Part shown: positions 1-64,000 of the stretch, one piece after another
Numbering within the stretch: position 1 is the stretch's first letter
How the letters are laid out: each line of letters opens with the position of its first letter
Source of the DNA: Streptomyces sp. NBC_01439
Lineage (GTDB): Bacteria > Actinomycetota > Actinomycetes > Streptomycetales > Streptomycetaceae
Direction: 5' to 3'
Length of the DNA stretch: 64,000 bases
NCBI RefSeq assembly: GCF_036227605.1
Contig: NZ_CP109487.1
Location: forward strand, 3,608,001 to 3,672,000
Translations under genes and position numbers: made by a program
The notes under the pieces: model-generated
What the model was told of the DNA's origin: nothing
Databases searched by the model: none
What the model saw: only the letters and a program-made list of their open reading frames with translations

Positions 1-25
1 GCGCCCCCGGCGGAAGTGCCCGCAT
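1..25 (-). CDS. 5' end of an unidentified gene running off the left edge
   Basis: Only the first eight codons (reading MRALPPGA) lie in the window, so no function can be given. Support for a real start is an ATG on the minus strand preceded by a purine-rich GGGGAGGAGA about five bases upstream, a strong Shine-Dalgarno sequence. It lies downstream of rsrA on the same strand, separated by about 200 bases in which I see no convincing gene or promoter. It could be a chance ATG. Confidence 0.4.
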
Positions 26-225
26 GGCGCTCTCCTCCCCTGTGCCGTGCACACCGGCTGCTGAATCGAGCCAGCACCGAATGGGGAGAATAGGTGGGGC
101 CCGGAGCGAGGTGGGCCACATTTCGGCATTGGGCCATGCGGGCGCCCCCGGATTAGCACATTCGGGTGAATGAACTGCTCTTCCGGGGGCGGGTGTTCCG
201 TCGTCTAGCCGGTCACCGGCGCGGG

Positions 226-531
226 TCAGCCGGGAGCGGGATTGTCGGCGGTGACGTCATGGTCGGGCACCGCCTGACCGGACCTAATCAGTTCGATCCG
301 GCCCATCACCTTCGACCGCAGGTCGGTCGGCACGTCGTCCGACCCGCAGCAGCGCTTGACCAGCTTCTTCACGGCCTGTTCGAGGCCGTACTTCTCCAGG
401 CAGGGATTGCACTCGCCGAAATGCGTCTCGAACTTCGTGCAGTCACTGTCCGGCATCTCCTGATCGAGGAACTCGTACAGGTGATCCAGGACCTCAGAGC
501 ACTCTGTCTCGTGCGGCTCTCCGCAACTCAT
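226..531 (-). CDS. rsrA: Zinc-binding redox-sensing anti-sigma factor RsrA
   Basis: This 101-residue cytoplasmic anti-sigma factor sequesters SigR under reducing conditions and releases it when disulfides form (known for the family). The cysteine layout is textbook: C3, C11, the ZAS motif H37-x3-C41-x2-C44, then C61-C62. These are the positions described for the Streptomyces coelicolor protein. It overlaps the end of sigR by four bases (ATGA), so translation is coupled and the inhibitor is made with its target. No dedicated promoter is seen; it should be induced with sigR from the SigR promoter upstream of that gene. Length and residues are fully intact. Confidence 0.97.
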
Positions 532-1337
532 GAGTCCGAGCCTTTCCGGTCGTTCGACTCTCCCGCGCCCGCGGGAACCAGCCCGCGCTCACGGGCATAG
601 TCCTCCAGCATTCCGCGGAGTTGACGGCGGCCACGGTGCAGTCGCGACATGACCGTACCGATGGGTGTACCCATGATGTCCGCGATCTCCTTGTACGCAA
701 AGCCCTCTACGTCGGCAAGGTAGACCGCGATGCGGAACTCCTCCGGAATGGCCTGCAGGGCTTCCTTCACGTCAGAATCCGGCAGGTGGTCGAGCGCCTG
801 CGACTCGGCGGAGCGCAGTCCGGTCGACATGTGCGACTCGGCGCGCGCCAGCTGCCAGTCCTCGATCTCCTCCGCTGCGCTGCGCTGGGGCTCGCGCTGC
901 TTCTTGCGGTAGGAGTTGATGAAGGTGTTCGTCAGGATGCGGTAGAGCCACGCCTTCAGGTTGGTGCCCTCGCGGAACTGGTGGAAGGACGCGTACGCCT
1001 TCGCGTACGTCTCCTGGACCAGGTCCTCGGCGTCGGCCGGATTGCGCGTCATGCGCAGCGCGGCCGAGTACATCTGGTCGAGGTAGCCGAGGGCGTCCCG
1101 TTCGAAGCGCGCATTGCGCTCCAGGGTCGTCTCCTCCGCGTGGCCTTCGTCGGTCCCAGCGACAGGACCCACCTCCTCCGACAGCGTGGCGGCTCCGAAA
1201 GCGGATCCGCTCGAATCGGAGAATAGTCGACCTTCCCGGCCCTCCGCCGCCCGAAGCGAGCCGCGCTTGGGTGCCGGCAGCACCGTCCAGTCCAGGTCAG
1301 CGGCCTGCCGACGGTTCTGGCTGATGACCTGGGTCAT
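528..1337 (-). CDS. sigR: ECF sigma factor SigR (long, sigma-R-prime frame)
   Basis: Group IV sigma factor for the thiol-oxidative stress regulon. Sigma region 2 spans about residues 78-150 ([18 protein letters not shown], then [19 protein letters not shown]) and region 4 about 188-245 (helix-turn-helix around [22 protein letters not shown]). The frame opens at an ATG with a strong GGAGGAGAGGGA ribosome site. Codon 56 is a GTG (bases 1170-1172) directly after a second GGAGGAG run. In S. coelicolor an unstable longer isoform carries a 55-residue extension; here 55 codons precede that GTG exactly. So 528-1172 probably encodes stable SigR and 528-1337 the unstable form. It is followed by overlapping rsrA and preceded by an autoregulatory-type promoter. 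Confidence 0.96.
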
Positions 1338-1385
1338 GCGCTCCCTCTCCTCCGACGAGTTCCCCTACGTTCCGACATCCGAGAC

Positions 1386-1411
1386 AACAGAAGGGGCGGG
1401 CGGCGCATTCC
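1386..1411 (-). promoter_or_regulatory. SigR-dependent autoregulatory promoter of sigR (p2 type)
   Basis: On the minus strand the bases read GGAAT (1411-1407), exactly 18 bases, then GTT (1388-1386). This is a perfect match to the published SigR consensus GGAAT-N18-GTT. It ends about 48 bases before the long sigR start, so its transcript would include the 55-codon extension and make the unstable isoform. Confidence 0.88.
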
Positions 1412-1479
1412 CGGGCGCCGGAAGGCTTTTCGGCTTTTCGGCTTTCCGGCTTTCCCCGGGACGCGGCCGGCGGGCGGCC

Positions 1480-2130
1480 TCAGACGGAGAGCCGCGCGAG
1501 CCACTCCCCCACCGCTTCGGTGATCGTCAGGAGCGCTTCCTCCTGGGTGGTGTCCGCCTTCTTCGGCACCGCGAAGCCGTGATCGGCGTACGCCACCTCC
1601 ACGAGCTCGTACGGGTCCTGCGCGCTCGGTGGCGGGAACTCCTCGGGCCGCCCGAAGGGGTCCCGGCCGCCCTGGACCACGAGGGCGGGCCGGCCGGCCC
1701 CGGTGAGCTCGTCGGCGCGGGACTTCTCCGGCCGGCCCGGCGGGTGCAGCGGGAAGGCCAGTGCCAGTACCCCGGCTGCTCCCAGCTCGGCGGCGGTCCG
1801 GCAGGCCACCCGGGCCCCGGCGCTGCGCCCGCCCGCGACGACCGGCAGCCTGGGCTCCGTGAGCGCCGGCCACAGCCCGCGCCAGCCCTCGTCCAGCACC
1901 TTGGGCGCGGCGGCGACCTTCTTCCCGGCGACCCGCCAGGGTTGTTCGACCAGGGCCACCGTGATTCCGCGGGCGGGCAGGGCGGCGGCCAGTGCCCGGA
2001 GGTCCCGGGCCTCGATGCCGCCGCCGGCGCCGTGGCTCACGGCGAGCACGAGCCTCGGCTCCGGCGCCGGGTGCCAGGTGATGCGGGCCTCGCCCGCCGT
2101 GGTGTCGACGCTCTCGGTACGCGTGGTCAT
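1480..2130 (-). CDS. Alpha/beta hydrolase of the KANL3/Tex30 (dienelactone-hydrolase-like) group
   Basis: A 216-residue cytoplasmic hydrolase with unknown substrate. Visible features are the early SHGAGGG oxyanion-type loop, the nucleophile elbow GGRSAGARV (G-x-S-x-G) near the middle, an acidic stretch VVQGGRDPFG about two thirds along, and a late YADHGFAVP supplying the histidine, so the triad order Ser-Asp-His is complete. I chose the second ATG because AGGA lies eight bases upstream of it; an ATG nine bases earlier is possible. It follows the SRAP gene by 19 bases on the same strand and is probably co-transcribed. Small dienelactone hydrolases are the main alternative. Confidence 0.82.
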   Translation of the reverse strand: MTTRTESVDTTAGEARITWHPAPEPRLVLAVSHGAGGGIEARDLRALAAALPARGITVALVEQPWRVAGKKVAAAPKVLDEGWRGLWPALTEPRLPVVAGGRSAGARVACRTAAELGAAGVLALAFPLHPPGRPEKSRADELTGAGRPALVVQGGRDPFGRPEEFPPPSAQDPYELVEVAYADHGFAVPKKADTTQEEALLTITEAVGEWLARLSV

Positions 2131-2149
2131 GCGTCCCATCCTGCCCGGG

Positions 2150-2968
2150 TCAGAAGAGGGTGCCCTCCTCCGGCGCGGCCAGCTCCGTCAGCAGCTCCGG
2201 CCCGTTGTTGCGCACGTTGCTCACGGCGGTCGAGACCGGGTAGGCCCGCATCAGCCCGCCGGGCGGCGGGGCGAGCAGCTCCCTCAGCGAGCCCTCGGTG
2301 TCGGTGTTCGCCGGGTCCAGCCAGGCGTCCCAGCGGTCCGGGGTCAGCATCAGCGGCATCCGCGGGTGGATGTCGGCGAGCGAGCGCGGTCCCTCGGCGG
2401 GGGCCGCGCCCAGGGGGCCGGCCTCGGCCTCGGTGGTGATCACCGAGCAGGTGACCCACCAGGAGAGCGGGTGGTCGTCGGGCAGGGTCCGGTCGCGCCA
2501 GAACTCGTATATGCCGGCCATGGCGAAGACGGAGCCGTCGGAGGGGAGCACGAAGTAGGGCTGTTTGCGGGCCCGCTTCTTCTTGCCCTCCACCTCCAGC
2601 TGCCGCTCGTCGTGGGCGGTGACCCACTCGTAGTAGCCGTCGGCGGGGACGATGCAGCGGCGCTGCGCGAAGGGCCGGCGGAAGGAGGGCTTCTCGTGCA
2701 GGGTCTCGGACCGGGCGTTGATCATCCGCGCGGCGCCGTCGGGGTTCTGGGCCCAGGAGGGGACCAGCCCCCACTTCAGGACGCGCAGCTGGCGAACCGG
2801 ACGGGAGTGCGGGGCGTCTTTGAGGGGACGGTCGAGGACCACGTGGACCTCTTTCGTCGGCGCCACGTTGAAGTCGGGGGCCAGGGCCTCCTCCGGCTCC
2901 CACCTCTCGATGCCGAAGGCCTCCACGAGGTCCTCGGGCCTACGACTCGCCGCATACCGTCCGCACAT
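2150..2968 (-). CDS. SRAP (YedK/HMCES-type) abasic-site DNA-protein crosslinking protein
   Basis: SRAP proteins covalently trap abasic sites in single-stranded DNA through Cys2 (known for YedK/HMCES). The start is fixed by the invariant MCGRY: initiator methionine removal exposes Cys2 for the thiazolidine crosslink. Other family residues are present: the asparagine in FNVAPTKE, the glutamate in ADGYYEWV, the RCIVPADGY core, and the late histidine in DIHPRMPLML. A longer in-frame start 33 bases upstream would bury Cys2 and is rejected. At 272 residues it is near family size. It is divergent from the M50-like peptidase gene and upstream of the alpha/beta hydrolase. Confidence 0.92.
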   Translation of the reverse strand: MCGRYAASRRPEDLVEAFGIERWEPEEALAPDFNVAPTKEVHVVLDRPLKDAPHSRPVRQLRVLKWGLVPSWAQNPDGAARMINARSETLHEKPSFRRPFAQRRCIVPADGYYEWVTAHDERQLEVEGKKKRARKQPYFVLPSDGSVFAMAGIYEFWRDRTLPDDHPLSWWVTCSVITTEAEAGPLGAAPAEGPRSLADIHPRMPLMLTPDRWDAWLDPANTDTEGSLRELLAPPPGGLMRAYPVSTAVSNVRNNGPELLTELAAPEEGTLF

Positions 2969-3021
2969 GGCTGTCACACTGCCATGTCGCCCGCACCTCA
3001 CCGCAAGGAGTCCGCCACCTT

Positions 3022-3735
3022 ATGGACAGCAGCACGACCGCCGGTCTGTGGGACCGGCTCACGGGCATACAGGCCTCGCCCGACCTGTGGCTGGTGATCG
3101 TGACGGGGCTCGTCGCGGCGGCCGCGGTGGGGCCCCGCCCGCTGTGGCGGCTCTCGCGCAACGCCGTCACCATCGCGCACGAGGGCGGGCACGGGCTGTT
3201 GGCGCTGCTGACCGGGCGGCGGCTGAGCGGGATACGGCTGCACTCGGACACCAGCGGGGTCACCGTCAGCCGGGGCAAGCCGACCGGGCTGGGGATGATC
3301 CTGACCGCCGCGGGCGGGTACACGGCGCCCTCGCTGCTCGGGCTGGGCGGGGCGGCGTTGCTGTCCGCGCACCGGATCACGCTGCTGCTGTGGGTGGCCA
3401 CCGCCCTGCTGGTGGCGATGCTGGTGATGATCCGGAACGCGTACGGGGCACTGACGGTGGTACTGACCGGCGGAACCTTCCTGCTGGTGTCCTGGCTGGC
3501 CCCGGCCGGGGTCCAGGCCGGTTTCGCCTACTTGGTCGTTTGGTTCCTGCTGTTCGGCGGGGTCCGGCCGGTCTTCGAGCTGGGGGCCAAGCGCCGGGGC
3601 GGCGGGGCCCCCGATTCCGACGCCGACCAGCTCGGCCGGCTCACGCACCTGCACCCGGTGGTGTGGTTGCTCTTCTTCCACGTCGTCGCGCTGTGCTCGC
3701 TGATCGGCGGGGCCCGTTGGCTGCTCGCCCTGTGA
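3022..3735 (+). CDS. M50 (site-2-protease-like) integral membrane zinc peptidase
   Basis: A 237-residue membrane protein with about five to six hydrophobic segments. The zinc motif HEGGH (HExxH) sits at the end of the first part ([16 protein letters not shown]), typical of the M50B-like group where active-site residues lie inside the membrane. A second metal-ligand region may be the conserved glycine-rich stretch after residue 95. AAGGAG lies about ten bases before the ATG. It has no PDZ or CBS domain. The gene is divergent from SRAP and 64 bases upstream of aroA on the same strand. Substrate unknown; a role in regulated intramembrane proteolysis is only inference. Confidence 0.8.
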
Positions 3736-3799
3736 CCGCTCCCTGAGACGGGGCCGGGATCAAGATCTGGGGTCGGGGGAAGCCACTAAAGTGGTGGCC

Positions 3800-5173
3800 A
3801 TGACCGAGACCCCCGCGCTCCCCGCCCTCTGGCCCGCTCCGCTCGCCGACGGGACCGTCCACGCCACCGTCACGGTGCCGGGCTCCAAATCGGTCACCAA
3901 CCGGGCCCTCGTGCTCGCCGCGCTCGCCGCCGAGCCCGGCTGGGTGCGCCGTCCGCTGCGCTCGCGCGACTCGCAGCTGATGTCCGACGCGCTGCGTGCG
4001 CTGGGCGTCGGCATCGAGGAAACCGTCTCGTCCAGCTCCGCCAGTGACGGTGCGGGCGGCGAGGCCTGGCGGATCATCCCGGCGGCCCTGCACGGCCCGA
4101 CGACCGTGGACGTCGGCAACGCGGGCACGGTCATGCGCTTCCTGCCGCCCGTCGCCACCCTCGCCGACGGCGACATCCGCTTCGACGGCGACCCGCGCTC
4201 CTACGAGCGCCCGCTCGGCCAGGTCATCACCGCCCTGCGCGCGCTCGGCGCCCGGATCGACGACGACGGCCGGGGCGCGCTGCCCATGACCGTCCAGGGC
4301 GGCGGGGCCCTGGAGGGCGGCACCGTCGAGATCGACGCCAGTAACTCCTCGCAGTTCGTCTCCGCCCTGCTGCTGTCCGCCCCGCGGTTCAACCAGGGTG
4401 TCGAGGTCCGGCACGTGGGCGGCAAGCTGCCGTCGATGCCGCACATCCGGATGACCGTGGAGATGCTGCGCGCGGCGGGCGCCCAGGTCGACACCCCCGA
4501 GGCGGGCGGCGAGAAGGACGTCTGGCGGGTGGCCCCCGGGGCGCTGTTGGGCCGCGACATGGTCGTGGAACCTGACCTCTCCAACGCGCAGCCCTTCCTG
4601 GCCGCGGCCCTGATCACCGGCGGTACGGTGACCATCCCCGACTGGCCGCGCCGCACCACCCAGCCGGGCGACGCGCTGCGCCGGATCTTCACCGAGATGG
4701 GCGGCTCCTGCGAGCTGACCGACGCGGGCCTGGTGTTCACCGGCACCGGCAAGATCCACGGCATCGACGTGGACCTGAGCGAGGTCGGCGAGCTCACCCC
4801 GGGCATCGCGGCCGTGGCCGCCCTGGCCGACTCCGATTCGGTGCTGCGCGGCGTCGCGCACCTGCGGCTGCACGAGACGGACCGGCTGGCCGCGCTGACC
4901 AATGAGATCAACGCGCTCGGCGGCGATGTCACCGAGACCGCGGACGGCCTGTGCATCCGGCCGCGCCGGATGCACGGCGGCACCTTCCACACGTACGACG
5001 ACCACCGGATGGCCACCGCGGGTGCGGTGATCGGCCTGGCGGTCGAAGGCGTGCAGATCGAGAACGTGGCGACGACCGCGAAGACCCTGCCGGACTTCCC
5101 GAAGATGTGGACGGACATGCTCGCCGGGGACGCCGGTGGCTCCGGGGCACCCGGAGCGGGTGCGGGAGCGTAG
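3800..5173 (+). CDS. aroA: 3-phosphoshikimate 1-carboxyvinyltransferase (EPSP synthase)
   Basis: Catalyses transfer of enolpyruvate from PEP to shikimate-3-phosphate, the sixth step of the shikimate pathway, in the cytoplasm. Hallmarks in order: [16 protein letters not shown] at the N terminus, [12 protein letters not shown] (PEP-binding), [18 protein letters not shown], and the C-terminal [10 protein letters not shown]. At 457 residues it is somewhat longer than the usual 430, partly from a Gly/Ala tail. Two GTG codons precede the chosen ATG, and no clear Shine-Dalgarno sequence is visible. It is followed eight bases later by rsgA, so the two are probably one transcript. Confidence 0.96.
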
Positions 5174-5181
5174 GGCCCGTC

Positions 5182-6192
5182 ATGCGCAGGTACGGCAAGC
5201 ACACCGACGAGGACGACATCCGCCAGCGCCCGAACCCCAAGGGCAACCGGCCGCGGACGAGCATCCGGCCCAAGCACGAGGACGCGGCCGAGGGCTTCGT
5301 CCTCACGGTGGACCGCGGCCGGCTGACCTGTCTGGTCGAGGGCCGCTCGGTACACGCGATGAAGGCCCGCGAGCTGGGCCGCAAGGCGGCGGTGGTCGGC
5401 GACCGGGTCTGGATCGTCGGTGACCTGTCCGGCAAGAAGGACACGCTGGCCCGCATCGTGCGGATCGAGGAGCGCAAGTCCGTCCTGCGGCGCACCGCCG
5501 ACGACGACGACCCGTACGAGCGGGTGGTCGTCGCCAACGCGGACCAGCTGGCCATCGTCACGGCCCTGGCCGACCCGGAGCCGCGGCCCCGGATGATCGA
5601 CCGCTGCCTGGTGGCGGCGTACGACGCCGGGCTGGAACCGCTGCTGGTGCTCACCAAGTCCGACCTGACCTCCGCGGACAAGATCCTGGAGATCTACGCG
5701 ACGCTCGGCGTGAACTACGTGGTGACCAACCGGGAGGAGCTGGCCACGGGTGACGCGGCGGACCGGGTGCGCGAGCGGCTCGACGGCCGCATCACGGCCT
5801 TCGTCGGACACTCGGGCGTCGGCAAGACCACCCTGGTGAACTCGCTGGTCGCCGAGGGCCGCCAGCGAGCCACCGGGCACGTCAACGCGGTGACCGGCCG
5901 CGGTCGGCACACCACCACCTCGGCGCTCGCGCTGCCGCTGCCGAGCGGCGACGGCTGGGTCATCGACACCCCGGGCGTGCGCTCCTTCGGCCTGCACCAC
6001 GTGGACCCGTCCCGGGTGATCCTGGCCTTCCCGGACCTGGTGCCGGGCACCGAGGAGTGCCCGCGCGCGTGCAGCCACGACGAGCCGGACTGCGCGCTCG
6101 ACAAGTGGGTGGAGGACGGCCACGCGGACCCGGCGCGGCTGTATTCGCTGCGCCGGCTGCTGGAGACGCGCGAGCGGCGCGAGGGCGACTGA
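5182..6192 (+). CDS. rsgA: Small-ribosomal-subunit-dependent GTPase A
   Basis: A circularly permuted GTPase that assists late maturation of the 30S subunit. G motifs occur in permuted order: G4 as TKSD, then G1 (P-loop) GHSGVGKTTL, then G3 DTPGVRSF. The N-terminal OB-fold region includes VEGRSVHAMKAREL and VVGDRVWIV. The C-terminal zinc knuckle has C-P-R-A-C-S-H and a following cysteine before ALDKWVEDG. At 336 residues it is family-typical. The start is the ATG eight bases after the aroA stop. The pairing aroA-rsgA next to sigR is also found in mycobacteria. Confidence 0.95.
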   Translation: MRRYGKHTDEDDIRQRPNPKGNRPRTSIRPKHEDAAEGFVLTVDRGRLTCLVEGRSVHAMKARELGRKAAVVGDRVWIVGDLSGKKDTLARIVRIEERKSVLRRTADDDDPYERVVVANADQLAIVTALADPEPRPRMIDRCLVAAYDAGLEPLLVLTKSDLTSADKILEIYATLGVNYVVTNREELATGDAADRVRERLDGRITAFVGHSGVGKTTLVNSLVAEGRQRATGHVNAVTGRGRHTTTSALALPLPSGDGWVIDTPGVRSFGLHHVDPSRVILAFPDLVPGTEECPRACSHDEPDCALDKWVEDGHADPARLYSLRRLLETRERREGD

Positions 6193-6217
6193 CCGTCCGG
6201 CGAAGGTCCGGCCGCGT

Positions 6218-6250
6218 TTGTCGAGGGCCGTGTCTGGATAAATGCATAAT
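6218..6250 (+). promoter_or_regulatory. Possible promoter of the SMR exporter gene
   Basis: TTGTCG (6218-6223) could serve as a -35, and the AT-rich TGCATAAT (6243-6250) as an extended -10-like element. The 21-base gap to CATAAT is long, so this is a weak call. The main support is the local AT-rich patch in a very GC-rich chromosome. Confidence 0.35.
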
Positions 6251-6268
6251 CGCACCAAGTGACGCGAT

Positions 6269-6278
6269 GTCACGTGAC
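6269..6278. promoter_or_regulatory. Perfect palindrome GTCACGTGAC between promoter and start
   Basis: A perfect 10-base palindrome lies about 20 bases after the putative -10 and 17 bases before the exporter ATG. A direct repeat TGACGCG flanks it on both sides (6260-6266 and 6274-6280). The position suits a repressor operator; the convergent TetR gene is the nearest candidate regulator. This is inference only. Confidence 0.4.
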
Positions 6279-6295
6279 GCGGGGAGGCATTCGAC

Positions 6296-6619
6296 ATGGC
6301 GTGGCTGCTGGTCGTGGTCGCGGGACTCCTGGAAACCGGATTTGCGGTCTGCCTCAAGCTCTCCCACGGATTCACCCGGCTGTGGCCGACCATCGCCTTC
6401 GCCTGCTTCGCCCTCGGCAGCTTCGGGCTGCTGACCCTGGCGCTCAAGAAGCTGGACGTGGGACCGGCGTACGCGGTGTGGACGGGCATCGGCGCCGCCG
6501 GTACGGCGATCTACGGCATGGTCTTCCTCGGCGACCTGGTCTCCACCCTCAAACTCGTCTCGATCTCGCTGGTCATCCTGGGCGTCATCGGGCTCCAGTT
6601 GTCCGGGTCGGCGCACTGA
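6296..6619 (+). CDS. Small multidrug resistance family exporter, Gdx (SugE) subtype
   Basis: A 107-residue, four-helix membrane protein working as an antiparallel dimer. Residues used by guanidinium exporters are all present: G10, the proton/substrate glutamate E13, S42, Y59 and W62 in YAVWTGIGAAG, plus the GFTRLWP loop after helix 1. This points to export of guanidinium-type cations rather than broad drug efflux, although close SMR relatives can export quaternary amines. GGGGAGG lies about eight bases upstream. Its 3' end overlaps the convergent TetR gene by 35 bases. I found no guanidine riboswitch in the 100-base leader. Confidence 0.88.
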   Translation: MAWLLVVVAGLLETGFAVCLKLSHGFTRLWPTIAFACFALGSFGLLTLALKKLDVGPAYAVWTGIGAAGTAIYGMVFLGDLVSTLKLVSISLVILGVIGLQLSGSAH

Positions 6620-7127
6620 GCAGCCTGCGCAGCTCGCCCGACCCCGACTCCTCCCCCGGGGCGATCACGTAGGAGAGGGCGAGGCGCACGGCGAGTTCGC
6701 AGCGCTGCGGGCCCTCCCCCGGCGTCAGCGCGGCGGCCGCCCGGTCCCGGACGGCCCGGGCCAGCTCGCCGGGCCCGGGTGCCCGGCCGCCCGCCGCGGG
6801 CAGGCCCGCGTCCCAGGCACCGGTGAGCAGGGCCCGTACGAGGGGCTGCGCGCGGGCCGCCCGTACGGTCCACTCCGCGACGGCGGCGAGCCGCTCGGCG
6901 GCCTGGGCCGGAACGGACAGGGCCCGGTCGACCCCGTCGAGGTAGCGGTCGGCCTCGCGGCGGACCAGGGCGCGACCCAGGCCCGCCTTGCCGCCGAACT
7001 CGTTGTAGAGGGTCTGCCGGGACACTCCCGCCGCGGCGGCCACGTCGACCATGCGCACGTCCGGCCAGGGGCGCGCCGAGAGCGCCGCTCCCGCCGCCTC
7101 CAGCAAGGACTCCCGGGCTGCCGGCAT
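6585..7127 (-). CDS. TetR-family transcriptional regulator
   Basis: A 180-residue repressor-like protein. The N-terminal helix-turn-helix is clear: VRMVDVAAAAGVSRQTLYNEFGGKAGLG, followed by an all-helical ligand domain rich in Ala, Arg and Leu. The ATG has an excellent GGGGAGG site six bases upstream. The gene converges with the SMR exporter, and the coding regions overlap by 35 bases, so read-through or antisense effects are possible. The ligand is unknown. Regulation of the exporter through the nearby palindrome is plausible but not shown. Confidence 0.9.
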   Translation of the reverse strand: MPAARESLLEAAGAALSARPWPDVRMVDVAAAAGVSRQTLYNEFGGKAGLGRALVRREADRYLDGVDRALSVPAQAAERLAAVAEWTVRAARAQPLVRALLTGAWDAGLPAAGGRAPGPGELARAVRDRAAAALTPGEGPQRCELAVRLALSYVIAPGEESGSGELRRLLSAPTRTTGAR

Positions 7128-7252
7128 CCGCGCCTCCCCGTTCGGTTCCCTCCGGTCAGAGTTGACGGGCCGCCAGATCCTGTCAAGGGCGCGTCGGGGC
7201 CGTACCGTGGACAGCGTTGGTCGGGCTCCGGGAGTCTCGATACTGTTCGGGC

Positions 7253-8056
7253 ATGCCCGAGTATGACGATGACCTGCGCCTTGCCCTCGAACTCGCCGAC
7301 GCGGCGGACGCCGCCACGATGGAGCGCTTCCGCGCCCTCGACCTGCAGGTCGAGACGAAGCCGGACATGACCCCGGTGAGCGAGGCGGACAAGGCCGCCG
7401 AGGAGATCATCCGGGCCGGAATCACGGCCGCGCGGCCGGACGACGCCGTCCTCGGCGAGGAGTACGGGCTCGAGGGCAGCGGTCCGCGCCGCTGGGTGGT
7501 GGACCCGATCGACGGCACGAAGAACTACGTGCGCGGGGTCCCCGTCTGGGCGACCCTGATCTCCCTGATGGCCCAGGACCCCGACGGCGAGTTCCGCCCG
7601 GTGGTCGGCGTGGTGTCCGCACCGGCGCTGGGCCGCCGCTGGTGGGCGACCAGGGGCGGGGGCGCGTACGCGGGCGGCGCCCTCGGCGAGACCGGCGCCA
7701 TCGGCGTGTCGAAGGTGGGCGGGCTGGGCGACGCCTCGTTCGCGTACTCCTCCCTGAGCGGCTGGGAGGAGCAGGGCCGGCTGGCCGGGTTCCTGGACCT
7801 GACCCGGGCGTGCTGGCGGACCCGCGGCTACGGGGACTTCTGGCCGTACATGATGGTCGCGGAGGGCTCGCTGGACCTGTGCGCCGAACCCGAACTCAAC
7901 CTCTGGGACATGGCGGCCATCGCGGTCGTGGTCCAGGAGGCGGGCGGCCGCTTCACCAGCCTGGACGGCGTGGACGGGGTGCACGGCGGGAACGCAGCCG
8001 CCTCGAACGGACTGCTCCACGAGGAGATGCTGGACCTGCTGCGTCCGCGCGCCTGA
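7253..8056 (+). CDS. hisN: Inositol-monophosphatase-family enzyme, probable histidinol-phosphatase
   Basis: A 267-residue magnesium-dependent phosphatase. Family motifs: E-A-D-K-A-A-E-E early, GEEYG (metal ligand Glu), DPIDGTKNYVRG (the D-P-I/L-D-G-T signature) near residue 85, and the late WDMAAIAVVVQEAGG. Actinobacterial HisN proteins carry out the last phosphatase step of histidine synthesis, and the DGTKNYVRGVPVW context is typical of them; a generic inositol phosphatase cannot be excluded. The ATG is close to an AT-rich TACTGT, so the mRNA may have a very short leader. No his genes lie next to it. Confidence 0.85.
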   Translation: MPEYDDDLRLALELADAADAATMERFRALDLQVETKPDMTPVSEADKAAEEIIRAGITAARPDDAVLGEEYGLEGSGPRRWVVDPIDGTKNYVRGVPVWATLISLMAQDPDGEFRPVVGVVSAPALGRRWWATRGGGAYAGGALGETGAIGVSKVGGLGDASFAYSSLSGWEEQGRLAGFLDLTRACWRTRGYGDFWPYMMVAEGSLDLCAEPELNLWDMAAIAVVVQEAGGRFTSLDGVDGVHGGNAAASNGLLHEEMLDLLRPRA

Positions 8057-8225
8057 GCCCGCCGCGCGCTGTTCGCGCTCCGTCCCGCGCCTTCTTGTCG
8101 GCCCTGCGGGTCCGTGGGAATCTGATACTCCCCACGCTTGTGCGCTTGTGAACCGTTTCTCTTGAGGCGGCTCCGCAGTCGCACCCACCCAGGCGGGGGA
8201 CTCACCCCAGGAGGTGGCTCTCTTC

Positions 8226-8618
8226 ATGCTCGTCCGTGACGCCATGAGCACCGTGATCCTCACCCTCGGACCCGCACACACCCTCCGACAGGCAGCCTGC
8301 CTGATGTCCGGCCGGCGCGTCGGCGCGGCCGTCGTCCTCGACCCCGACCACAGCGGAATCGGCATCCTGACCGAGCGCGACATCCTCAACTCGATCGGCG
8401 CGGGGCACGACCCGGACCGGGAGTCCGTGGGAGCGCACACCACCAACAACGTCGTGTTCTGCACCCCGGAGGCCACCGTGCAGGAAGCCGCCGAGGCCAT
8501 GACCCACGGCGGTTTCCGGCACCTGATCGTGCTGGAGCACGGCGGACCCGTCGGCATCGTGTCCGTGCGCGACGTCATCCGTTGCTGGGTCCCGGCGCGA
8601 CGCACGGTCGCCGCGTGA
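8226..8618 (+). CDS. Two-CBS-domain protein
   Basis: A stand-alone 130-residue protein made of two CBS motifs: residues about 1-60 (VRDAMSTVILTLGPAHTL, then GILTERDILNSIG) and 70-128 (ENNVVF-type strand, HGGFRHLIVL, GIVSVRDVIR). Such tandem CBS modules bind adenine nucleotides and sense energy state; the partner here is unknown. AGGAGG at 8209-8214 fixes the start at the ATG eleven bases later rather than at an upstream GTG. It is convergent with katA and separated from it by a strong hairpin. Confidence 0.88.
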   Translation: MLVRDAMSTVILTLGPAHTLRQAACLMSGRRVGAAVVLDPDHSGIGILTERDILNSIGAGHDPDRESVGAHTTNNVVFCTPEATVQEAAEAMTHGGFRHLIVLEHGGPVGIVSVRDVIRCWVPARRTVAA

Positions 8619-8622
8619 AACG

Positions 8623-8664
8623 ACGCCGGGCCGCAGCCCTCCGAGGAGGGCTGCGGCCCGGCGT
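8623..8664. terminator. Bidirectional hairpin between CBS gene and katA
   Basis: A near-perfect 20-base-pair inverted repeat (core GCCGGGCCGCAGCCCTCC, then its complement after two bases) begins five bases after the CBS stop and ends 24 bases before the katA stop. It can serve both convergent genes. There is no long T tract, as usual in Streptomyces. Confidence 0.8.
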
Positions 8665-8687
8665 ACTGCTACGGCAAGCGCTCCGTG

Positions 8688-10139
8688 TCAGCCGCGGAGG
8701 GCCTGGACCGCGGCTTCGAGCCGCTTGCCGAAGTCACCGTCCGCCTGACGGAAGTTGTTGATCGCGCGCTCGACGATGTCGTCGCGGGAGACCTTGGCGA
8801 TGAAGCCGGACAGGTTCTCGATCAGACGGGACTTCTCGTCCTCCGAGTACAGGCGGTAGAGGTTGCCCGCCTGGACGAAGTCGTTGTCCTCGCCGTGGAC
8901 GGCGGCGGCGTGGTTGCCCGTGCCACCGGTCACGTCGATGGGCTGCCACAGCGGGCGGTCCGTCTGGTGCGGGCCGCCGAAGCTGTTCGGCTCGTAGTTC
9001 TTCGCGCCCTTGTGGCGGCCGTCGTACAGGTAGCCGTCGCGGGAGTTGGTGCGCGCCTCGGTGGCGTGCGGGCGGTTCACCGGCAGGTGGTCGGCGTTGA
9101 TGCCGACGCGGTAGCGGTGGGCGTCGCCGTAGCCGAAGAGGCGGCCCTGGAGCATCTTGTCCGGGGACGGGCCGATGCCGGGGACGAAGTGCGCCGGGCT
9201 GAAGATGGACTGCTCGACCTCGGCGAAGACGTTCTCCGGGTTGCGGTTGAGCTCCAGCTTGCCGATCTCGATCGGCGGGTAGTCCTCGTGCGGCCACACC
9301 TTGGTGAGGTCGAACGGGTTGAAGCGGTACTGGGCCGCCTCGGCCGCGGGCATGATCTGGACCTGCACGGTCCAGGTCGGGAAGTCGCCGCGCTCGATGG
9401 ACTCGCGCAGGTCGCGCTGGTGCGAGTCGGGGTCCTCGCCGGCGAGCTGGTTGGCCTCGGCCTGGGTGAGGTTCTTGATGCCCTGGTCGGTCTTGAAGTG
9501 GTACTTGACCCAGAAGACCTCGCCGGCCTCGTTGTTCCACTGGAACGTGTGCGAGCCGTAGCCGTTCATGTGGCGGTAGGACGCCGGGATGCCCCGGTCA
9601 CCGAACAGCCAGGTCACCTGGTGGGTCGACTCGGGCGACAGACCCCAGAAGTCCCAGACGTTGTCCGCCTCCTGCGAGCCCGTGTACGGGTCGCGCTTCT
9701 GGGTGTGGATGAAGTCGGGGAACTTGATGGCGTCCTTGATGAAGAACACCGGGGTGTTGTTGCCGACGAGGTCGTAGTTGCCCTCTTCGGTGTAGAACTT
9801 CAGCGCCCAGCCGCGGGGGTCGCGGACCGCGTCGGCGCTGCCGAGGTTGCCGGCGACGGTGGAGAAGCGCAGGAAGGTCTCGGTCTCCTTGCCGACCTCG
9901 GACAGGAACTTGGCCCGGGTCCACTGCGAGACGTCGCGGGTCAGCGTGAAGGTGCCGTACGCACCGGCGCCGCGGGCGTGCACCACGCGCTCCGGGATGC
10001 GCTCGCGGTTGAAGTGCGCGAGCTTCTCGAGCAGCAGCTGGTCCTGGACCAGAACGGGGCCGCCGACGCCGGCGGTCTCGCTGTTCTGGTTGTCGGCAAC
10101 CGGCGCTCCGGCCTCCGTGGTGAGCGGTCCCTGCGTCAC
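8688..10139 (-). CDS. katA: Monofunctional heme catalase
   Basis: Decomposes hydrogen peroxide in the cytoplasm. At 483 residues it is a small-subunit (clade 3 type) catalase. Visible residues: the catalytic His in [13 protein letters not shown], the distal Asn region [13 protein letters not shown], and the proximal heme-ligand tyrosine in the [12 protein letters not shown] signature. The start is a GTG with AGGAGG six bases upstream. It is divergent from catR, with the promoter and an inverted repeat between them. This matches the known CatR-repressed katA arrangement of Streptomyces. Confidence 0.97.
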
Positions 10140-10193
10140 GTGCGCCTCCTGCGTCGTCCCTGCATGTCCTGTCCTTGGCGTTCGCCGTAACCG

Positions 10194-10221
10194 ATCCTAC
10201 GATGGACTTTGTCTAAGTCAA
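10194..10221 (-). promoter_or_regulatory. katA promoter with overlapping CatR-type operator
   Basis: On the minus strand, -35 TTGACT (10221-10216) and -10 TAGGAT (10199-10194) are separated by 16 bases. An inverted repeat GACTT-N5-AAGTC (10205-10219) covers the spacer and the edge of the -35, where a Fur/PerR-type repressor would block polymerase. Position and symmetry fit CatR, whose gene is divergent. Confidence 0.75.
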
Positions 10222-10287
10222 GTAAGCATCCAAGTCCGCACCGGTTCGGGAGTTACACCGAATCCCCTCACTGTTAGGCTGATGTCT

Positions 10288-10704
10288 ATGAGTGACCTGC
10301 TGGATCGACTTCGCGGACGCGGCTGGCGCATGACGGCGCAGCGGCGCGTCGTGGCCGAGGTGCTCGACGGTGACCACGTGCACTTGACGGCCGACGAGGT
10401 GCACGCGCTCGCGGTGGCCAAGCTGCCCGAGATCTCCCGTGCGACCGTCTACAACACCCTGGGCGAACTCGTCACGCTCGGCGAGGTGCTGGAGGTCTCC
10501 ACGGACCGCCGCGCCAAGCGGTACGACCCGAACGCCCACCGGCCCCACCAGCACCTGGTCTGCGCCCAGTGCGGTGCGATCCGCGACGTCCACCCGGCGG
10601 GCAACCCGCTGGCCGACCTGCCGGACGCCGAACGCTTCGGCTTCATCGTGTCGGCGGTCGAGGTGACCTACCGCGGCGTCTGCCCGAACTGCGCGGCCGC
10701 CTGA
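10288..10704 (+). CDS. catR: Fur-family (PerR-like) peroxide-sensing repressor CatR
   Basis: A 138-residue metalloregulator. The N-terminal winged helix includes WRMTAQRRVVAEVL and SRATVYNTLGELV. The metal-binding C-terminal half has HRPHQHLVCAQCGAIRDV and the final CPNC, giving the structural Cys4 zinc site (C-x2-C twice). The HxHH-type regulatory site residues are present. In Streptomyces CatR represses katA and itself until oxidised by peroxide. Two ATGs six bases apart are possible starts; I used the second, which gives the 138-residue length I recall for the family. It is followed by a strong terminator. Confidence 0.93.
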   Translation: MSDLLDRLRGRGWRMTAQRRVVAEVLDGDHVHLTADEVHALAVAKLPEISRATVYNTLGELVTLGEVLEVSTDRRAKRYDPNAHRPHQHLVCAQCGAIRDVHPAGNPLADLPDAERFGFIVSAVEVTYRGVCPNCAAA

Positions 10705-10718
10705 GCGCACGCATGCGA

Positions 10719-10751
10719 AAGGGCTCGGACCCCCCGGGGGTCCGAGCCCTT
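10719..10751 (+). terminator. Terminator hairpin after catR
   Basis: A perfect 16-base-pair stem (AAGGGCTCGGACCCCC and its complement around a single central C) lies 15 bases after the catR stop. Confidence 0.8.
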
Positions 10752-10794
10752 CGCGTTCGCCTTCTTGCAGGCGAAAACGGGCCGGGAACGACTC

Positions 10795-10824
10795 GAGGCC
10801 CGGATCCATGGGATCCGGGCCTCG
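10795..10824 (-). terminator. Terminator of the first tRNA-fMet gene
   Basis: Arms GAGGCCCGGATCC and GGATCCGGGCCTC around a three-base loop, starting about ten bases past the 3' end of the tRNA on its own strand. Confidence 0.75.
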
Positions 10825-10833
10825 GGCCTTTAG

Positions 10834-10907
10834 TAGCGGGGACAGGATTTGAACCTGCGACCTCTGGGTTATGAGCCCAGCGAGCTACCGAGCTGCTCCA
10901 CCCCGCG
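10834..10907 (-). tRNA. Initiator tRNA-fMet (CAT), copy 1
   Basis: A 74-base cloverleaf read on the minus strand, starting CGCGGGGTGGAGCAG and ending CCCCGCTA. The anticodon is CAT in the loop CTCATAA. Initiator features: no Watson-Crick pair at 1:72 (C opposite U), and three consecutive G:C pairs (GGG/CCC) at the base of the anticodon stem. The 3' CCA is not encoded. It is identical to the copy 4 kb away. Confidence 0.93.
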
Positions 10908-10954
10908 TCGGTGAACCCAACGTTACGTGAAGGCCTGCGACAGATGCAAATCGG

Positions 10955-11596
10955 TTAACCGGCCAGCCCCCGGTGCAGGAGCCCGGTCAGCGTCTCCACC
11001 ACCTCGTCGTCATCGAGTCCGGCCCCGCCGGTCATGGCGGCGTACCCCAGCATCGAGATCATCGCCCCCATCGCCGCGGCAATCAGTTCGGGGTCCCCGG
11101 GCAGCTCACGACCTTGTTCGCGCATGTACGCGAGGTGCTCGCGCAGCGGCGCGGTGTCCCCGAGGAGACGCCCCCAGACCTGCCCCGAGCCGGGCGGTTC
11201 GACCATGGACTTCTGGAAGAGGGCGACCACGACGGGCAGATGATCCCGGAAGACGCTCCAGGTGGCCGCTACATGCGTCCGCAGCTGCGCCCGGTCGGCG
11301 AGGTCGTGCTCGCGGGGGTGGTCATGGGCGCCGACCTCCGCGTCCACCTGGGCCCCCATGTCCGCGAGCAGCGCGTCCAGCAGCTCGTCCTTGCCCGCGA
11401 AGTGCTCGTAGAAGGACCCGGTGGACCGGCCGGCGGCCTTGGTGATGTCGGTGATCTTCGTCTGCGCGTAGCCGCGCTCCAGGAAGAGCGCCCGCGCCGC
11501 CTCCTTGAGCGCCGCCTCCGTGCCGGCCGCCCGCTCCTTGCGCACTCCCACCGTGATCCCCGCTCCCGCTTGACGCCGTCTTCTCAGCCTCATCAT
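10955..11596 (-). CDS. TetR-family regulator, divergent from a flavin monooxygenase
   Basis: About 213 residues if started at the first ATG. The HTH is [37 protein letters not shown] in outline (recognition helix around STGSFYEHF). The start is uncertain: the first ATG lies two bases from an operator and has no ribosome site, so either the mRNA has a very short leader or translation begins at GTG codons near 11548 or 11542, preceded by GGGAGCGGGG. The gene shares its control region with the FAD monooxygenase; three tandem 14-base inverted repeats lie between them. It very probably represses both (inference from layout). Confidence 0.87.
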
Positions 11597-11598
11597 AC

Positions 11599-11642
11599 TG
11601 AACCGAGTTTCACCGAATCATAGTTCAGTGAATATAGATTCA
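11599..11642. promoter_or_regulatory. Three tandem TGAA-N6-TTCA operators
   Basis: Three 14-base inverted repeats lie head to tail with a single base between them: TGAACCGAGTTTCA (11599-11612), CGAATCATAGTTCA (11614-11627) and TGAATATAGATTCA (11629-11642). The centre spacing is exactly 15 bases. They cover likely -10 elements on both strands (TATGAT minus, TATAGA plus). They are the obvious binding sites for the flanking TetR protein. Confidence 0.75.
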
Positions 11643-11658
11643 GCGAAAGGGGTCGGGC

Positions 11659-12735
11659 ATGCGTGTGTCAGTCATCGGGGGCGGAGTCGCCGGGTCGGCG
11701 GGCGCGATCGCCCTGCGCCGCGCGACCGGCGCGGAGGTCACGGTCCACGAGGCGTACGAGGACCCAGCCGGACAGGTGGGCTCGTTCCTCAGCCTCGCCG
11801 TCAACGGGCTGCGGGGGCTGGAGGCCCTGGGGTGCCTCCCGCAGGTGCAGGCCGCCGGGTTCCCGGTCGCCCTGCAGCGGATGTGGTCCTCCTCGGGCAA
11901 GCTCCTCGGGGAGGTGCCGCGCGGCCGGCTCGCCTCGGACGACCTGCACAGCACGACGCTGCTGCGGGGGCGGCTGGTGGAGGTGCTGCGCGCCGAGGCG
12001 GCCCTGGCCGGGGTCCGGATCGAGACGGGGCGGCGGGTGGACCCGGCGGACCTGGACGCGGACCTGGTGGTGGCGGCCGACGGCATCTGGTCCGCCACCC
12101 GCTCGGCGCTGGACCCGGCGGCGCCACGGGTGCGGTACGCGGGGCTCTACAGCGTGTCGGGGGTCTCCGAGGGCGTGCACCTCACGCCCGGCACCTACCA
12201 CTTCGTCTTCGGCCGGCGGGGAGCCTTCCTCTGCGTCCCGGCGGCCGACGGCACGGTCTGGTGGTCGGCCCAGGTGCCCGCCCCGGAGCCGCCGGACCCG
12301 GCGGAGGTCACCCGGGCCCGCCTGGCGGAGCTGTACGCCAAGGAGGAGCTGCCGCTGTCCTTGATCCGGGCGGCCACCCGCGTCGACCGCCCGATGCCGA
12401 TGCACCGGCTGGCGGACGTACCCGTCTGGCACGACGGGCGCACCGTCCTGATCGGCGACGCGGCCCATCCGGTCGGGGCCGGGCAGGGCGCGTCGATGGC
12501 GATCGAGGATGCGGTGGCCCTGGCACGGTGCGTGGCATCGGTTCCGGGCGTGGACCGGGCCCTGGCCGAGTACACCCGGCTGCGCCGCCCGCGGGTGTCC
12601 CGGATGACCCGGTCCGCGGCGACGAACCGCGACTCGAAGACCCCGGGCACGGTGCAGCGCCGGGTCAACGACCTGCTGATGCCGCTCGCCTTCCGGCACG
12701 TCTACGCCCGCTCCACCTCCTGGCTCTACCGCTAG
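11659..12735 (+). CDS. FAD-dependent aromatic-hydroxylase-type monooxygenase
   Basis: A 358-residue flavoprotein of the PHBH-like class using NAD(P)H and oxygen. Motifs in order: the dinucleotide fold GGGVAGSAGAIAL at the N terminus, the DG fingerprint region VVAADGIWSATRSALDP, and the GD motif LIGDAAHPVGAGQGASMAIEDA. The ribosome site GAAAGGGG is about eight bases before the ATG. It is divergent from a TetR regulator with triple operators, suggesting substrate-inducible detoxification or modification of an aromatic compound. The substrate cannot be read from sequence. Confidence 0.9.
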   Translation: MRVSVIGGGVAGSAGAIALRRATGAEVTVHEAYEDPAGQVGSFLSLAVNGLRGLEALGCLPQVQAAGFPVALQRMWSSSGKLLGEVPRGRLASDDLHSTTLLRGRLVEVLRAEAALAGVRIETGRRVDPADLDADLVVAADGIWSATRSALDPAAPRVRYAGLYSVSGVSEGVHLTPGTYHFVFGRRGAFLCVPAADGTVWWSAQVPAPEPPDPAEVTRARLAELYAKEELPLSLIRAATRVDRPMPMHRLADVPVWHDGRTVLIGDAAHPVGAGQGASMAIEDAVALARCVASVPGVDRALAEYTRLRRPRVSRMTRSAATNRDSKTPGTVQRRVNDLLMPLAFRHVYARSTSWLYR

Positions 12736-12762
12736 GGGGTGGTGCGGGCGCCCCGCCGGGGC

Positions 12763-14634
12763 TCAGGCCGAGAGTTCCTCCGCCAGGGCCTCGCGGAGCC
12801 GGGCCGCGCGCTGCGAGACCTCGGCCGGGCCCAGTTCCATGGCGCGCACGCACCACTTCTGACCCTCCGCGAGGTCCCCGTGGCGGGCCGCCAGCAGCCC
12901 GAGGCGCAGGGCGGCGCGACCGTGGCCCGCCACCGCCGCGCGGGTCCACCACAGGGCGGCCTCCGGCTCGTTGCCCTCGCGTGCCAGCAGCAGCCCGAGG
13001 TTGAAGGCGCCGTTGCGGGAGCCGGCCTCGGCCGCCTCCCGGTACCAGCGCGCGGCGACGGTCAGGTCGCCGCGGGCGGCGGCCAGCATGCCGACCCGCA
13101 CCTGGGCCCGGCGGTGCCCCAGCTCGGCGGCCCGCTCGTACCACTCCTCGCTCTCGGTGCGGGGGGCGCTGCCCACGGACTCGCCGAGGGCCACCGGCTC
13201 CGGCGGCGGGGCCAGCGACTCCAGCAGCGCGGCCAGGCGGAACGCCGCCTCCGCGCTGCCGCCGCCCGCCGCGCAGCGCAGGTGCCGCTCGGCCGCCCGG
13301 TCCTCACCGTCCCGCACCAGCGCGATGCCGACCTGGAGCGCCGCGTCGGTGTGACCGGCCGAAGCGGCCCGCTCGTACCACTTCAGCGCCGTCCGGTCCT
13401 CGTCGCGGCTGGCGAACAGGATCCCGAGGTTGAACGCGGCGTCGACGCTGCCCGCCTCGGCGGCCTTCGAGAACCACGGCTCGGCACCCGCCGCGTCCCC
13501 GACCTGGAGCAACATGATCGCCAGTGCGTTGGCCGCCTCGCGGTGCCCGGCGTAGGCGGCCCGCCGGTACCACTGCTCGGCCTGCGCGGTCCGGTCCTGT
13601 GCGACGCACAGCAGAGCAAGGTTGTACGCCCCGTTTTGATCGCCCGCGTCCATGGCGGTCCGGTACCAGCGCTCCGCGGTCTGGGTCTCGCCGCGTGCGG
13701 CGTGCAGCGCGCCCAGTGCGTTGGCGGCGTTGCCGTCGCCGTCCTGCGCCGCCCGGTGCCACCACACGGCGGCGCTCTCCTCGTCGCCGGCGTCGCGCAG
13801 CAGGAAGCCGAGCGCACACGCCGCCCTGGCCTCCCCCTGCTTGGCGGAGGTCAGGTACCAGCGCCCGGCCTCCTTGAGCTCGCCGCGCGCCTCCAGCAGG
13901 GCGCCCAGGTGCAGGGCGGCGCGCCGGTGCCCGCGCGCGGCCGCCTGCCGGTACCACTGCTCGGCCTCGGTGGGGTCACCCTTGCGCAGGTGCCTCGCCA
14001 GCCGGTACGCGGCTTCGCGATGCCCCTGTTCGGCGGCGGCGCGGAACCACCGCTCGACGCCCTTGTCCCCGCGGTGCTCCAGCAGGTCGGCCAGCCCGTA
14101 CGCGCCCAGCGCGTGGCCGGACTCGGCGGCCTGCCGCATCCAGTACTCGGCGGCGGGCTCGTCCCCGCGCTCGCGGAAGTAGCGGCCGAGGGCGTGCGCG
14201 GCGGGGGCCGATCCGGCGACGGCGGCGACCCGCCACCAGCCGGCCGCGTCCTCCGGGTATCCCCGCTGGTGGAGCAGCACGCCGAGGTTGTTCGCGGCGG
14301 CGCGGTCCCCTTCGCCGGTGGCTCCCCTCAGGTACGGTTCGGCGCCGTCGAGGTCGCCGCGGCGCAGCAGCAGCGCGCCGAGCACGCTCATGGCTCCGGG
14401 GTCGCCCTTGTCCGCGGCCACCCGGTGCCGGGCCTCTAGCTCGGCGTCGCTCGCCGCGTCGGTCTCGGCGAACATCTCCTCCGTGCTGTGCTTGTCCAAG
14501 AAGTCCGCATCGGTCAGTGCGGTCTGTGCGTCGACGACCGGAGCCGCCCCCTCGGCCTCTGTGTCCGTCCCGGACTCCGCCCTCACAAACCGCCCTGTCT
14601 CCAGCAGAGTTGACCTGTCCCCCATGAATCCCAT
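12763..14634 (-). CDS. Large Sel1-like repeat (TPR-type solenoid) protein
   Basis: A 623-residue protein built almost entirely of about 13-14 Sel1-like repeats of roughly 36 residues, with repeated signatures such as A-x2-LG-x-L, AE-x-WYR-x-AA and GH-x2-A. An acidic N-terminal stretch of about 60 residues precedes the first repeat. There is no signal peptide or transmembrane segment, so it is probably a cytoplasmic scaffold. The substrate or partners are unknown. It sits between the monooxygenase and the second tRNA-fMet gene. It has no catalytic domain. Confidence 0.88.
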   Translation of the reverse strand: MGFMGDRSTLLETGRFVRAESGTDTEAEGAAPVVDAQTALTDADFLDKHSTEEMFAETDAASDAELEARHRVAADKGDPGAMSVLGALLLRRGDLDGAEPYLRGATGEGDRAAANNLGVLLHQRGYPEDAAGWWRVAAVAGSAPAAHALGRYFRERGDEPAAEYWMRQAAESGHALGAYGLADLLEHRGDKGVERWFRAAAEQGHREAAYRLARHLRKGDPTEAEQWYRQAAARGHRRAALHLGALLEARGELKEAGRWYLTSAKQGEARAACALGFLLRDAGDEESAAVWWHRAAQDGDGNAANALGALHAARGETQTAERWYRTAMDAGDQNGAYNLALLCVAQDRTAQAEQWYRRAAYAGHREAANALAIMLLQVGDAAGAEPWFSKAAEAGSVDAAFNLGILFASRDEDRTALKWYERAASAGHTDAALQVGIALVRDGEDRAAERHLRCAAGGGSAEAAFRLAALLESLAPPPEPVALGESVGSAPRTESEEWYERAAELGHRRAQVRVGMLAAARGDLTVAARWYREAAEAGSRNGAFNLGLLLAREGNEPEAALWWTRAAVAGHGRAALRLGLLAARHGDLAEGQKWCVRAMELGPAEVSQRAARLREALAEELSA

Positions 14635-14784
14635 CGTCGCATCACCTGCTACCCGCGTACACCTGCTATGTCGCAGCCAGTGAGGTCACTACAGCGTTTT
14701 GTCGACATGCCCACAGTGAGGCAAGTCAAACACGCTCCACCCACAAGTCACCCTCCCCGGCTACCGCGTGTCCGTCCCGGACAT

Positions 14785-14821
14785 GACGAAGGCCCGGATC
14801 CCATGGATCCGGGCCTTCGTC
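14785..14821 (-). terminator. Terminator of the second tRNA-fMet gene
   Basis: A perfect 17-base-pair stem (arms starting GACGAAGGCCCGGATCC) with a CAT loop lies five bases past the tRNA 3' end. Its core AGGCCCGGATCC is shared with the terminator of the first copy. Confidence 0.8.
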
Positions 14822-14826
14822 TTCAG

Positions 14827-14900
14827 TAGCGGGGACAGGATTTGAACCTGCGACCTCTGGGTTATGAGCCCAGCGAGCTACCGAGCTGCTCCACCCCGCG
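14827..14900 (-). tRNA. Initiator tRNA-fMet (CAT), copy 2
   Basis: All 74 bases match copy 1, including the unpaired 1:72 position, GGG/CCC anticodon stem and absent CCA. Eight bases of 5' flank (TTCACCGA on the coding strand) are also shared. The 150 bases upstream of its terminator (14635-14784) hold no gene I can support. Confidence 0.93.
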
Positions 14901-14949
14901 TCGGTGAAACCACAGTATCACGACGCGGGGTGGAACCATTACCGATTGA

Positions 14950-17829
14950 TCATTGGCCGGACGGGGCGGGCGCCGTCAGCTTCGCCTCGGCCTCGATGGC
15001 CCGCTTCAGTGCCGCCTTGATCTCCTCCTGGGCCTTGCCGAAGGCCGCCCAGTCGCCGGCCTGCCGGGCCTTCTCGGCGTCCTCGATGGCCTTCTGCGCA
15101 TCGCCGAGGGCCGCCTTGACCGTCGGGTCCTGGATGGTCGGCGGCGGGACGGTGCCCTCACCCGGCGGCTGCTCCGGGGGCACCGGAACGGTCGGCGCCT
15201 CGGCCCCGAAGACCACGTTCAGCGCCTTCTCCAGGGTGTCCTCGAAGGCGGTCTGGTTGCCGTAGGTCACCAGCACCTTGCGCAGCAGCGGGTACTTGAG
15301 GGTGGAGCTGCGGACGTAGACCGGCTCGACGTAGAGCATTCCGCCGTCGAGCGGCACCGCGAGCAGGTTGCCGTACTCGATCTCCGAGTCACCACCGCGC
15401 AGCAGGCGGATGGATTCGGCGATCTTCGGCTCCGACTGGAACTTGCTCTGCACCTGGCTCGGGCCGTCCGGCGGCTTGCTGGTCGGCATCTTCAGAATGC
15501 GGATGCTGCCGTAGTCCGGGGTGCCCGGATCGGCGTTGACCGCCATGAAGGCGCTCAGGTTGGGCCGCTCGTTCGGCGTGAACGTCGTGGTGAGCGAGAA
15601 GACCTGGCCCTTCTCCTTCTGGCCCGGCATCTTCATCGACAGGTAGTACGGCGGAACGGCCGTACCGGCCTTGGTCGTCGGGTCGTCCGGAACCGCCCAC
15701 GCCTCGCTGCCGCTGAGGAAGGTCTGCGGGTCGGTGACGTGGTAGCGGGTCAGCAGCTCGCGCTGGACCTTGAAGAGGTCCTGCGGGTACCGCAGGTGGT
15801 CCATGAGCGGCTTGCTGATCTCGGCCTTGGGCTTCACCGTGCCCGGGAACGCCTTCATCCAGGTCTTCAGGACCGGGTCCGCGGTGTCCCACTGGTACAG
15901 GTCGACCGAGCCGTCGTAGGCGTCGACGGTGGCCTTCACCGAATTGCGGATGTAGTTGACCTGGTTCTCCTGCGCGACCACCGCGCGCTGGCTGTTGGTC
16001 AGCGAGTCCGCGGTGCTCTGGCCGAGCGTGGTGCGCGAGGCGTACGGGTACCCGTTGGTGGTCGTGTACGCGTCGACGATCCACTTGATCCGGCCGTTGA
16101 TCACGGCCGGATACGGCGCGCCGTCGATGGTCAGCCACGGGGCGACCGCCTCGACGCGCTGCTTGGGCGTGCGGTTGTAGAGGATCCGCGAGCCGTCGCC
16201 GATGGCGCCCGAGTAGAGGATCTGCGGCTCGTTGAAGGTGAGCGCGTACGCGGCCCGGTTGACCGGGTTGTCGAGGTTGACGCCGGAGTCGCCCTTGTAG
16301 CTCGTCTCCTTCTCGCCCTTGTCGTCGGAGTAGTCGAGCTCCTTCTGCGGGCCGCCGACGATCGAGTACTGCTTCGTCTGCTCGCCGTAGTAGATGCGCT
16401 GCTCGAAGTCCGTGCCGAACACACCCTTGGAGGGCAGGTCGGCCTGCGTGAAGTCGGGGGCGCCCTCCTTCACGGTGGTGCCCTTGGCCGCGACCACGCC
16501 GTAACCGTGCGTGTACTTGAAGTGGTCGTTGATCCAGTTGTTCTTCGGGATGCCACCGATGTTCAGCTCGCGCAGCCCGATGACGGTGTCCTGGCCGCTG
16601 TACCGGTCCACGGCGAGCGTGGACGGGAAGGCGTAGTAGCCCTTGACCTGCTGGAGCTGCTGGAACGCCGGCGAGACGATGTTCGGGTCGAGGATGCGGA
16701 TGCTGGCCGTGGTGTCGGCCTGCGGCCGCAGCTTGCCCCGGTCTTCCGTCTGCGGAACGCCCGGGTAGTCCGTGACCTCCGAGCCGGCGATGCCGTAGGC
16801 GTCGCGCGTGGCCTTGATGTTCTTCTGGACGTACGGGGATTCCTTGGCCTGCTCGTTCGGCTGGACCTGGAACTTCTGCACGATCGCCGGGTAGAGCCCG
16901 CCGATCAGGATCGCCGAGAGCACCATCAGGCCGAAGCCGATGACCGGCAGCTGCCAGGTGCGGCGCCACAGCGTCGCGAAGAACAACACGGCGCAGATCG
17001 CGGCGATGGCGACGAGGATCGTCTTCGCCGGCAGGTAGGCGTTCGCGTCGACGTAGCGCAGGCCCGTCCAGTTGTCGGCGGCCTTGAAGTCGCTGGACTT
17101 CACGGCGAGCCCGTACCGGTCGAGCCAGTAGGCGACCGCCTTGAGCGTGACGAAGAGGCCGAGCAGCACCGACAGGTGCCCGGTGGCGGCGGCGGTGGCC
17201 CGCGCACCCGGGCTCGTCACGCGCAGTCCGCCGTACAGGTAGTGCACGACGGACGCGGCGATCACCGACAGCACGACGGCGGCGAAGCCGAAGCCGAGCA
17301 GGAAGCGGTACCAGGGCAGGTCGAAGGTGTAGAAGGACACGTCCATGTGGAACTGCGGGTCCTTCGAACCGAAGGGCACCCCGTTCACGTACATGAGCCA
17401 GGTCTTCCACTGGCCGGCCGCCGAGGCGCCCGCGATCAGGCCGACGAGCACCGCGATGCCCAGCAGCAGCCACTTCTTGTACGGGGCGATGCTCATCCGG
17501 TAGCGGTCGAGGCTCTGCTGCTCCATCGACATCGCGCTGAGCGGCGGCCGCAGCCGGTGGGCCAGCCAGATGTTCAACCCGACCGCACCGGCCATCAGCA
17601 GACCGAAGACGGCGAAGAGGCCGATCTTGGTCCACAGGGTGGTGGTGAAGACGGTGGAGTACTTCACGGAGCGGAACCAGAGCCAGTCAGTCCAGAAGCC
17701 CGCGAACATGATGAAGAGCATGGCCAGGACGGCCAGCACGCCCAAGGTCATGAGGAGAGTTCTCGCCCGCCGGGAGGGGCGGCCGACTCTCATCCGTGGC
17801 CCGGAAGGGCCTCCGCCGCGGTCCGGCAT
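14950..17829 (-). CDS. UPF0182 family large membrane protein
   Basis: A 959-residue protein with an N-terminal block of seven or so transmembrane helices (residues about 25-330, e.g. [20 protein letters not shown]) followed by a large, probably extracytoplasmic domain. Family landmarks include [34 protein letters not shown], and [14 protein letters not shown]. The C terminus is an Ala/Lys/Glu-rich helix then a Pro-rich end. The start ([12 protein letters not shown]) was chosen because homologues begin there; an open frame continues far upstream but into antisense of the PPA1309 gene. Function unknown; it is conserved throughout actinobacteria (Rv3193c in M. tuberculosis, from memory). Confidence 0.93.
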
Positions 17830-17956
17830 CTGGAAAGCCAAGGTGCGCACCTCGAAAGCTGAGTCTGGTAATGAACGGGCCCCCGATCGTAGGGCCCACT
17901 CATGCAACTTACTGAGGCTTCGGTCAGTTCCCGGTAATCGATGGAAAGGAGGCAGG

Positions 17957-18526
17957 ATGTTGTCCATGTCCAACCTTTCGCCTTCCCCCGGCACCCCCAT
18001 GGCGGCCAGCCCGCTGACCCGCGCCTGCCTCGAGATCGACGAGTACGCGGCCGGCCTCGGCTGGGACAAGCCCGCACGACTCTTCGCCCTCGTCGACACC
18101 GGCCGGCTCAAGAAGCAGGAACCGCGGCTGGCGAGCCAGCTCGGCCTCGACCACGACGACGCCGGCAAGTCCTCCCTCACCCCCATCGAGCAGGACGAGG
18201 TCCCGAAGGGGACGCCGCTCGACAAGTTCCTCGGCACCATCGCCTGGCCCGACGCCGTCGTCGGCTGCGCACTGACGGTGGAGCGCCTGATGCTGCCGCC
18301 GTCCGCGGAGTCCTCCGTACCGGAGGGACTGAACGACAAGCAGCTGTCGAAGTGGGTCGCCGGGCACCCGGAGCGGCAGGAGGTGCGCCTCACCGTGGCC
18401 GTGCTGCGCGACGGATCGCGGGAGTCGGCCGTGCGGCTGCGCGAGAAGGACTCCTCGACGGAGGTCCTCACCGGTGCGGGCCTGGTGCCGGGCCTGGCGG
18501 AGGCCCTGGCGGCGACCTTCTCGTAG
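17957..18526 (+). CDS. PPA1309-family conserved protein
   Basis: A 189-residue soluble protein of unknown function, recognised by its actinobacterial family pattern ([52 protein letters not shown]). AAAGGAGG is four bases before the ATG used; a second in-frame ATG nine bases later has a 13-base spacing. It is divergent from UPF0182 and convergent with the PDZ protease gene, the same neighbourhood as in other actinobacteria. No catalytic motif is visible. Confidence 0.85.
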
Positions 18527-18568
18527 GCCCTGCCCGTCCTGCCCGTCAGGGGGACGGGGCGGTCGTGG

Positions 18569-18592
18569 CTAGTGCTGTGACCGGCACTAGCT
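18569..18592. terminator. Short hairpin between convergent PPA1309 and PDZ-protease genes
   Basis: An 8-base-pair stem GCTAGTGC / GCACTAGC with an 8-base loop. One arm contains the stop codon of the protease gene. A modest terminator candidate. Confidence 0.5.
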
Positions 18593-19672
18593 CGTGCACC
18601 GCGGCAGCCCGGCCGTGTCCCCCTTGCTGATCTTCTGCAGTGCCTTCGCGGCGTCGTCGATGGTGGACACCTTGACCAGGGTCAGCCCGTCGGGGACGTG
18701 GGAGGCCGCGGAGGCGCAGTTCTCGGCGGGCGTCAGGAAGTACTCGGCACCGGCCTTGCGGGCGCCGATGGTCTTCATCTGGATGCCGCCGATGGGGCCG
18801 ACCTTGCCGGCGTCGTCGATGGTGCCGGTGCCCGCGACGAACTTCCCGCCGGTCAGGTCCTCCGGGGTGAGCTTGTCGACGATTCCGAGGGCGAACATCA
18901 GCCCGGCGCTCGGGCCGCCGACGTCGGCGAGCTTGATGTCGATCGTGAACGGGAAGGTGTGGTCGGTACCGGCCCGGATGCCGACGATGGCGTGGCCGTC
19001 GCCCTCCGCCTTGCCCGCGGTGATCGTCAGCTTCGAGGTGGCGGGGGCGTTGTTTCCGGCCTTCGCCGCCTCGGTCGCCTCCTTGGCGGGCACGATGGTG
19101 AACTCCACCGGCTCGCCCGGCTTGTGCTTGGTGACGAGCTTGGCCACGTCCTCGGGGGCGATGACGGCGGTGCCGTCCACGGCCTTGATCACGTCCCCGG
19201 CGTGCAGCTGTCCCTCGGCGGGGCTGTCCTTGACCACGGTGGAGACGATCACCCGGGCGGTGACCGGGATGCCGAGCTGCTTCAGGGCCGCCACCTTGGC
19301 GCTCTGCTGCGACTGGCTGAACTCCTCGGCGTTCTCCTGGGTGGACTCCGCCTCCGACTTCCCGTTCGGGTAGAGGTTCTCGTGCGGGACGACGATGTTG
19401 TCGCCGGCCAGCCACCCGTAGACCGCTTCCACCAGGCTCATCTCGTAGTCCGCACCGGTGACGCGGACCGTGGTCATGTTGAGGTGACCGCTGGTCGGGT
19501 ACGTCTTGCGTCCCGCGATGTTGAGGACGGGCGCGCCGTGCGACTCCCCGAGCGTGTTCACCGTCGGGCCGGGGCTCATCTCGGAGTACGGAACCTTGAT
19601 GAACACCCCTGCGCAGAGCAGCGCGAACAGCACCAGGGTGGAAGCGAGCATCGTCGCGGTGCGGCGTGGCAT
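18587..19672 (-). CDS. Membrane-anchored PDZ/Lon-like (S16, YlbL-type) serine protease
   Basis: A 361-residue protein with one N-terminal membrane anchor ([19 protein letters not shown]), an extracytoplasmic region, a PDZ domain (about residues 130-200, with [21 protein letters not shown]), and a C-terminal Lon protease domain. The catalytic Ser-Lys dyad is visible: serine in [14 protein letters not shown] and lysine in [12 protein letters not shown]. It lacks the Lon ATPase part, as expected for YlbL-like proteins, which act at the cell envelope. The M. tuberculosis equivalent is Rv3194c. Its own promoter probably lies in the 174-base gap before 19847. Confidence 0.93.
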
Positions 19673-19846
19673 GGATCCGACAGTACGGGACGGCCTCGGC
19701 GGGCGACCCTCGGGGCCGGTCCGTACGGGGTCCGTACGCGAAACTCTCAGCGGAATCTCACGGAAGGCGGCGGACCGGAGCGCAGCGGACGCGGAGCGTC
19801 GAACGGCTGCGAACGACCGGGACGACGGCGGACGGCGGCGGACGCG

Positions 19847-20062
19847 TCAGACGGCGTCGGAGGCGGAGTGGGCAGACGGGGAGGAATGGGCATCGGCCTT
19901 CACCCTCGCCTGATCGGCGGTGGCCATGGCTTCCCGGAATCGCGCGTAGCCCGCGAGCTCGGATATGTCACCGTGTGTGCGGTCGCGTGCCGCCCAGCTG
20001 CCCCATATCGCCGCTCCGATCGCGGCGAACAGCGGAATCAGCAACCACGCCAAAGACGCCAT
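19847..20062 (-). CDS. Small single-span membrane protein
   Basis: A 71-residue protein with one hydrophobic segment (LAWLLIPLFAAIGAAIWGSWA) at the N terminus and a charged tail containing DISELAGYARFREAM. It has no recognisable domain. The high third-position GC and a clear start support a real gene. It lies between the PDZ protease and moaE, all on the minus strand. Function unknown. Confidence 0.72.
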   Translation of the reverse strand: MASLAWLLIPLFAAIGAAIWGSWAARDRTHGDISELAGYARFREAMATADQARVKADAHSSPSAHSASDAV

Positions 20063-20207
20063 GGGCGTGTCTCCCTACCCCGAAGTACGTTTCGTTGGTG
20101 GCTTCAACGCTCGTGCCCGTGGGGGGGTTACGCAAATCGAGGGCGTGTTGCGCGGCCGAACGGGTGCGAGGCTACCGCCTTCCGGGTGGCGCTCCGTGAC
20201 CGGGGGT

Positions 20208-20669
20208 TCAACAGGCGCCGACCCACTCCTCGGTGCCGTCGCTGAACGTCTGGTGCTTCCAGATCGGGACCTCGTGCTTGAGGTCGTCGATCAGCATCCG
20301 GGCGGCTTCGAAGGCCTCGCCCCGGTGCGGGCAGGATACGGCGACGACGACGGCCAGGTCCCCCACGGCCAGGTCACCGACGCGGTGCACGGCCGCGAGG
20401 GCGCGGACCGGGAACTTGGCCACGACGCGCTCGGCGACGCGGCGCATCTCGGCTTCGGCGGTCGGGTGGCAGGAGTAGCCGAGCGAGTCGACGTCCGCCC
20501 CGCCGTCGTGGTTGCGCACCGTACCGACGAAGAGCGTCGTACCGCCCGACGCGTCGTCGCCGACGGCCTGGAAGACCTCGTCGATCGACAGGGCGGTCTC
20601 GCGGATCTGGAGCAGCCGGATCGGGTCCGGAGCGGCCTGCTCACCTGGGTGGTCGAAGTGCGGTGCCAT
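20208..20669 (-). CDS. moaE: Molybdopterin synthase large subunit
   Basis: Together with MoaD it adds two sulfurs to cyclic pyranopterin monophosphate in molybdenum cofactor synthesis. MoaE signatures: GGTTLFVGTVRNHDGG, LGYSCHPTAEAEMRR, AAVHRVGDLAVGD, and the active-site lysine near the C terminus in VPIWKHQTF. At 153 residues it is of usual size. No moaD is adjacent. MoeZ, which activates the sulfur carrier, is encoded in the same window 31 kb away. Confidence 0.95.
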   Translation of the reverse strand: MAPHFDHPGEQAAPDPIRLLQIRETALSIDEVFQAVGDDASGGTTLFVGTVRNHDGGADVDSLGYSCHPTAEAEMRRVAERVVAKFPVRALAAVHRVGDLAVGDLAVVVAVSCPHRGEAFEAARMLIDDLKHEVPIWKHQTFSDGTEEWVGAC

Positions 20670-20814
20670 GCCTTCATCGTGCCCTAGCCGCTGACACGGC
20701 GAAATAGCAGATTCGCCCGGGGCGGGGGCCCCGCCTTGGGAGCCTCCTACAGGGCGGTCCGCACAGCCCCGCGGTCCGCCCGGCCGGACGGCGCGTGCGG
20801 CGCCGCGGGTCCGG

Positions 20815-21981
20815 TCAGATCCCGCGCCGCTTGCGCGCCAGGCGGACCGCCGCGGCCGCGCCCAGCAGGGCCACCGTCGCGCCGGCCGCTCCGGCGGCCG
20901 TGGCGGCGTCCCTGCGGCCCAGCCGGCGGCCCGCGACCGTGTGGCGTCCCGAGACCTCCTGGAGGAGCTCGGCGAGCACCTCCTCGTTGGTCCAGCGCGG
21001 CCGCCAGCCCGCCGCGTGCAGCCCGCTGACGCTGACCACCCACGGGTGCATCGTGTAGGCGAGGTCCCCCGCCGGGGACGGGGTCAGGCCGATCCGGTGC
21101 AACCGGGCCGCCGCTCCCAGGGCGACCGCGGAGGGCAGCTCCATGCGGCGGATGCCGCTCAGCTCCTCGACCTCCTCCTGCTCCAGCCACCCCTCGCAGC
21201 CCACGGCCAGCTCGCCCTCGACCTTCTCCAGGGCCGCGTACTCCAGGGCGCTGACCAGGTCCTCCACGTGACAGAACTGCCAGGTGGGGCGGGATCCGGC
21301 CACCACGAGGAGCCGCGGGGACTCGAAGTACCGGGTCAGGGCGGTGTCGGTGCCGCCGACGAGGACGGCCGGGCGGATCACGGTGACGTTCAGTCCGGGG
21401 TGCGCGCGGGGGGCCCGGCGGCCGAGGCGCTCGATCTCCAGCAGGTCGCCGACGCCGGTCGCCTCGGCGGTGGCCCGCAGCTCGGAGTCCTCGGACAGCG
21501 GGATGTCGTTGTCCGGCAGGGCCCCGTAGACCATCGCCGAGGTGCAGAGCACGACCCGGTGCACGCCCGCCGCGGCGGCGGCCGTCAGGACGGTCTGGGT
21601 GCCGCGCACGTTGTACGCCGTACGGGCGGCCGGATCGGTCTCCAGGTCGAGGTCCAGCGCGAGGTGGACCACGACGTCCGCGCCGCGCAGCTTCTCGGCG
21701 ATCGCGGGGTCCCGTACGTCGAGGACGTGCCACTGCGCGGCGGCGCAGTCCCCCCGTCGCTCGTCGATGGCGACGACCTGCTTGACCTCGTCGGAGGCGG
21801 CCAGACGGCTCACGAGGGCCGCGCCGACTCCCGAGGCGGCGCCCGTCACGGCGATCACCGGGCTGCGCCGGCGGAGCGCCTCCGGGTTTCGCGGCTGGCG
21901 AACGCCGGGGGCGCCCTCAGCGTGCTCGGAGCTGTTTTCGTCGTCGTGCATCGCGCGAAACTGCGGATCTGGGGAACTCAC
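20815..21981 (-). CDS. NAD-dependent epimerase/SDR protein with C-terminal membrane tail
   Basis: A 388-residue extended-SDR protein. The Rossmann motif VTGAASGVGAALVSRL (G-x2-G-x2-G type) begins after an acidic 40-residue N-terminal extension. NAD-side features include the DVRD and VVHLA segments. The usual catalytic Y-x3-K is not seen: the stretch where it belongs reads TSAMVYGALPDND, which keeps the serine and tyrosine but lacks the lysine, so it may bind rather than turn over substrate. A C-terminal hydrophobic helix (GAAGATVALLGAAAAV) followed by RLARKRR suggests membrane anchoring. It is divergent from the DUF2342 gene. Confidence 0.83.
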   Translation of the reverse strand: MSSPDPQFRAMHDDENSSEHAEGAPGVRQPRNPEALRRRSPVIAVTGAASGVGAALVSRLAASDEVKQVVAIDERRGDCAAAQWHVLDVRDPAIAEKLRGADVVVHLALDLDLETDPAARTAYNVRGTQTVLTAAAAAGVHRVVLCTSAMVYGALPDNDIPLSEDSELRATAEATGVGDLLEIERLGRRAPRAHPGLNVTVIRPAVLVGGTDTALTRYFESPRLLVVAGSRPTWQFCHVEDLVSALEYAALEKVEGELAVGCEGWLEQEEVEELSGIRRMELPSAVALGAAARLHRIGLTPSPAGDLAYTMHPWVVSVSGLHAAGWRPRWTNEEVLAELLQEVSGRHTVAGRRLGRRDAATAAGAAGATVALLGAAAAVRLARKRRGI

Positions 21982-22173
21982 CGGGCGTCTCCAGCGGTTG
22001 TCTTCAGTAGGGGCGCGTCGTGACGCGTACCCACCAGGTGATGTCCATCCTGCCGCAGCCCAGGAGTCGGCGGAGCACCGAGCCCGGATGCGGCCGCGGT
22101 GTCTAGGCTGGGTGGTGTTGTCTGTCCATTACCCGTCGGCTCCCGCCGGCGGCCCTACGAGCCGAGGAAACCC

Positions 22174-23580
22174 GTGAGCGACACCCCATTCGGATTCGGC
22201 CTTCCGCCGGAGGAGCCGGAGAACGGCGACGATGGCAAGAAGAAGGGCAACCAGGGCGGTCAGGGCGGCCCGGCGAATCCCTTCGGGTTCCCCGGCATGG
22301 GTCTGCCGGGCGGGGCGGGCGCTCCCGGAGCGGACAACCCGTTCGCCGCGATGTTCGGTTCGATGAACCCGAACGACCTCGGTGCCGCCTTCCAGCAGCT
22401 CGGCCAGATGCTCAGCTACGAGGGCGGTCCCGTGAACTGGGACATGGCCAAGGACATCGCCCGCCAGACCGTCGCGCAGGGCACTTCGGACGGCGTCAAG
22501 GACACGAGCGTCGGCGTCGCCGAGAAGTCCGCCGTCGAGGAGGCCGTGCGCCTCGCCGACCACTGGCTGGACGGCGTGACCTCGCTGCCCTCGGGCGCCA
22601 CCACGGCCGTGGCCTGGAGCCGCGCCGAGTGGGTCGAGGCGACCCTGCCGGTGTGGAAGGAGCTCGTGGACCCGGTCGCGGAGCGGGTCGGCGCGGCCAT
22701 GGGCGGCGTGCTGCCGGAGGAGATGCAGGCCATGGCGGGCCCGCTGCTCGGCATGATGCGCTCCATGGGCGGCGCCATGTTCGGCCAGCAGATCGGCCAG
22801 GCCGTCGGCACCCTCGCGGGCGAGGTCGTCGGCTCGACGGACATCGGCCTGCCGCTGGGCCCGGCCGGCAAGGCCGCGCTGCTGCCGCTGAACATCGAGG
22901 GCTTCGGCAAGGACCTGGGCGTGCCCTCGGACGAGGTGCGGCTCTACCTGGCCCTGCGCGAGGCGGCCCACGCCCGCCTCTTCGCCCACGTGCCGTGGCT
23001 GCGCTCGCACCTGTTCGGCGCGGTCGAGGGCTACGCCCGCGGCATCAAGGTCGACACCTCGAAGCTGGAGGACGTCGTCGGCCAGCTGGACCCGTCCAAC
23101 CCGGAGCAGCTGCAGGAAGCGCTCCAGGGCGGCATGTTCCAGCCGCAGGACACCCCCGAGCAGAAGGCCGCCCTGGCCCGCCTGGAAACGGCGCTCGCGC
23201 TGGTCGAGGGCTGGGTCGACGCGGTGGTGCACGAGGCCGCCAAGCCCCGGCTGAGCTCGGCGGACGCGATGCGCGAGACCATGCGGCGGCGCCGCGCCTC
23301 CGGCGGCCCCGCGGAGCAGACCTTCGCGACGCTGATCGGCCTGGAGCTGCGCCCGCGCCGGCTGCGCGACGCCTCGCGGCTGTGGGCCTCCCTCACGGAT
23401 GCGCGGGGGGTGGACGGCCGCGACGGTCTCTGGGAGCACCCGGACATGCTGCCGACGGCCTCCGACCTGGACGACCCGGACGGCTTCGTGCACCGCGAGC
23501 AGTTGGACTTCTCCGAGATCGACAAGATGCTCGGCGAGGCCGCCGAGAAGCGCGAACAGGACGGCGACGAGAAGAAGTGA
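22174..23580 (+). CDS. DUF2342 zinc-dependent metalloprotease-like protein
   Basis: A 468-residue cytoplasmic protein. The N-terminal region is glycine-rich (FGFGLPPEEPENG, then a Gly/Pro stretch). The conserved core includes MFGQQIGQAVGTLAGEVVGSTDIGLPL and the zincin-like helix LREAAHARLFAHVPWLRSHL, where the E-x3-H pattern supplies metal ligands. The start is a GTG with GAGGAAA eight bases upstream. It overlaps the NUDIX gene by four bases (GTGA), so they are coupled. The mycobacterial counterpart is Rv3195. The biological substrate is unknown. Confidence 0.88.
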   Translation: MSDTPFGFGLPPEEPENGDDGKKKGNQGGQGGPANPFGFPGMGLPGGAGAPGADNPFAAMFGSMNPNDLGAAFQQLGQMLSYEGGPVNWDMAKDIARQTVAQGTSDGVKDTSVGVAEKSAVEEAVRLADHWLDGVTSLPSGATTAVAWSRAEWVEATLPVWKELVDPVAERVGAAMGGVLPEEMQAMAGPLLGMMRSMGGAMFGQQIGQAVGTLAGEVVGSTDIGLPLGPAGKAALLPLNIEGFGKDLGVPSDEVRLYLALREAAHARLFAHVPWLRSHLFGAVEGYARGIKVDTSKLEDVVGQLDPSNPEQLQEALQGGMFQPQDTPEQKAALARLETALALVEGWVDAVVHEAAKPRLSSADAMRETMRRRRASGGPAEQTFATLIGLELRPRRLRDASRLWASLTDARGVDGRDGLWEHPDMLPTASDLDDPDGFVHREQLDFSEIDKMLGEAAEKREQDGDEKK

Positions 23581-24107
23581 GCCTGCACGAAGACGCGGTC
23601 CTCGTCCTGAAGGCGTACGAGGACCAGCCGGAGCTGCGCGACCTGTACCTGGAGCACCTGGCGGCCCACCCGGACGGGGTCTACAAGCCCTGTGGGGCCG
23701 GGCACGTCACGGGCAGCGCACTGGTGATCGATCCGGTGCGGGGGCGCGTCCTGCTGACCCTGCACAAGAAGCTCGGTATGTGGCTCCAGATGGGCGGCCA
23801 CTGCGAGGCCGGTGACCGGACCCTCGCCGAGGTGGCGCTGCGCGAGGCCCGTGAGGAGTCGGGCATCGCGTCGGGGCTGACGCTGGTCGAAGGCGGGCCG
23901 GTGCGCCTGGACCGGCACCCGATCCCGGCGCCCTGCAACTGGCACCTGGACGTGCAGTACGCGGCGCTGGCTCCGGCCGGCGCGGTGGCGGAGATCAGCG
24001 AGGAGTCCCTGGACCTGCGCTGGTTCCCGTACGAGGAGGTGGCGGCGGTGGCCGACGCGTCCGTCGTACGGCTGCTGGAGGCGGCCTTGGCGCGGCTCGA
24101 CGGCTGA
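23577..24107 (+). CDS. NUDIX hydrolase
   Basis: A 176-residue NUDIX protein. The catalytic helix REAREESG (RE-x2-EE-x-G) is intact and preceded by GGHCEAGD, with the glycine-to-helix distance one residue off the canonical box, as in many actinobacterial members. It starts at a GTG overlapping the stop of the DUF2342 gene (GTGA), so translation is coupled. The substrate cannot be predicted. A strong hairpin follows. Confidence 0.9.
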   Translation: MSLHEDAVLVLKAYEDQPELRDLYLEHLAAHPDGVYKPCGAGHVTGSALVIDPVRGRVLLTLHKKLGMWLQMGGHCEAGDRTLAEVALREAREESGIASGLTLVEGGPVRLDRHPIPAPCNWHLDVQYAALAPAGAVAEISEESLDLRWFPYEEVAAVADASVVRLLEAALARLDG

Positions 24108-24130
24108 GCCGGGCCCGCGTCCGCGGACGT

Positions 24131-24168
24131 GGCGAAGGGGCGGTCCCTGGTGGGGCCGCCCCTTCGCC
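24131..24168. terminator. Hairpin between convergent NUDIX and AIM24 genes
   Basis: A perfect 13-base-pair stem (GGCGAAGGGGCGG and its complement) with a 12-base loop lies between the two stop codons. Confidence 0.8.
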
Positions 24169-24181
24169 GTGCCGGGAGGTG

Positions 24182-24937
24182 TCAGTTCCAGGCGTTGTTC
24201 TGGTTCTGCGCGTGCGAGCCGTGCTGGCCCATGCCGAACTGCGCGGCGACGCCCTGGCCGAGCTGGGCGTTCTGCGGCGGCAGCACCTCGCTGGGCTGCA
24301 CCAGCGCGAAGCCGGTGCCGAGGAAGCTCAGCTCCCAGCCCTCGCCGGTGTTGCCGCGCCGCCGCCACACCCCACTGGAGTGCGTCTGGGCCTGCATCTG
24401 CACCCGGAGCGAGGTGGACCAGGCCACGATCGCGTCGGCGTCGACGTTGACGTACTTGTCGGGCGTGACGTGCATCATCAGCGGCTGCCCGGAGGTCATC
24501 AGCGCGACCTTGCCGCGGCCGGAGATGTTGAGCTGGTACTTGCCCGAGCCGGAGATCCCGTACTGGCTGTCCACCGCGATGACCTCGGTGTGCAGGGTGG
24601 AGTCCAGGGCCAGCACGTAGCTGCTGTCGACCGTGAGGCCGTCCTGGTCCACGTCCACGACGTGCACGTACTGGGCCAGGTTGGCCAGGTAGACCGTGCC
24701 CTGCCCGGAGCAGCGCATGAGGTCGAGGCCCTCGCCGGTGCGGCGACGGGCATTGCGCTGGCTGGTGGTCTGGTACTCGCCGTCGAAGTCGATGAGTCCC
24801 TGGTAGGCGACCATGGCGCCCTTGCGGGCGAGCACGTCGTCGGAGCCCGTCAGCGAGACCCGCAGCAGCTGCGGGTTCTGGATGGCGTACCGCTCCTGGG
24901 ACTGCGCCTCGGCGTGGGCGAAAAGTGCGCTCTGCAT
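24182..24937 (-). CDS. AIM24-family protein (third gene of the AIM24/TerD cluster)
   Basis: A 251-residue soluble protein of the AIM24 fold (a double-psi/TRAP-like beta barrel family of unknown biochemical function). Family marks: LARKGAMVAYQGLIDF near the N terminus, MRCSGQGTVYLANLA, and DADAIVAWSTSLRVQMQ. The C terminus ends in a Gln/Asn/His-rich tail of about 25 residues. GGGGGAG precedes the ATG by about ten bases. It lies 17 bases after the previous AIM24 gene, on the same strand, and is surely co-transcribed with it. Confidence 0.88.
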   Translation of the reverse strand: MQSALFAHAEAQSQERYAIQNPQLLRVSLTGSDDVLARKGAMVAYQGLIDFDGEYQTTSQRNARRRTGEGLDLMRCSGQGTVYLANLAQYVHVVDVDQDGLTVDSSYVLALDSTLHTEVIAVDSQYGISGSGKYQLNISGRGKVALMTSGQPLMMHVTPDKYVNVDADAIVAWSTSLRVQMQAQTHSSGVWRRRGNTGEGWELSFLGTGFALVQPSEVLPPQNAQLGQGVAAQFGMGQHGSHAQNQNNAWN

Positions 24938-24954
24938 GATGTGTCCGCTCCCCC

Positions 24955-25644
24955 TCAGCCCCGGGCCCGGAGCCGGTCGGTGCTGTCCTCGCTGGGCTGT
25001 ACGACGACGATGCCCTGGCCGGAGAAGGCCATCTGGTAGGCCTCCCCGCTGCCCCGGCCGATCATCGACGAGGCCTTGAAGCTGCGCTTTCCCTTGACCT
25101 TGAGATTCGGCGACCAGGCGACGAGCGCGTCGGGGTCGACGTACGTCTCGTCGTCGCCGCGGCCGCAGTCGACCACGATCGGGGTGCCGCGGGAGGTCAG
25201 GGCGACCCACCCGGTGCCCGCGATCTGAACGTTGAACAGGCCCTGGCCGGCGAACTTGGCGAGGCCCTTGACTCGCTCGACGCCCCACTGGAGGTGTGCG
25301 TCGAAGGCGAGCAGGTTGGTGCCGTTGACCGAGAGCGAGTCGTTGTTGAGGTTGATGACGACCACGTCGGCGCCGTAGTCGGCGAGGTAGAGCAGGCCGT
25401 CGCCGGTGCACTTCATCAGCGGCGCGCCTTCGCCGGTGATCCACTGCGAGGCCATTTGACGGACGGCCGGCGGGTTGGGCTCGTACTGGACGAAGCCCTC
25501 GTAGGCGACCATCGAGCCGGTACGGGCGAAGAGGTCCTGGCCGCTCTGCATGGCGACCTTGAGCATGGCCCGGCCGTGGTTCTCCATGCGGGCCGTGACG
25601 GGGGTCGGGGCGAAGCCCGCGAGTTGCTGGTTCATTGCGTTCAT
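24955..25644 (-). CDS. AIM24-family protein (second gene of the AIM24/TerD cluster)
   Basis: A 229-residue paralogue of its two neighbours. Shared motifs: LFARTGSMVAYEGFVQYEP, MKCTGDGLLYLADYGADV, FAGQGLFNVQIAGTGWVAL and VDPDALVAWSPNLKVKGK. It starts at an ATG 11 bases after the stop of the TerD fusion gene and ends 17 bases before the next AIM24 gene. The three look like tandem duplications that have diverged strongly. No catalytic residues are evident; a scaffold or ligand-binding role is inferred. Confidence 0.88.
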   Translation of the reverse strand: MNAMNQQLAGFAPTPVTARMENHGRAMLKVAMQSGQDLFARTGSMVAYEGFVQYEPNPPAVRQMASQWITGEGAPLMKCTGDGLLYLADYGADVVVINLNNDSLSVNGTNLLAFDAHLQWGVERVKGLAKFAGQGLFNVQIAGTGWVALTSRGTPIVVDCGRGDDETYVDPDALVAWSPNLKVKGKRSFKASSMIGRGSGEAYQMAFSGQGIVVVQPSEDSTDRLRARG

Positions 25645-25655
25645 GTCGGGCTCCC

Positions 25656-27311
25656 TCAGACCTCGTACGGCTGGACGACGATGAAGTTGCCGGGAGCGCC
25701 GCGGAACTGGAGGTTCACGGTCTCCCCGCTGTGGCCGGGGTAGGCGTTGCGCCGCAGCCGGACCTGGCTGGAGATGATCACCTGCGAGGCGGAGGACCAC
25801 GCGACGATGGCGTTGCTGTCCGCGAAGGTGGTCGGGGTGACGGGCAGGACCACCGGGACGCCGTGCGTCTTGACGATGACCGTGCCGGTGCCCTGGAACT
25901 GCATGGTGAACAGGGCGCCGCCGGGGATGCCGTGGCCCTCGATGCGGCGGACCTCGTGCTGGAGCGACTCGTCGAAGGCGAGGACCGCCTCGGCCGAGAC
26001 GCAGATCCCGTCGCCCTGGAGCTCGATGGCGTGCAGGTGGGCGCCGTTCTCCGCGAGGAAGACCTGGCCGCGGCCGGTGCAGCGCATGAGCTGCATCTCC
26101 TGGCCGGTGGCGTTGCCGACGATGCGGCCGGCGAAGCCCGCCCCCTTGTAGCTGAAGTCGACCTTGCCCTGGTACAGGACCATGCTGCCCTGGCGGGCGA
26201 GGACGGCCTGGCCGCCCATCGACAGGTCGACGCGCATGAGCTGCTGGTTCTGCGGGGTCCAGCGGGCGCCGGTGGGGACTTCCTTGTACGGCTGGAGCGC
26301 GGCGGCGAGGCCCGCTCCGGCGGCCGCCTGCTGCGGCGCTTGCGCGTACTGCGGCGGCTGCTGGCCGAAGGCGGGCTGCTGCTGCCCGTACGGGGGCGGC
26401 TGCTGGCCGGGGACCTGGCCGTAGGAGGGCTGCTGCGGCGGCTGTCCGTAGGGCGCGGGGGCCGGCGCGGGCGGCGGCACCTGGCCGTAGGACGGCTGGG
26501 GCGGCTGCGGCGGCTGGCCGTACGGGGCGGGGGCCGGCGGGGCGAGCGGCGCGGCCATGGTCGGCGCGGCGTGCACCGGGGCCGGGGCCGCGGGCTGCTG
26601 GTACTGGGGCTGCGGGGCACCGGGCGCGGGCACGGGCGCGCCGAAGGACGGCGCGGGGGCCGGGGCCTGCGGGGCCTGCTGAGCGGGGGCCGGGGCGCCG
26701 AAGGCCGGGGCCGGGGCGGCCGCCTGCGGCGGGGCGAACCCGGGCGAGGCCGCGGCCGGGGCCTGCTGCGCCGGCTGCTCGTCCTCGGCGACCTCGCCGC
26801 CGAAGTTCCGCAGCAGCGCGTCGAGCCCGCCGTCGAAGCCCTGGCCGACGGCGGCGAAGCGCCACACGTCCTTCAGGTAGAAGTCACCGAGCATCACGGC
26901 CCGCTCGGTGGTGAACTCCGCGCCGGTGAAGGAGTACCGGACGACCTCTTCGCCGCCGGCCACGATCCGGATGTAGCCGGGGCCGATCTGCGACATCTGT
27001 CCGGCGCCGTCGATGGTGGCGGTGAAGGACAGCTTGTGGATGGACGCCGGAATGCGGTCCAGCGTCACCCGGAAGGATTCGGTGTCACCCGACTGCGCAC
27101 CGAGTTGCTGAATGGACTCTTCCGGCGACTTCGGCTGATTGAAGAAGACGAAGTAACGGTCGTCCGACAGCTGCTCGTTGGCGTCGAGGCCGAAACAGCT
27201 GATGTCGAAGGCGAGTCCTGATCCGGCGATCTGGACGCCTACGTACAGATCGGTGCCCGCCGTGAGATCACTGATCTTGGCCTTGTGGCCGCGTTGGAAT
27301 TCCCTGGCCAT
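25656..27311 (-). CDS. TerD-domain / AIM24-domain fusion protein
   Basis: A 551-residue fusion. Residues about 1-170 form a TerD domain (tellurite/chemical-stress family, known to bind calcium): MAREFQRGHKAKISDL, then SDDRYFVFFNQPKSPEESI, with DGAGQMSQIGPGYIRIV. Residues about 175-345 are a Pro/Ala/Gln-rich linker with GQPPQ- and YGQ-type repeats, probably disordered. The last 200 residues are AIM24 (LARQGSMVLYQGKVDF, MRCTGRGQVFLAENGA, IVAWSSASQVIISSQ). The ATG follows a GGGGGA site. It is the first gene of a three-gene operon. Role inferred: stress-linked, ligand-binding complex. Confidence 0.9.
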   Translation of the reverse strand: MAREFQRGHKAKISDLTAGTDLYVGVQIAGSGLAFDISCFGLDANEQLSDDRYFVFFNQPKSPEESIQQLGAQSGDTESFRVTLDRIPASIHKLSFTATIDGAGQMSQIGPGYIRIVAGGEEVVRYSFTGAEFTTERAVMLGDFYLKDVWRFAAVGQGFDGGLDALLRNFGGEVAEDEQPAQQAPAAASPGFAPPQAAAPAPAFGAPAPAQQAPQAPAPAPSFGAPVPAPGAPQPQYQQPAAPAPVHAAPTMAAPLAPPAPAPYGQPPQPPQPSYGQVPPPAPAPAPYGQPPQQPSYGQVPGQQPPPYGQQQPAFGQQPPQYAQAPQQAAAGAGLAAALQPYKEVPTGARWTPQNQQLMRVDLSMGGQAVLARQGSMVLYQGKVDFSYKGAGFAGRIVGNATGQEMQLMRCTGRGQVFLAENGAHLHAIELQGDGICVSAEAVLAFDESLQHEVRRIEGHGIPGGALFTMQFQGTGTVIVKTHGVPVVLPVTPTTFADSNAIVAWSSASQVIISSQVRLRRNAYPGHSGETVNLQFRGAPGNFIVVQPYEV

Positions 27312-27473
27312 ACGTACGACCGTCCCCCATCCCGACTGTGAATGCGTGGCGCTCAGGCTAACGGCAATTGCCGACATCCGGCCAAGCCGGTACCGACCCG
27401 GTACAAAACCGTGCGTGCTGCCCGGGCGGCGGCCGGCGGGCCGACGGGTGGACCGGCGCGGGCGCCTGCGGGC

Positions 27474-28013
27474 TCATTCCTCGCGGGCCGCGGGGACCTT
27501 CGGCAGGCGCTCGGCGGCGACCACGCCCTCCAGGTAGCCGCGGGCCCTCTCGGTGCGCGGGTACGCCTCCAGCAGTTCCCAGAAGCGGGGCCCGTGGCCG
27601 GGTACGAGCAGGTGGGCCAGCTCGTGCAGGAGCACGTAGTCGACGACGTACTCGGGCATCCCCTGGAGCCGGTGCGAGAGCCGGATGCTGCCTTCGGCGG
27701 GGGTGCAGGAGCCCCAGCGGGTGTTCTGGTTGGTGACCCAGCGGACCGTGCGGGGGCGGGCGCGGCCGTCGAAGTACTGCTCGGACAGCTGCGCGGCGCG
27801 CTCGGTGAGTTCCGCGTCCCCGAAGGTGCGCCGGCTCTCCTGGGCGGCCAGTTTGTCGAGCATGACCCCCACCCAGCGCTGCTCCTCCGCCTCGGACATC
27901 CGGGCAGGGATGAGCACGACCGTACGGTCACCCTCGCGATAGGCGGATACGGTCCTGCGGCGGCGCGCGCTCCGGCGGACTTCGACGGCGCGCTGCGGTG
28001 GGTCGGCGGACAC
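27474..28013 (-). CDS. YgjP-like M48-type metallopeptidase
   Basis: About 179 residues from the GTG chosen (MSADPPQRAVEV). The zinc motif is HELAHLLVPGHGPRFWELL: HELAH plus a downstream histidine and glutamate typical of the DUF45/YgjP group. It is preceded by RWGSCTPAEGSIRLSHRL, also family-diagnostic. An upstream ATG would add 33 residues of low similarity to homologues; no strong ribosome site supports either start. It is divergent from the ThiF-like gene. YgjP proteins are thought to be cytoplasmic proteases of unknown target. Confidence 0.85.
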   Translation of the reverse strand: MSADPPQRAVEVRRSARRRRTVSAYREGDRTVVLIPARMSEAEEQRWVGVMLDKLAAQESRRTFGDAELTERAAQLSEQYFDGRARPRTVRWVTNQNTRWGSCTPAEGSIRLSHRLQGMPEYVVDYVLLHELAHLLVPGHGPRFWELLEAYPRTERARGYLEGVVAAERLPKVPAAREE

Positions 28014-28210
28014 GCCACGACGGTACCCGGTTGCGGTGGCGAAAGTCCCGCCCGTCCGCGGTTCGAACACGAGGGATTCACGGCCGTTTTCCGGAACCCC
28101 ATTTCCCTTCATCTCATATGCCTAATACCTCGCACCTGTGGACAAAATTCGGCACGGATTCCGGCGGGCGGGCACTGTTGCGGAAGAACGGGAAACGGGC
28201 CGTGCACGTG

Positions 28211-28290
28211 CGCACGACTGCCGACGAGAACGCACGAGTACGCACAAGTGCGCACGACTGCCGACGAGTCCGCACGAGTGCGCATGGGAT
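28211..28290. repeat. Eight tandem copies of a 10-base repeat (consensus CGCACGAGTG)
   Basis: The 80 bases can be cut into eight decamers, each a variant of CGCACGAGTG. Copies 1-4 and 5-8 also form a 40-base higher-order duplication (28208-28247 and 28248-28287), of which the first 21 bases are identical. The array ends four bases before the GAGGAGG ribosome site of the ThiF-like gene. The unit equals about one helical turn, so every copy would face the same side of DNA. The remaining 200 bases of this divergent intergenic region show no clear motif. Confidence 0.85.
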
Positions 28291-28307
28291 ATCGAGGAGG
28301 ACGGGAC

Positions 28308-29441
28308 ATGTATCCGAAGGTGAAGCCGGCGCTGGCGCGGGCGTGGCGGGATCTGCAGACGGTTCAGTTCGGGGTGACGCCCGCCCATGCGGTGGTGCTC
28401 GGCCCCGTGGACACGGCGACGGGCACGCTGATCGACCGGATCGACGGGACCCGGGGGATGGAACTGTTGCGGGCCGAGGCCTCGGGGATGGGGCTGCCGG
28501 ACGGCCGGGCCGACGAGGTGGTCAGGACGCTGGCGGGGGCCGGCCTGCTCGACGACGTCACGGCGGGCGGCCCGCGGGCCCAAGCCCTGCGGGAGCATCC
28601 GCAGACCGTGGAGCGGCTGGGCCCCGACCTGGGTTCGCTGTCCCTGGTCCACCGGGAGCCCGGCGGGGACTTACGGGGGATCGTCGCCCGCCGGGCGATA
28701 CGGGTCCGGGTGCGCGGGAGCGGCCGGGTGGGGGCCGTGATCGCCGCGGTCCTGGCGGGAGCCGGCGTGGGCCGGGTCGAGGTGCTCGACGGGGGCCGGG
28801 TGGAGCCGGCGGACGTGGCGCCGGGCGGGCTGGACCCCGGGAGCGTGGGCCGGCCGCGGGCCGAATCCGCGGGCAGGCTGGTGCGCGAATCGGCCCCGGG
28901 GCGCACCCCGCGGGCCGGGGACGAGGCGGGGGCGGAGCCGGGACTGGCCCTGGTGGTGGTCGCGCCCCGGGACGGGCTGCACGCCTGGGCCCCGGATCCG
29001 GACACCGCAGCCGACTGGATCGCCTCGGGCATCCCGCACCTGTACGCGGGGGTGTTGGAGGGGACGGGGCTGGTGGGGCCGCTGGTGCTGCCGGGGTCGA
29101 CGGCCTGCGCGGGGTGCATGGAGCGCGACCGCGTGGACCGGGACGCCGCCTGGCCGAGGATGCTCGTGCAGTGGCGTTCGGCCCACCGCCGCCGCGCGGG
29201 TGCTGCCTGCGACCTGGGCCTGTCCACGGCGGTGGCCGGGCTGGCCGCGGCGCACGCGCTGGCCTTCCTCGACGGACAATTGCCCGCTTCCACGGGCTCC
29301 CGCTGGGAGGCCGCCCTCCCCGCGCTGCACTGGGAATCCACACCGGTCCCCCCACATCCCGACTGCCCCTGTGGGGCGGGTGGGGCACCGGAGGCGGATC
29401 GGGCGGGGACCGGCCGGGAGGGCCATGACAGGATGCGCTGA
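28308..29441 (+). CDS. Degenerate ThiF/E1-like protein, related to TOMM leader-binding partners
   Basis: A 377-residue protein. The centre has a Rossmann-like stretch GSGRVGAVIAAVLAGAGVGRVEVLDGGRVEP, resembling the E1/ThiF nucleotide fold. Cysteine pairs follow as expected for a zinc site: CAGC (residues about 265-268) and CPCG near the C terminus. I do not see a complete ATP-adenylation signature, so it may be a binding protein like the partner domains of TOMM cyclodehydratases; no precursor peptide or cyclodehydratase is nearby. GAGGAGG is seven bases before the ATG. Codon 122 is TTA (28671-28673), implying dependence on bldA tRNA. It is preceded by the decamer array. Confidence 0.72.
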   Translation: MYPKVKPALARAWRDLQTVQFGVTPAHAVVLGPVDTATGTLIDRIDGTRGMELLRAEASGMGLPDGRADEVVRTLAGAGLLDDVTAGGPRAQALREHPQTVERLGPDLGSLSLVHREPGGDLRGIVARRAIRVRVRGSGRVGAVIAAVLAGAGVGRVEVLDGGRVEPADVAPGGLDPGSVGRPRAESAGRLVRESAPGRTPRAGDEAGAEPGLALVVVAPRDGLHAWAPDPDTAADWIASGIPHLYAGVLEGTGLVGPLVLPGSTACAGCMERDRVDRDAAWPRMLVQWRSAHRRRAGAACDLGLSTAVAGLAAAHALAFLDGQLPASTGSRWEAALPALHWESTPVPPHPDCPCGAGGAPEADRAGTGREGHDRMR

Positions 29442-29513
29442 AGGTGTCGGGGCGACGGAGCCCTTCCGGAGTCCGTCGTTCGCGGCGCAGCGGTCTGGGA
29501 CATGGAGGGGCGT

Positions 29514-30842
29514 ATGTCTGATCTTCCCCGGAAGGCGGTCACCCGTACGGTCAAGCTGGCCGCGCTGCCGCTCGGCATAGCGGGCCGGGCCACGTGGGGG
29601 CTGGGCAAGCGGATCGGGGGCAAGTCCGCGGAGATCGTGGCGCGCGAGCTCCAGCAGCGCACCGCAGAGCAGTTGTTCCGCACGCTCGGGGAGCTGAAGG
29701 GCGGTGCCATGAAGTTCGGGCAGGCCCTGTCGGTCTTCGAGTCGGCCCTGCCCGAGGAGATCGCGGGGCCCTACCGGGCGGCGCTGACCAAGCTTCAGGA
29801 GGCGGCCCCGCCGCTGCCCGCGGCGACGGTGCACCAGGTGCTGACGGACCGTCTCGGCGCAGACTGGCGGGATCTGTTCGAGGAGTTCGAGGACCAGCCG
29901 GCTGCGGCGGCCTCCATCGGGCAGGTGCACCGGGCGGTGTGGCACGACGGCCGGCAGGTGGCCGTCAAGGTCCAGTACCCGGGCGCCGGTGAGGCGTTGT
30001 TGTCGGACCTGAAGCAACTGGGCCGGTTCGCGGGGCTGCTGGGGCCGCTGATCCCCGGCATGGAGATCAAGCCGCTGATCAAGGAGTTGCGCGACCGGGT
30101 AGCCGAGGAACTCGACTACGAACTGGAGGCCGAGGCCCAACGGACGCACTCGGACGCCTTCGTGGACGATCCGGACGTGGTCGTGCCGGACGTCGTGCAC
30201 CAGGGCGACCAGGTGCTGGTGACCGAGTGGATGGAAGGGACCCCGCTGTCGGAGGTGATAGCCGACGGCACCCAGGAGGAGCGGGATCGCGCCGGACAAC
30301 TGCTGGCCGGATTCCTGTTCTCTGGTCCGGCGCGCACCGGCCTGCTGCACGCGGACCCGCACCCGGGCAACTTCCGGTTGATACCGGGGGCGGACGGCCG
30401 GATGCGGCTGGGGGTCCTGGACTTCGGCACGGTCGACCGGCTGCCCGGTGGCTGGCCCAAACCGATCGGCAGATCGCTGCGGATGACGCTGGACGGTGAC
30501 GCCGAGGGGGTCTACGGGCACCTGTGCGCCGAGGGGTTCGTGAAGGAGTCCGTCGAGCTCGACCCCGACGCGGTGCTGGACTACCTGAAACCGATCATCG
30601 AGCCCGCCGAGGCGGAGGAGTTCACCTTCACCCGGCCGTGGCTGCGCGGCCAGGCGGCGCGGATCGCCGATCCCCGCTCCCCCGCGCACCAGTTGGGCCG
30701 GCAGATCAACCTGCCGCCGTCCTACCTGCTGATCCACCGCGTGACGTTGAGCACCATCGGGGTGCTGTGCCAGCTGGGCGCGACGGTGCGACTGCGAGAC
30801 GAACTGGACACCTGGCTGCCGGGGTTCGCCTCCGCCGAGTGA
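29514..30842 (+). CDS. UbiB/ABC1/AarF-family atypical protein kinase-like ATPase
   Basis: A 442-residue member of the UbiB family. Diagnostic motifs: KFGQALSVFE (the KxGQ inhibitory helix), AAASIGQVHRA (A-rich loop replacing the P-loop), VAVKVQYPG (catalytic lysine), a glutamate in ELDYELEAEA, LLHADPHPGNF (catalytic loop) and LDFGTVD (metal-binding DFG). In most bacteria UbiB supports ubiquinone synthesis, but Streptomyces uses menaquinone, so the role here is open. GGAGGGG lies between two ATGs and serves the second, which I used. It is convergent with the zinc-ribbon gene, and is equivalent to Rv3197. Confidence 0.92.
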   Translation: MSDLPRKAVTRTVKLAALPLGIAGRATWGLGKRIGGKSAEIVARELQQRTAEQLFRTLGELKGGAMKFGQALSVFESALPEEIAGPYRAALTKLQEAAPPLPAATVHQVLTDRLGADWRDLFEEFEDQPAAAASIGQVHRAVWHDGRQVAVKVQYPGAGEALLSDLKQLGRFAGLLGPLIPGMEIKPLIKELRDRVAEELDYELEAEAQRTHSDAFVDDPDVVVPDVVHQGDQVLVTEWMEGTPLSEVIADGTQEERDRAGQLLAGFLFSGPARTGLLHADPHPGNFRLIPGADGRMRLGVLDFGTVDRLPGGWPKPIGRSLRMTLDGDAEGVYGHLCAEGFVKESVELDPDAVLDYLKPIIEPAEAEEFTFTRPWLRGQAARIADPRSPAHQLGRQINLPPSYLLIHRVTLSTIGVLCQLGATVRLRDELDTWLPGFASAE

Positions 30843-30855
30843 CTGCGCGGGCGCG

Positions 30856-31062
30856 TCACCACCAGGACGAGTCGAGTCTGCCCTCGATCGCCCGGAGGTT
30901 GGCGCGCGCACAGTCGACGCAGAAGTACTGTCTGATCCCGTTCTCCACCGAGCAGGTCCAGGTGGGTGGGATCTCGCCCGGGGCCTTCGCGCCGCAGCCC
31001 GCGCAGACGACGGGCTGGGCCTCGGATCCCGACGGGTCGGGGTGGGGAGTCGGCTGGTCCAC
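30856..31062 (-). CDS. Small zinc-ribbon protein
   Basis: About 68 residues from a GTG start. Two cysteine pairs, CAGC and CVDC, separated by about 25 residues, form a zinc ribbon, followed by the conserved-looking end ARANLRAIEGRLDSSWW. The frame stays open for another 57 codons upstream, but an ATG start there would sit inside the terminator hairpin of the next gene, so I prefer the GTG. There is no function I can name. It is convergent with the UbiB gene (14 bases between stops). Confidence 0.65.
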   Translation of the reverse strand: MDQPTPHPDPSGSEAQPVVCAGCGAKAPGEIPPTWTCSVENGIRQYFCVDCARANLRAIEGRLDSSWW

Positions 31063-31216
31063 CTCCAGACGATATCCCCGTCCGGGGCGGACGGGCCCGC
31101 GCAACGCCCCGACGGCCGCGGCGAGCCTGCGGATTCCGTCGACGACCGCGCGGGCGGCCCCGCCGGGGCCGCGTTCGCGCCCGGAGCGGGCGTGCCGGAA
31201 CGTGGCGGAATGCGAA

Positions 31217-31268
31217 CGGGCGTCGGCCCCCACCGCCCGGCGGTCCGGGTGATGGGGGCCGACGCCCG
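31217..31268 (-). terminator. Terminator after the wblC-linked small gene
   Basis: A perfect 16-base-pair stem (CGGGCGTCGGCCCCCA and its complement) with a 20-base loop starts 16 bases after the stop of the small basic protein gene on the minus strand. Confidence 0.75.
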
Positions 31269-31283
31269 CTGCTTCTTCAGCTC

Positions 31284-31553
31284 TTAGTTCATGACGGCCA
31301 TGGCCAGCGCGCGCCGGGCGCGCATGGAGACGCGCTCGGCACGCCGCTGCATGCGGCGGGCGGCGACCAGGCGCACGGCGTGACGCTCGGCGTCCGCCTC
31401 ACGCATGCGGTCGTCCATATGGGCGCGAGCCAGGGCTTCTGGGATGAGTTGCATTTCGCGGGTCCTGTTCTGACGCGAGGTGATCGCGCCGGCGGTGATG
31501 AAGTCTGCGTGGGCGGCGCCGTGGGGCTGCTCGCTCGTGGTGTAGGAGGTCAT
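31284..31553 (-). CDS. Small arginine-rich protein downstream of wblC
   Basis: About 89 residues from the ATG used here (MTSYTTSEQP). The C-terminal half is an Arg/Ala-rich helix (EALARAHMDDRMREADAERHAV) of a type common in Streptomyces near wbl genes, of unknown function. Start alternatives: an ATG at 31613 that overlaps the wblC stop by four bases (ATGA), which would couple the two genes, or an ATG at 31457 with AGGA eight bases upstream. Whichever is used, it is the second gene of the wblC transcript and ends at a strong terminator. Confidence 0.62.
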   Translation of the reverse strand: MTSYTTSEQPHGAAHADFITAGAITSRQNRTREMQLIPEALARAHMDDRMREADAERHAVRLVAARRMQRRAERVSMRARRALAMAVMN

Positions 31554-31609
31554 GGGGGCCTGCTTCAAGGGGTCGTGCGTCAGGGGGCGGTCGATGGTTC
31601 CGATGGCGG

Positions 31610-31981
31610 TCATGCCGTGACAACCGGGTTCTTGCGCGGACGGCCACGGGGACGCTTGCGGGCGACGACGACACCCTGGACGAAGAGCTCGCCACCCCAG
31701 ACACCCCAGGGCTCGCGGCGCTCGACCGCTCCGGCGAGGCAGGCCTCGACCAGCGGGCAGGTGCGGCAGAGGGACTTGGCGTACTCGACGTCGGCCGGGG
31801 ACTCGGCGAAGAAGACCTCGGGGTCGAAGGTGCGGCAGGGGACGGGCACACCGAGGTTCTCGATGGCGTCGTCGAGCGCGGTCAGCGCGGTGAGCGGGGT
31901 CAAGGTGTGGTCCTCCGGGACTGCGGGCGGGGAGATCATTTGGGTCTGCGGTACGGACGGGGCGTGCGCTTCGAGTTGCAC
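31610..31981 (-). CDS. wblC: WhiB-like Fe-S transcription factor WblC (WhiB7 type)
   Basis: A 123-residue Fe-S protein that binds the primary sigma factor and activates intrinsic antibiotic-resistance genes (known for WblC/WhiB7). Four cluster cysteines are present: C49, C72, C75 and C81 (C-x2-C-x5-C). The turn motif WGVWGGE follows, then the C-terminal AT-hook KRPRGRPRKNP that separates this subfamily from other Wbl proteins. The GTG start is preceded by GAGGAAG eight bases upstream. Expression is probably controlled by a long leader holding an upstream ORF and an attenuator hairpin, and by an autoregulatory promoter (see separate entries). The mycobacterial equivalent is Rv3197A, in the same place next to uvrD2. 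Confidence 0.95.
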   Translation of the reverse strand: MQLEAHAPSVPQTQMISPPAVPEDHTLTPLTALTALDDAIENLGVPVPCRTFDPEVFFAESPADVEYAKSLCRTCPLVEACLAGAVERREPWGVWGGELFVQGVVVARKRPRGRPRKNPVVTA

Positions 31982-32102
31982 GGTGTTTTCTTCCTCGTCT
32001 TGTTCGGCTAGTCGTTCCGGCCGGTCGGCCGGGTTCGGCTGGTACCTGGCTGCCAGTCCCGAGGCCCCTTCGCTCCGTCGTCCCGGTTCGGGACAAACAG
32101 AA

Positions 32103-32169
32103 GGGCCGCGGATCCCGGGTGGGGTTCCGCGGCCCTGAAGGCGCCGGCCTGATCATGCGATCAGGCTGG
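32103..32169 (-). terminator. wblC leader attenuator: terminator hairpin and preceding alternative hairpin
   Basis: On the minus strand a perfect 10-base-pair stem (GGGCCGCGGA / TCCGCGGCCC, 32103-32112 and 32126-32135) is followed by the T-rich TTCTGTTTG, an intrinsic terminator about 120 bases before wblC. Immediately upstream is a second hairpin (GCCTGATC / GATCAGGC, core 32147-32166, extendable to 32144-32169) that contains the stop codon of the upstream ORF. A ribosome at that stop would melt the second hairpin. This geometry suits ribosome-controlled attenuation, known for wblC/whiB7 leaders. Confidence 0.72.
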
Positions 32170-32484
32170 ATCACTCCAGGGTTCGAGCCCACGGAAGGCC
32201 CACATCAGGTGGTGCTGCTGCTTCGTCTGCTTCTTCTGGGATCCGGCACCGGCTGCGGCAGCGAATCCATAGGCGCCATGCGCCTGCGCTTCTGCTGCCA
32301 GTACTGCCACCGGTGCCATGGTCGGTCGCTCATTGCGCTCACTGACCGGAAGGATCGCCAGCAGGGCGGGGGCGTCGGCGGAAATCGCGGACGCACCGGT
32401 ACCCAGAGGGGAGACGGAACCGAGCAGGCAGGAAGCATCGACCGAGCGATCGGTCATTTTGGTGAAGGTCATGAAGCTGGTCAC
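32161..32484 (-). CDS. Upstream (leader) ORF of wblC
   Basis: A 107-codon reading frame entirely in the wblC leader, with a GTG start and a good GAGGAGG site about eight bases upstream. The peptide (beginning MTSFMTFTKM, ending FRGLEPWSDPA) has no enzymatic motif. Its stop lies inside the hairpin next to the terminator, so translation efficiency and ribosome stalling can decide whether transcription reaches wblC. In this family antibiotic-slowed ribosomes on an upstream ORF relieve termination. Internal ATGs (after 4 and 9 codons) are alternative starts. Confidence 0.7.
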   Translation of the reverse strand: MTSFMTFTKMTDRSVDASCLLGSVSPLGTGASAISADAPALLAILPVSERNERPTMAPVAVLAAEAQAHGAYGFAAAAGAGSQKKQTKQQHHLMWAFRGLEPWSDPA

Positions 32485-32601
32485 TGGTCTCGCCTCCTCT
32501 CGGCGTCTCGGGGACCCGGCCCGGGGGCCTGTCCCATACGTATTCGGATAAGTACAGCACGGATCCCGGGCTTCGGAGAAGCCACCGTTTCCGTTGCTAA
32601 G

Positions 32602-32640
32602 AACCTATGGGTCTTCGCTGGGCATGTGCAAACTATTTTT
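32602..32640 (-). promoter_or_regulatory. Autoregulatory WblC-type promoter of wblC
   Basis: On the minus strand: an AT-rich AAAAATAGT (32640-32632) directly abutting a -35 TTGCAC (32631-32626), 18 bases, then -10 TAGGTT (32607-32602). An AT-rich patch touching the -35 is the hallmark of WhiB7/WblC-activated promoters, contacted by the AT-hook. It lies between the uvrD2 stop and the leader ORF, giving a leader of roughly 600 bases. Confidence 0.75.
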
Positions 32641-32651
32641 CCGACGAGTTT

Positions 32652-34826
32652 CTACGCGTCGTCAGGATGCCCGGCCCCAACCTCTTGACCTGCGCAGATG
32701 GCCAGGACATCGGCTCCGTACCGATCAAGCTTACGGCCACCCACTCCGGAGATCATCGAGAGCTCCCCCGCCTCGGACGGCGCGGCCTCCGCGATGGCCA
32801 TCAGCGTCTTGTCCGTGAAGACGCAGTAGGCGGGCAGGCCTTGCTCCTTCGACTGTCCCGCGCGCCACTCCCGCAGCCGCTCGTAGAGGCCTTCGTCCAT
32901 GTCGGACGGGCAGTCCTCACAGCGCATCAGCTTCAGCTCGCCGGCCTCGGTCAGGGTCTTGCCGCAGACCCGGCACAGTGCCGGACCACGACGCACGCGC
33001 CCCCGCGCCCCTCGCTCCGCCGTGGAGGCCGCTCCGGTGCCCCGGGCCGCGGAGCCCGGCCGCAGGCCGTTCAGGAAGCGGCTGGGGCGCCTGGAGGGCC
33101 GGCCGCCGGGGGCGCGGGAGAGCGCCCACGACAGGCTCAGGTGGATCCGTGCCCGGGTGACGCCGACGTAGAGCAGCCGCCGTTCCTCCTCGACCTGCTC
33201 GTCGGTCTTCGCATAGGTGATCGGCATCATGCCGTCGGTGAGGCCGACGAGGAACACGGCGTCCCACTCCAGACCCTTCGCCGCGTGCAGCGAGGCCAGG
33301 GTGACGCCCTGGACGGTCGGGGCGTGCTGGGCGGCTTTGCGTTCGTCCAGTTCGATCGTGAGGTCCGCCAGGGTCGCTGCGGGGCGGGCCCGGGCGAAGT
33401 CCTCGGCGAGGCGGACCAGCGCGGCCAGCGATTCCCACTGGTCGCGCACGGCGCCGGAGCCGGCGGGCGGCTCGGTGCTCCAGCCGGTGGAGCTGAGCAC
33501 CGCCCGGACCTGGGAGCCCAGCTCCACGACGTCGTCGAGCAGCGGGTCGTTCCCGCCGGAGCGGGCGGCTCCGCGCAGCGCGAGGATCGCCTTCTGGACC
33601 TCCTGGCGCTCGAAGAATCGCTCGGCTCCGCGCAGCTGGTAGGGGACACCGGCGTCGGCGAGGGCCTGCTCGTAGACCTCGGACTGGGCGTTGATGCGGT
33701 AGAGCACGGCGATCTCGCCCGCCGGGACGCCCGCGGCGATCAAGTCCCGGATCCGGCGGGCGACGCCCTCGGCCTCGGTGGGCTCGTCCGCGTACTCGGC
33801 GTAGACGGGGTCGGGGCCGGTCTCGCGCTGCGAGATCAGCTCCAGCCGGTGCTCGGCGGCCCGGCCCTTGGCCTGGTTCAGGAGCCCGTTGGCCAGGTGG
33901 ACCACCTGGGGGGTGGAACGGTAGTCGCGGACCAGCTTGACCACCGTGGCCTGCGGATAGCGGGTGCGGAAGTTCAGCAGGTGGTCGGGGGTGGCGCCGG
34001 TGAAGGAGTAGATGGTCTGGCTGGCGTCACCGACGACGCAGAGACTGTCGCGCTCGCCGAGCCACAGGTCCAGCAGCCGCTGCTGGAGCGGGCTGACGTC
34101 CTGGTACTCGTCGACGACGAAGTGCTGGTACTGCGTGCGGATCTGCTCGGCGATGTCGTGGCGGTCCTGGAGGATGCCGACGGTCAGGAGCAGCACGTCC
34201 TCGAAGTCGATCATGCCGCGGTCGCGCTTGAGCTGCTCGTACGTCCCGTAGATCTGGGCGATCTCGGCCAGGTCCCGGGGGGCCTCGCGGCCCGACTTGA
34301 GGGCGGCCACCGGGTAGTCGGCGGGCACGGTCTGGGTGACCTTCGCCCATTCGATCTCGCCCGTGACGTCGCGCAGCTCGTTGCGGTCGAGACGGATGCG
34401 GCAGCGCGCGCCAGCTTCGGCGACGAACTGGATCTTGCGCTCCAGCAGCCGGGGCAGCTCGCCACCGACCGCTTTCGGCCAGAAGTACTGGAGCTGGCGC
34501 AGGGCGGCGGAGTGGAAGGTGCGGGCCTGGACCCCGCCCGCGCCCAGCGTGCGCAGGCGTCCGCGCATTTCGCCCGCGGCGCGGTTGGTGAAGGTGACGG
34601 CCAGCACACTGGCCGGCATGAGCTGCCCGGACCGGACGCCGTAGGCGATGCGGTGGGTGATCGCGCGGGTCTTGCCGGTACCGGCACCCGCCAGCACGCA
34701 CACCGGCCCGCGCAGGGTCGTCGCGACCTCGCGCTGCTCCGGGTCGAGGCCCAGGAGCACCGCATCGGCCGAGTCGGCGGAGGCGGAGCCACCCGGGAAC
34801 GAGGAGGAGTGCGTTGCTGCTGTCAC
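32652..34826 (-). CDS. uvrD2: ATP-dependent DNA helicase UvrD2
   Basis: A 724-residue superfamily 1A 3'-5' helicase. Walker A LAGAGTGKTRA, Walker B VVDEYQDVSP, motif III GDASQTIYSFTGA, and the late motifs GVTRARIHLSLSWA are present. Two UvrD2-specific C-terminal features follow: a tetracysteine module C-x2-C-x14-C-x2-C (CRVC ... CEDC) and an HRDC domain (KTLMAIAEAAPSEAGEL to the end). Both spacing and order match what is known for mycobacterial UvrD2, where the cysteine module is needed for helicase activity. It is encoded between wblC and mrx1, divergent from mrx1. It acts in DNA repair in the cytoplasm. Confidence 0.95.
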   Translation of the reverse strand: MTAATHSSSFPGGSASADSADAVLLGLDPEQREVATTLRGPVCVLAGAGTGKTRAITHRIAYGVRSGQLMPASVLAVTFTNRAAGEMRGRLRTLGAGGVQARTFHSAALRQLQYFWPKAVGGELPRLLERKIQFVAEAGARCRIRLDRNELRDVTGEIEWAKVTQTVPADYPVAALKSGREAPRDLAEIAQIYGTYEQLKRDRGMIDFEDVLLLTVGILQDRHDIAEQIRTQYQHFVVDEYQDVSPLQQRLLDLWLGERDSLCVVGDASQTIYSFTGATPDHLLNFRTRYPQATVVKLVRDYRSTPQVVHLANGLLNQAKGRAAEHRLELISQRETGPDPVYAEYADEPTEAEGVARRIRDLIAAGVPAGEIAVLYRINAQSEVYEQALADAGVPYQLRGAERFFERQEVQKAILALRGAARSGGNDPLLDDVVELGSQVRAVLSSTGWSTEPPAGSGAVRDQWESLAALVRLAEDFARARPAATLADLTIELDERKAAQHAPTVQGVTLASLHAAKGLEWDAVFLVGLTDGMMPITYAKTDEQVEEERRLLYVGVTRARIHLSLSWALSRAPGGRPSRRPSRFLNGLRPGSAARGTGAASTAERGARGRVRRGPALCRVCGKTLTEAGELKLMRCEDCPSDMDEGLYERLREWRAGQSKEQGLPAYCVFTDKTLMAIAEAAPSEAGELSMISGVGGRKLDRYGADVLAICAGQEVGAGHPDDA

Positions 34827-34928
34827 CCCGCCATGCTGCCAGGTCTCGTGGGTCGGGCGGGAAAGTTGTCCACAGGCGGCACGGATCAGTCGTATCGGTC
34901 ACACCGGGTGCGCCGGGGTGACCGTAAG

Positions 34929-34954
34929 GGAATGGCCGCAGGGTCCCGTACGTT
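34929..34954 (+). promoter_or_regulatory. SigR-dependent promoter of the mycoredoxin gene
   Basis: GGAAT (34929-34933), exactly 18 bases, GTT (34952-34954): a perfect SigR consensus, ending 42 bases before the mrx1 ATG. The tract is unlikely to arise by chance at this position and orientation. Confidence 0.88.
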
Positions 34955-34996
34955 CGAGTACTCGGACCACCGAGCCCTCACGAAGGAGAGCGCAGC

Positions 34997-35257
34997 ATGC
35001 AGGACACGGGCACCGTCACGATGTACAGCACGACCTGGTGCGGCTACTGCCGTCGGCTGAAGACCCAGCTGGACCGGGAAGGCATCGCGTACAACGAGAT
35101 CAACATCGAGCTCGACCCGGAGTCCGCCGCGTTCGTGGAGAAGGCCAACGGCGGCAACCAGACGGTTCCCACCGTGCTCGTGACGTCCGCCACGGGCAAC
35201 GAGTCCGTCATGACGAACCCGAGCCTGGCCCAGGTCAAGCAGGCCCTCGCCGTCTGA
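34997..35257 (+). CDS. mrx1: Mycoredoxin-1 (glutaredoxin-like, mycothiol-dependent)
   Basis: An 86-residue glutaredoxin-fold oxidoreductase that reduces mixed disulfides with mycothiol. The active site is C15-G-Y-C18 in MYSTTWCGYCRRLK; the cis-proline loop is QTVPTVLV. AAGGAG lies nine bases before the ATG. A perfect SigR promoter precedes it, so it should be induced by thiol oxidation with sigR and moeZ. It is divergent from uvrD2 and followed by a strong terminator. Equivalent to Rv3198A. Confidence 0.95.
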   Translation: MQDTGTVTMYSTTWCGYCRRLKTQLDREGIAYNEINIELDPESAAFVEKANGGNQTVPTVLVTSATGNESVMTNPSLAQVKQALAV

Positions 35258-35275
35258 TCGGCTCCCGGAGCGCAC

Positions 35276-35315
35276 ACAGCGGAGGGCCCCCGCCGAGGCG
35301 GGGGCCCTCCGCTGT
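35276..35315. terminator. Hairpin between convergent mrx1 and nudC
   Basis: A perfect 19-base-pair stem (starting ACAGCGGAGGGCCCCCGCC) lies between the two stop codons and can act for both genes. Confidence 0.85.
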
Positions 35316-35351
35316 CACGGGGCCCGGCGCGGGCCGGGGAAGTGACGAAGG

Positions 35352-36296
35352 TTACGCGGCCGCCTTCGGCAGCGGCTCGCCGTACCAGAGCTCGACCAGC
35401 CGGGCGGCGATGGAGATGCCCGATGGGGGCAGCACCTCGCCCGACGCGAACGCCGCGCGCAGCTCCTCGCGGGAGAACCAGCGGGCCTCCTCGATCTCCT
35501 CGCCGTCCACCGTGATCTCCGAGGTGGTGGCGCGGGCCCTGAAGCCGAGCATCAGGCTGTACGGGAAGGGCCACGGCTGGCTGGCCACGTACTCGACCTC
35601 GCCGACCCGGACGCCCGCCTCCTCCCACACCTCGCGGACGACGGACTGCTCTATCGACTCGCCGGGCTCCACGAACCCCGCCAGCGTGGAGAAGCGGCCC
35701 TCCGGCCAGTGCACCTGGCGGCCCAGCAGCGCCCGGTCGTGCTCGTCCGTGACCAGCATGATCACGGCCGGGTCGGTGCGCGGGTAGTGCTCGGCGCCGC
35801 AGCCCGGGCAGCGGCGGATGTGCCCGGCGGCCGCGACCACCGTGCGCTCGCCGCAGCGCGAGCAGAAGCGGTGCATCCGCTGCCAGTTCTCCAGCGCCAC
35901 CGCGTGCACCATCAGCCCGGCGTCGCGCGGGGACAGCAGCAGGCCGGCCTCGCGCAGGCCGGCCGGCCTGGCCGACTGGTCCATGCGGCCGGGCAGCGCG
36001 TCCTTCTGCAGCGCGAAGTACCGTACGCCGTCCTCGTCGGTGCCCAGGAAGTAGCGGTGGGTCTCGGTGACCGGGGCCTCGAAGGCCGGGGTCATCACGA
36101 TGCCGGTGCCGCCGTCGGGGGTGTCGTCGATCAGGACCTGGCCGCCGGAAACGACGAATACCCGGGTCGTGGGGTGGCTCCAGGCCGCGGCGAGCCACGC
36201 CTCGTCGAGCCGGTGGTGCGCGGCGCGGTCGATCCCGCTGGGCGCGGCGAGCGAAAGGGGGCGCTCGGTGGGAGGGCGCTCGGTATGGGTGCTCAC
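35352..36296 (-). CDS. nudC: NAD(+) diphosphatase NudC
   Basis: A 314-residue NUDIX enzyme that cleaves NAD(H), and in other bacteria removes NAD caps from RNA. The zinc ribbon is present: CSRC (about residue 140) and CPGC (about 158). The NUDIX box is GFVEPGESIEQSVVREVWEEAGV, followed by the NudC signature SQPWPFPYSLMLGF, which identifies the subfamily. I used a GTG start with GGAAG seven bases upstream; a TTG 12 bases earlier is in frame. It is the last gene of the minus-strand run adnA-adnB-dipeptidase-nudC. Equivalent to Rv3199c. Confidence 0.94.
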   Translation of the reverse strand: MSTHTERPPTERPLSLAAPSGIDRAAHHRLDEAWLAAAWSHPTTRVFVVSGGQVLIDDTPDGGTGIVMTPAFEAPVTETHRYFLGTDEDGVRYFALQKDALPGRMDQSARPAGLREAGLLLSPRDAGLMVHAVALENWQRMHRFCSRCGERTVVAAAGHIRRCPGCGAEHYPRTDPAVIMLVTDEHDRALLGRQVHWPEGRFSTLAGFVEPGESIEQSVVREVWEEAGVRVGEVEYVASQPWPFPYSLMLGFRARATTSEITVDGEEIEEARWFSREELRAAFASGEVLPPSGISIAARLVELWYGEPLPKAAA

Positions 36297-36362
36297 AGGT
36301 ACTTCCAACTCCCCCGGTGGTGGGACAGGCAGGCTCGGTACGGCAGGTGTGTGCGTCGGGTG

Positions 36363-37769
36363 TCAGGCGGTGGTTCGGTGGTGGGCGGCGAGGTCTCCCC
36401 ACAGGTACGCGGTCGTCTCGACGCCCTTCAGCAGGAGGTCCAGCTCGACCTTCTCGTTGGGAGCGTGCCAGCCGTCGGACGGGACCGAGATGCCGAGGAA
36501 GAGGACGGGTGCGTCCAGGACGTCCTGGAGGTCCGCCGCGGGGCCGGAGCCGCCCTCCCGCGTGAAGCGGATCTTCTCGCCGAAGGCGCGGCCCATGGCC
36601 CGGACGACCGACTGCAGGGCCGGGTGGTCCAGCGGGGTCAGGCACGGGCGGGTCGGCGCGCCGAAGGTGATGGAGTGGCGGATCCCGGCCGGGATCCCGG
36701 CCGCGACCCAGTCCCGGACGGCCGCCTCGACCTCGTACGGGTCCTGCCCGGACACCAGCCGGAACGACAGCTTCAGGTGGGCGGAGGCCGGCACGATGGT
36801 CTTGCCGCCGGGGCCCTGGTAGCCGCCGCCGATGCCGTTGACCTCGGCCGTGGGGCGGGCCCAGACGCGCTCCAGGGTGGAGTACCCGGCCTCGCCCGCG
36901 GCCGCGTGGGACTTGGCCGTGCGCAGCCACTCGGACTCGTCGAAGGGCAGCTCGTCGATGAGCGCGCGCTCCGCGTCCGTCAGCTCGGCGATGTTGTCGT
37001 AGAAGCCGGGGATCGTGACCCGCCCGTCGGCGTCGTGCAGGGAGGCGACCAGGCGGGCGGCGACGGTGGCCGGATTGGGCACGGCCCCGCCGAAGGCGCC
37101 GGAGTGGATGTCCTGGTCCGGGCCGTGGAAGTCGATCTCGCAGTCGGCGACGCCGCGCATGCCGGTGCAGACGGTGGGGGTGGTCTCGGACCACATGCCG
37201 GTGTCGGAGACGATCACGACGTCGGCGGCGAGCTCGGCGGCGCGGGCCTCGATGAGGTCGCGGAAGTTCGGCGAGCCGGACTCCTCCTCGCCCTCGATGA
37301 GGAGCTTGAGGTGAACGGCGGGGGCGGCGGCGCCGGTGGCCGCCAGGTGCGCCCGTACCCCGAGGGTGTGGAAGAACACCTGCCCCTTGTCGTCGGCGGC
37401 GCCGCGCGCGTACATGCGGCCGCCCTGGACCACCGGCTCGAACGGGTCGGTGTGCCAGCCGTCGGCGAGGGCGGCGGGCTGCACGTCGTGGTGCCCGTAC
37501 ACGAGGACGGTCGGGGCGTGCGGGTCCTCGCTCGGCCAGTGCGCGAAGACGGCGGGCGCGCCGGGGGTCTCCCACACCTCGGCGACCGGGAAGCCGGTCT
37601 CCTTGAGCTTGGCCGCGAGCCATTCGGCGCTGCGGCGTACGTCGCCCGCGTGCTCGGGCTGGGCCGAGACGGAGGGGATGCGGAGCCACTCGGCGAGGTC
37701 GTCGAGGAAGGCGGCGCGGTGTGTGTCGATGTACGTGCGGACGACGCTGTCCGGCGGGGTGTCGCTCAT
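36363..37769 (-). CDS. M20-family dipeptidase
   Basis: A 468-residue dinuclear zinc dipeptidase. Metal-binding motifs: VLVYGHHDVQP (His and Asp), RGAADDKGQ (bridging Asp), LIEGEEESGSPNF (catalytic Glu pair), then VSDTGMWS and the late FTREGGSGPAAD and HAPNEKVEL (final His). The dimerisation lid domain occupies the middle. It starts ten bases after the adnB stop, so the two are co-transcribed, although a functional link is not evident. It has no signal peptide and is cytoplasmic. Confidence 0.93.
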   Translation of the reverse strand: MSDTPPDSVVRTYIDTHRAAFLDDLAEWLRIPSVSAQPEHAGDVRRSAEWLAAKLKETGFPVAEVWETPGAPAVFAHWPSEDPHAPTVLVYGHHDVQPAALADGWHTDPFEPVVQGGRMYARGAADDKGQVFFHTLGVRAHLAATGAAAPAVHLKLLIEGEEESGSPNFRDLIEARAAELAADVVIVSDTGMWSETTPTVCTGMRGVADCEIDFHGPDQDIHSGAFGGAVPNPATVAARLVASLHDADGRVTIPGFYDNIAELTDAERALIDELPFDESEWLRTAKSHAAAGEAGYSTLERVWARPTAEVNGIGGGYQGPGGKTIVPASAHLKLSFRLVSGQDPYEVEAAVRDWVAAGIPAGIRHSITFGAPTRPCLTPLDHPALQSVVRAMGRAFGEKIRFTREGGSGPAADLQDVLDAPVLFLGISVPSDGWHAPNEKVELDLLLKGVETTAYLWGDLAAHHRTTA

Positions 37770-37778
37770 GCCCTGAGC

Positions 37779-40700
37779 CTAGCCGTCCGCCTGCTGGTCA
37801 CCGTCCGGGTCCGGTTCGCCTTGGAGGATCCGCTCAAGGCCGGCGCGGTCCGGGAGGTTTCGGGGGCGGATCACGCGGCCGCTGCGGACGTGCAGGAAGG
37901 CGGCGGAGACCCGCTCGAGCGGGGTGTTCGTGGCCTCGGCCCAGGCCACGCGGTAGACGGCGAGCTGGAGGGGGTCGGCCTGGGTGGTGCGGCCGGTCTT
38001 CCAGTCGACGATCTCGTACGAGCCGTCCGGGTTGCGGTAGACGGCGTCGATCCGGCCGCGCACGACCCGGCCGGCGAGGGTGAGCTGGACCGGGGCCTCC
38101 ATGCGGTGGGGGGGTCGGTCCGCGTACGGGCTGCGTTCGAAGGCGGCCTTGAGGGAGTCGAGGTCGGCCTCGTCGACGATCTCCTGGTCGGAGCCTGCGC
38201 CGGGGAGGTCGGTGACGGGGTCGAGGACGTCGAGGAACGGCAACGGCAGCTCGTCGAACCGGGACTCGACCCAGGCGTGGAACCGGGTGCCCTGGCGGGC
38301 GGCGGGCTGCGGGGGCCGCGGCATGGGCCGGGCGAGGTCGCGCGCGAAGCCCTGCTCGTCGGCGGCGAGCCGGAGCAGCTGGCTGGCGGACAGGGCGGAC
38401 GGCAGCTCGACGTCACGAACGGCCGCGCGGGCACGGCGGAGCTCGCCCTCGAGGGCGTCGAGATCACGGTCCCAGGAGGCGACGGCGCGGGCCTCGTCGG
38501 GAACCAGGTCGCCTCCGGCGGGGTCGGCCGTCACAGGACGCGGATGCGGCACGGCCGCGCCGGCGCCGGCGGTGGCCTCGTCGGCCCACAGGTCGTCGCC
38601 CTCCGGGACGGACCGGCTCCCGGCGGGTACGACCGCCTCGGCGCGGGGGGTCGGCACGGCCGCTCCCGCGGCGGCCGGGGATGCTCCGGGCCGGGGGCCG
38701 TCGAGCGGCGCGCCGGGGGCGGCCGGGAGGTCGTCCCCTGCCCTGCCCCGTCCCGGACCCGGGGTACCGCCCCGGGGCCCGTGGGAATCCCGCGTGGCAG
38801 CGTCGTCCCCGGGCAGGGCTTCGGCCCAGGCCTCGACCGCCCAGGGGTCGTCGGAGTCCGGCCCGGCGGCCCCCGACGCGTCGGCGGGCGTACGGGCCCG
38901 GGCCTCGCCGGACCAGAGGTCGTCGGGGTCCGGCCCCGTGACGGCGGACGCGTCGGCGGGCAGTCGGACGGTGCCCGGCGGCGGCCAGGCTTCGCCGGGC
39001 CGGGCTTCGGGTGCGGGCCGCGTGCCGGCCGCAGGCTCGTAGGGGTCGTCGGCCCGGGCCCGGGCATCGGGCTCGGAAGGCTCGGTGGCCGTGACCGGGG
39101 GCCCGGAGGGCCAGGGGTCGTCGGCGGGGTCCGGTTCCCAGGGGTCTTCGGCCGGCCACGGCTCCTCGCAGTCCGGGGGCCAGAGGTACTCGTCCTCCTC
39201 CGGGGGCGGGGCCGCGAGGTAGGACTCCACCAGGGCCGCCGCCGCGCGGCGCAGGGTGAGGGAGTACGGGTCGAGCGGGAGCGGCCAGGAGTGGTCCGGG
39301 GTGGAATCGCCGGACAGCGCCGGGTTCTCGGCGGTGGGGTCGGGCTCGTCCGCCCAGGCCTCGATCTCGCCGAAACCGGCCGCGCAGTGCTCGTACAGGG
39401 CTTCGAGGAACGGCGACGGGCCGCGGCGCTTCTTCTGGCTCGGGCCCCACCAGTGGCCCGAAGCCAGCAGCAGGGAGCGCGGCCGCGTGAAGGTCACGTA
39501 GCCGAGGCGGAGCTCCTCCACCGACTTGTGGTCCTTGAGCGCGGCCTTGAAGGCCTTCAACCCCGCCGAGGTCCAGGCCGGAACCCCGGGCAGGGTGGGC
39601 GCGTCGCCGCGCAGCGCGTACGGGAGCACCTTCGCGTACGAGGTCCAGGCCTCCGGCGGCTTCTCCTTCGGGAAGGCGCCGGCGCACAGGTCCGGAACCA
39701 CCACCACGTCCCACTCCAGGCCCTTGGACTTGTGGGCGGTGAGCACCTTGACCGTGTTCTCGCCGCCGGGCAGCGCGTGGTCCAGGCCCTTCTCGTACTG
39801 GGCGGCCGTGCGCAGGAACGCCAGGAAGGCCAGCAGCGTGGCCTCGCCGTCGAGGGCGGCGAAACCGGCCGCCACGTCCATGAAGTTCGACAGCGTCTCG
39901 CGCCGGCGGGCCGCCAGCGCGTGCGGGGAGGCCGACAGCTCCACCTCCAGGCCGGTGGCGGTCAGCACCCGGTGCAGGACGTCCATCAGCGGGTCCGCGA
40001 GGGAGCGCCGCAGGTCGCGCAGTTCCTGGGCGAGGTGCGCGAAGCGGATCCGCGCTTCCGCCGAGAAGGGGAGGTCGTCCGGGGCCTGCCCGGCGCCGTC
40101 GAGGAAGGTCTCCAGGGCGTCGGCCAGCGAGACGATCTCCGCCGGGTCCACGCCCTCCACGGCCGCCGCGAGGCGTTCGTCCGGGTCGGACCCGGCGGGC
40201 GCGCGGCTCACCAGGAGCCGCGCCCGGCGGCCCAGCAGGGCCAGGTCGCGCGCGCCAATCCGCCACCGCGGGCCGATCAGGAGCCGGACCAGGGAGGCGT
40301 TGGCGCCCGGGTCCTGGAGGACCTCGCAGACGGCGACGAGGTCGGCGACCTCGGGCAGGTGCAGCAGCCCGGAGAGGCCGACGACCTCGACGGGCACGTC
40401 CCGGTCCACCAGCACGGCCTGGATCTGGGCGAAGTCTCCGGCGGAGCGGCACAGTACGGCGATCTCGCGCGGCTCCGTCCCGGTGCGGACCAGGTGGGCG
40501 ACGGAGTCGGCGAGCCAGTCGAGCTCCTGTGCGTGGGTCTCCAGCAGGGCGCAGCGGACCTGCCCGGCGGCCTCCGCGCCCGGCGCCGGACGCAGCGCCT
40601 CCACGCCTTCGTGCATGGCGCGCAGCGGGGCGGCGAGTCCATTGGCCAGGTCCAGCAGGCGGCCGCCGCTGCGCCGGTTCTCGCTGAGGGAGAGCCGGGT

Positions 40701-41711
40701 GGCGAGGGTCCCGTCGGCGTGCGGGAAGTGTTCCGGGAAGTCGTCGAGGTTGGCGACGGAGGCCCCGCGCCAGCCGTAGATCGCCTGGCAGGGGTCGCCG
40801 ACGGCGGTCACGGCGTGGCCGGAGCCCGCGCCGAAGAGGCCGGACAGCAGCAACCGCTGTGCGACGGAGGTGTCCTGGTACTCGTCGAGCAGGACCACCC
40901 GGAACTCCTCGCGCAGCAGCGCCCCCACCTCGGGCCGGGTGGTGGCGAGCTGCGCGGAGAGGGCTATCTGGTCGCTGAAGTCGAAGAGGTCTCGGGAGCG
41001 TTTGGCGGCGCGGTAGCGGACGACCAGTTCCAGCAGCTCGATGCGGCCGCGCACGGCCTCCGGAACCTTGCGGAGGTCCTCGTTGGTGAGCTTGGTGCCG
41101 GCGAGCACGTCGAGCAGTCCGGTGTCGTGCAGGCGCAGGTGCTCGGGCTCGACCAAGTGCTCGGAGAGTTCCCCGTCGAGCGCGAGGAGGTCGCCGACCA
41201 GGTCGGGGACCGACTTGGTGAGCGAGGGGTACGGGCCGGGGGCCTCGCGCAGCACTTTCGCGGCGAGCTGGAAGCGGGTGGCGTCGGCGAGCAGCCGGGA
41301 GCTGGGCTCCAGGCCGATGCGCAGGCCGTGGTCCTTCAGGAGCTGCCCGGCGAAGGCGTGGTAGGTGGAGATGCGGGGCTCGCCGCCGACCGCGTCCGCG
41401 TCCGCCGGGGAGGGGTCCGGGTCGGTGATGCCCGCCCGCGCGAGGGCCTTGCGCACGCGCTCGGACAGTTCGCCGGCGGCCTTGTTGGTGAAGGTCAGGC
41501 CGAGCACCTGTTCGGGTGCGACCGCGCCGGTACCGACGAGCCAGACGACGCGGGCGGCCATGACGGTGGTCTTGCCGGAGCCGGCGCCCGCGACGACGAC
41601 CTGCGGGGCGGGCGGGGCGGTGACGCACGCCATCTGCTCGGGCGTGAAGGGGATCCCGAGGAGCTCCTTGAGCTGCTCGGGGTCGGAGAGGGCGGGCGGA
41701 CGCGCGGGCAC
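37779..41711 (-). CDS. adnB: AdnB-type helicase-nuclease subunit
   Basis: A 1310-residue motor-nuclease of the AdnAB double-strand-break resection machine. Helicase domain residues about 1-800: Walker A GAGSGKTTVMAARVV, LLDEYQDTSVAQR, GDPCQAIYGWRGA and LTAHKSKGLEWDVVVVPDLC. Then comes an acidic linker (about residues 850-1090) rich in Pro, Ala and Asp with many DPW/DDLW tryptophan clusters, unlike a compact fold. The C-terminal PD-(D/E)xK nuclease has GRIDAVYRN and EIVDWKTGR. It is larger than the mycobacterial AdnB (about 1100 residues, from memory), mainly through the linker. It is directly downstream of adnA (63 bases). Confidence 0.93.
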   Translation of the reverse strand: MPARPPALSDPEQLKELLGIPFTPEQMACVTAPPAPQVVVAGAGSGKTTVMAARVVWLVGTGAVAPEQVLGLTFTNKAAGELSERVRKALARAGITDPDPSPADADAVGGEPRISTYHAFAGQLLKDHGLRIGLEPSSRLLADATRFQLAAKVLREAPGPYPSLTKSVPDLVGDLLALDGELSEHLVEPEHLRLHDTGLLDVLAGTKLTNEDLRKVPEAVRGRIELLELVVRYRAAKRSRDLFDFSDQIALSAQLATTRPEVGALLREEFRVVLLDEYQDTSVAQRLLLSGLFGAGSGHAVTAVGDPCQAIYGWRGASVANLDDFPEHFPHADGTLATRLSLSENRRSGGRLLDLANGLAAPLRAMHEGVEALRPAPGAEAAGQVRCALLETHAQELDWLADSVAHLVRTGTEPREIAVLCRSAGDFAQIQAVLVDRDVPVEVVGLSGLLHLPEVADLVAVCEVLQDPGANASLVRLLIGPRWRIGARDLALLGRRARLLVSRAPAGSDPDERLAAAVEGVDPAEIVSLADALETFLDGAGQAPDDLPFSAEARIRFAHLAQELRDLRRSLADPLMDVLHRVLTATGLEVELSASPHALAARRRETLSNFMDVAAGFAALDGEATLLAFLAFLRTAAQYEKGLDHALPGGENTVKVLTAHKSKGLEWDVVVVPDLCAGAFPKEKPPEAWTSYAKVLPYALRGDAPTLPGVPAWTSAGLKAFKAALKDHKSVEELRLGYVTFTRPRSLLLASGHWWGPSQKKRRGPSPFLEALYEHCAAGFGEIEAWADEPDPTAENPALSGDSTPDHSWPLPLDPYSLTLRRAAAALVESYLAAPPPEEDEYLWPPDCEEPWPAEDPWEPDPADDPWPSGPPVTATEPSEPDARARADDPYEPAAGTRPAPEARPGEAWPPPGTVRLPADASAVTGPDPDDLWSGEARARTPADASGAAGPDSDDPWAVEAWAEALPGDDAATRDSHGPRGGTPGPGRGRAGDDLPAAPGAPLDGPRPGASPAAAGAAVPTPRAEAVVPAGSRSVPEGDDLWADEATAGAGAAVPHPRPVTADPAGGDLVPDEARAVASWDRDLDALEGELRRARAAVRDVELPSALSASQLLRLAADEQGFARDLARPMPRPPQPAARQGTRFHAWVESRFDELPLPFLDVLDPVTDLPGAGSDQEIVDEADLDSLKAAFERSPYADRPPHRMEAPVQLTLAGRVVRGRIDAVYRNPDGSYEIVDWKTGRTTQADPLQLAVYRVAWAEATNTPLERVSAAFLHVRSGRVIRPRNLPDRAGLERILQGEPDPDGDQQADG

Positions 41712-41774
41712 CCAAAAAGGCTAGCCGCCCGCACCGACAGCCCCGACCGCCGAGCTCGTGCACGCGGCCCGGGC

Positions 41775-44700
41775 TCACTCGATGGTCTGGCGGCCCTCCG
41801 GGCGGGCGCTGCACGAGCTGCGGAAGGAGCAGTGGTCGCAGTGGCGGCCCGCGGCGGGTGCGAACCGCTCGTCCAGGACCCGGCCCGCGGCGGTGGCCAG
41901 CAGGTCGCCGACCCACTCCCCGTCGAGCGGCTGCTGGGCCTGCACCTTGGGCACCGCGTCGCCGCCCTCGCGGACCGCGGCGCCCTGGCGGAGCTGGACC
42001 AGCTCGGCGCCGCCGGGCGCGGGGCGCAGGCCGTCGAAGGCCTCGTCGACGGCGCCCTCGCGCACGGCGAGCTGGTAGACGGCGAGCTGGGGGTGGCGGG
42101 CGACCTCGTCCTTGGTGGGCGCCGACTTGCCGGTCTTGAAGTCGACGACGTACGCACGCCCCTGCGGGTCCGATTCGACCCGGTCCATGGAGCCCCGGAT
42201 GCGGACGGCGACCTCACCGGCTTCGAGCGTGACGTCGAACTCGTGCTCCGTGGCCACGGCCGCGCGGCCGCCGCGGTCGGTGGTGTGCCAGCGCAGGAAG
42301 CGTTCCAGGGCGGCGCGGGCGTTGTCCTTCTCCTGGCGGGACTTCCAGGGGGCGTCGAAGGCGAGGGCGTCCCACACCGAGTCGAGGCGCTCCATGAGGA
42401 CGGCGAGGTCGGCGGGGGTGCGGCCGGAGGCGACCTCGTCGGCGAGGACGTGGACGACGTTGCCGAAGCCCTGGGCGGCGGTGGAGGGGGTGTCGGCCTT
42501 GACCTCGCGGCCGAGGAACCACTGGAGGGAGCAGGTGTTGGCGAGCTGCTCCAGGGCGCTGCCGGACAGGGCGACGGGCCGGTCCCGGTCGCGGAGGGGG
42601 ACGCTGCTGCGGGTGGGCTCGTACAGGCCCCACCAGCGCTGCGGGTGCGCGGCGGGGACCAACGGGCGGTCCTCGTCGTCGGTGAGCGCGGCAAGGCGGG
42701 CGAGGCGGCGGGCGGCCGCGTCGCGCAGGGCGGGCGAGGCGGCGGGGTCGACGGTGGTGGCGCGCAGCTCGGCGACGAGCGCGGCGACGGCGAGGGGGCG
42801 GCGGGGGCGGGCGGTGACGTCCCGCGGGGGGACGCCGAGCTCGGTGAGGAAGCGGGAGGGCTGGTCGCCGTCGTCGGCGGGGGCCTTGACGGCGGTGACG
42901 ACGAGGCGGTCGCGGGCGCGGGTGGCGGCGACGTAGAAGAGCCGGCGCTCCTCGGCGAGCAGGGCGCCGGGGGTGAGGGGCTCGGCGAGGCCGTCGCGGC
43001 CGATGCGGTCGGCCTCCAGGAGGGAACCGCGGCGGCGAAGGTCGGGCCACAAGCCCTCTTGGACGCTCGCGACGACGACGAGGGACCACTCCAGTCCCTT
43101 GGAGCGGTGCGCGGTCATCAGCCGGACGGCGTCGGAGCGGGTGGCGCGGGCCGTCAACGTGTCGGCGGCGATGTCCTCCGCCTCCAGTTGTTCGAGGAAG
43201 TTGAGCGCGCCGCGGCCTCCGGTGCGTTCCTCGGCACGGGCGGCGGTGTCGAAGAGGGCGCAGACCGCGTCGAGGTCGCGGTCGGCGTTGCGGCCGGCCG
43301 GGCCGCCGCGGCGGGCGCTGCGCTCCAGCCGCTGCGGCCAGGGCGTGCCGTCCCAGAGGACCCACAGGGCCTCCTCGGCGGTGCCGCCGCCCTGGAGCAG
43401 TTCGCGGGCCTTGCGCAGGAGCAGGCCGAGGCGCTGGGCGCCGCGGGCGTAGGCGGGGTCGTGGGCGGTGAGCCGCTCGGGCTCGGCGAGGGCGCGGGCG
43501 AGGAGTACGTCGGAGGGCGCGGGCACCTTGACGCCGGCGGCGCGCTCCTCTTCGCGCAGGGCGCGGCCGAGCCGTCGCAGGTCGGCGGCGTCCATCCCGC
43601 CGAGGGGCGAGGCGAGCAGCGTGAGGGCGGCCTCGACGGTGACGCCTCCGGCGGGGTCGGCGGGACCCACGGAGCTCCGCCCCGGGCCCGCTTCGACGGC
43701 GTCGGGCTGGTCCTGCAGAGCGGACGGCGACGCGTCGGCGGAGCCGGTCGGGGCTTCGGGGCTCCGCCCCGGGTCGGACCCGACGGCGTCGGACACGCCG
43801 GACACGCCGGACACGCCGGGGTCGCCGGGGTCGCCGGGGCTCCGCCCCGAGCCCGCTTCGACGGCGTCGGGCTCGCCTTCGGCAGGTGGGGCTTCCCGCC
43901 CACCCGCCCCGAAGGCCCGAGAGAGCTCGCCGACGCGCCCGCCCGGGCCCAGCTCGACCGCGTCGGCCCCTTCCTGCGGAGCGGACGGGACGGCCGGTGC
44001 CGGGTCCGCGGAGCCGGTCGGGGCTTCGGGGCTCCGCCCCGGGTCGGACCCGACGGCGTGGGACACGCCGGGGTCCGCGGCCTGCCCCGGGCCCGCTTCG
44101 ACGGCGTCGGACACGGCGGGGCTCTGCCCCAAGCCGGGCTCGGCCGCGGCGGGCTCGGCTTCCGGGAGGTCCGCGCCCGGTTCGGCCTCGGTGGCCGAGA
44201 CGCGCAGGGCCGTCAGGAGGGGGGCGACCGCCGGTTCGTGGCGCAGGGGCGTGTCCGCGCCGTCCGTCTCGACCGGCACTCCCGCCGAGATCAGGGCGCG
44301 GCGCATGGCCGGGAGGGTGCGACCTCCCGCGCGGACCAGGACGGCCATGTCCTGCCAGGGCACCCCGTCCTCCAGGTGGGCCCGCCGCAGGACGTCGGCG
44401 ATGTTGTCCAGTTCGGCGCCCGCCGTCGGGTACGTGAACACCTCCACCCGCCCGCCCTCCCGCACCGGTGCGAGGTTCCGGTGGGCGCGGACCGCCTCGG
44501 CCGGCAGTCGCGGGACCGGCATCCGGGTGGTGAGCAGCCGGGTGGCCGCCAGGAGGGCCGCGCCGGAGCGGCGGCCGACGGTGAGGGCCTTGACCTGCGC
44601 GCCGGGGAAGGCCGACCCGAAGTCCAGGACGTTGTTGATGTCGGCGCCGCGGAAGGCGTAGATCGACTGGTCGGGATCGCCGAAGGCGACCAGCGTGCCG

Positions 44701-45596
44701 CCCGGGCCGGTGAGGGCGCGCAGCAGCCGCAGCTGCGAAGCGTCCGTGTCCTGGTACTCGTCGACGAAGATCGCGTCGTAGGCGGAGGCGAGGGACGGCG
44801 TGCGTTCCGCGAGGAGCACCGCCCGGTGCAGGAGTTCCGCGTAGTCCAGCGTGCCCTGCATGTCGAGGACGTCGAGGTACTCGGAGAGGAAGGCCGCCGC
44901 CGCCTTCCAGTCCGGGCGGCCGATGCGGTCGGCGAACGAGGAGAGGGCCTGCGGCCCGAGGCCCAGCTCGCGGGCACGGGCGAGCACCGCCCGGACCTCG
45001 TCGGCGAACCCGCGCGTGGTCAGCGCGGCGCGCAGGTCGTCCGGCCAGCGGATGGAGCGGATCCGGCGCTGGCCCTCGAGGAGGGTACGGACCATCACGT
45101 CCTGCTCGGGGCCGGACAGCAGCCGCAGCGGGTCGGCGAAGAGGTCGGTGTCCTGGTGGGCGCGGACCAGTCCGTAGCAGAAGGAGTGGAAGGTGGTGGC
45201 CTGCGGGGCGCGCGCGCCGCCGAGCCGCAGGGCGGCCCGGTCGCGCAGTTCCACCGCCGCCTTGCGGCTGAAGGTGAGGATGAGGATCCGGGCGGGGTCG
45301 GCGCCCGCTTCCACCCGGGCGGTGACGGCTTCGACCAGCGTGGTCGTCTTTCCGGTGCCCGGTCCGGCGAGGACCAGCAGCGGTCCGCCGGCGTGGTCAA
45401 CCACCGCGCGCTGTGCTGCGTCCAGCACAGGAGGATCCACCCGTTCCGGCCCGGTGCGCACGAGGCGGTACGCATCGGGGGTCCGCGTACGCCGCCGTTC
45501 GGTGCGGTCCGAGGAAGAGGTGATCACGTGGGGTGCCGGTCCTGGTGGGTCTGCGGGGTGTGGCGGTGCTGCCGTGACGGCTCGCGCGGAAGCCAC
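41775..45596 (-). CDS. adnA: AdnA-type helicase-nuclease subunit with Fe-S nuclease domain
   Basis: A 1273-residue partner of AdnB. The motor has Walker A LAGPGTGKTTTLVEA, FVDEYQDTDASQLRLL, GDPDQSIYAFRGAD and TAHRSKGLEWSLVVV. The nuclease (C-terminal 300 residues) carries GSMDRVES and YVVDFKTGK. Four cysteines form a probable 4Fe-4S staple: one in NTCSLQWFLGR and C-x2-C-x5-C (CDHCSFRSSC) at the end, as in AddB and reported for AdnA. About 180 residues in the middle (coded by 43655-44200) are repetitive and Streptomyces-specific. The GTG start is uncertain; a GTG at 45527 is an alternative. It begins the adnA-adnB-dipeptidase-nudC run. Confidence 0.92.
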   Translation of the reverse strand: MASARAVTAAPPHPADPPGPAPHVITSSSDRTERRRTRTPDAYRLVRTGPERVDPPVLDAAQRAVVDHAGGPLLVLAGPGTGKTTTLVEAVTARVEAGADPARILILTFSRKAAVELRDRAALRLGGARAPQATTFHSFCYGLVRAHQDTDLFADPLRLLSGPEQDVMVRTLLEGQRRIRSIRWPDDLRAALTTRGFADEVRAVLARARELGLGPQALSSFADRIGRPDWKAAAAFLSEYLDVLDMQGTLDYAELLHRAVLLAERTPSLASAYDAIFVDEYQDTDASQLRLLRALTGPGGTLVAFGDPDQSIYAFRGADINNVLDFGSAFPGAQVKALTVGRRSGAALLAATRLLTTRMPVPRLPAEAVRAHRNLAPVREGGRVEVFTYPTAGAELDNIADVLRRAHLEDGVPWQDMAVLVRAGGRTLPAMRRALISAGVPVETDGADTPLRHEPAVAPLLTALRVSATEAEPGADLPEAEPAAAEPGLGQSPAVSDAVEAGPGQAADPGVSHAVGSDPGRSPEAPTGSADPAPAVPSAPQEGADAVELGPGGRVGELSRAFGAGGREAPPAEGEPDAVEAGSGRSPGDPGDPGVSGVSGVSDAVGSDPGRSPEAPTGSADASPSALQDQPDAVEAGPGRSSVGPADPAGGVTVEAALTLLASPLGGMDAADLRRLGRALREEERAAGVKVPAPSDVLLARALAEPERLTAHDPAYARGAQRLGLLLRKARELLQGGGTAEEALWVLWDGTPWPQRLERSARRGGPAGRNADRDLDAVCALFDTAARAEERTGGRGALNFLEQLEAEDIAADTLTARATRSDAVRLMTAHRSKGLEWSLVVVASVQEGLWPDLRRRGSLLEADRIGRDGLAEPLTPGALLAEERRLFYVAATRARDRLVVTAVKAPADDGDQPSRFLTELGVPPRDVTARPRRPLAVAALVAELRATTVDPAASPALRDAAARRLARLAALTDDEDRPLVPAAHPQRWWGLYEPTRSSVPLRDRDRPVALSGSALEQLANTCSLQWFLGREVKADTPSTAAQGFGNVVHVLADEVASGRTPADLAVLMERLDSVWDALAFDAPWKSRQEKDNARAALERFLRWHTTDRGGRAAVATEHEFDVTLEAGEVAVRIRGSMDRVESDPQGRAYVVDFKTGKSAPTKDEVARHPQLAVYQLAVREGAVDEAFDGLRPAPGGAELVQLRQGAAVREGGDAVPKVQAQQPLDGEWVGDLLATAAGRVLDERFAPAAGRHCDHCSFRSSCSARPEGRQTIE
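43655..44200. repeat. Degenerate tandem repeats inside adnA
   Basis: At least five copies of a GC-rich unit containing GGGGCTCCGCCCCGGG followed by GACGGCGTCGG occur at about 43670, 43757, 43845, 44023 and 44087 on the plus strand. Two (near 43757 and 44023) share around 50 identical bases. A 9-base subrepeat (CGGACACGC, three copies) lies at about 43793-43819. The frame stays open, coding repeated DAVEAGPGRSP- and VGSDPGRSPEAPTG-like peptides. Confidence 0.85.
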
Positions 45597-45719
45597 CGCG
45601 GAAGCCGAAGTGGCAACGCTACGGCAACCCGCCGACGCCGCGCAGTCCCCCGGGGTACCCCGGACGGGCGTTCGGGCCGTCGCCCGATCGCCCGTCCGGG
45701 CCCCGCATGGCCGAAGCTG

Positions 45720-46082
45720 TCAGGTGTGAGCCTCGTCGCGCGCGCCGTCCTGTCCCCCATCCTGTCCGGGGGACCCGTCCCAGCGCGCCCGGCGCATGTC
45801 CAGCCGCGGCTCGCCGCCCGCCGTCAGGCGCAACGGGGTGGCCTCGGTCCGGTAGTGCTCCAGGGCGCGCACCTCGTGGCCGGGCAGCGGCAGGCCGTCC
45901 GCCCGCACCACGCGCCACCAGGGAACGGCTCCCCCGTACAGGGCCATGACACGCCCGACCTGGCGCGGTCCTCCCTCGCCGAGCCACTCGGCGACGTCCC
46001 CGTACGTCATCACCCGGCCGGGCGGAATACGCTCGGCCACCTCCAGTACGCGCTCCGCGTACGCGGGCAGCTCCTCACTCAT
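45720..46082 (-). CDS. Alkyltransferase-like protein (ATL, MGMT family without catalytic cysteine)
   Basis: A 120-residue MGMT-fold DNA-binding protein. The N-terminal wing has PPGRVMTYGDVAEWLGEGGPRQVGRVM. The active-site motif PCHRV of true methyltransferases is replaced by PWWRVVRADG, with tryptophan for the catalytic cysteine, so it cannot transfer alkyl groups. Such ATL proteins flag O6-alkylguanine lesions for nucleotide excision repair. The C terminus is an Asp/Gly/Gln-rich tail. It is divergent from the large membrane fusion gene and upstream of adnA. Equivalent to Rv3204. Confidence 0.92.
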   Translation of the reverse strand: MSEELPAYAERVLEVAERIPPGRVMTYGDVAEWLGEGGPRQVGRVMALYGGAVPWWRVVRADGLPLPGHEVRALEHYRTEATPLRLTAGGEPRLDMRRARWDGSPGQDGGQDGARDEAHT

Positions 46083-46228
46083 TCAGCACATGGTGCAGTA
46101 CGTCGGCCGCGCTCCGGCGGAAGTCTCGCTTCCGCACCGGCGCGCACCCTGATGCCCCGCTGGCCCGTCGGTCCGTGCCACCATCTTCCGGGCGGTGACT
46201 GGTGATACGTGATCAAGAAGAGACGGAC

Positions 46229-49105
46229 GTGACGACGAAGGAGCAGGGTGTGAGCCCTCCGGACGGCGCGGCGACCGACGACGGCGCACGCCCTGACGAC
46301 GGCCGCTCCGCCCGCCCCGACCCCGTCCCGGAGCCCCGTCCGGAGCCCCCGCGCCCCGGCGGCCGGACCGACCGCACGGGCGGAGCCGAGACGGCCGGGG
46401 CCGAGGGCGCCGAAGCCGGGGCCGGAGCGCCCGCGGCCAAGGCTGCCGAAGCCGGGGCCGGGGCCGTCGGGCCGGGGGCCGGCGCCAGCGCCACCGCCGA
46501 GGGCCCGCACGGTCACGCCGCCACGGACGCCGACCGGGTCGAGGTCGACGAACCGCTGCTCGCCGCCCGCGTGCACCGGCCGTCCGACCTCGTACGCCTG
46601 CTCGTCGGCATCCTCGGCATCGCCGTCCTCCTCGGCATCGCCGCCTTCGCCCACGGCACCACCGTGGGCCTGGAGGAGGACATCAGCAAGGGCACCGGCC
46701 AGGCGCCCGACCTGCTGATCAAGGTCGCCGCGCTGGTGTCCAGCATCGCGGTGCTGCTGCTGCCCGTCGCCTTCGCCATCGAGCGGCTGATCAAACGCGA
46801 CGGGCTGCGCATCGCCGACGGCGTGCTCGCGGCCGTCCTCGCGCACGGCGTCACCCTCGCCACCGACCTGTGGGTCTCGCAAGCCGCCCCCGACACCATC
46901 CAGGACGCCCTCACCCGCCCCGCGGCCGGCGGGACCCTGACCGACCCGGTCCACGGCTACCTCGCGCCCGTCATCGCGTACATGACCGCGGTCGGGATGA
47001 CCCGTAGACCCCACTGGCGGGTCGCCCTGTGGGTGGTCCTGCTCCTCAACGCCCTGGCCATGCTGGTCAACGGGTACACCACCCCCTTCTCGATCATCCT
47101 CACCGTGCTGATCGGCTGGAGCGTCGCCTACGGCACCCTGTACGCCGTCGGTTCGCCCAACGTGCGCCCCACCGGACAGCACCTCCTCGCCGGACTGCGC
47201 CGGGTCGGCTTCCAGCCGGTCAGCGCGATGCGCGCCGAGATGCCCGAGGGCCCCGAGCCCTCCGAGGCCAACGACCGCGGTCGCCGGTACCACGTGACCC
47301 TGGAGGACGGGCCACCGCTCGACGTCACGATCGTCGACCGCGAGCAGCAGGCCCACGGCTTCTTCTACCGGGTCTGGCGCCGGCTCACCCTGCGCGGCAT
47401 CACCACGGGGCGCAGCCTGCAGTCGCTGCGCCAGGCGCTGGAGCAGGAGGCGCTCCTCGCGTACGCGGCCATCGCGGCGGGGGCGAACGCGCCGAAGCTG
47501 ATCGCCACCTCCGAGCTCGGTCCGGACGCGGTGATGCTCGTGTATGAGCACCTGGACGTCCGGGCCCTCGACGCGCTCCCCGACGAGGAGATCACCGACG
47601 AGCTGATCCACCACACGTGGGAGCAGGTACGGGCCCTCCAGTCGCGGCGGATCGCACATCGACGGCTGACCGGGGACGCCCTTGTGGTGGATCGTTCCGG
47701 CAACGTCATCCTGACCGACCTGCGCGGCGGCGAGATCGCCGCGGGTGATCTGGTCCTGCGGATGGACATCGCCCAGCTGCTGACCACGATCGGCCTGCGG
47801 GTCGGCGCCGAGCGCGCGGTGGCCTCGGCCGTGTCGGTGCTCGGCCCGGACGCGGTGGCGGACTGTCTGCCGCTGCTCCAGCCGATCGCGCTGAGCCGTT
47901 CCACCCGGGCGACGCTGCGCAAGCTGGCCCGGGAGCGGGCGGAGCGGCAGCGGGAGGCCGTGCTGGAGTCCTCGCGGGCGGCGAAGGCGGCGCGCGACGC
48001 GGAGTCCGAGGCCTCCGAGACCCCGGTCTCCGCATCGGCCGCGGCCGACCGCAAGGCCGAGAAGAAGGCCCTGGAAGATGCGCTGGACGGGGCCCGCGAG
48101 GAGGATCTGCTGACCCAGATCCGCCACCAGGTGCTGCTGATCCGGCCACAGGCCCCGGTGGAGCCGGCCCGGCTGGAGCGGATCCGGCCGCGCACGCTGG
48201 TCTCGTTCATCGCGGGCGCGTTCGGCGCGTACTTCCTGCTCACGCAGCTCGCCCACGTGGACTTCGCGACGATCATCGGCCAGGCGCAGTGGGGCTGGGT
48301 CGGGGCGGCGCTCGCCTTCTCGGCGCTGACGTACTTCGCGGCGGCCATGAGCCTGCTGGGCTTCGTCCCGGAGCGGGTGTCCTTCCTGCGGACCGTGGTC
48401 GCACAGGTGGCCGGGTCGTTCGTGAAGCTGGTCGCCCCGGCGGCCGTCGGCGGTGTCGCGCTCAACACGCGGTTCCTGCAGCGGGCGGGGGTCCGGCCGG
48501 GGCTGGCGGTCGCGAGCGTGGGCGCCTCCCAGCTGTTCGGGCTGGCCAGCCACATCGTGCTGCTGCTGTCCTTCGGCTATCTGACCGGGACCGAGAAGAC
48601 GCCGGAGATGACCCCGTCCCGGGCCGTCATCGCGGGCTTGCTGACGGTGGCCGTGCTGGTGCTGGTGGTGACGGCGGTCCCGTTCCTGCGGAAGTTCGTG
48701 GTGACGCGGGTACGGGCGCTGTTCGCGGGCGTGGTGCCGCGCATGCTGGACGTGCTCCAGCGGCCGAAGAAGCTGCTGACCGGCATCGGCGGGATGCTGC
48801 TGCTGACGGGCTGCTTCGTGATGTGCCTGGACGCGTCCATCCGCGCGTTCGGGGGCGGCGAGGCCATCAGCTACGCGAGCATCGCGGTGGTGTTCCTGGC
48901 GGGCAACGCGCTGGGGTCGGCGGCTCCGACGCCGGGCGGCATGGGCGCGGTGGAGACCACGCTGACCCTCGGGCTGATCGCGGCGGGCCTGGAGAAGGAA
49001 GTCGCGATCTCCGCGGTGCTGCTGTTCCGTCTGATGACCTTCTGGCTGCCGGTGCTGCCGGGGTGGATCTCGTTCAACTTCCTGACCCGCAAGGAAGCCA
49101 TCTAG
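46229..49105 (+). CDS. Kinase-like domain fused to an LPG-synthase-type flippase (UPF0104/AglD-like)
   Basis: About 958 residues. An Ala/Pro/Glu-rich disordered N terminus (about 100 residues) precedes several helices (LLVGILGIAVLLGIAAF and others). Next is a cytoplasmic region resembling a protein-kinase/UbiB fold: VMLVYEHLDVRAL, catalytic-loop-like HRRLTGDALVVD, and VILTDLRGGEI in place of DFG, so degenerate. The C-terminal 330 residues form the lysylphosphatidylglycerol-synthase transmembrane domain (FIAGAFGAYFLLTQLAHVDF to the end, with PTPGGMGAVETTLTLGL). GTG start used; another GTG 27 bases upstream is possible. Role inferred: membrane lipid or glycan-lipid translocation. Divergent from ATL. 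Confidence 0.85.
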   Translation: MTTKEQGVSPPDGAATDDGARPDDGRSARPDPVPEPRPEPPRPGGRTDRTGGAETAGAEGAEAGAGAPAAKAAEAGAGAVGPGAGASATAEGPHGHAATDADRVEVDEPLLAARVHRPSDLVRLLVGILGIAVLLGIAAFAHGTTVGLEEDISKGTGQAPDLLIKVAALVSSIAVLLLPVAFAIERLIKRDGLRIADGVLAAVLAHGVTLATDLWVSQAAPDTIQDALTRPAAGGTLTDPVHGYLAPVIAYMTAVGMTRRPHWRVALWVVLLLNALAMLVNGYTTPFSIILTVLIGWSVAYGTLYAVGSPNVRPTGQHLLAGLRRVGFQPVSAMRAEMPEGPEPSEANDRGRRYHVTLEDGPPLDVTIVDREQQAHGFFYRVWRRLTLRGITTGRSLQSLRQALEQEALLAYAAIAAGANAPKLIATSELGPDAVMLVYEHLDVRALDALPDEEITDELIHHTWEQVRALQSRRIAHRRLTGDALVVDRSGNVILTDLRGGEIAAGDLVLRMDIAQLLTTIGLRVGAERAVASAVSVLGPDAVADCLPLLQPIALSRSTRATLRKLARERAERQREAVLESSRAAKAARDAESEASETPVSASAAADRKAEKKALEDALDGAREEDLLTQIRHQVLLIRPQAPVEPARLERIRPRTLVSFIAGAFGAYFLLTQLAHVDFATIIGQAQWGWVGAALAFSALTYFAAAMSLLGFVPERVSFLRTVVAQVAGSFVKLVAPAAVGGVALNTRFLQRAGVRPGLAVASVGASQLFGLASHIVLLLSFGYLTGTEKTPEMTPSRAVIAGLLTVAVLVLVVTAVPFLRKFVVTRVRALFAGVVPRMLDVLQRPKKLLTGIGGMLLLTGCFVMCLDASIRAFGGGEAISYASIAVVFLAGNALGSAAPTPGGMGAVETTLTLGLIAAGLEKEVAISAVLLFRLMTFWLPVLPGWISFNFLTRKEAI

Positions 49106-49881
49106 CCTCCGGCCCGGTCGGCGGATCCGGCTGGGCGCTGAACTGCCCCGGCACCTGGGAGGAACCGGTTCCGCTCGGCGGCGGCCGCTACCTGTACGTG
49201 GAGGCGCGCGGGGTCGTGGTGGTGGAGGAGAACGCCGCGGCGCTCGCCGACTGGCCCCGGGGCGCCACCGACGCCTCGTCCTGGGCGTCGGCCGAGGACG
49301 CCCCGTGGTTCCGTCCGGGCACGCGCGGCTCCGGTCCGCTCACCGCGGCCGGGCTCGCCCGGACCTTCGGCGACGCGTGGGTCACCCGTGTCCCCGGCGA
49401 CGAGCTCCCGGACTCGCTGGAGCACCCGGGCACCCGGGAGTTCCTGAGCGGGGTGGGGCTGCCGCGCCACTGGGCCGCGGGCGTCAGCTCGTTCGAGGTC
49501 GCCCCGGAGTTGCTGCGGCCGCTGACCGCGCAGGCACCGGAGGCCGGCGACGACGCCCTCCTGCACCTCGGGACCTTCGACTTCGGGTACACCGACCCGG
49601 GCCTGGTGGGCGTCCACCGCGTCACCGGAGCGGTGCACATGTACCAGGAGTCCGTCATCCCGCTGGCCCGGGACGTGGCGACCTTCGTCGGACTCCTCGA
49701 CGGCGTGCGCCGGTACATGGGCGCCTGCTGGTCCTCGTACCCGGCCGAGGACGGCATCGGGGACTTCGGCGAGGCGATGGAGGCCCTGAATCCCGGGGCG
49801 CTGGCCAACGGCTCGCCCGCGGCCGAGACCTGGGAGCACCTGTTCGCCGCGATCACCGAGCTGAGCGTGTACGGCTACTGA
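49063..49881 (+). CDS. SUKH-4-like protein
   Basis: Around 220-270 residues depending on the start, which I cannot fix: GTG at 49063 (overlapping the upstream gene by 43 bases), CTG at 49138 or GTG at 49198. The recognisable part begins at LTAAGLARTFGDAWVTRVPGDELPDSLEHPGTREFL, followed by HLGTFDFGYTDPGLVGVHRVTGAVHMYQ and the final FAAITELSVYGY. SUKH-4 proteins often act as immunity factors against contact-dependent toxins or as general binding modules; no toxin gene is nearby. Third-position GC is high throughout, supporting translation. Confidence 0.65.
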   Translation: MDLVQLPDPQGSHLASGPVGGSGWALNCPGTWEEPVPLGGGRYLYVEARGVVVVEENAAALADWPRGATDASSWASAEDAPWFRPGTRGSGPLTAAGLARTFGDAWVTRVPGDELPDSLEHPGTREFLSGVGLPRHWAAGVSSFEVAPELLRPLTAQAPEAGDDALLHLGTFDFGYTDPGLVGVHRVTGAVHMYQESVIPLARDVATFVGLLDGVRRYMGACWSSYPAEDGIGDFGEAMEALNPGALANGSPAAETWEHLFAAITELSVYGY

Positions 49882-49966
49882 GGGGAGGGCGGGCAGGCGG
49901 GCGGGCACGACCCCCGTTCGGGTCAGCGCACGGGCGGGGTCGCCGCGGGGCCCACAGGATGGGGAC

Positions 49967-51559
49967 ATGCCGACACACGCCTGGCGGGTCACCGCCGCCG
50001 CCACGCTCGCCGCCGGGCTGCTCGCCACGGCCGCCTGTTCCTCGGACGGCGACGGGAAGAAGGCCACGGCCGACGGCTCCCCCGAGGTCAAGCCCCTGAA
50101 ATGGGGCGACTGCGAGGCCCCGACCGCCGCCCAGGGCGGTGGTCAGGCCCCGCCCAAGGACTGGCAGTGCGCCACCCTCGACGTGCCGCTCGACTACGCG
50201 AAGCCCGAGGGCGAGACGATCCCGATCGCCCTGATCCGGGCCAAGGCCCGGGACCAGAAGAACCGATTGGGCTCCCTGGTCTTCAACTTCGGCGGCCCCG
50301 GCGGCTCGGGCATCAGTACGCTGCCGGGCGCCGCGAAGGAGTACGAGGCCCTGCGCGCCCGGTACGACCTGGTGAGCTTCGACCCTCGCGGGGTGGGCGG
50401 CAGCGACCCGGTCCTGTGCGAGAACGACAAGCAGTTGGACCAGTACTTCAGCGAGGACTCCTCCCCCGAGACCCCGGAGGAGGAGAAGGCCTTCCTCGAG
50501 AACATCCGCACGTACCAGGAGGCCTGCGAGAAGAACTCCGCCGCGATGCTCCCCCGCGTCGGCACCGAGAACGCCGCCCGCGACCTGGACCGCATCCGCC
50601 AGGCCCTCGGCGACGAGAAGCTGAACTACTTCGGCATCTCCTACGGCACGGAGCTCGGCGGGGTCTACGCCCACCTCTTCCCCAAGAACGTCGGCCGGGC
50701 CGTCTTCGACGCCGTCGTGGACCCCACCAAGACCGCCGAACAGAGCGCCCTGGGCCAGGCCAAGGGCTTCCAGCTCGCGCTCGGCAACTTCGCCCAGGAC
50801 TGCGTGGACCGCGGCGACGAGTGCCGGCTCCGGGGCAGCACGCCCAAGGAGATCGAGGCCGACATCATCAAGCTGCAGAAGGCGCTGGCCGCCAAGCCCA
50901 TCCCGGGCATCGGGGACCGGATGCTCACCGAGAGCCAGGCGACCAACGGCATCGCGCAGGCCCTGTACTCGAAGGAGCTCTGGCCGCTGCTGGAACAGGG
51001 TCTCGACGAAGCGGAGGGCGGTCAGGGGCAGTTGCTGATGGCCCTGTCCGATGCGCTCAACGGCCGTGACCAGCAGGGGCGTTACAGCAACATCGGTGCG
51101 GCCAACACCGCGATCAACTGTGTGGACGACAAGGAGCGCTACACCCTGGAGCAGACGAAGGCCAAGCTGGCGGAGTTCCGTGCCGCCTCGCCGGTCTTCG
51201 GGGACCTCCTCGGCTGGGGCATGTTGACCTGCACCGGCTGGCCGGTCCCCGGCACCTGGGAGACCCCCGACGTCTCGGCGCCGGGCTCCGACCCGATCCT
51301 GGTGATCGGCAACACCGGCGACCCGGCCACCCCGTACGAGGGCGCCCGCAAGATGGTGGAGCGGCTCGGCCCGGGCGTGGGCGTGGAGCTCACCTACAAG
51401 GGCGAGGGGCACGGCGCGTACAACAGCGGCGACCCGTGCGTGCAGAAGGCGGTCAACGGCTACCTGCTGGACGGGAAGGCGCCGGCCGGGGGCACCGTCT
51501 GCACCGCGGCCCCCGACCCGACGCCGCCGCCCGGGGTGCCGGAGTCGTCGGCCGCCTGA
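49967..51559 (+). CDS. Secreted lipoprotein alpha/beta hydrolase, tripeptidyl-aminopeptidase (SlpD/E) type
   Basis: A 530-residue exported enzyme. The signal peptide ends in the lipobox LLATAAC, so it is lipid-anchored outside the membrane. Hydrolase features: VFNFGGPGGSG (oxyanion loop), GISYGTELGG with the nucleophile serine, the acid in VIGNTGDPATPY, and the histidine in KGEGHGAYNSG. The C-terminal TAP-like domain places this with Streptomyces proline/tripeptidyl aminopeptidases. AGGATGGGGAC precedes the ATG. It is convergent with moeZ across a strong terminator. Confidence 0.92.
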   Translation: MPTHAWRVTAAATLAAGLLATAACSSDGDGKKATADGSPEVKPLKWGDCEAPTAAQGGGQAPPKDWQCATLDVPLDYAKPEGETIPIALIRAKARDQKNRLGSLVFNFGGPGGSGISTLPGAAKEYEALRARYDLVSFDPRGVGGSDPVLCENDKQLDQYFSEDSSPETPEEEKAFLENIRTYQEACEKNSAAMLPRVGTENAARDLDRIRQALGDEKLNYFGISYGTELGGVYAHLFPKNVGRAVFDAVVDPTKTAEQSALGQAKGFQLALGNFAQDCVDRGDECRLRGSTPKEIEADIIKLQKALAAKPIPGIGDRMLTESQATNGIAQALYSKELWPLLEQGLDEAEGGQGQLLMALSDALNGRDQQGRYSNIGAANTAINCVDDKERYTLEQTKAKLAEFRAASPVFGDLLGWGMLTCTGWPVPGTWETPDVSAPGSDPILVIGNTGDPATPYEGARKMVERLGPGVGVELTYKGEGHGAYNSGDPCVQKAVNGYLLDGKAPAGGTVCTAAPDPTPPPGVPESSAA

Positions 51560-51579
51560 TCCGGTCCGCGGGACGAACG

Positions 51580-51621
51580 CCGAAGGGGCCGTACCCCGAT
51601 CCCGGGATACGGCCCCTTCGG
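51580..51621. terminator. Hairpin between convergent hydrolase and moeZ genes
   Basis: A perfect 14-base-pair stem (CCGAAGGGGCCGTA and its complement) with a 14-base loop lies between the two stop codons. Confidence 0.82.
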
Positions 51622-51630
51622 ACCGTGGCT

Positions 51631-52809
51631 CTAGTAGACCGGCTTCTCGGGCTCGATCTGGTGGACCCAGCCGATCACGCCGCCACCGACGTGCACCGCG
51701 TCCGCGAAGCCCGCGGACTTCAGGACCGCGAGGACTTCCGCACTGCGGACACCCGTCTTGCAGTGCAGGACGATGCGCTTGTCCTGCGGCAGGTCCTGGA
51801 GGGCGGTGCCCATCAGGAACTCGCCCTTGGGGATCAGCTTCGCGCCGGGGATCGAGACGATCTCGTACTCGTTGACCTCGCGGACGTCGATGATCTCGAT
51901 GGGCTCGTCGGTGTCGATCCACTCCTTGAGCTGCTTGGGAGTGATCGTCGAACCGGCGGCCGCCTCCTGGGCCTCCTCCGACACGACGCCGCAGAAGGCC
52001 TCGTAGTCGATGAGCTCGGTGACGGTCGCGTTCGGACCGCAGACCGCGCAGTCGGGGTCCTTGCGGACCTTGACCTGGCGGTACTGCATCTCCAGGGCGT
52101 CGTAGATCATCAGGCGGCCGACCAGCGGCTCGCCGACACCCGTGAGGACCTTGATGGCCTCGGTGACCTGGATCGACCCGATGGACGCGCAGAGCACGCC
52201 CAGCACGCCGCCCTCGGCGCAGCTCGGGACCATGCCCGGCGGCGGGGGCTCCGGGTAGAGGCAGCGGTAGCAGGGGCCGTGCTCGGACCAGAAGACCGAG
52301 GCCTGGCCGTCGAAGCGGTAGATCGAGCCCCACACGTACGGCTTGTTGAGCAGCACGCAGGCGTCGTTCACCAGGTAGCGCGTGGCGAAGTTGTCCGTGC
52401 CGTCGACGATGAGGTCGTACTGGCTGAAGATCTCCATCACGTTCTCGGCTTCGAGCCGCTCTTCGTGAAGGACCACGTTCACGTACGGGTTGATGCCCAG
52501 CACGCTGTCGCGGGCCGACTCGGCCTTGGACCGGCCGATGTCCGCCTGGCTGTGGATGATCTGGCGCTGAAGGTTCGACTCGTCGACCTCGTCGAACTCC
52601 ACGATGCCCAGCGTGCCGACGCCGGCCGCGGCCAGGTACATGAGGGCGGGCGATCCGAGACCGCCGGCACCCACGGCCAGCACCTTGGCGTTCTTCAGGC
52701 GCTTCTGGCCGTCCATCCCGACGTCCGGGATAATCAGGTGCCGCGAATACCGACGGACCTCGTCAACGGTGAGCTCAGCTGCTGGCTCGACCAGCGGTGG
52801 CAGCGACAC
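51631..52809 (-). CDS. moeZ: Adenylyltransferase/sulfurtransferase MoeZ
   Basis: A 392-residue fusion. Residues about 1-270 are the MoeB/ThiF-type E1 domain: VGAGGLGSPALMYLAAAGVG, the ATP-site FDEVDESNLQRQIIH, and zinc cysteine pairs CYRC and CAVC. Residues about 295-390 are a rhodanese domain with active-site cysteine in VLHCKTGVRSAEV. It adenylates and sulfurates carrier proteins such as MoaD and ThiS, and cysteine- and secondary-metabolite-linked carriers. I used the second GTG (MSLPPLVEP), since GGAG sits five bases before it. A perfect SigR promoter lies upstream. Equivalent to Rv3206c. Confidence 0.95.
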   Translation of the reverse strand: MSLPPLVEPAAELTVDEVRRYSRHLIIPDVGMDGQKRLKNAKVLAVGAGGLGSPALMYLAAAGVGTLGIVEFDEVDESNLQRQIIHSQADIGRSKAESARDSVLGINPYVNVVLHEERLEAENVMEIFSQYDLIVDGTDNFATRYLVNDACVLLNKPYVWGSIYRFDGQASVFWSEHGPCYRCLYPEPPPPGMVPSCAEGGVLGVLCASIGSIQVTEAIKVLTGVGEPLVGRLMIYDALEMQYRQVKVRKDPDCAVCGPNATVTELIDYEAFCGVVSEEAQEAAAGSTITPKQLKEWIDTDEPIEIIDVREVNEYEIVSIPGAKLIPKGEFLMGTALQDLPQDKRIVLHCKTGVRSAEVLAVLKSAGFADAVHVGGGVIGWVHQIEPEKPVY

Positions 52810-52874
52810 GGGCACTCCGAAGATGGGAGCATCCCCGCAGGTGCAGGGTGCAAACTGATGGTTGTTCTCCCAGT

Positions 52875-52900
52875 AACACTGCCACGCCCGTCTTCATTCC
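52875..52900 (-). promoter_or_regulatory. SigR-dependent promoter of moeZ
   Basis: Minus strand: GGAAT (52900-52896), exactly 18 bases, GTT (52877-52875), ending 65 bases before the moeZ start. It overlaps the last codons of the upstream spherulin-4-like gene. moeZ is a known SigR target in S. coelicolor (from memory). Confidence 0.88.
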
Positions 52901-53619
52901 AAGACACCTGTCCCGATCCTTGAGACGATTTCGTCCCAGTAAGCGGGCATTGAGGCCCAGGGGTCGCTGCCGCGCGTCCCGAGCCGGTCGGTGAACCAGA
53001 TCGTGCCCGCCCCCTGCCAGCGGGCGATCCTCATCGCCTCTTCCAGATGCGCCCGCGGCACCCCGTGGACGAGGTGGCAGAAGCGCTCCGCAGGATGGTC
53101 CGCGGTCCACTCGGCCACCTGCGACCAGCGGTAGTCGGACCAGGCCCCGGAGAAGGTGACCAGCTGGTCGGCGGCCTCCGCGTAGCCCTCGTACGGGTGC
53201 GTGCCGTGCCCGAGCACGATCCACAGGTCCTCACCGAGGCCCCGCAGGGTATCCACGACCCGGCTCACCGAGGCGAACTCCGCCTTGCCGGCCGGGGTTC
53301 CGGCCAGGTAGAAGCCGCCGACCCCGTACCAGTCGCGGAAACGGTGGGCATCGGAGACCAGCTCCCCGAAGGACCGCGCCCCGTCTCGCACCGCGAGATG
53401 GCCGAGGATCATGCCGCCCGCGCGGCGCAGCTTCGCGGCCGCTTCCGTGCAGTGCGGATCGGGCCGCCCGCCCGGGCCGTCCGCCACGTTCAGCACGGCC
53501 CAGTGCAGCGGGGTACCGGGGCGGGTCAGCTCGGCCCACTCGACGGGGGCGAGCAGCGGGTGCGCGTAGCCGGGGATGCCGAGACCGAGGCGGCCGGCCC
53601 CGGTCGCGGCGGCGGTCAT
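52894..53619 (-). CDS. Spherulin-4-like (GH135-related) protein
   Basis: About 241 residues with a TIM-barrel-like pattern of the spherulation-specific family 4: LGIPGYAHPLLAPVEWAEL at the start, HWAVLNVADGPGGRPD, GGMILGHLAVRDGARSF, DWYGVGGFYLAGTPAG, LWIVLGHGTHPYEGY, and the late GAGTIWFTD. Fungal Sph3 (GH135) cleaves galactosaminogalactan. The acidic D-E pair expected at the end of the strand in GGFYLAGTP is replaced by Ala-Gly, so activity is doubtful. There is no signal peptide. It is the last gene of the glycosyltransferase cluster, nearly overlapping the epimerase gene; a GTG 30 bases upstream is an alternative start. Confidence 0.78.
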   Translation of the reverse strand: MTAAATGAGRLGLGIPGYAHPLLAPVEWAELTRPGTPLHWAVLNVADGPGGRPDPHCTEAAAKLRRAGGMILGHLAVRDGARSFGELVSDAHRFRDWYGVGGFYLAGTPAGKAEFASVSRVVDTLRGLGEDLWIVLGHGTHPYEGYAEAADQLVTFSGAWSDYRWSQVAEWTADHPAERFCHLVHGVPRAHLEEAMRIARWQGAGTIWFTDRLGTRGSDPWASMPAYWDEIVSRIGTGVLE

Positions 53620-53636
53620 GGCCCCCGGCGGCGTCG

Positions 53637-54647
53637 TCAGATGCGGCACGCCGCCTCCATCCAGATGTCCGCGAGGGATTCCTCCAGGTTGATCCGGGGC
53701 CGCCAGCCGAGCCGGTCGCGTGCGGTACGGACGTCCGCCTGCTGCCAGGCCCCGCAGCCGTCCGGGTACGGGTACGGCTGGGGGGCCGCGACGGCCATCT
53801 GCTCGGTGGTGGCCTCGGAGCGGGGCGAACCGATGGCGGAGAGGCCGGCCGGGCGGCCGGGGTGCCCGTGCCCCTGCTGGGGTCCGCCGTGCGGGACGTC
53901 CAGCTCGTGCAGGGCGCCCCCGTACCCGGCGACCCGGGCGAGGACCGAGGCCGCGTCGCGCAGCCGGACCGCGCGGCCGGTGCCGATGTTGACCACGCCC
54001 TGGGCGGCGGACAGCGAGGCGGCGTGCACGGCCCGCGCCACGTCGCGTACGTCCACGAAGTCGCGTTGCACGCCGAGTCCGCTGAGCTTCAGCTCGCCGT
54101 CGCCCGCCTGCATCGCGCGGCGCATGGCCTCGGCGAGGCGGCCGAGCGGGGATCCGGCGGGGGTACCGGGTCCGACGGGCGAGAAGATCCGCAGGACGAC
54201 GGCGTCGAGTCCGGAGCCCAGGACCAGCTCGGTGGCGGCCAGTTTGCTCACGCCGTACGGCCCACCGGGTCTCGGCACGGCGTCCTCCGCCGTGGACGAT
54301 CCGGGCTGGCTGGGCCCGTACTCGGCGGCGCAGCCGAGCTGCACCAGCCGGGCCCCGCAGCCGCTGCGGCGCAGCGACTCGCAGATCGTCGCGACGGCGA
54401 CGGTGTTGTGCCGGGTGAGTTCCCGGGCCCCGCCCCGGGTCGCTCCGGCGCAGTTGATGACGACGCCCGGGTGGACGGCGTCGAGGAAGCGGGTGAGCGC
54501 GCCGGGGCTGCCGGTGGCGAGGTCGAAGCGGACGTCGGCGTCGTCGCCGCGGCCGAGCGCGGTGAGCTGGACGGCGGGGTCGGCGAGCAGCCGGTCGGCC
54601 ACGTAGCGGCCGAGGTATCCGTTGGCTCCGATCAGCAGCACCCTCAT
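53637..54647 (-). CDS. NAD-dependent nucleotide-sugar epimerase/dehydratase
   Basis: A 336-residue extended SDR. NAD-binding LLIGANGYLGRYVADRLL at the N terminus, LVQLGCAAEYGPSQPG (Ser/Thr-region) and the catalytic Y-x3-K in GPYGVSKLAATEL. Later come NIGTGRAVRLRDAASV and an R-x2-LGWRP ending, typical of UDP-sugar epimerases. AGGGG lies eight bases before the ATG. A 12-codon ORF with a strong ribosome site ends exactly on this ATG (ATGA overlap). Inferred role: supplying a sugar nucleotide such as UDP-GalNAc to the neighbouring glycosyltransferase. Confidence 0.88.
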   Translation of the reverse strand: MRVLLIGANGYLGRYVADRLLADPAVQLTALGRGDDADVRFDLATGSPGALTRFLDAVHPGVVINCAGATRGGARELTRHNTVAVATICESLRRSGCGARLVQLGCAAEYGPSQPGSSTAEDAVPRPGGPYGVSKLAATELVLGSGLDAVVLRIFSPVGPGTPAGSPLGRLAEAMRRAMQAGDGELKLSGLGVQRDFVDVRDVARAVHAASLSAAQGVVNIGTGRAVRLRDAASVLARVAGYGGALHELDVPHGGPQQGHGHPGRPAGLSAIGSPRSEATTEQMAVAAPQPYPYPDGCGAWQQADVRTARDRLGWRPRINLEESLADIWMEAACRI

Positions 54648-54682
54648 CGCGTGACCCCTTGGTTGGTTGGCTGGCCGGTCAT
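54644..54682 (-). CDS. Twelve-codon upstream ORF coupled to the epimerase gene
   Basis: The frame reads MTGQPTNQGVTR and stops at TGA overlapping the epimerase ATG (ATGA). AAGGAG sits eight bases before its ATG, a better site than that of the epimerase itself. It is too short for a protein function; a translational-coupling or attenuation role is inferred. Upstream (54684-54782) I see only GGACGGAT-like short repeats and a GGGGACGTCCC palindrome. Confidence 0.45.
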   Translation of the reverse strand: MTGQPTNQGVTR

Positions 54683-54782
54683 GTCTGTGTCTCCTTGCGG
54701 ACGGATGGACGGATGGGTGGGGCGGGGTACGGGCAAAGCGCCTCGGCGTCGGCTCCGAAGGTCTGGGGACGTCCCGGGGACG

Positions 54783-55934
54783 TCAGGTCCGCGCGTGCGC
54801 GGAGGCGCGGGCCAGGGCGAGCACGGCGTGTACGAGGAGTCCGGCCACGGCGGCGAGCGCCGCCGCCGGGACGGGGACCAGGGCGAGGGCGAGGGCCGCG
54901 CCGACGGGCCCGCGGGGGGCTCCGTGCCGCAGCAGGAGCCGGGTCAGGAAGAGCAGCAGTGCGAGGGGAACGGCCACCGGAAGCGGCGTTCCGGCGAGCA
55001 CGGCGGCCGCGGCGGCGGCCCCGGTGAACAGGGCGACGGCCGCCAGCAGCAGCGGACGCGCCCGGTCCGCGAAGTCCTCCAGGGCCCGGCTCCCGTCGAG
55101 CCGGGCCCGCGCCCCGGCGGCGAAGGCGACGGCGACCAGGTGCGCGGGGACGACGGCCAGCGCGAGGCCGACGGCGAGGGCGGTGCCGTGCCGGTACACG
55201 GCCCAGCCGGCCACGGCCGCGGCCAACACGTGCGCCGCGTAGGGGAACCGGCGCCCGGCGGCCCGCCCCGGCCACACCAGGGCGGTGGCGACGGCGACCA
55301 CGGCGGCGGCCCCGGCCCACGCCTGCCCGGCGGCGGCCGCGGCGCAGGCGAGGGCGGCCGGCAGCAGCGCGTAGCCGACGCCGCGGAACGCGGCGGGGCC
55401 GGCCGGGACCGGAGCGGGCGCGGCGGGGGCGACCTCCTCGTGGGGGCTGCGCGCGTACAACTCTTCGGCGAGCGAGAAGACGTCCCGGTGCCGGAACCGT
55501 GCGGCGGTCCGGTCGGTGATGCCGTGGGCCTCCAGCCCGGCGGCGATCTCCAGCGGGTCCACGGCGCGCTCGCACAGCTCCCGGTGCCGGTGCAGCAGGG
55601 CCTTGACGGGATCCCCGGCGGCCCTGCGCCGAGCCGGCCCGGCGGCCAGTCCGCCGCCCCGGCCGCCGGGCCCCTCCCTTCCGGCTTCGTCATGGCCACT
55701 CCCAGCCTCGGCGGCGTTTGAGGCGCGGGGGTCCGGGGGCAGCGCGCCCGGCAACGGCGCCGCGCCGGACCGTGCACCGGAGGACGGCACCGCACCTGCG
55801 GCACCGCTGCCAGGGCTCCGCCCCGGACCCCGCGCCTCAAACGCCGGCGAGGCTGCATGTGCCGGGGCTGGAGGTAACGCTGGCGAGGGCGCATATGACG
55901 GGGCCGCCGCGATCTGGGGGTCGATGGTGGTCAT
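54783..55934 (-). CDS. Polytopic membrane protein of the polysaccharide cluster
   Basis: A 383-residue protein. Residues 1-85 are Ala/Pro/Gly-rich and contain a dispersed GC-rich repeat pair. Residues about 90-150 are soluble, with LHRHRELCERAVDPLEIAAGLEAHGITDR and FRHRDVFSLAEELYARS. The rest is eight to nine hydrophobic helices ending ASAHART. It is not an obvious PelG or Wzx. The start ATG overlaps the stop of the glycosyltransferase gene (ATGA), so the two are coupled. Leu20 is encoded by TTA (55875-55877), predicting bldA dependence. A transporter role for the polymer or precursor is inferred from context. Confidence 0.78.
   Translation of the reverse strand: MTTIDPQIAAAPSYAPSPALPPAPAHAASPAFEARGPGRSPGSGAAGAVPSSGARSGAAPLPGALPPDPRASNAAEAGSGHDEAGREGPGGRGGGLAAGPARRRAAGDPVKALLHRHRELCERAVDPLEIAAGLEAHGITDRTAARFRHRDVFSLAEELYARSPHEEVAPAAPAPVPAGPAAFRGVGYALLPAALACAAAAAGQAWAGAAAVVAVATALVWPGRAAGRRFPYAAHVLAAAVAGWAVYRHGTALAVGLALAVVPAHLVAVAFAAGARARLDGSRALEDFADRARPLLLAAVALFTGAAAAAAVLAGTPLPVAVPLALLLFLTRLLLRHGAPRGPVGAALALALVPVPAAALAAVAGLLVHAVLALARASAHART
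55690..55856. repeat. Inverted pair of dispersed GC-rich repeats inside the membrane protein gene
   Basis: Two copies of a unit containing GGCGTTTGAGGCGCGGGG then TCCGGGG face each other at about 55707-55741 and 55816-55853. The intervening 75 bases are also GC-rich. Related single copies occur in the ABC ATPase gene. The frame stays open, coding the Ala/Pro/Gly/Ser-rich N-terminal segment. Confidence 0.8.
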
Positions 55935-57547
55935 ACGACGGCCTCCGGGGACGGGTCCGGGGCGGGAGCCCACGTCGGGCTGGTCCAGTGGCCGGGCACC
56001 CGGGCCTCCGGGGGCCGGGCGAAGGGGATCCCGCCGTCCGGCCGCGCGGAGCCCTTGGCCAGCAACCGCAGGTAGATCTCCTGGAAGGCGGCCACGTTCT
56101 GTTCGACGGTGAAGAGCTCCAGGGCCCGCGCCCGGCCGGCGGCGCCGAGCCGCTGCGCCCGCTCGGGGTCCTGCAGCAGCGACAGACAGGCTTCGGCGAG
56201 CGCCCGCGGATTGCGGGGCGGGACGACGAGCCCGGTGCCCCCGATGACCTCGCGGACCGCACCCACGTCGGTGGAGACGGTGGCGCGCCCGCAGAGCATC
56301 GCCTCGGCGAGGGTGACCGGGAAGCCCTCGATCACGGAGGACAGGACGACGACGCGCCCGGCGCCGTACGCCTCGGCCGTGGTGGGGACTTCGGGTCCGC
56401 CGATCTCCTCGAAGGTGACCGGGTTCTCCCCGGCCGTGACCGAGTCGGCGGCCTCGTCGGGGAAGAGCTGGGCGGCCAGGGAGCGGCAGTCTGCGAGGTA
56501 GCCGGGGACCGTGGCCGTGGCGAAGATCCGCAGCCGGGTGCCGGGCGCGGCCCGGCGGACCTCGGCGAAGGCGTGCAGCAGGGCGATGAGGTCCTTGGCG
56601 GGCTCCATCCGCCCGACCCACACCAGGGTGTCGGGGTCCCCGGGGTCAGCGGCCTCGCCGACGGTGGCGAATCGGTCCGCCTCCATCCCGGGATAGACGG
56701 TCCGCAGCCGTTCCCGGGTGGCCCCGCAGCGCTCCTGCCAGCGCCGGGCGTGCACGTTCCCGGGGGTCAAGAAGTCGGCCCGGGTGTAGATCTCGGTGGC
56801 CAGCCGCAGTTGGAAGGCCGCGAGCAGGGCCCTCACGGCGGGGCGGGTCTCCGGCTCGCCACGGGTGTCGAGCCGCGCCAGGTAGTGGGCCCGGAGCTGG
56901 ACGCCGTACTCGGTGACCAGCAGCGGGACCCCGAAGAAGCGTTTGGCCAGGAGTCCGGGGAGGGCGGCCACGCCGCCCGCGGCCGCGTGGCAGATGTCGG
57001 CCTCGCCGAGACCGTCCGGCTCCCCGTACCAGTCGAGGGACAACGGCCGGAGCATGACCTCCAGTTCGTCCACGAACTCCAGCAGGTCGGCCACCTGGGC
57101 GGCCCGTACGGTGCGTGCGGCGCCCGGCGCCCGGCAGGCGGACTCCAGGGTCCGCACCGCGGACTCGGAGCGCAGGGCCGCGTACATCCCGCCCTGTTCG
57201 CGGGCGAGTCCGGCGAGCCCGTACAGTCCGGTCTCGAAGGGCTGCTCCGCACCGGCGCAGATCCCGTGGACCAGCTGCTCGAAGCAGTCCACGAACCGCC
57301 GGCGCTCCCGCCGGGAGTGGGTCCGCCCGTCGTCGGCGGGGGCCCACAGGGGGGCCGTCCGGACCCGGGTGACGTGCTCGGGCAGTGGCACACGGGCGCG
57401 TTCCTGCTCGGCGCTGCGGCTCAGTGCGTAGACCTCGAACTCGTGCTGCGGGAGCCCGCGCACGAGCCGGTCGCACCACAGCCTCGCCTCTCCCGTCGCA
57501 TACGGATAACCACCTTCGGTGAGCAGTCCGATCCGCACGAGTCGCAC
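55931..57547 (-). CDS. GT4 family glycosyltransferase, PelF-type (DUF3492)
   Basis: A 538-residue cytoplasmic glycosyltransferase. The N-terminal DUF3492 region is recognisable: RIGLLTEGGYPYATGEARLWCDRLVRGLP, PLSLDWYGEPDGLGEADICHAAAGG, and LLVTEYGVQLRAHYL. The GT-B C-terminal half has WVGRMEPAKDLIALLHAF and the E-x7-E donor-site motif EGFPVTLAE. PelF enzymes use UDP-GlcNAc/GalNAc to build the Pel polysaccharide. It is the first gene of the cluster and overlaps the next by four bases. A possible -10 TAGCGT lies near 57701-57706. Confidence 0.9.
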   Translation of the reverse strand: MRLVRIGLLTEGGYPYATGEARLWCDRLVRGLPQHEFEVYALSRSAEQERARVPLPEHVTRVRTAPLWAPADDGRTHSRRERRRFVDCFEQLVHGICAGAEQPFETGLYGLAGLAREQGGMYAALRSESAVRTLESACRAPGAARTVRAAQVADLLEFVDELEVMLRPLSLDWYGEPDGLGEADICHAAAGGVAALPGLLAKRFFGVPLLVTEYGVQLRAHYLARLDTRGEPETRPAVRALLAAFQLRLATEIYTRADFLTPGNVHARRWQERCGATRERLRTVYPGMEADRFATVGEAADPGDPDTLVWVGRMEPAKDLIALLHAFAEVRRAAPGTRLRIFATATVPGYLADCRSLAAQLFPDEAADSVTAGENPVTFEEIGGPEVPTTAEAYGAGRVVVLSSVIEGFPVTLAEAMLCGRATVSTDVGAVREVIGGTGLVVPPRNPRALAEACLSLLQDPERAQRLGAAGRARALELFTVEQNVAAFQEIYLRLLAKGSARPDGGIPFARPPEARVPGHWTSPTWAPAPDPSPEAVV

Positions 57548-57622
57548 CCCCGATCTCCCGTTCAGGCGGTCGCCGTTCGGTCGGGCGACCCGCTGCGGGA
57601 GAACTCAAGCGGATATGCCGAA

Positions 57623-57650
57623 GGCGCGACGGACGGTTGTCCGTCGCGCC
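57623..57650. terminator. Perfect hairpin between the ABC operon and the glycosyltransferase operon
   Basis: A 12-base-pair perfect stem (GGCGCGACGGAC / GTCCGTCGCGCC) with a GGTT loop in the 221-base gap. It probably terminates the upstream ABC operon, which would make the polysaccharide cluster a separate transcript. Confidence 0.65.
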
Positions 57651-57768
57651 ACCGGAAGGGGTGAAGAGTCGTAACTTTCCCGTACGGTTCGCGTTCGAGC
57701 ACGCTAGAAGTACGGTCTCGGAACCGGACCGCTCCCGAGACGGCCGACACCCGATACCCGGCACCCGA

Positions 57769-59427
57769 CTACGCGAAGACCTCCTGCCGGGTCCTGCGGC
57801 GGCCGGCCGCCAGCGCGGGGGCCAGGGCCGGTACGGCGGCCAGCAGCTGCCGGGTGTAGGGATGGGCCGGGCGGTCGTAGACCTCGTCCACCGGGCCCTC
57901 CTCGACGATCTCCCCGGCCCGCATGACGGCCACCCGGTCGCTGACCTGTCGGACCACCGCCAGGTCGTGCGCGATGAAGACCAGCGCGATGCCCAGCTCC
58001 CGCTGGAGCTCCGCCAACAGGGCGGTGACCTGCGCCTGGGTGGTCACGTCGAGGGCGGAGACCGGCTCGTCGCAGACGATCAGCCGGGGCCGGGGCGCGA
58101 GCGCCCGCGCGATGCCCACCCGCTGGCGCTGACCGCCGCTGAACTCGTGCGGGTAGCGGTCGTAGTGCTCGGCCTCCAGCCCGACGCGCAGCAGCAGCTC
58201 CGCCACCCGGGCCCGGACGGCCGCCTCGTCCCGCTCACCGGCCGCGCGCAGCGGGTCGGCGATGGACTCGCCGACGGAACGGCGCGGGTTGAGGGAGGAC
58301 ACGGGGTCCTGGAAGACCATCTGCACACCGCTCGCAATGCCGGTGACCGGGGCGCCGTCCCGGTGCACCTGCCCGGAGCCGGGCTCCAGCAGTCCGACGA
58401 GCATCCGCCCGAGCGTGCTCTTGCCGGAGCCGCTCTCGCCGACGATCCCGAGGGTCTCCCCGGCGTGCACGGCGAGGGACACCCCGGCGACGGCGGCGAC
58501 CTTGCGCCGGCCCCGCCCGAACTCCCGCCGCAGTGAGAAGGCCTCGACGACGGGCGGCACGTCCGCCGATTCCGGCCCAGCCGGGGTTCGAGGCGCGGGG
58601 TCCGGGGCGGAGCCCCGGGAAGGGCGCGGCCCGTCCAGCCTGGGCACCGCCGCCAGCAAGGCCTTGGTGTACGGCTCCGCCGGTGCGGCCAGCACGGAAG
58701 CCGCCGGGCCCCGCTCGACGGCGTGGCCACCCCGCATGACCAGCACCTCGTCCACGCTCTCCGCCGCCACCCCCACGTCGTGGGTGACCAGCAGCAGCCC
58801 GAGCCCGCGCTCCTCGCGCAGCCCGTGCAGCAGGTCGAGGATCTGGGCCTGGACGGTGACGTCCAGCGCGGTGGTCGGTTCGTCGGCGATCAGCAGCCGC
58901 GGCTCGCAGGCCAACGCCATGGCGATGAGGGCCCGTTGCCGCATGCCGCCGCTGAACTCGTGCGGTCGCGCGCGGGAGCGGCGCACCGCGTCCGGGATGC
59001 CCACCCGGTCGAGCACCTCGACGGCGCGGGCCCGGGCGGCCCGCCGGGAGACGTCCGCATGGATCCGGTGGACCTCGGCGATCTGGTCGCCGATGGCGTA
59101 GTACGGGTCCAGCGAGCTCAGCGGGTCCTGGAAGACCATGGCGGCCGTCCCGCCGCGCAGCCGGCGCAGTTCGGCCGCCGGGGCCGTGCCCACGTCCGTG
59201 CCGCCCACCCGGACGGTGCCGCCGAGGCGGGCGCCCGTACCGCGGTGCAGTCCCAGCAGGGCCGCGGCGACGGTGGACTTGCCGCTGCCCGACTCTCCCA
59301 CGATGCCCAGGGCCCGACCCGCCTCCAAGGTGAAGGAGATCCCGTCCACGGCCCGTACGTGTTCCCCCGCCCCGCCGACGGGGAAGTCGACGACGAGGTC
59401 GGTGACCTCCACCAGTGAGTGCGTCAT
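57769..59427 (-). CDS. Oligopeptide ABC transporter ATPase, DppD-DppF fusion
   Basis: A 552-residue protein with two complete ABC ATPase domains in one chain. First: Walker A GIVGESGSGKST, signature EFSGGMRQRALIAMAL, Walker B LLIADEPTTALD, switch VTHD. Second (after about residue 290): GESGSGKSTLGRM, EFSGGQRQRVGIARAL, LIVCDEPVSALD and IAHDLAVV. Peptide transporters usually use two separate subunits. The linker (RGSAPDPAPRTPAG) is coded by a dispersed GC-rich repeat. It overlaps the preceding permease gene by four bases (ATGA). Powers uptake at the inner face of the membrane. Confidence 0.94.
   Translation of the reverse strand: MTHSLVEVTDLVVDFPVGGAGEHVRAVDGISFTLEAGRALGIVGESGSGKSTVAAALLGLHRGTGARLGGTVRVGGTDVGTAPAAELRRLRGGTAAMVFQDPLSSLDPYYAIGDQIAEVHRIHADVSRRAARARAVEVLDRVGIPDAVRRSRARPHEFSGGMRQRALIAMALACEPRLLIADEPTTALDVTVQAQILDLLHGLREERGLGLLLVTHDVGVAAESVDEVLVMRGGHAVERGPAASVLAAPAEPYTKALLAAVPRLDGPRPSRGSAPDPAPRTPAGPESADVPPVVEAFSLRREFGRGRRKVAAVAGVSLAVHAGETLGIVGESGSGKSTLGRMLVGLLEPGSGQVHRDGAPVTGIASGVQMVFQDPVSSLNPRRSVGESIADPLRAAGERDEAAVRARVAELLLRVGLEAEHYDRYPHEFSGGQRQRVGIARALAPRPRLIVCDEPVSALDVTTQAQVTALLAELQRELGIALVFIAHDLAVVRQVSDRVAVMRAGEIVEEGPVDEVYDRPAHPYTRQLLAAVPALAPALAAGRRRTRQEVFA
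58570..58625. repeat. Dispersed GC-rich repeat in the ATPase linker
   Basis: The plus strand reads GGTTCGAGGCGCGGGG then TCCGGGGCGGAGCCCCGGG. It is closely related to the units inside the membrane protein gene near 55.7-55.85 kb and shares the GGGGCGGAGCCCC palindrome with the adnA repeats. It sits exactly between the two ATPase domains. Confidence 0.78.
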
Positions 59428-60412
59428 GCGAGGGTCACCCTTCGGTCCGCGGCGGCGTACAGGAGGTCGGCGACCGCGCCCGCGAGGACCACGGCCGTGC
59501 CGATCGCGAGGACGACGCCGACGACGACGGGCAGGTCCACGACCCGTACGCCGTCGATCAGGGTCTTGCCGAGGCCGGAGATCCCGAACAGCGACTCCGT
59601 CAGCACGGCCCCGCCGATCATCGTGCCGAAGTCCACGGCGCTGAGCGCGATCACGGGGGCCACGGCGCCGCGCACCGCGTGCCGCGTGACCACGGCCCGC
59701 TCCCCCACCCCGTAGGCGCGGAAGGTCCGGATGTGGTCCTCGGCCAACGTCTCCAGGGTCGAACTGCGCGTGAGGCGGGCGTACTTGGCGCTCTCGAAGA
59801 AGCCGAGGGTGATCCACGGCAGGAGCAGGTTCCAGGCCCACTGCTCGGGGTCCTCGGTCAGCGGCACGTACGTCGGGAACGGCAGCCACTGGAGGTGGGC
59901 GCAGACGATCATGAGCAGCAGCAGCCCCAGGATGAAGACGGGGGTGCCGGTTCCGGCGAGGGTCAGGACGGTCAGGGCCCGCTCGGTGATTCCGCCGCGG
60001 CGCAGCGCGGACAGCAGTCCGGTGCCGACGCCGACCACCAGCCAGATCACCAGCGCGCCCAGCGCCAGCGACAGGGTGGCGGGCAGCCGGTCCAGGATCA
60101 GCGCGGTGACCTGCTGGTCGTTCTGATAGGAGAAGCCCAGGCAGGGCGCGTCGCAGTGCAGGACCAGTCCGGCGCCACCGGAGTAGTCCCGGCCGGCCAG
60201 CAGCCCCTGGAGGAAGTGCAGGTACTGGGTGGGGGCGGACTCGTTCAGCCCGAGCTGCTGGCGGACCTGGGCGATCTGCGCCGGGTTGCAGCGCTCGCCG
60301 CAGGCCAGGCGGGCCGGGTCGCCGGGGGCGAGGTAGAAGAGGGCGTAGACGATCACGGACAGGGTGAGCAGCACGAGCACTGCGCCGCCCGTCCGTTTGA
60401 GCACGAAGAGGG

Positions 60413-60416
<4 letters not shown>
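59424..60416 (-). CDS. Peptide ABC transporter permease, DppB type
   Basis: A 330-residue inner-membrane permease with six helices. The N-terminal LKRTGGAVLVLLTLSVIVYALFYLAPGDP is typical of DppB, and the coupling EAA-like loop is present (HIRTFRAYGVGERAVVTRHAVRGAV), followed by FGTMIGGAVLTESLFGISGLG. The periplasmic loop has several cysteines (LACGERCNP, LHCDAPCLG), suggesting disulfides. The GTG start overlaps the DppC stop (GTGA), and its own stop overlaps the ATPase start. Confidence 0.93.
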
Positions 60417-61485
<1,069 letters not shown>

Positions 61486-61489
<4 letters not shown>

Positions 61490-63243
61490 TTGACGGAGAC
61501 CTGCGAGACGTCGAGGACGCCGGTCCAGTCGCTGATCACGACGTTCTTGACGTCCTTGCCGACGATCCGCTTGTAGACCGGGTGGAAGAGCGGCACGTCC
61601 AGGGCCTGCTCGCCGATCTTCTTGTCGAGTGCGCCCCAGCGCTTGCCGGCCGCCGCGAGGTCGGTCAACTTGGCGATCTCGTCGATCTCGGCGTTCACGG
61701 CCGGGTCGTTCAGCTGCGCGTGGTTGTAGTTGGAGCCGTTGGTCACGATCTGCCGGCCGTCGAAGATCGGCGCGAGGAAGGGGGCGCCGGAGGGCCAGTC
61801 CGCGCCCCAGCGGGAGAGGAAGAAGCCGGGGGTGTTCTTGACGTCCCAGCGCTTCTCGTTGAAGGCGTTGTTCTCCAGGCCCTCCAGCTTGACCGTGATC
61901 CCGGCGGCGGCGAGGGCCTGCTGCACGGCGGTGGCCACCTCGGGGCTGGTCTGTCGGTTCTGCGCGGTGGAGTGGGTCAGGGTGACGGTGATGCCGTCGG
62001 GGAAGCCCGCCTCCGCCAGCAGCTGCTTGGCCTTGGCCGGGTCGCCGGTCTTGCCCGCCGGGAAGTGGTCGTACGGGGTGAAGCCGAAGGCCTCGCGCTC
62101 GGGCAGGAAGGTGGTGGCCGGTTCGGCGAGGGCGGATCCGCCGGCGGCGTTGATCACGCTGGTGCGGTTGATCGCGTGGGAGATGGCCTGGCGCACCTTC
62201 GGGTTGTCGAAGGGGGCCACCTTCGGGTTGAAGGCCAGGTAGTTGACGTAGCCGAAGTGGCCGGTGCCGACGCGGCCCGCGAGGTCGTTCTTGTCGGCGG
62301 AGTCGCCGATCTGGGCGAGCTCGGCGGGTCCCAGGTTGGTGTCGGTGGTGACGGCGGCGGCGTCGGGGCCGGAGCTGGTGGTCAGGCGCTGGTTGATGAC
62401 CGCGGCGTCCAGACCGGAGCGGACGTCGATCTTGTCCGGGTAGGCCTTGCGCTCCTCGTCGGTCTTCTCGTCCCAGTGCTCGTTGCGCTCCAGGGTGAGG
62501 TGTTCGCCGTCGTTGTCGTTCTTGACGACCTTGTACGGGCCGGAGGAGACGGGGTGCTCCTCGTACTTGACCCCGGTGTCCTTGGCCTTGGGAACGGGCG
62601 CGAACTGCGTCTGCGTGGCGACGAAGGGGAACTCGCCCTCGGGCTTGCGGAGTTTGAAGACGATCGTCTTCGGGTCGGGCACGACGATCGAGTCGAGCCC
62701 CTTGCCGCCGTCCTTGTACGGGCCCTCGTACGTCTCCCCGCCGACCAGCCAGTCCCGCAGGTACGGGGCGCCGCCCGACAGTTCGGCGGCGAAGGACCGC
62801 TCGATGCCGTACTTGATGTCGGCGCTGGTGATCGGGGAGCCGTCCTCGTACTTCAGCCCGTCCTTGAGCGTGTACGTCCACTCGGTGGCGTCGGCGTTGG
62901 GCCTTCCGGTGTCGGTGGCCAGGTCGGGCACGACCTTGGTGCCGGCCGCGCCGTCCTCGCGGTTGCGGGTGGTCAGCGTGCGGAAGACCAGCGAGGGAAC
63001 GTTTCCGCCACCCGAGGTGTAGAGCCGGGCCGGGTCGAAGTCGCTCTGCGGCTCGGAGTTGAGGACGGTCAGGGTGCCGCCCTTCTGCGGGGCGCCCGCG
63101 GCGCCCGGCTTGTCGCCCGAACCGGCCTTGCCCGCAGCGTCCTCGGGGCCGCAGGCCACGGCGCCCCCGGCCAGGACGAGGCTGACGGTGACGGCGGCCA
63201 CACGGCGCGCTATGAGATGACGGTCGGGTCCGGCGGAAGACAT
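61486..63243 (-). CDS. Solute-binding lipoprotein of a family 5 (peptide) ABC transporter
   Basis: A 585-residue extracytoplasmic binding protein. The signal peptide VTVSLVLAGGAVAC ends with a lipobox cysteine. Family 5 marks: KGGTLTVLNSEPQSDFDPARLYTSGG, VPDLATDTGRPNADATEWTYTLKDGLKYEDG, ITSADIKYGIERSF, and the late NPKVRQAISHAINR region. AGAGG lies about 11 bases before the ATG. It is the first structural gene of a four-gene operon with 4-base overlaps throughout. A leader peptide gene and hairpin precede it. The ligand is probably an oligopeptide, but nickel or other ligands occur in this family. Confidence 0.94.
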
Positions 63244-63401
63244 GGGTGTGTTGACCTCTCGGCGTGAAGGAAGGGCTGAAGGGCCACGCGAGGGGCAGCG
63301 GTCGACAGCGGTGCCGGAGGGGCACCGGAGCATGAGGAAGCCGCGCCTGCGGGCATGGGCACGCCCGGGCGCGGCGAAGGAACTCGAAGAGGGTCGCAGC
63401 G

Positions 63402-63434
63402 CTTGCGGGCCGGGGGCACCTCCCGGGCCGCAAG
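63402..63434 (-). terminator. Hairpin between leader peptide and binding-protein gene
   Basis: A 13-base-pair stem with one mismatch (CTTGCGGGCCGGG / CCCGGGCCGCAAG) begins 13 bases after the leader peptide stop. It may work as an attenuator whose formation depends on translation of the leader. No clear T tract follows. Confidence 0.5.
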
Positions 63435-63446
63435 GCCCAGGGGGAG

Positions 63447-63542
63447 TCAGCGACAGAAGATGTCGGCCACGCTGTGCGCGGTCACACCAAGCAGCGCCAG
63501 CTCAATGGCGGCGCTCGCGGTCATGGTGTGGTCGTGCGACAT
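63447..63542 (-). CDS. 31-residue leader peptide ending in Cys-Arg
   Basis: The frame starts MSHDHTMTAS, has a hydrophobic middle (IELALLGVTAHSV) and ends ADIFCR before TGA. It is preceded not by a ribosome site but by a promoter whose start point would fall at the ATG, so the mRNA is probably leaderless. Actinobacteria commonly carry such cysteine-ending leader peptides before sulfur- or peptide-uptake operons. The role, sensing of cysteinyl-tRNA or ribosome pausing, is inferred. Confidence 0.62.
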   Translation of the reverse strand: MSHDHTMTASAAIELALLGVTAHSVADIFCR

Positions 63543-63549
63543 GCGGAGA

Positions 63550-63579
63550 ACGATTGCCGATGATCGGACGGATTGTCAA
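63550..63579 (-). promoter_or_regulatory. Promoter of the leader peptide / ABC operon
   Basis: Minus strand: a perfect -35 TTGACA (63579-63574), 18 bases, -10-like AATCGT (63555-63550), then seven bases to the leader ATG at 63542. Transcription should start at or next to that ATG. Confidence 0.6.
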
Positions 63580-63621
63580 CGCGGATCCCCGCCCGGCACC
63601 GGGCGGGGTCGTGCCCGTCGG

Positions 63622-64000
63622 TCAACCCTCGGGGAAGACCCAGGGGTTGGGCTTGCACTGGATGCCGTCGATGTTGAGGGACTTGGTCTGCTGCTGCATG
63701 ATCGGCGCGAGCGCGCCGGGTGTGCGGCAGTTCACGTGGTCGCGTCCGAGCCGGTGCCCGACCTCGTGGTTGATGAGCATCTGCCGGTAGATGAACATCT
63801 GGTCCGGTCCGTAGGTCGCGGAGCCCTGCGCCCAGCGGAACGCGTTGATCATCACCCGCTCGGTGCGCGCGGAGTCACAGGAGACGTTGTCGACGGTGAT
63901 GTCCAGGTCGGACTTGTCGCACCAGAACCCGGTGGTCCCGGGACTGGCCAGGGTGATCACGAAGTCCGCCTGGCCACCCGGTACCCGCTCGAAGGTCCGC
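63622..64000 (-). CDS. DUF3152 secreted metalloprotease-like protein (5' end beyond window)
   Basis: The visible C-terminal 126 residues include FERVPGGQADFVITLASPGTTG, several disulfide-type cysteines (FWCDKSD, VSCDSARTERV), the zinc-like motif HEVGHRLGRDHVNC (HExxH with a downstream His/Asp) and the end CKPNPWVFPEG. This pattern is DUF3152, a family of exported, probably metal-dependent proteins. The reading frame continues past the right edge without a start. The mycobacterial member (Rv3207c) sits beside moeZ; here about 11 kb of extra genes intervene. Confidence 0.88.
   Translation of the reverse strand, partial: RTFERVPGGQADFVITLASPGTTGFWCDKSDLDITVDNVSCDSARTERVMINAFRWAQGSATYGPDQMFIYRQMLINHEVGHRLGRDHVNCRTPGALAPIMQQQTKSLNIDGIQCKPNPWVFPEG

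Follow-up and report, generated by a model that had tools for sequence, protein, structure and literature searches.

Gene organization at the moeZ locus

The window, by which we mean the whole 64,000-nucleotide stretch of Streptomyces sp. NBC_01439 DNA analyzed here, carries four tightly packed genes next to moeZ. They encode a glycosyltransferase (GT), a membrane protein (MEM), an epimerase-like protein (EPI), and an Sph3-like protein (SPH) (Table 1). All four open reading frames were verified in place and on the minus strand, as described in an earlier note on this DNA. The GT and MEM genes overlap by 4 bp (ATGA) and the EPI and SPH genes by 13 bp, and the gap from MEM to EPI is 135 bp. For GT, the more probable start is the in-frame GTG at 57538, since some relatives have the upstream GTG in another frame. 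The moeZ gene serves only as a marker of the locus, and no function shared with the cluster is argued.

Table 1. Positions of the cluster genes and upstream features in the window.
Feature	Position	Strand	Remarks
Highly conserved upstream element	57713-57598	minus	GAAAGTTACG-N4-TTCACCCCTT..GGTGG, then 12-bp dyad
Covarying 12-bp dyad	57650-57623	minus	GGCGCGACGGAC-AACC-GTCCGTCGCGCC
GT, PelF-family GT4 glycosyltransferase	57547-55931	minus	538 aa
MEM, polytopic membrane protein	55934-54783	minus	383 aa from ATG 55934
EPI, SDR nucleotide-sugar epimerase-like protein	54647-53637	minus	336 aa
SPH, Sph3/GH135-like TIM-barrel protein	53649-52894	minus	251 aa
moeZ, adenylyltransferase/sulfurtransferase	52815-51631	minus	Fixed neighbor, locus marker

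Sixty-one genomes were drawn, from which 55 Streptomyces loci were compared: the window's own and 54 fetched around GT matches, so that GT is present in all 55 by selection. The full set of GT, MEM, EPI, SPH, and MoeZ was detected in 49 of these loci, which bears out the frequent co-occurrence expected in the earlier note; the grouping is not due to chance. Six genomes were not fetched. One of them (G028) has a GT match at 71%, and no GT match above 47% was found in the other five (G008, G017, G046, G050, and G058). The element upstream of GT is present in a single copy in the genome; among named loci, picked independently of it, 62 of the 63 whose sequence extends that far have it. A short part of it is common to the moeZ-linked cluster of genus g121 described below, and it may be an operator or a leader hairpin.

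Proteins encoded by the cluster

The family links proposed earlier for GT, EPI, and SPH were recovered as profile matches. GT scores 109.7 bits against the NCBIfam PelF model NF038011 (cut-off 100), with 106.6 bits in a six-frame search, and it also matches Pfam DUF3492. In trees that the program flagged for long branches and unlike letter make-up, GT groups with PelF (support 100/98) and apart from six further GT4 proteins that this genome encodes, included as contrast, as the earlier note had supposed. It lies nearer to the galactosaminogalactan (GAG)-type (Agd3-linked) transferases than to canonical PelF, for which just two sequences were included (98/98). The donor-side motifs GR..P.KDL and E-x7-E are kept in the window GT. 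Two further motifs, taken as they appear in the aligned reference and GAG-type GTs (canonical PelFs vary slightly), are altered: TEGTYPH..GGV reads TEGGYPYATGEA, and TEHGIYLRERY reads TEYGVQLRAHY. The EHG position is occupied by Tyr in 44, His in eight, and Phe in one of the 53 readable moeZ-linked rows, and by Tyr in 64/64 named loci. At the donor site, E-x7-E is kept in all 63 readable named loci and the Lys in all 65 named loci; among 55 Streptomyces rows, six lack the first Glu of E-x7-E and eight have a substituted or missing Lys. This Glu is also missing from 10 of 17 GTs of other genera, and those of genera g109, g110, g117, and g120 have lost both E-x7-E and the Lys. The alignments suggest that the acceptor-side motif was rebuilt in a consistent way and that the donor site was mostly kept.

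MEM has a variable N-terminus, a near-invariant helical module of ~55 aa, and about eight predicted transmembrane helices, and it has no Pfam or NCBIfam match. Its C-terminal membrane part aligns with the membrane family of GAG operons (hhalign probability 99.4, E 6.8e-22). Against two PelG sequences, the probability was about 0.1 (0.06-0.1) for the MEM family and 0.3 for the GAG-type membrane family. MEM is related to the GAG-operon membrane protein and not to PelG. The earlier note saw no PelG-like protein in the cluster, and this stands; the new export route that it suggested is probably a polytopic protein of a kind that PMC7229062 already notes for bacterial agd3 operons.

EPI matches the Epimerase family PF01370 and reaches 34.6 bits against TIGR01179, the curated GalE equivalog, whose cut-off is 262.3. 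It is the best conserved of the four proteins, and its GxxGxxG, Tyr, and Lys are kept. The catalytic set of UDP-hexose 4-epimerases, which we take to be Ser-Tyr-Lys, is altered at the Ser, which is Cys in 53/53 moeZ-linked copies and in 79/79 named copies; the one Ser-bearing row among 54 (L102) comes from a different locus that is not moeZ-linked. Such a change may be tolerated in an SDR.

SPH scores 67.9 bits against Spherulin4 PF12138 (cut-off 30.2) and matches the Sph3 structures 5c5g and 5d6t by sequence (E about 2e-6), which places it in this family and fold; its predicted model is weak (mean pLDDT 58.7). A hydrophobic N-terminal segment was looked for and none was seen. The catalytic acid/base Glu222 of Sph3 is Ser in the window SPH and is absent from 52/52 and 79/80 orthologues in two overlapping sets; Streptomyces bambusae T110 (L168) has Glu at this position, as do all five GAG-type Sph3 paralogues. 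The catalytic Asp is presumably Asp166. The window SPH has Ala at this place, and 36 of 51 readable orthologues in one set and 44 of 80 in the other retain the Asp. The relevant passage of PMC12054363 prints it as Asp196, which misfits the spacing in sister families; if Asp196 is the right residue, an Asp of the window SPH aligns there.

GAG-type clusters in the same genome and in a related genus

GAG-type clusters are already reported in actinobacteria (PMC7229062), and a separate, motif-intact one lies at 6.70 Mb in this genome, 3 Mb from the window cluster. It includes GH114 and the genome's only Agd3 match. As the earlier note had observed, no Agd3-type deacetylase lies in the window cluster. 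Seven window proteins other than the neighbor at 59424-60416, the four of the cluster among them, were scanned with Pfam, and no GH114 endo-galactosaminidase, PelD, PelE, or PelA/PelADA was found in this set. In 28 of the 61 genomes the search gave no Agd3 homologue; 23 of these 28 carry the complete five-gene window locus. The cluster at 6.70 Mb is a more plausible GAG producer than the window cluster.

In genus g121, another genus of the family (genome G355, loci L236/L227), genes for an Agd3-like protein, PelF, a membrane protein, a dehydratase, a nucleotidyltransferase, an epimerase, Sph3, and GH114 precede moeZ, and the GT, EPI, and Sph3 motifs are intact. In the tree, the g121 GT branches as sister to the whole remaining set of moeZ-linked GTs (94/95). 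As this cluster is known from one genome only, an independent GAG cluster may have landed beside moeZ.

Distribution, selection, and expression

EPI was found in 112 of 121 genomes of the window's family, and its orthologue was found only within that family. Among 20 loci of other genera, fetched by EPI, GT is present in 17, MEM in 17, and SPH in seven. Genus g112 has MEM and EPI but neither GT nor SPH, only EPI is left in genus g115, and both EPI and GT are absent from g108 and g111. Near the window, dN/dS is well below 1 (EPI 0.05-0.08, SPH 0.17-0.23, GT 0.22-0.28). It is higher in other genera (EPI 0.07-0.29, SPH 0.26 and 0.52, GT 0.22-0.64), and some lineages may therefore simply be decaying.

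The window cluster corresponds to SCO5174-SCO5177 of S. coelicolor on the basis of gene order and of SCO5178 being moeB (PMC4340878), not of sequence. Table 3 of PMC3610822 lists SCO5174, SCO5175, and SCO5177 as up by 2.2-3.8 log2 in the second mycelium. PMC6585502 reports less actinorhodin in an SCO5174 transposon mutant and lists this gene among cell-envelope genes. The earlier note had suggested a cationic GalNAc/GalN-rich polymer, perhaps surface-bound during development: the developmental part fits this expression, with counterparts matched by gene order only, and the polymer part is not supported, as discussed below.

A proposed remnant operon with changed chemistry

The four genes appear to be descended from galactosamine-polymer machinery. 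Three of the four proteins have substitutions at key catalytic residues, and the kept gene set therefore probably now does something else; such losses, read from alignments, would not prove inactivity. The balance tips slightly toward the window cluster being a derived remnant of a GAG-type operon, in which the chemistry changed and the gene set was kept under purifying selection. An ancestor within the family (taken as Streptomycetaceae) would have carried a GAG-type exopolysaccharide operon beside moeZ. Agd3, GH114, the nucleotidyltransferase, and the 4,6-dehydratase would then have disappeared from it, and in the enzymes that remained, catalytic residues would have been lost or changed under continued purifying selection. 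EPI may supply or hold a nucleotide sugar in the cytosol. GT, docked on the conserved N-terminal module of MEM, would still bind the donor sugar in most Streptomyces; it would no longer elongate a polymer and would transfer to another acceptor or act as a scaffold. The SPH barrel would stay cytosolic and bind glycan without cutting it, and the complex may act on the inner face of the membrane in differentiating hyphae. More tentatively, at somewhat less than an even chance, the whole operon became, across most of the family, a membrane complex that is induced in development and consists of pseudoenzymes or of enzymes with new roles. EPI and the conserved cytosolic module of MEM would form its core, and one genus would still have the ancestral operon intact at this chromosomal position.

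A possible though rather doubtful alternative is that GT was retargeted to a different envelope glycoconjugate during aerial growth, by single-sugar transfer to a lipid, a teichoic-acid-like chain, or a protein, with EPI genuinely active as an epimerase or reductase on another nucleotide sugar. This reading narrows one branch of the explanation above, and the odds of the two therefore overlap. The kept donor site beside a rebuilt acceptor side, the strongest constraint of the four falling on EPI with its Tyr and Lys, and the listing of SCO5174 among cell-envelope genes (PMC6585502) agree with it, but it fails for g109, g110, g117, and g120, unless the function changed again there, and for those few Streptomyces whose donor site shows such losses.

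It is unlikely that the cluster still makes a GalNAc-type polymer, with GT and MEM polymerizing and exporting it, EPI making UDP-GalNAc, and deacetylation in trans or absent. The PelF score above cut-off, the donor residues kept throughout the named loci, the genes staying together, the induction during differentiation (PMC3610822), and the low levels of galactosamine-containing polysaccharide in Streptomyces walls mentioned in the discussion of PMC7229062 speak for such a polymer. However, Glu222 is lost in nearly all SPH, which also has no hydrophobic N-terminus, the EPI Ser is Cys, the acceptor-side motif of GT is changed, and the genes are kept in other genera even where E-x7-E is gone. 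The many genomes without an Agd3 match and the intact GAG cluster elsewhere in the genome weigh further against a GalN polymer from these proteins. Neutral decay, with a redundant GAG cluster slowly falling apart in every lineage, would account for the stepwise gene loss across genera, for g108 and g111, and for the raised dN/dS of some GT and SPH pairs, but is very improbable given the low dN/dS near the window, the near-ubiquity of EPI in the family, the near-invariant MEM module, the conserved upstream element, and the developmental induction (PMC3610822).

Comparison with known systems and significance

Among the closest known systems are the bacterial agd3 (GAG-like) operons of actinobacteria and Deinococcus (Bamford 2020, PMC7229062), with which the putative remnant shares a PelF-like cytosolic GT, a polytopic membrane protein, an epimerase, and an Sph3-like protein; MEM belongs to the membrane family of the Agd3-linked operons that were fetched for this comparison. 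Their GTs and the window GT group apart from the two canonical PelFs. Unlike these operons, the window cluster has no Agd3 or GH114, has changed catalytic residues in its Sph3-like protein, EPI, and GT, and is fixed beside moeZ, with an EPI orthologue found only in its own family. It has three of the five enzyme types of the Aspergillus galactosaminogalactan cluster (uge3, gtb3, agd3, sph3, and ega3) in common by family, but its GT and membrane part are separate proteins, its SPH has neither the hydrophobic N-terminus nor Glu222, and it has no deacetylase or GH114. With canonical Pel loci (pelABCDEFG; pelDEADAFG in Gram-positives, as given in PMC7112168) it shares a PelF-family transferase, and an epimerase is often linked to them; the window GT branches separately from the two canonical PelFs, and no PelG-like protein accompanies it. 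From the GH135 glycoside hydrolases (Sph3, PDB 5c5g) SPH differs in its replaced Glu222.

Annotations of "PelF" and "spherulation-specific family 4" in Streptomyces should not be read as implying Pel or GAG, and the better target for Streptomyces GAG is the intact cluster at 6.70 Mb. A testable function is offered here for a conserved, development-induced gene set of S. coelicolor that is listed as unknown in Table 3 of PMC3610822. The graded series of loci from intact to eroded may illustrate how an operon for polymer synthesis can be kept even when its chemistry is lost.

Gene content and conservation of the window cluster

The observation of four tightly packed genes holds, as do the family links proposed for them. 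The PelF-like transferase (GT) scores 109.7 bits against a PelF cut-off of 100, the Sph3-like protein (SPH) 67.9 bits against 30.2 for Spherulin4, and the epimerase-like protein (EPI) 127.3 bits against 20.9 for Epimerase. The membrane protein (MEM) has no match among Pfam or NCBIfam models, and the variable N-terminal part of its gene, judged by eye, seems to include a GC-rich interspersed sequence of a kind common in Streptomyces. An ATGA overlap joins GT and MEM, and a 13 bp overlap joins EPI and SPH. The moeZ gene lies downstream and a peptide-type ABC transporter upstream; in several relatives, the sequence fetched ahead of the cluster showed no OppD/OppF-type ATPase of this transporter.

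Features of the window and of the wider genome (C1)
Feature	Coordinates	Strand	Content
Four-gene cluster GT, MEM, EPI, SPH	57547-52894	minus	PelF-family glycosyltransferase, polytopic membrane protein, SDR epimerase-like, Sph3-like
Variable part of MEM gene	55700-55880		N-terminal part
Conserved element before GT	57598-57713	minus	GAAAGTTACG-N4-TTCACCCCTT..GGTGG + 12-bp dyad
ABC ATPase of peptide transporter	57769-59889		two-domain OppD/OppF type, directly upstream of the cluster
Five-gene GAG-type cluster, same genome	C1:6698351-6705076 (L042:6351-13076)		Agd3-like, PelF, membrane protein, Sph3-like, GH114
Third Spherulin4 gene, same genome	C1:8321122-8321847 (L043)

From 61 Streptomyces genomes drawn, 55 loci were examined: the window's own and 54 fetched around the best GT match (G008, G017, G028, G046, G050 and G058 were left out). 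Of these 55 GT-selected loci, 49 showed the full set of GT, MEM, EPI, SPH and MoeZ. The incomplete ones are L048 and L091 (no SPH), L097, L100 and L103 (no detected MEM), and L102, which is a different locus. EPI matches at E <= 1e-80 occur in 22 of 246 genomes of the class, all 22 in Streptomyces (1 of 103 genera), and at E <= 1e-60 in 112 of 121 Streptomycetaceae genomes (15 of 17 genera). Against five near relatives, dN/dS is 0.05-0.08 for EPI, 0.17-0.23 for SPH, 0.22-0.28 for GT and 0.26-0.51 for MEM.

Catalytic positions

Aligned with Sph3 (5c5g), the window SPH carries Ala, Gly and Ser at the positions of Asp, Glu and Glu222. Across 52 orthologues (51 loci and the window), the Glu222 position is S in 30, A in 8, R in 6, Q in 3, T in 3, C in 1 and Y in 1; 36 of them retain the Asp (A 10, G 5, one masked). 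All five SPH paralogues of galactosaminogalactan (GAG)-type clusters, which are Agd3-linked polysaccharide operons, retain both Asp and Glu222. Of 54 EPI rows in the Streptomyces sample, 53 have Cys in place of the catalytic Ser; the sole exception, also the sole row with a changed Lys, is L102, which is not a moeZ-linked locus. The His of the GT TEHG motif reads Y in 44 of 55 rows, H in nine (L102 among them) and F in one, with one masked. The first Glu of E-x7-E is altered in 6/55 (L048, L050, L094, L099, L100, L101), the second in 0/55, and the Lys is altered or deleted in 8/55. In a second set of 80 named loci (the best of 578 relatives), with genomes partly shared with this sample, Glu222 is replaced by S in 66, A in 8, T in 4 and C in 1 (E in 1); 44 SPHs retain the Asp (the others have A 34, G 1, H 1); EPI has Cys for Ser in 79/79, with Tyr and Lys kept; and GT has Y for the TEHG His in 64/64 readable loci, with E-x7-E retained in 63/63 and Lys in 65/65.

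A motif-intact GAG-type cluster in the same genome

The genome carries a separate GAG-type cluster at 6.70 Mb. Its large protein has a hydrophobic N-terminus and a family profile whose sole PDB match is Agd3 (6nwz, E 8.7e-13); as a single sequence it falls below the Pfam Agd3 cut-off (23.7 vs 27.6). Its partners are a PelF (163.8 bits), a Spherulin4 protein (103.5 bits), a membrane protein with 11 hydrophobic segments and a GH114 protein (285 bits) with a lipoprotein-like start. The deacetylase has its DD and HxxxH motifs, and the Spherulin4 protein has both the Asp and the Glu of Sph3. This cluster is the likelier GAG producer of the genome, compared with the window cluster. The cationic GalNAc/GalN-rich polymer that the earlier note proposed for the window cluster is doubtful. 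A third Spherulin4 protein (102.7 bits) is encoded elsewhere, and no match to the window's proteins was found among its gene's neighbours within L043.

In the same sample, an Agd3 homologue occurs in 33 of 61 Streptomyces genomes, and 23 of the 28 genomes without one carry all five window-locus genes. GAG-type loci L045, L049 and L055 have extra dehydratase-like, nucleotidyltransferase-like and epimerase genes (the family search was run on L045), as does the GAG-type cluster of an S. californicus plasmid. A similar operon on a Deinococcus sp. QL22 plasmid (L213) encodes PelF, a membrane protein, an Agd3-like protein and two GH114 proteins, with no annotated spherulin-4; its membrane protein shares the N-terminal module of MEM. 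Actinobacterial operons with a glycosyltransferase, a polytopic protein, GH114 and sometimes spherulin-4 have been described (PMC7229062).

By hydropathy, no signal peptide was found in the window SPH or in the GAG-type SPHs compared (L042, L044, L045, L049, L055). In the GAG-type SPHs the part ahead of the first barrel strand is too short for a signal peptide: 12 residues or fewer in four of the five and 15 in L055, whose hydrophobic stretch comes only later (31-49). These bacterial proteins therefore look cytosolic, unlike fungal Sph3, which is described as membrane-bound (PMC12054363). The GAG-type SPHs also differ in this from their Agd3-like and GH114 partners.

Ancestry and other genera

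In the GT tree, which carries program flags for long branches and unlike letter make-up, the moeZ-linked GTs form a single clade (100/100). Together with GAG-type GTs they lie on one side and two canonical PelFs on the other (98/98), and a further split (100/98) separates all three groups from six other GT4 enzymes. The GT of genus g121 branches as sister to the rest of the moeZ-linked GTs (94/95, just below the program's star). Its genome (G355) has a complete GAG-type cluster, then one opposite-strand gene, then moeZ; the GT, EPI and SPH motifs are intact, and Agd3-like and GH114 genes are present.

Twenty of 84 EPI loci from other genera were fetched, so that each of the 14 other genera with an EPI match is represented. 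Here EPI is present by selection, moeZ in 20/20, GT and MEM each in 17/20 and SPH in 7/20. Partial sets occur in g112 (MEM and EPI), g116 (EPI and SPH) and g115 (EPI alone); neither EPI nor GT was found in g108 and g111. Twelve of the 20 EPIs have the catalytic Ser and eight have Cys instead, Glu222 is present only in g121 among the seven SPHs and Asp in one, and the first Glu of E-x7-E is lost in 10 of 17 GTs. These loci form a gradient that runs from intact to eroded, with a single genome supplying the intact end.

The upstream element

Of the 80 named loci, 63 extend to 330 bp ahead of GT, and 62 of these carry the highly conserved element, the miss being L201; these loci were chosen independently of the element. 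It is single-copy in the genome, allowing up to 3 mismatches. An alignment was made of 59 sequences picked by a GTTAC..TTCACC match, a choice that fixes those letters. In it, 97.7% of dyad cells are paired and 5 of the 12 pairs show changes on both sides; the observed values were reached by 0 to 3 of 500 shuffles. The element also precedes the lone EPI of g115, and a short partial match precedes the intact g121 cluster. Neither the g109, g110, g117 and g120 loci nor the GAG-type clusters matched the exact pattern, and no Rfam family passes threshold. The element may be an operator dyad or an RNA hairpin; covariation fits either.

Expression and function

In S. coelicolor, moeB is SCO5178 (PMC4340878). 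From gene order and annotation we infer that SCO5174-5177 correspond to GT, MEM, EPI and SPH. SCO5174 ("transferase"), SCO5175 and SCO5177 are induced in second mycelium, with log2 values of 2.2-2.6 at 24 h, rising to 3.0-3.8 at 48-72 h; the table that lists this induction does not include SCO5176 (PMC3610822). Actinorhodin is reported to be lower in an SCO5174 transposon mutant (PMC6585502).

The products could act as a pseudoenzyme complex or with a retargeted transferase. The donor site is lost in other genera, and a pseudoenzyme complex is therefore favored there; in Streptomyces most loci retain it, so that a retargeted transferase is a possible reading. The description that best suits the window cluster is descent from a GAG-type operon, with the chemistry changed or lost and the genes kept and put to developmental use.
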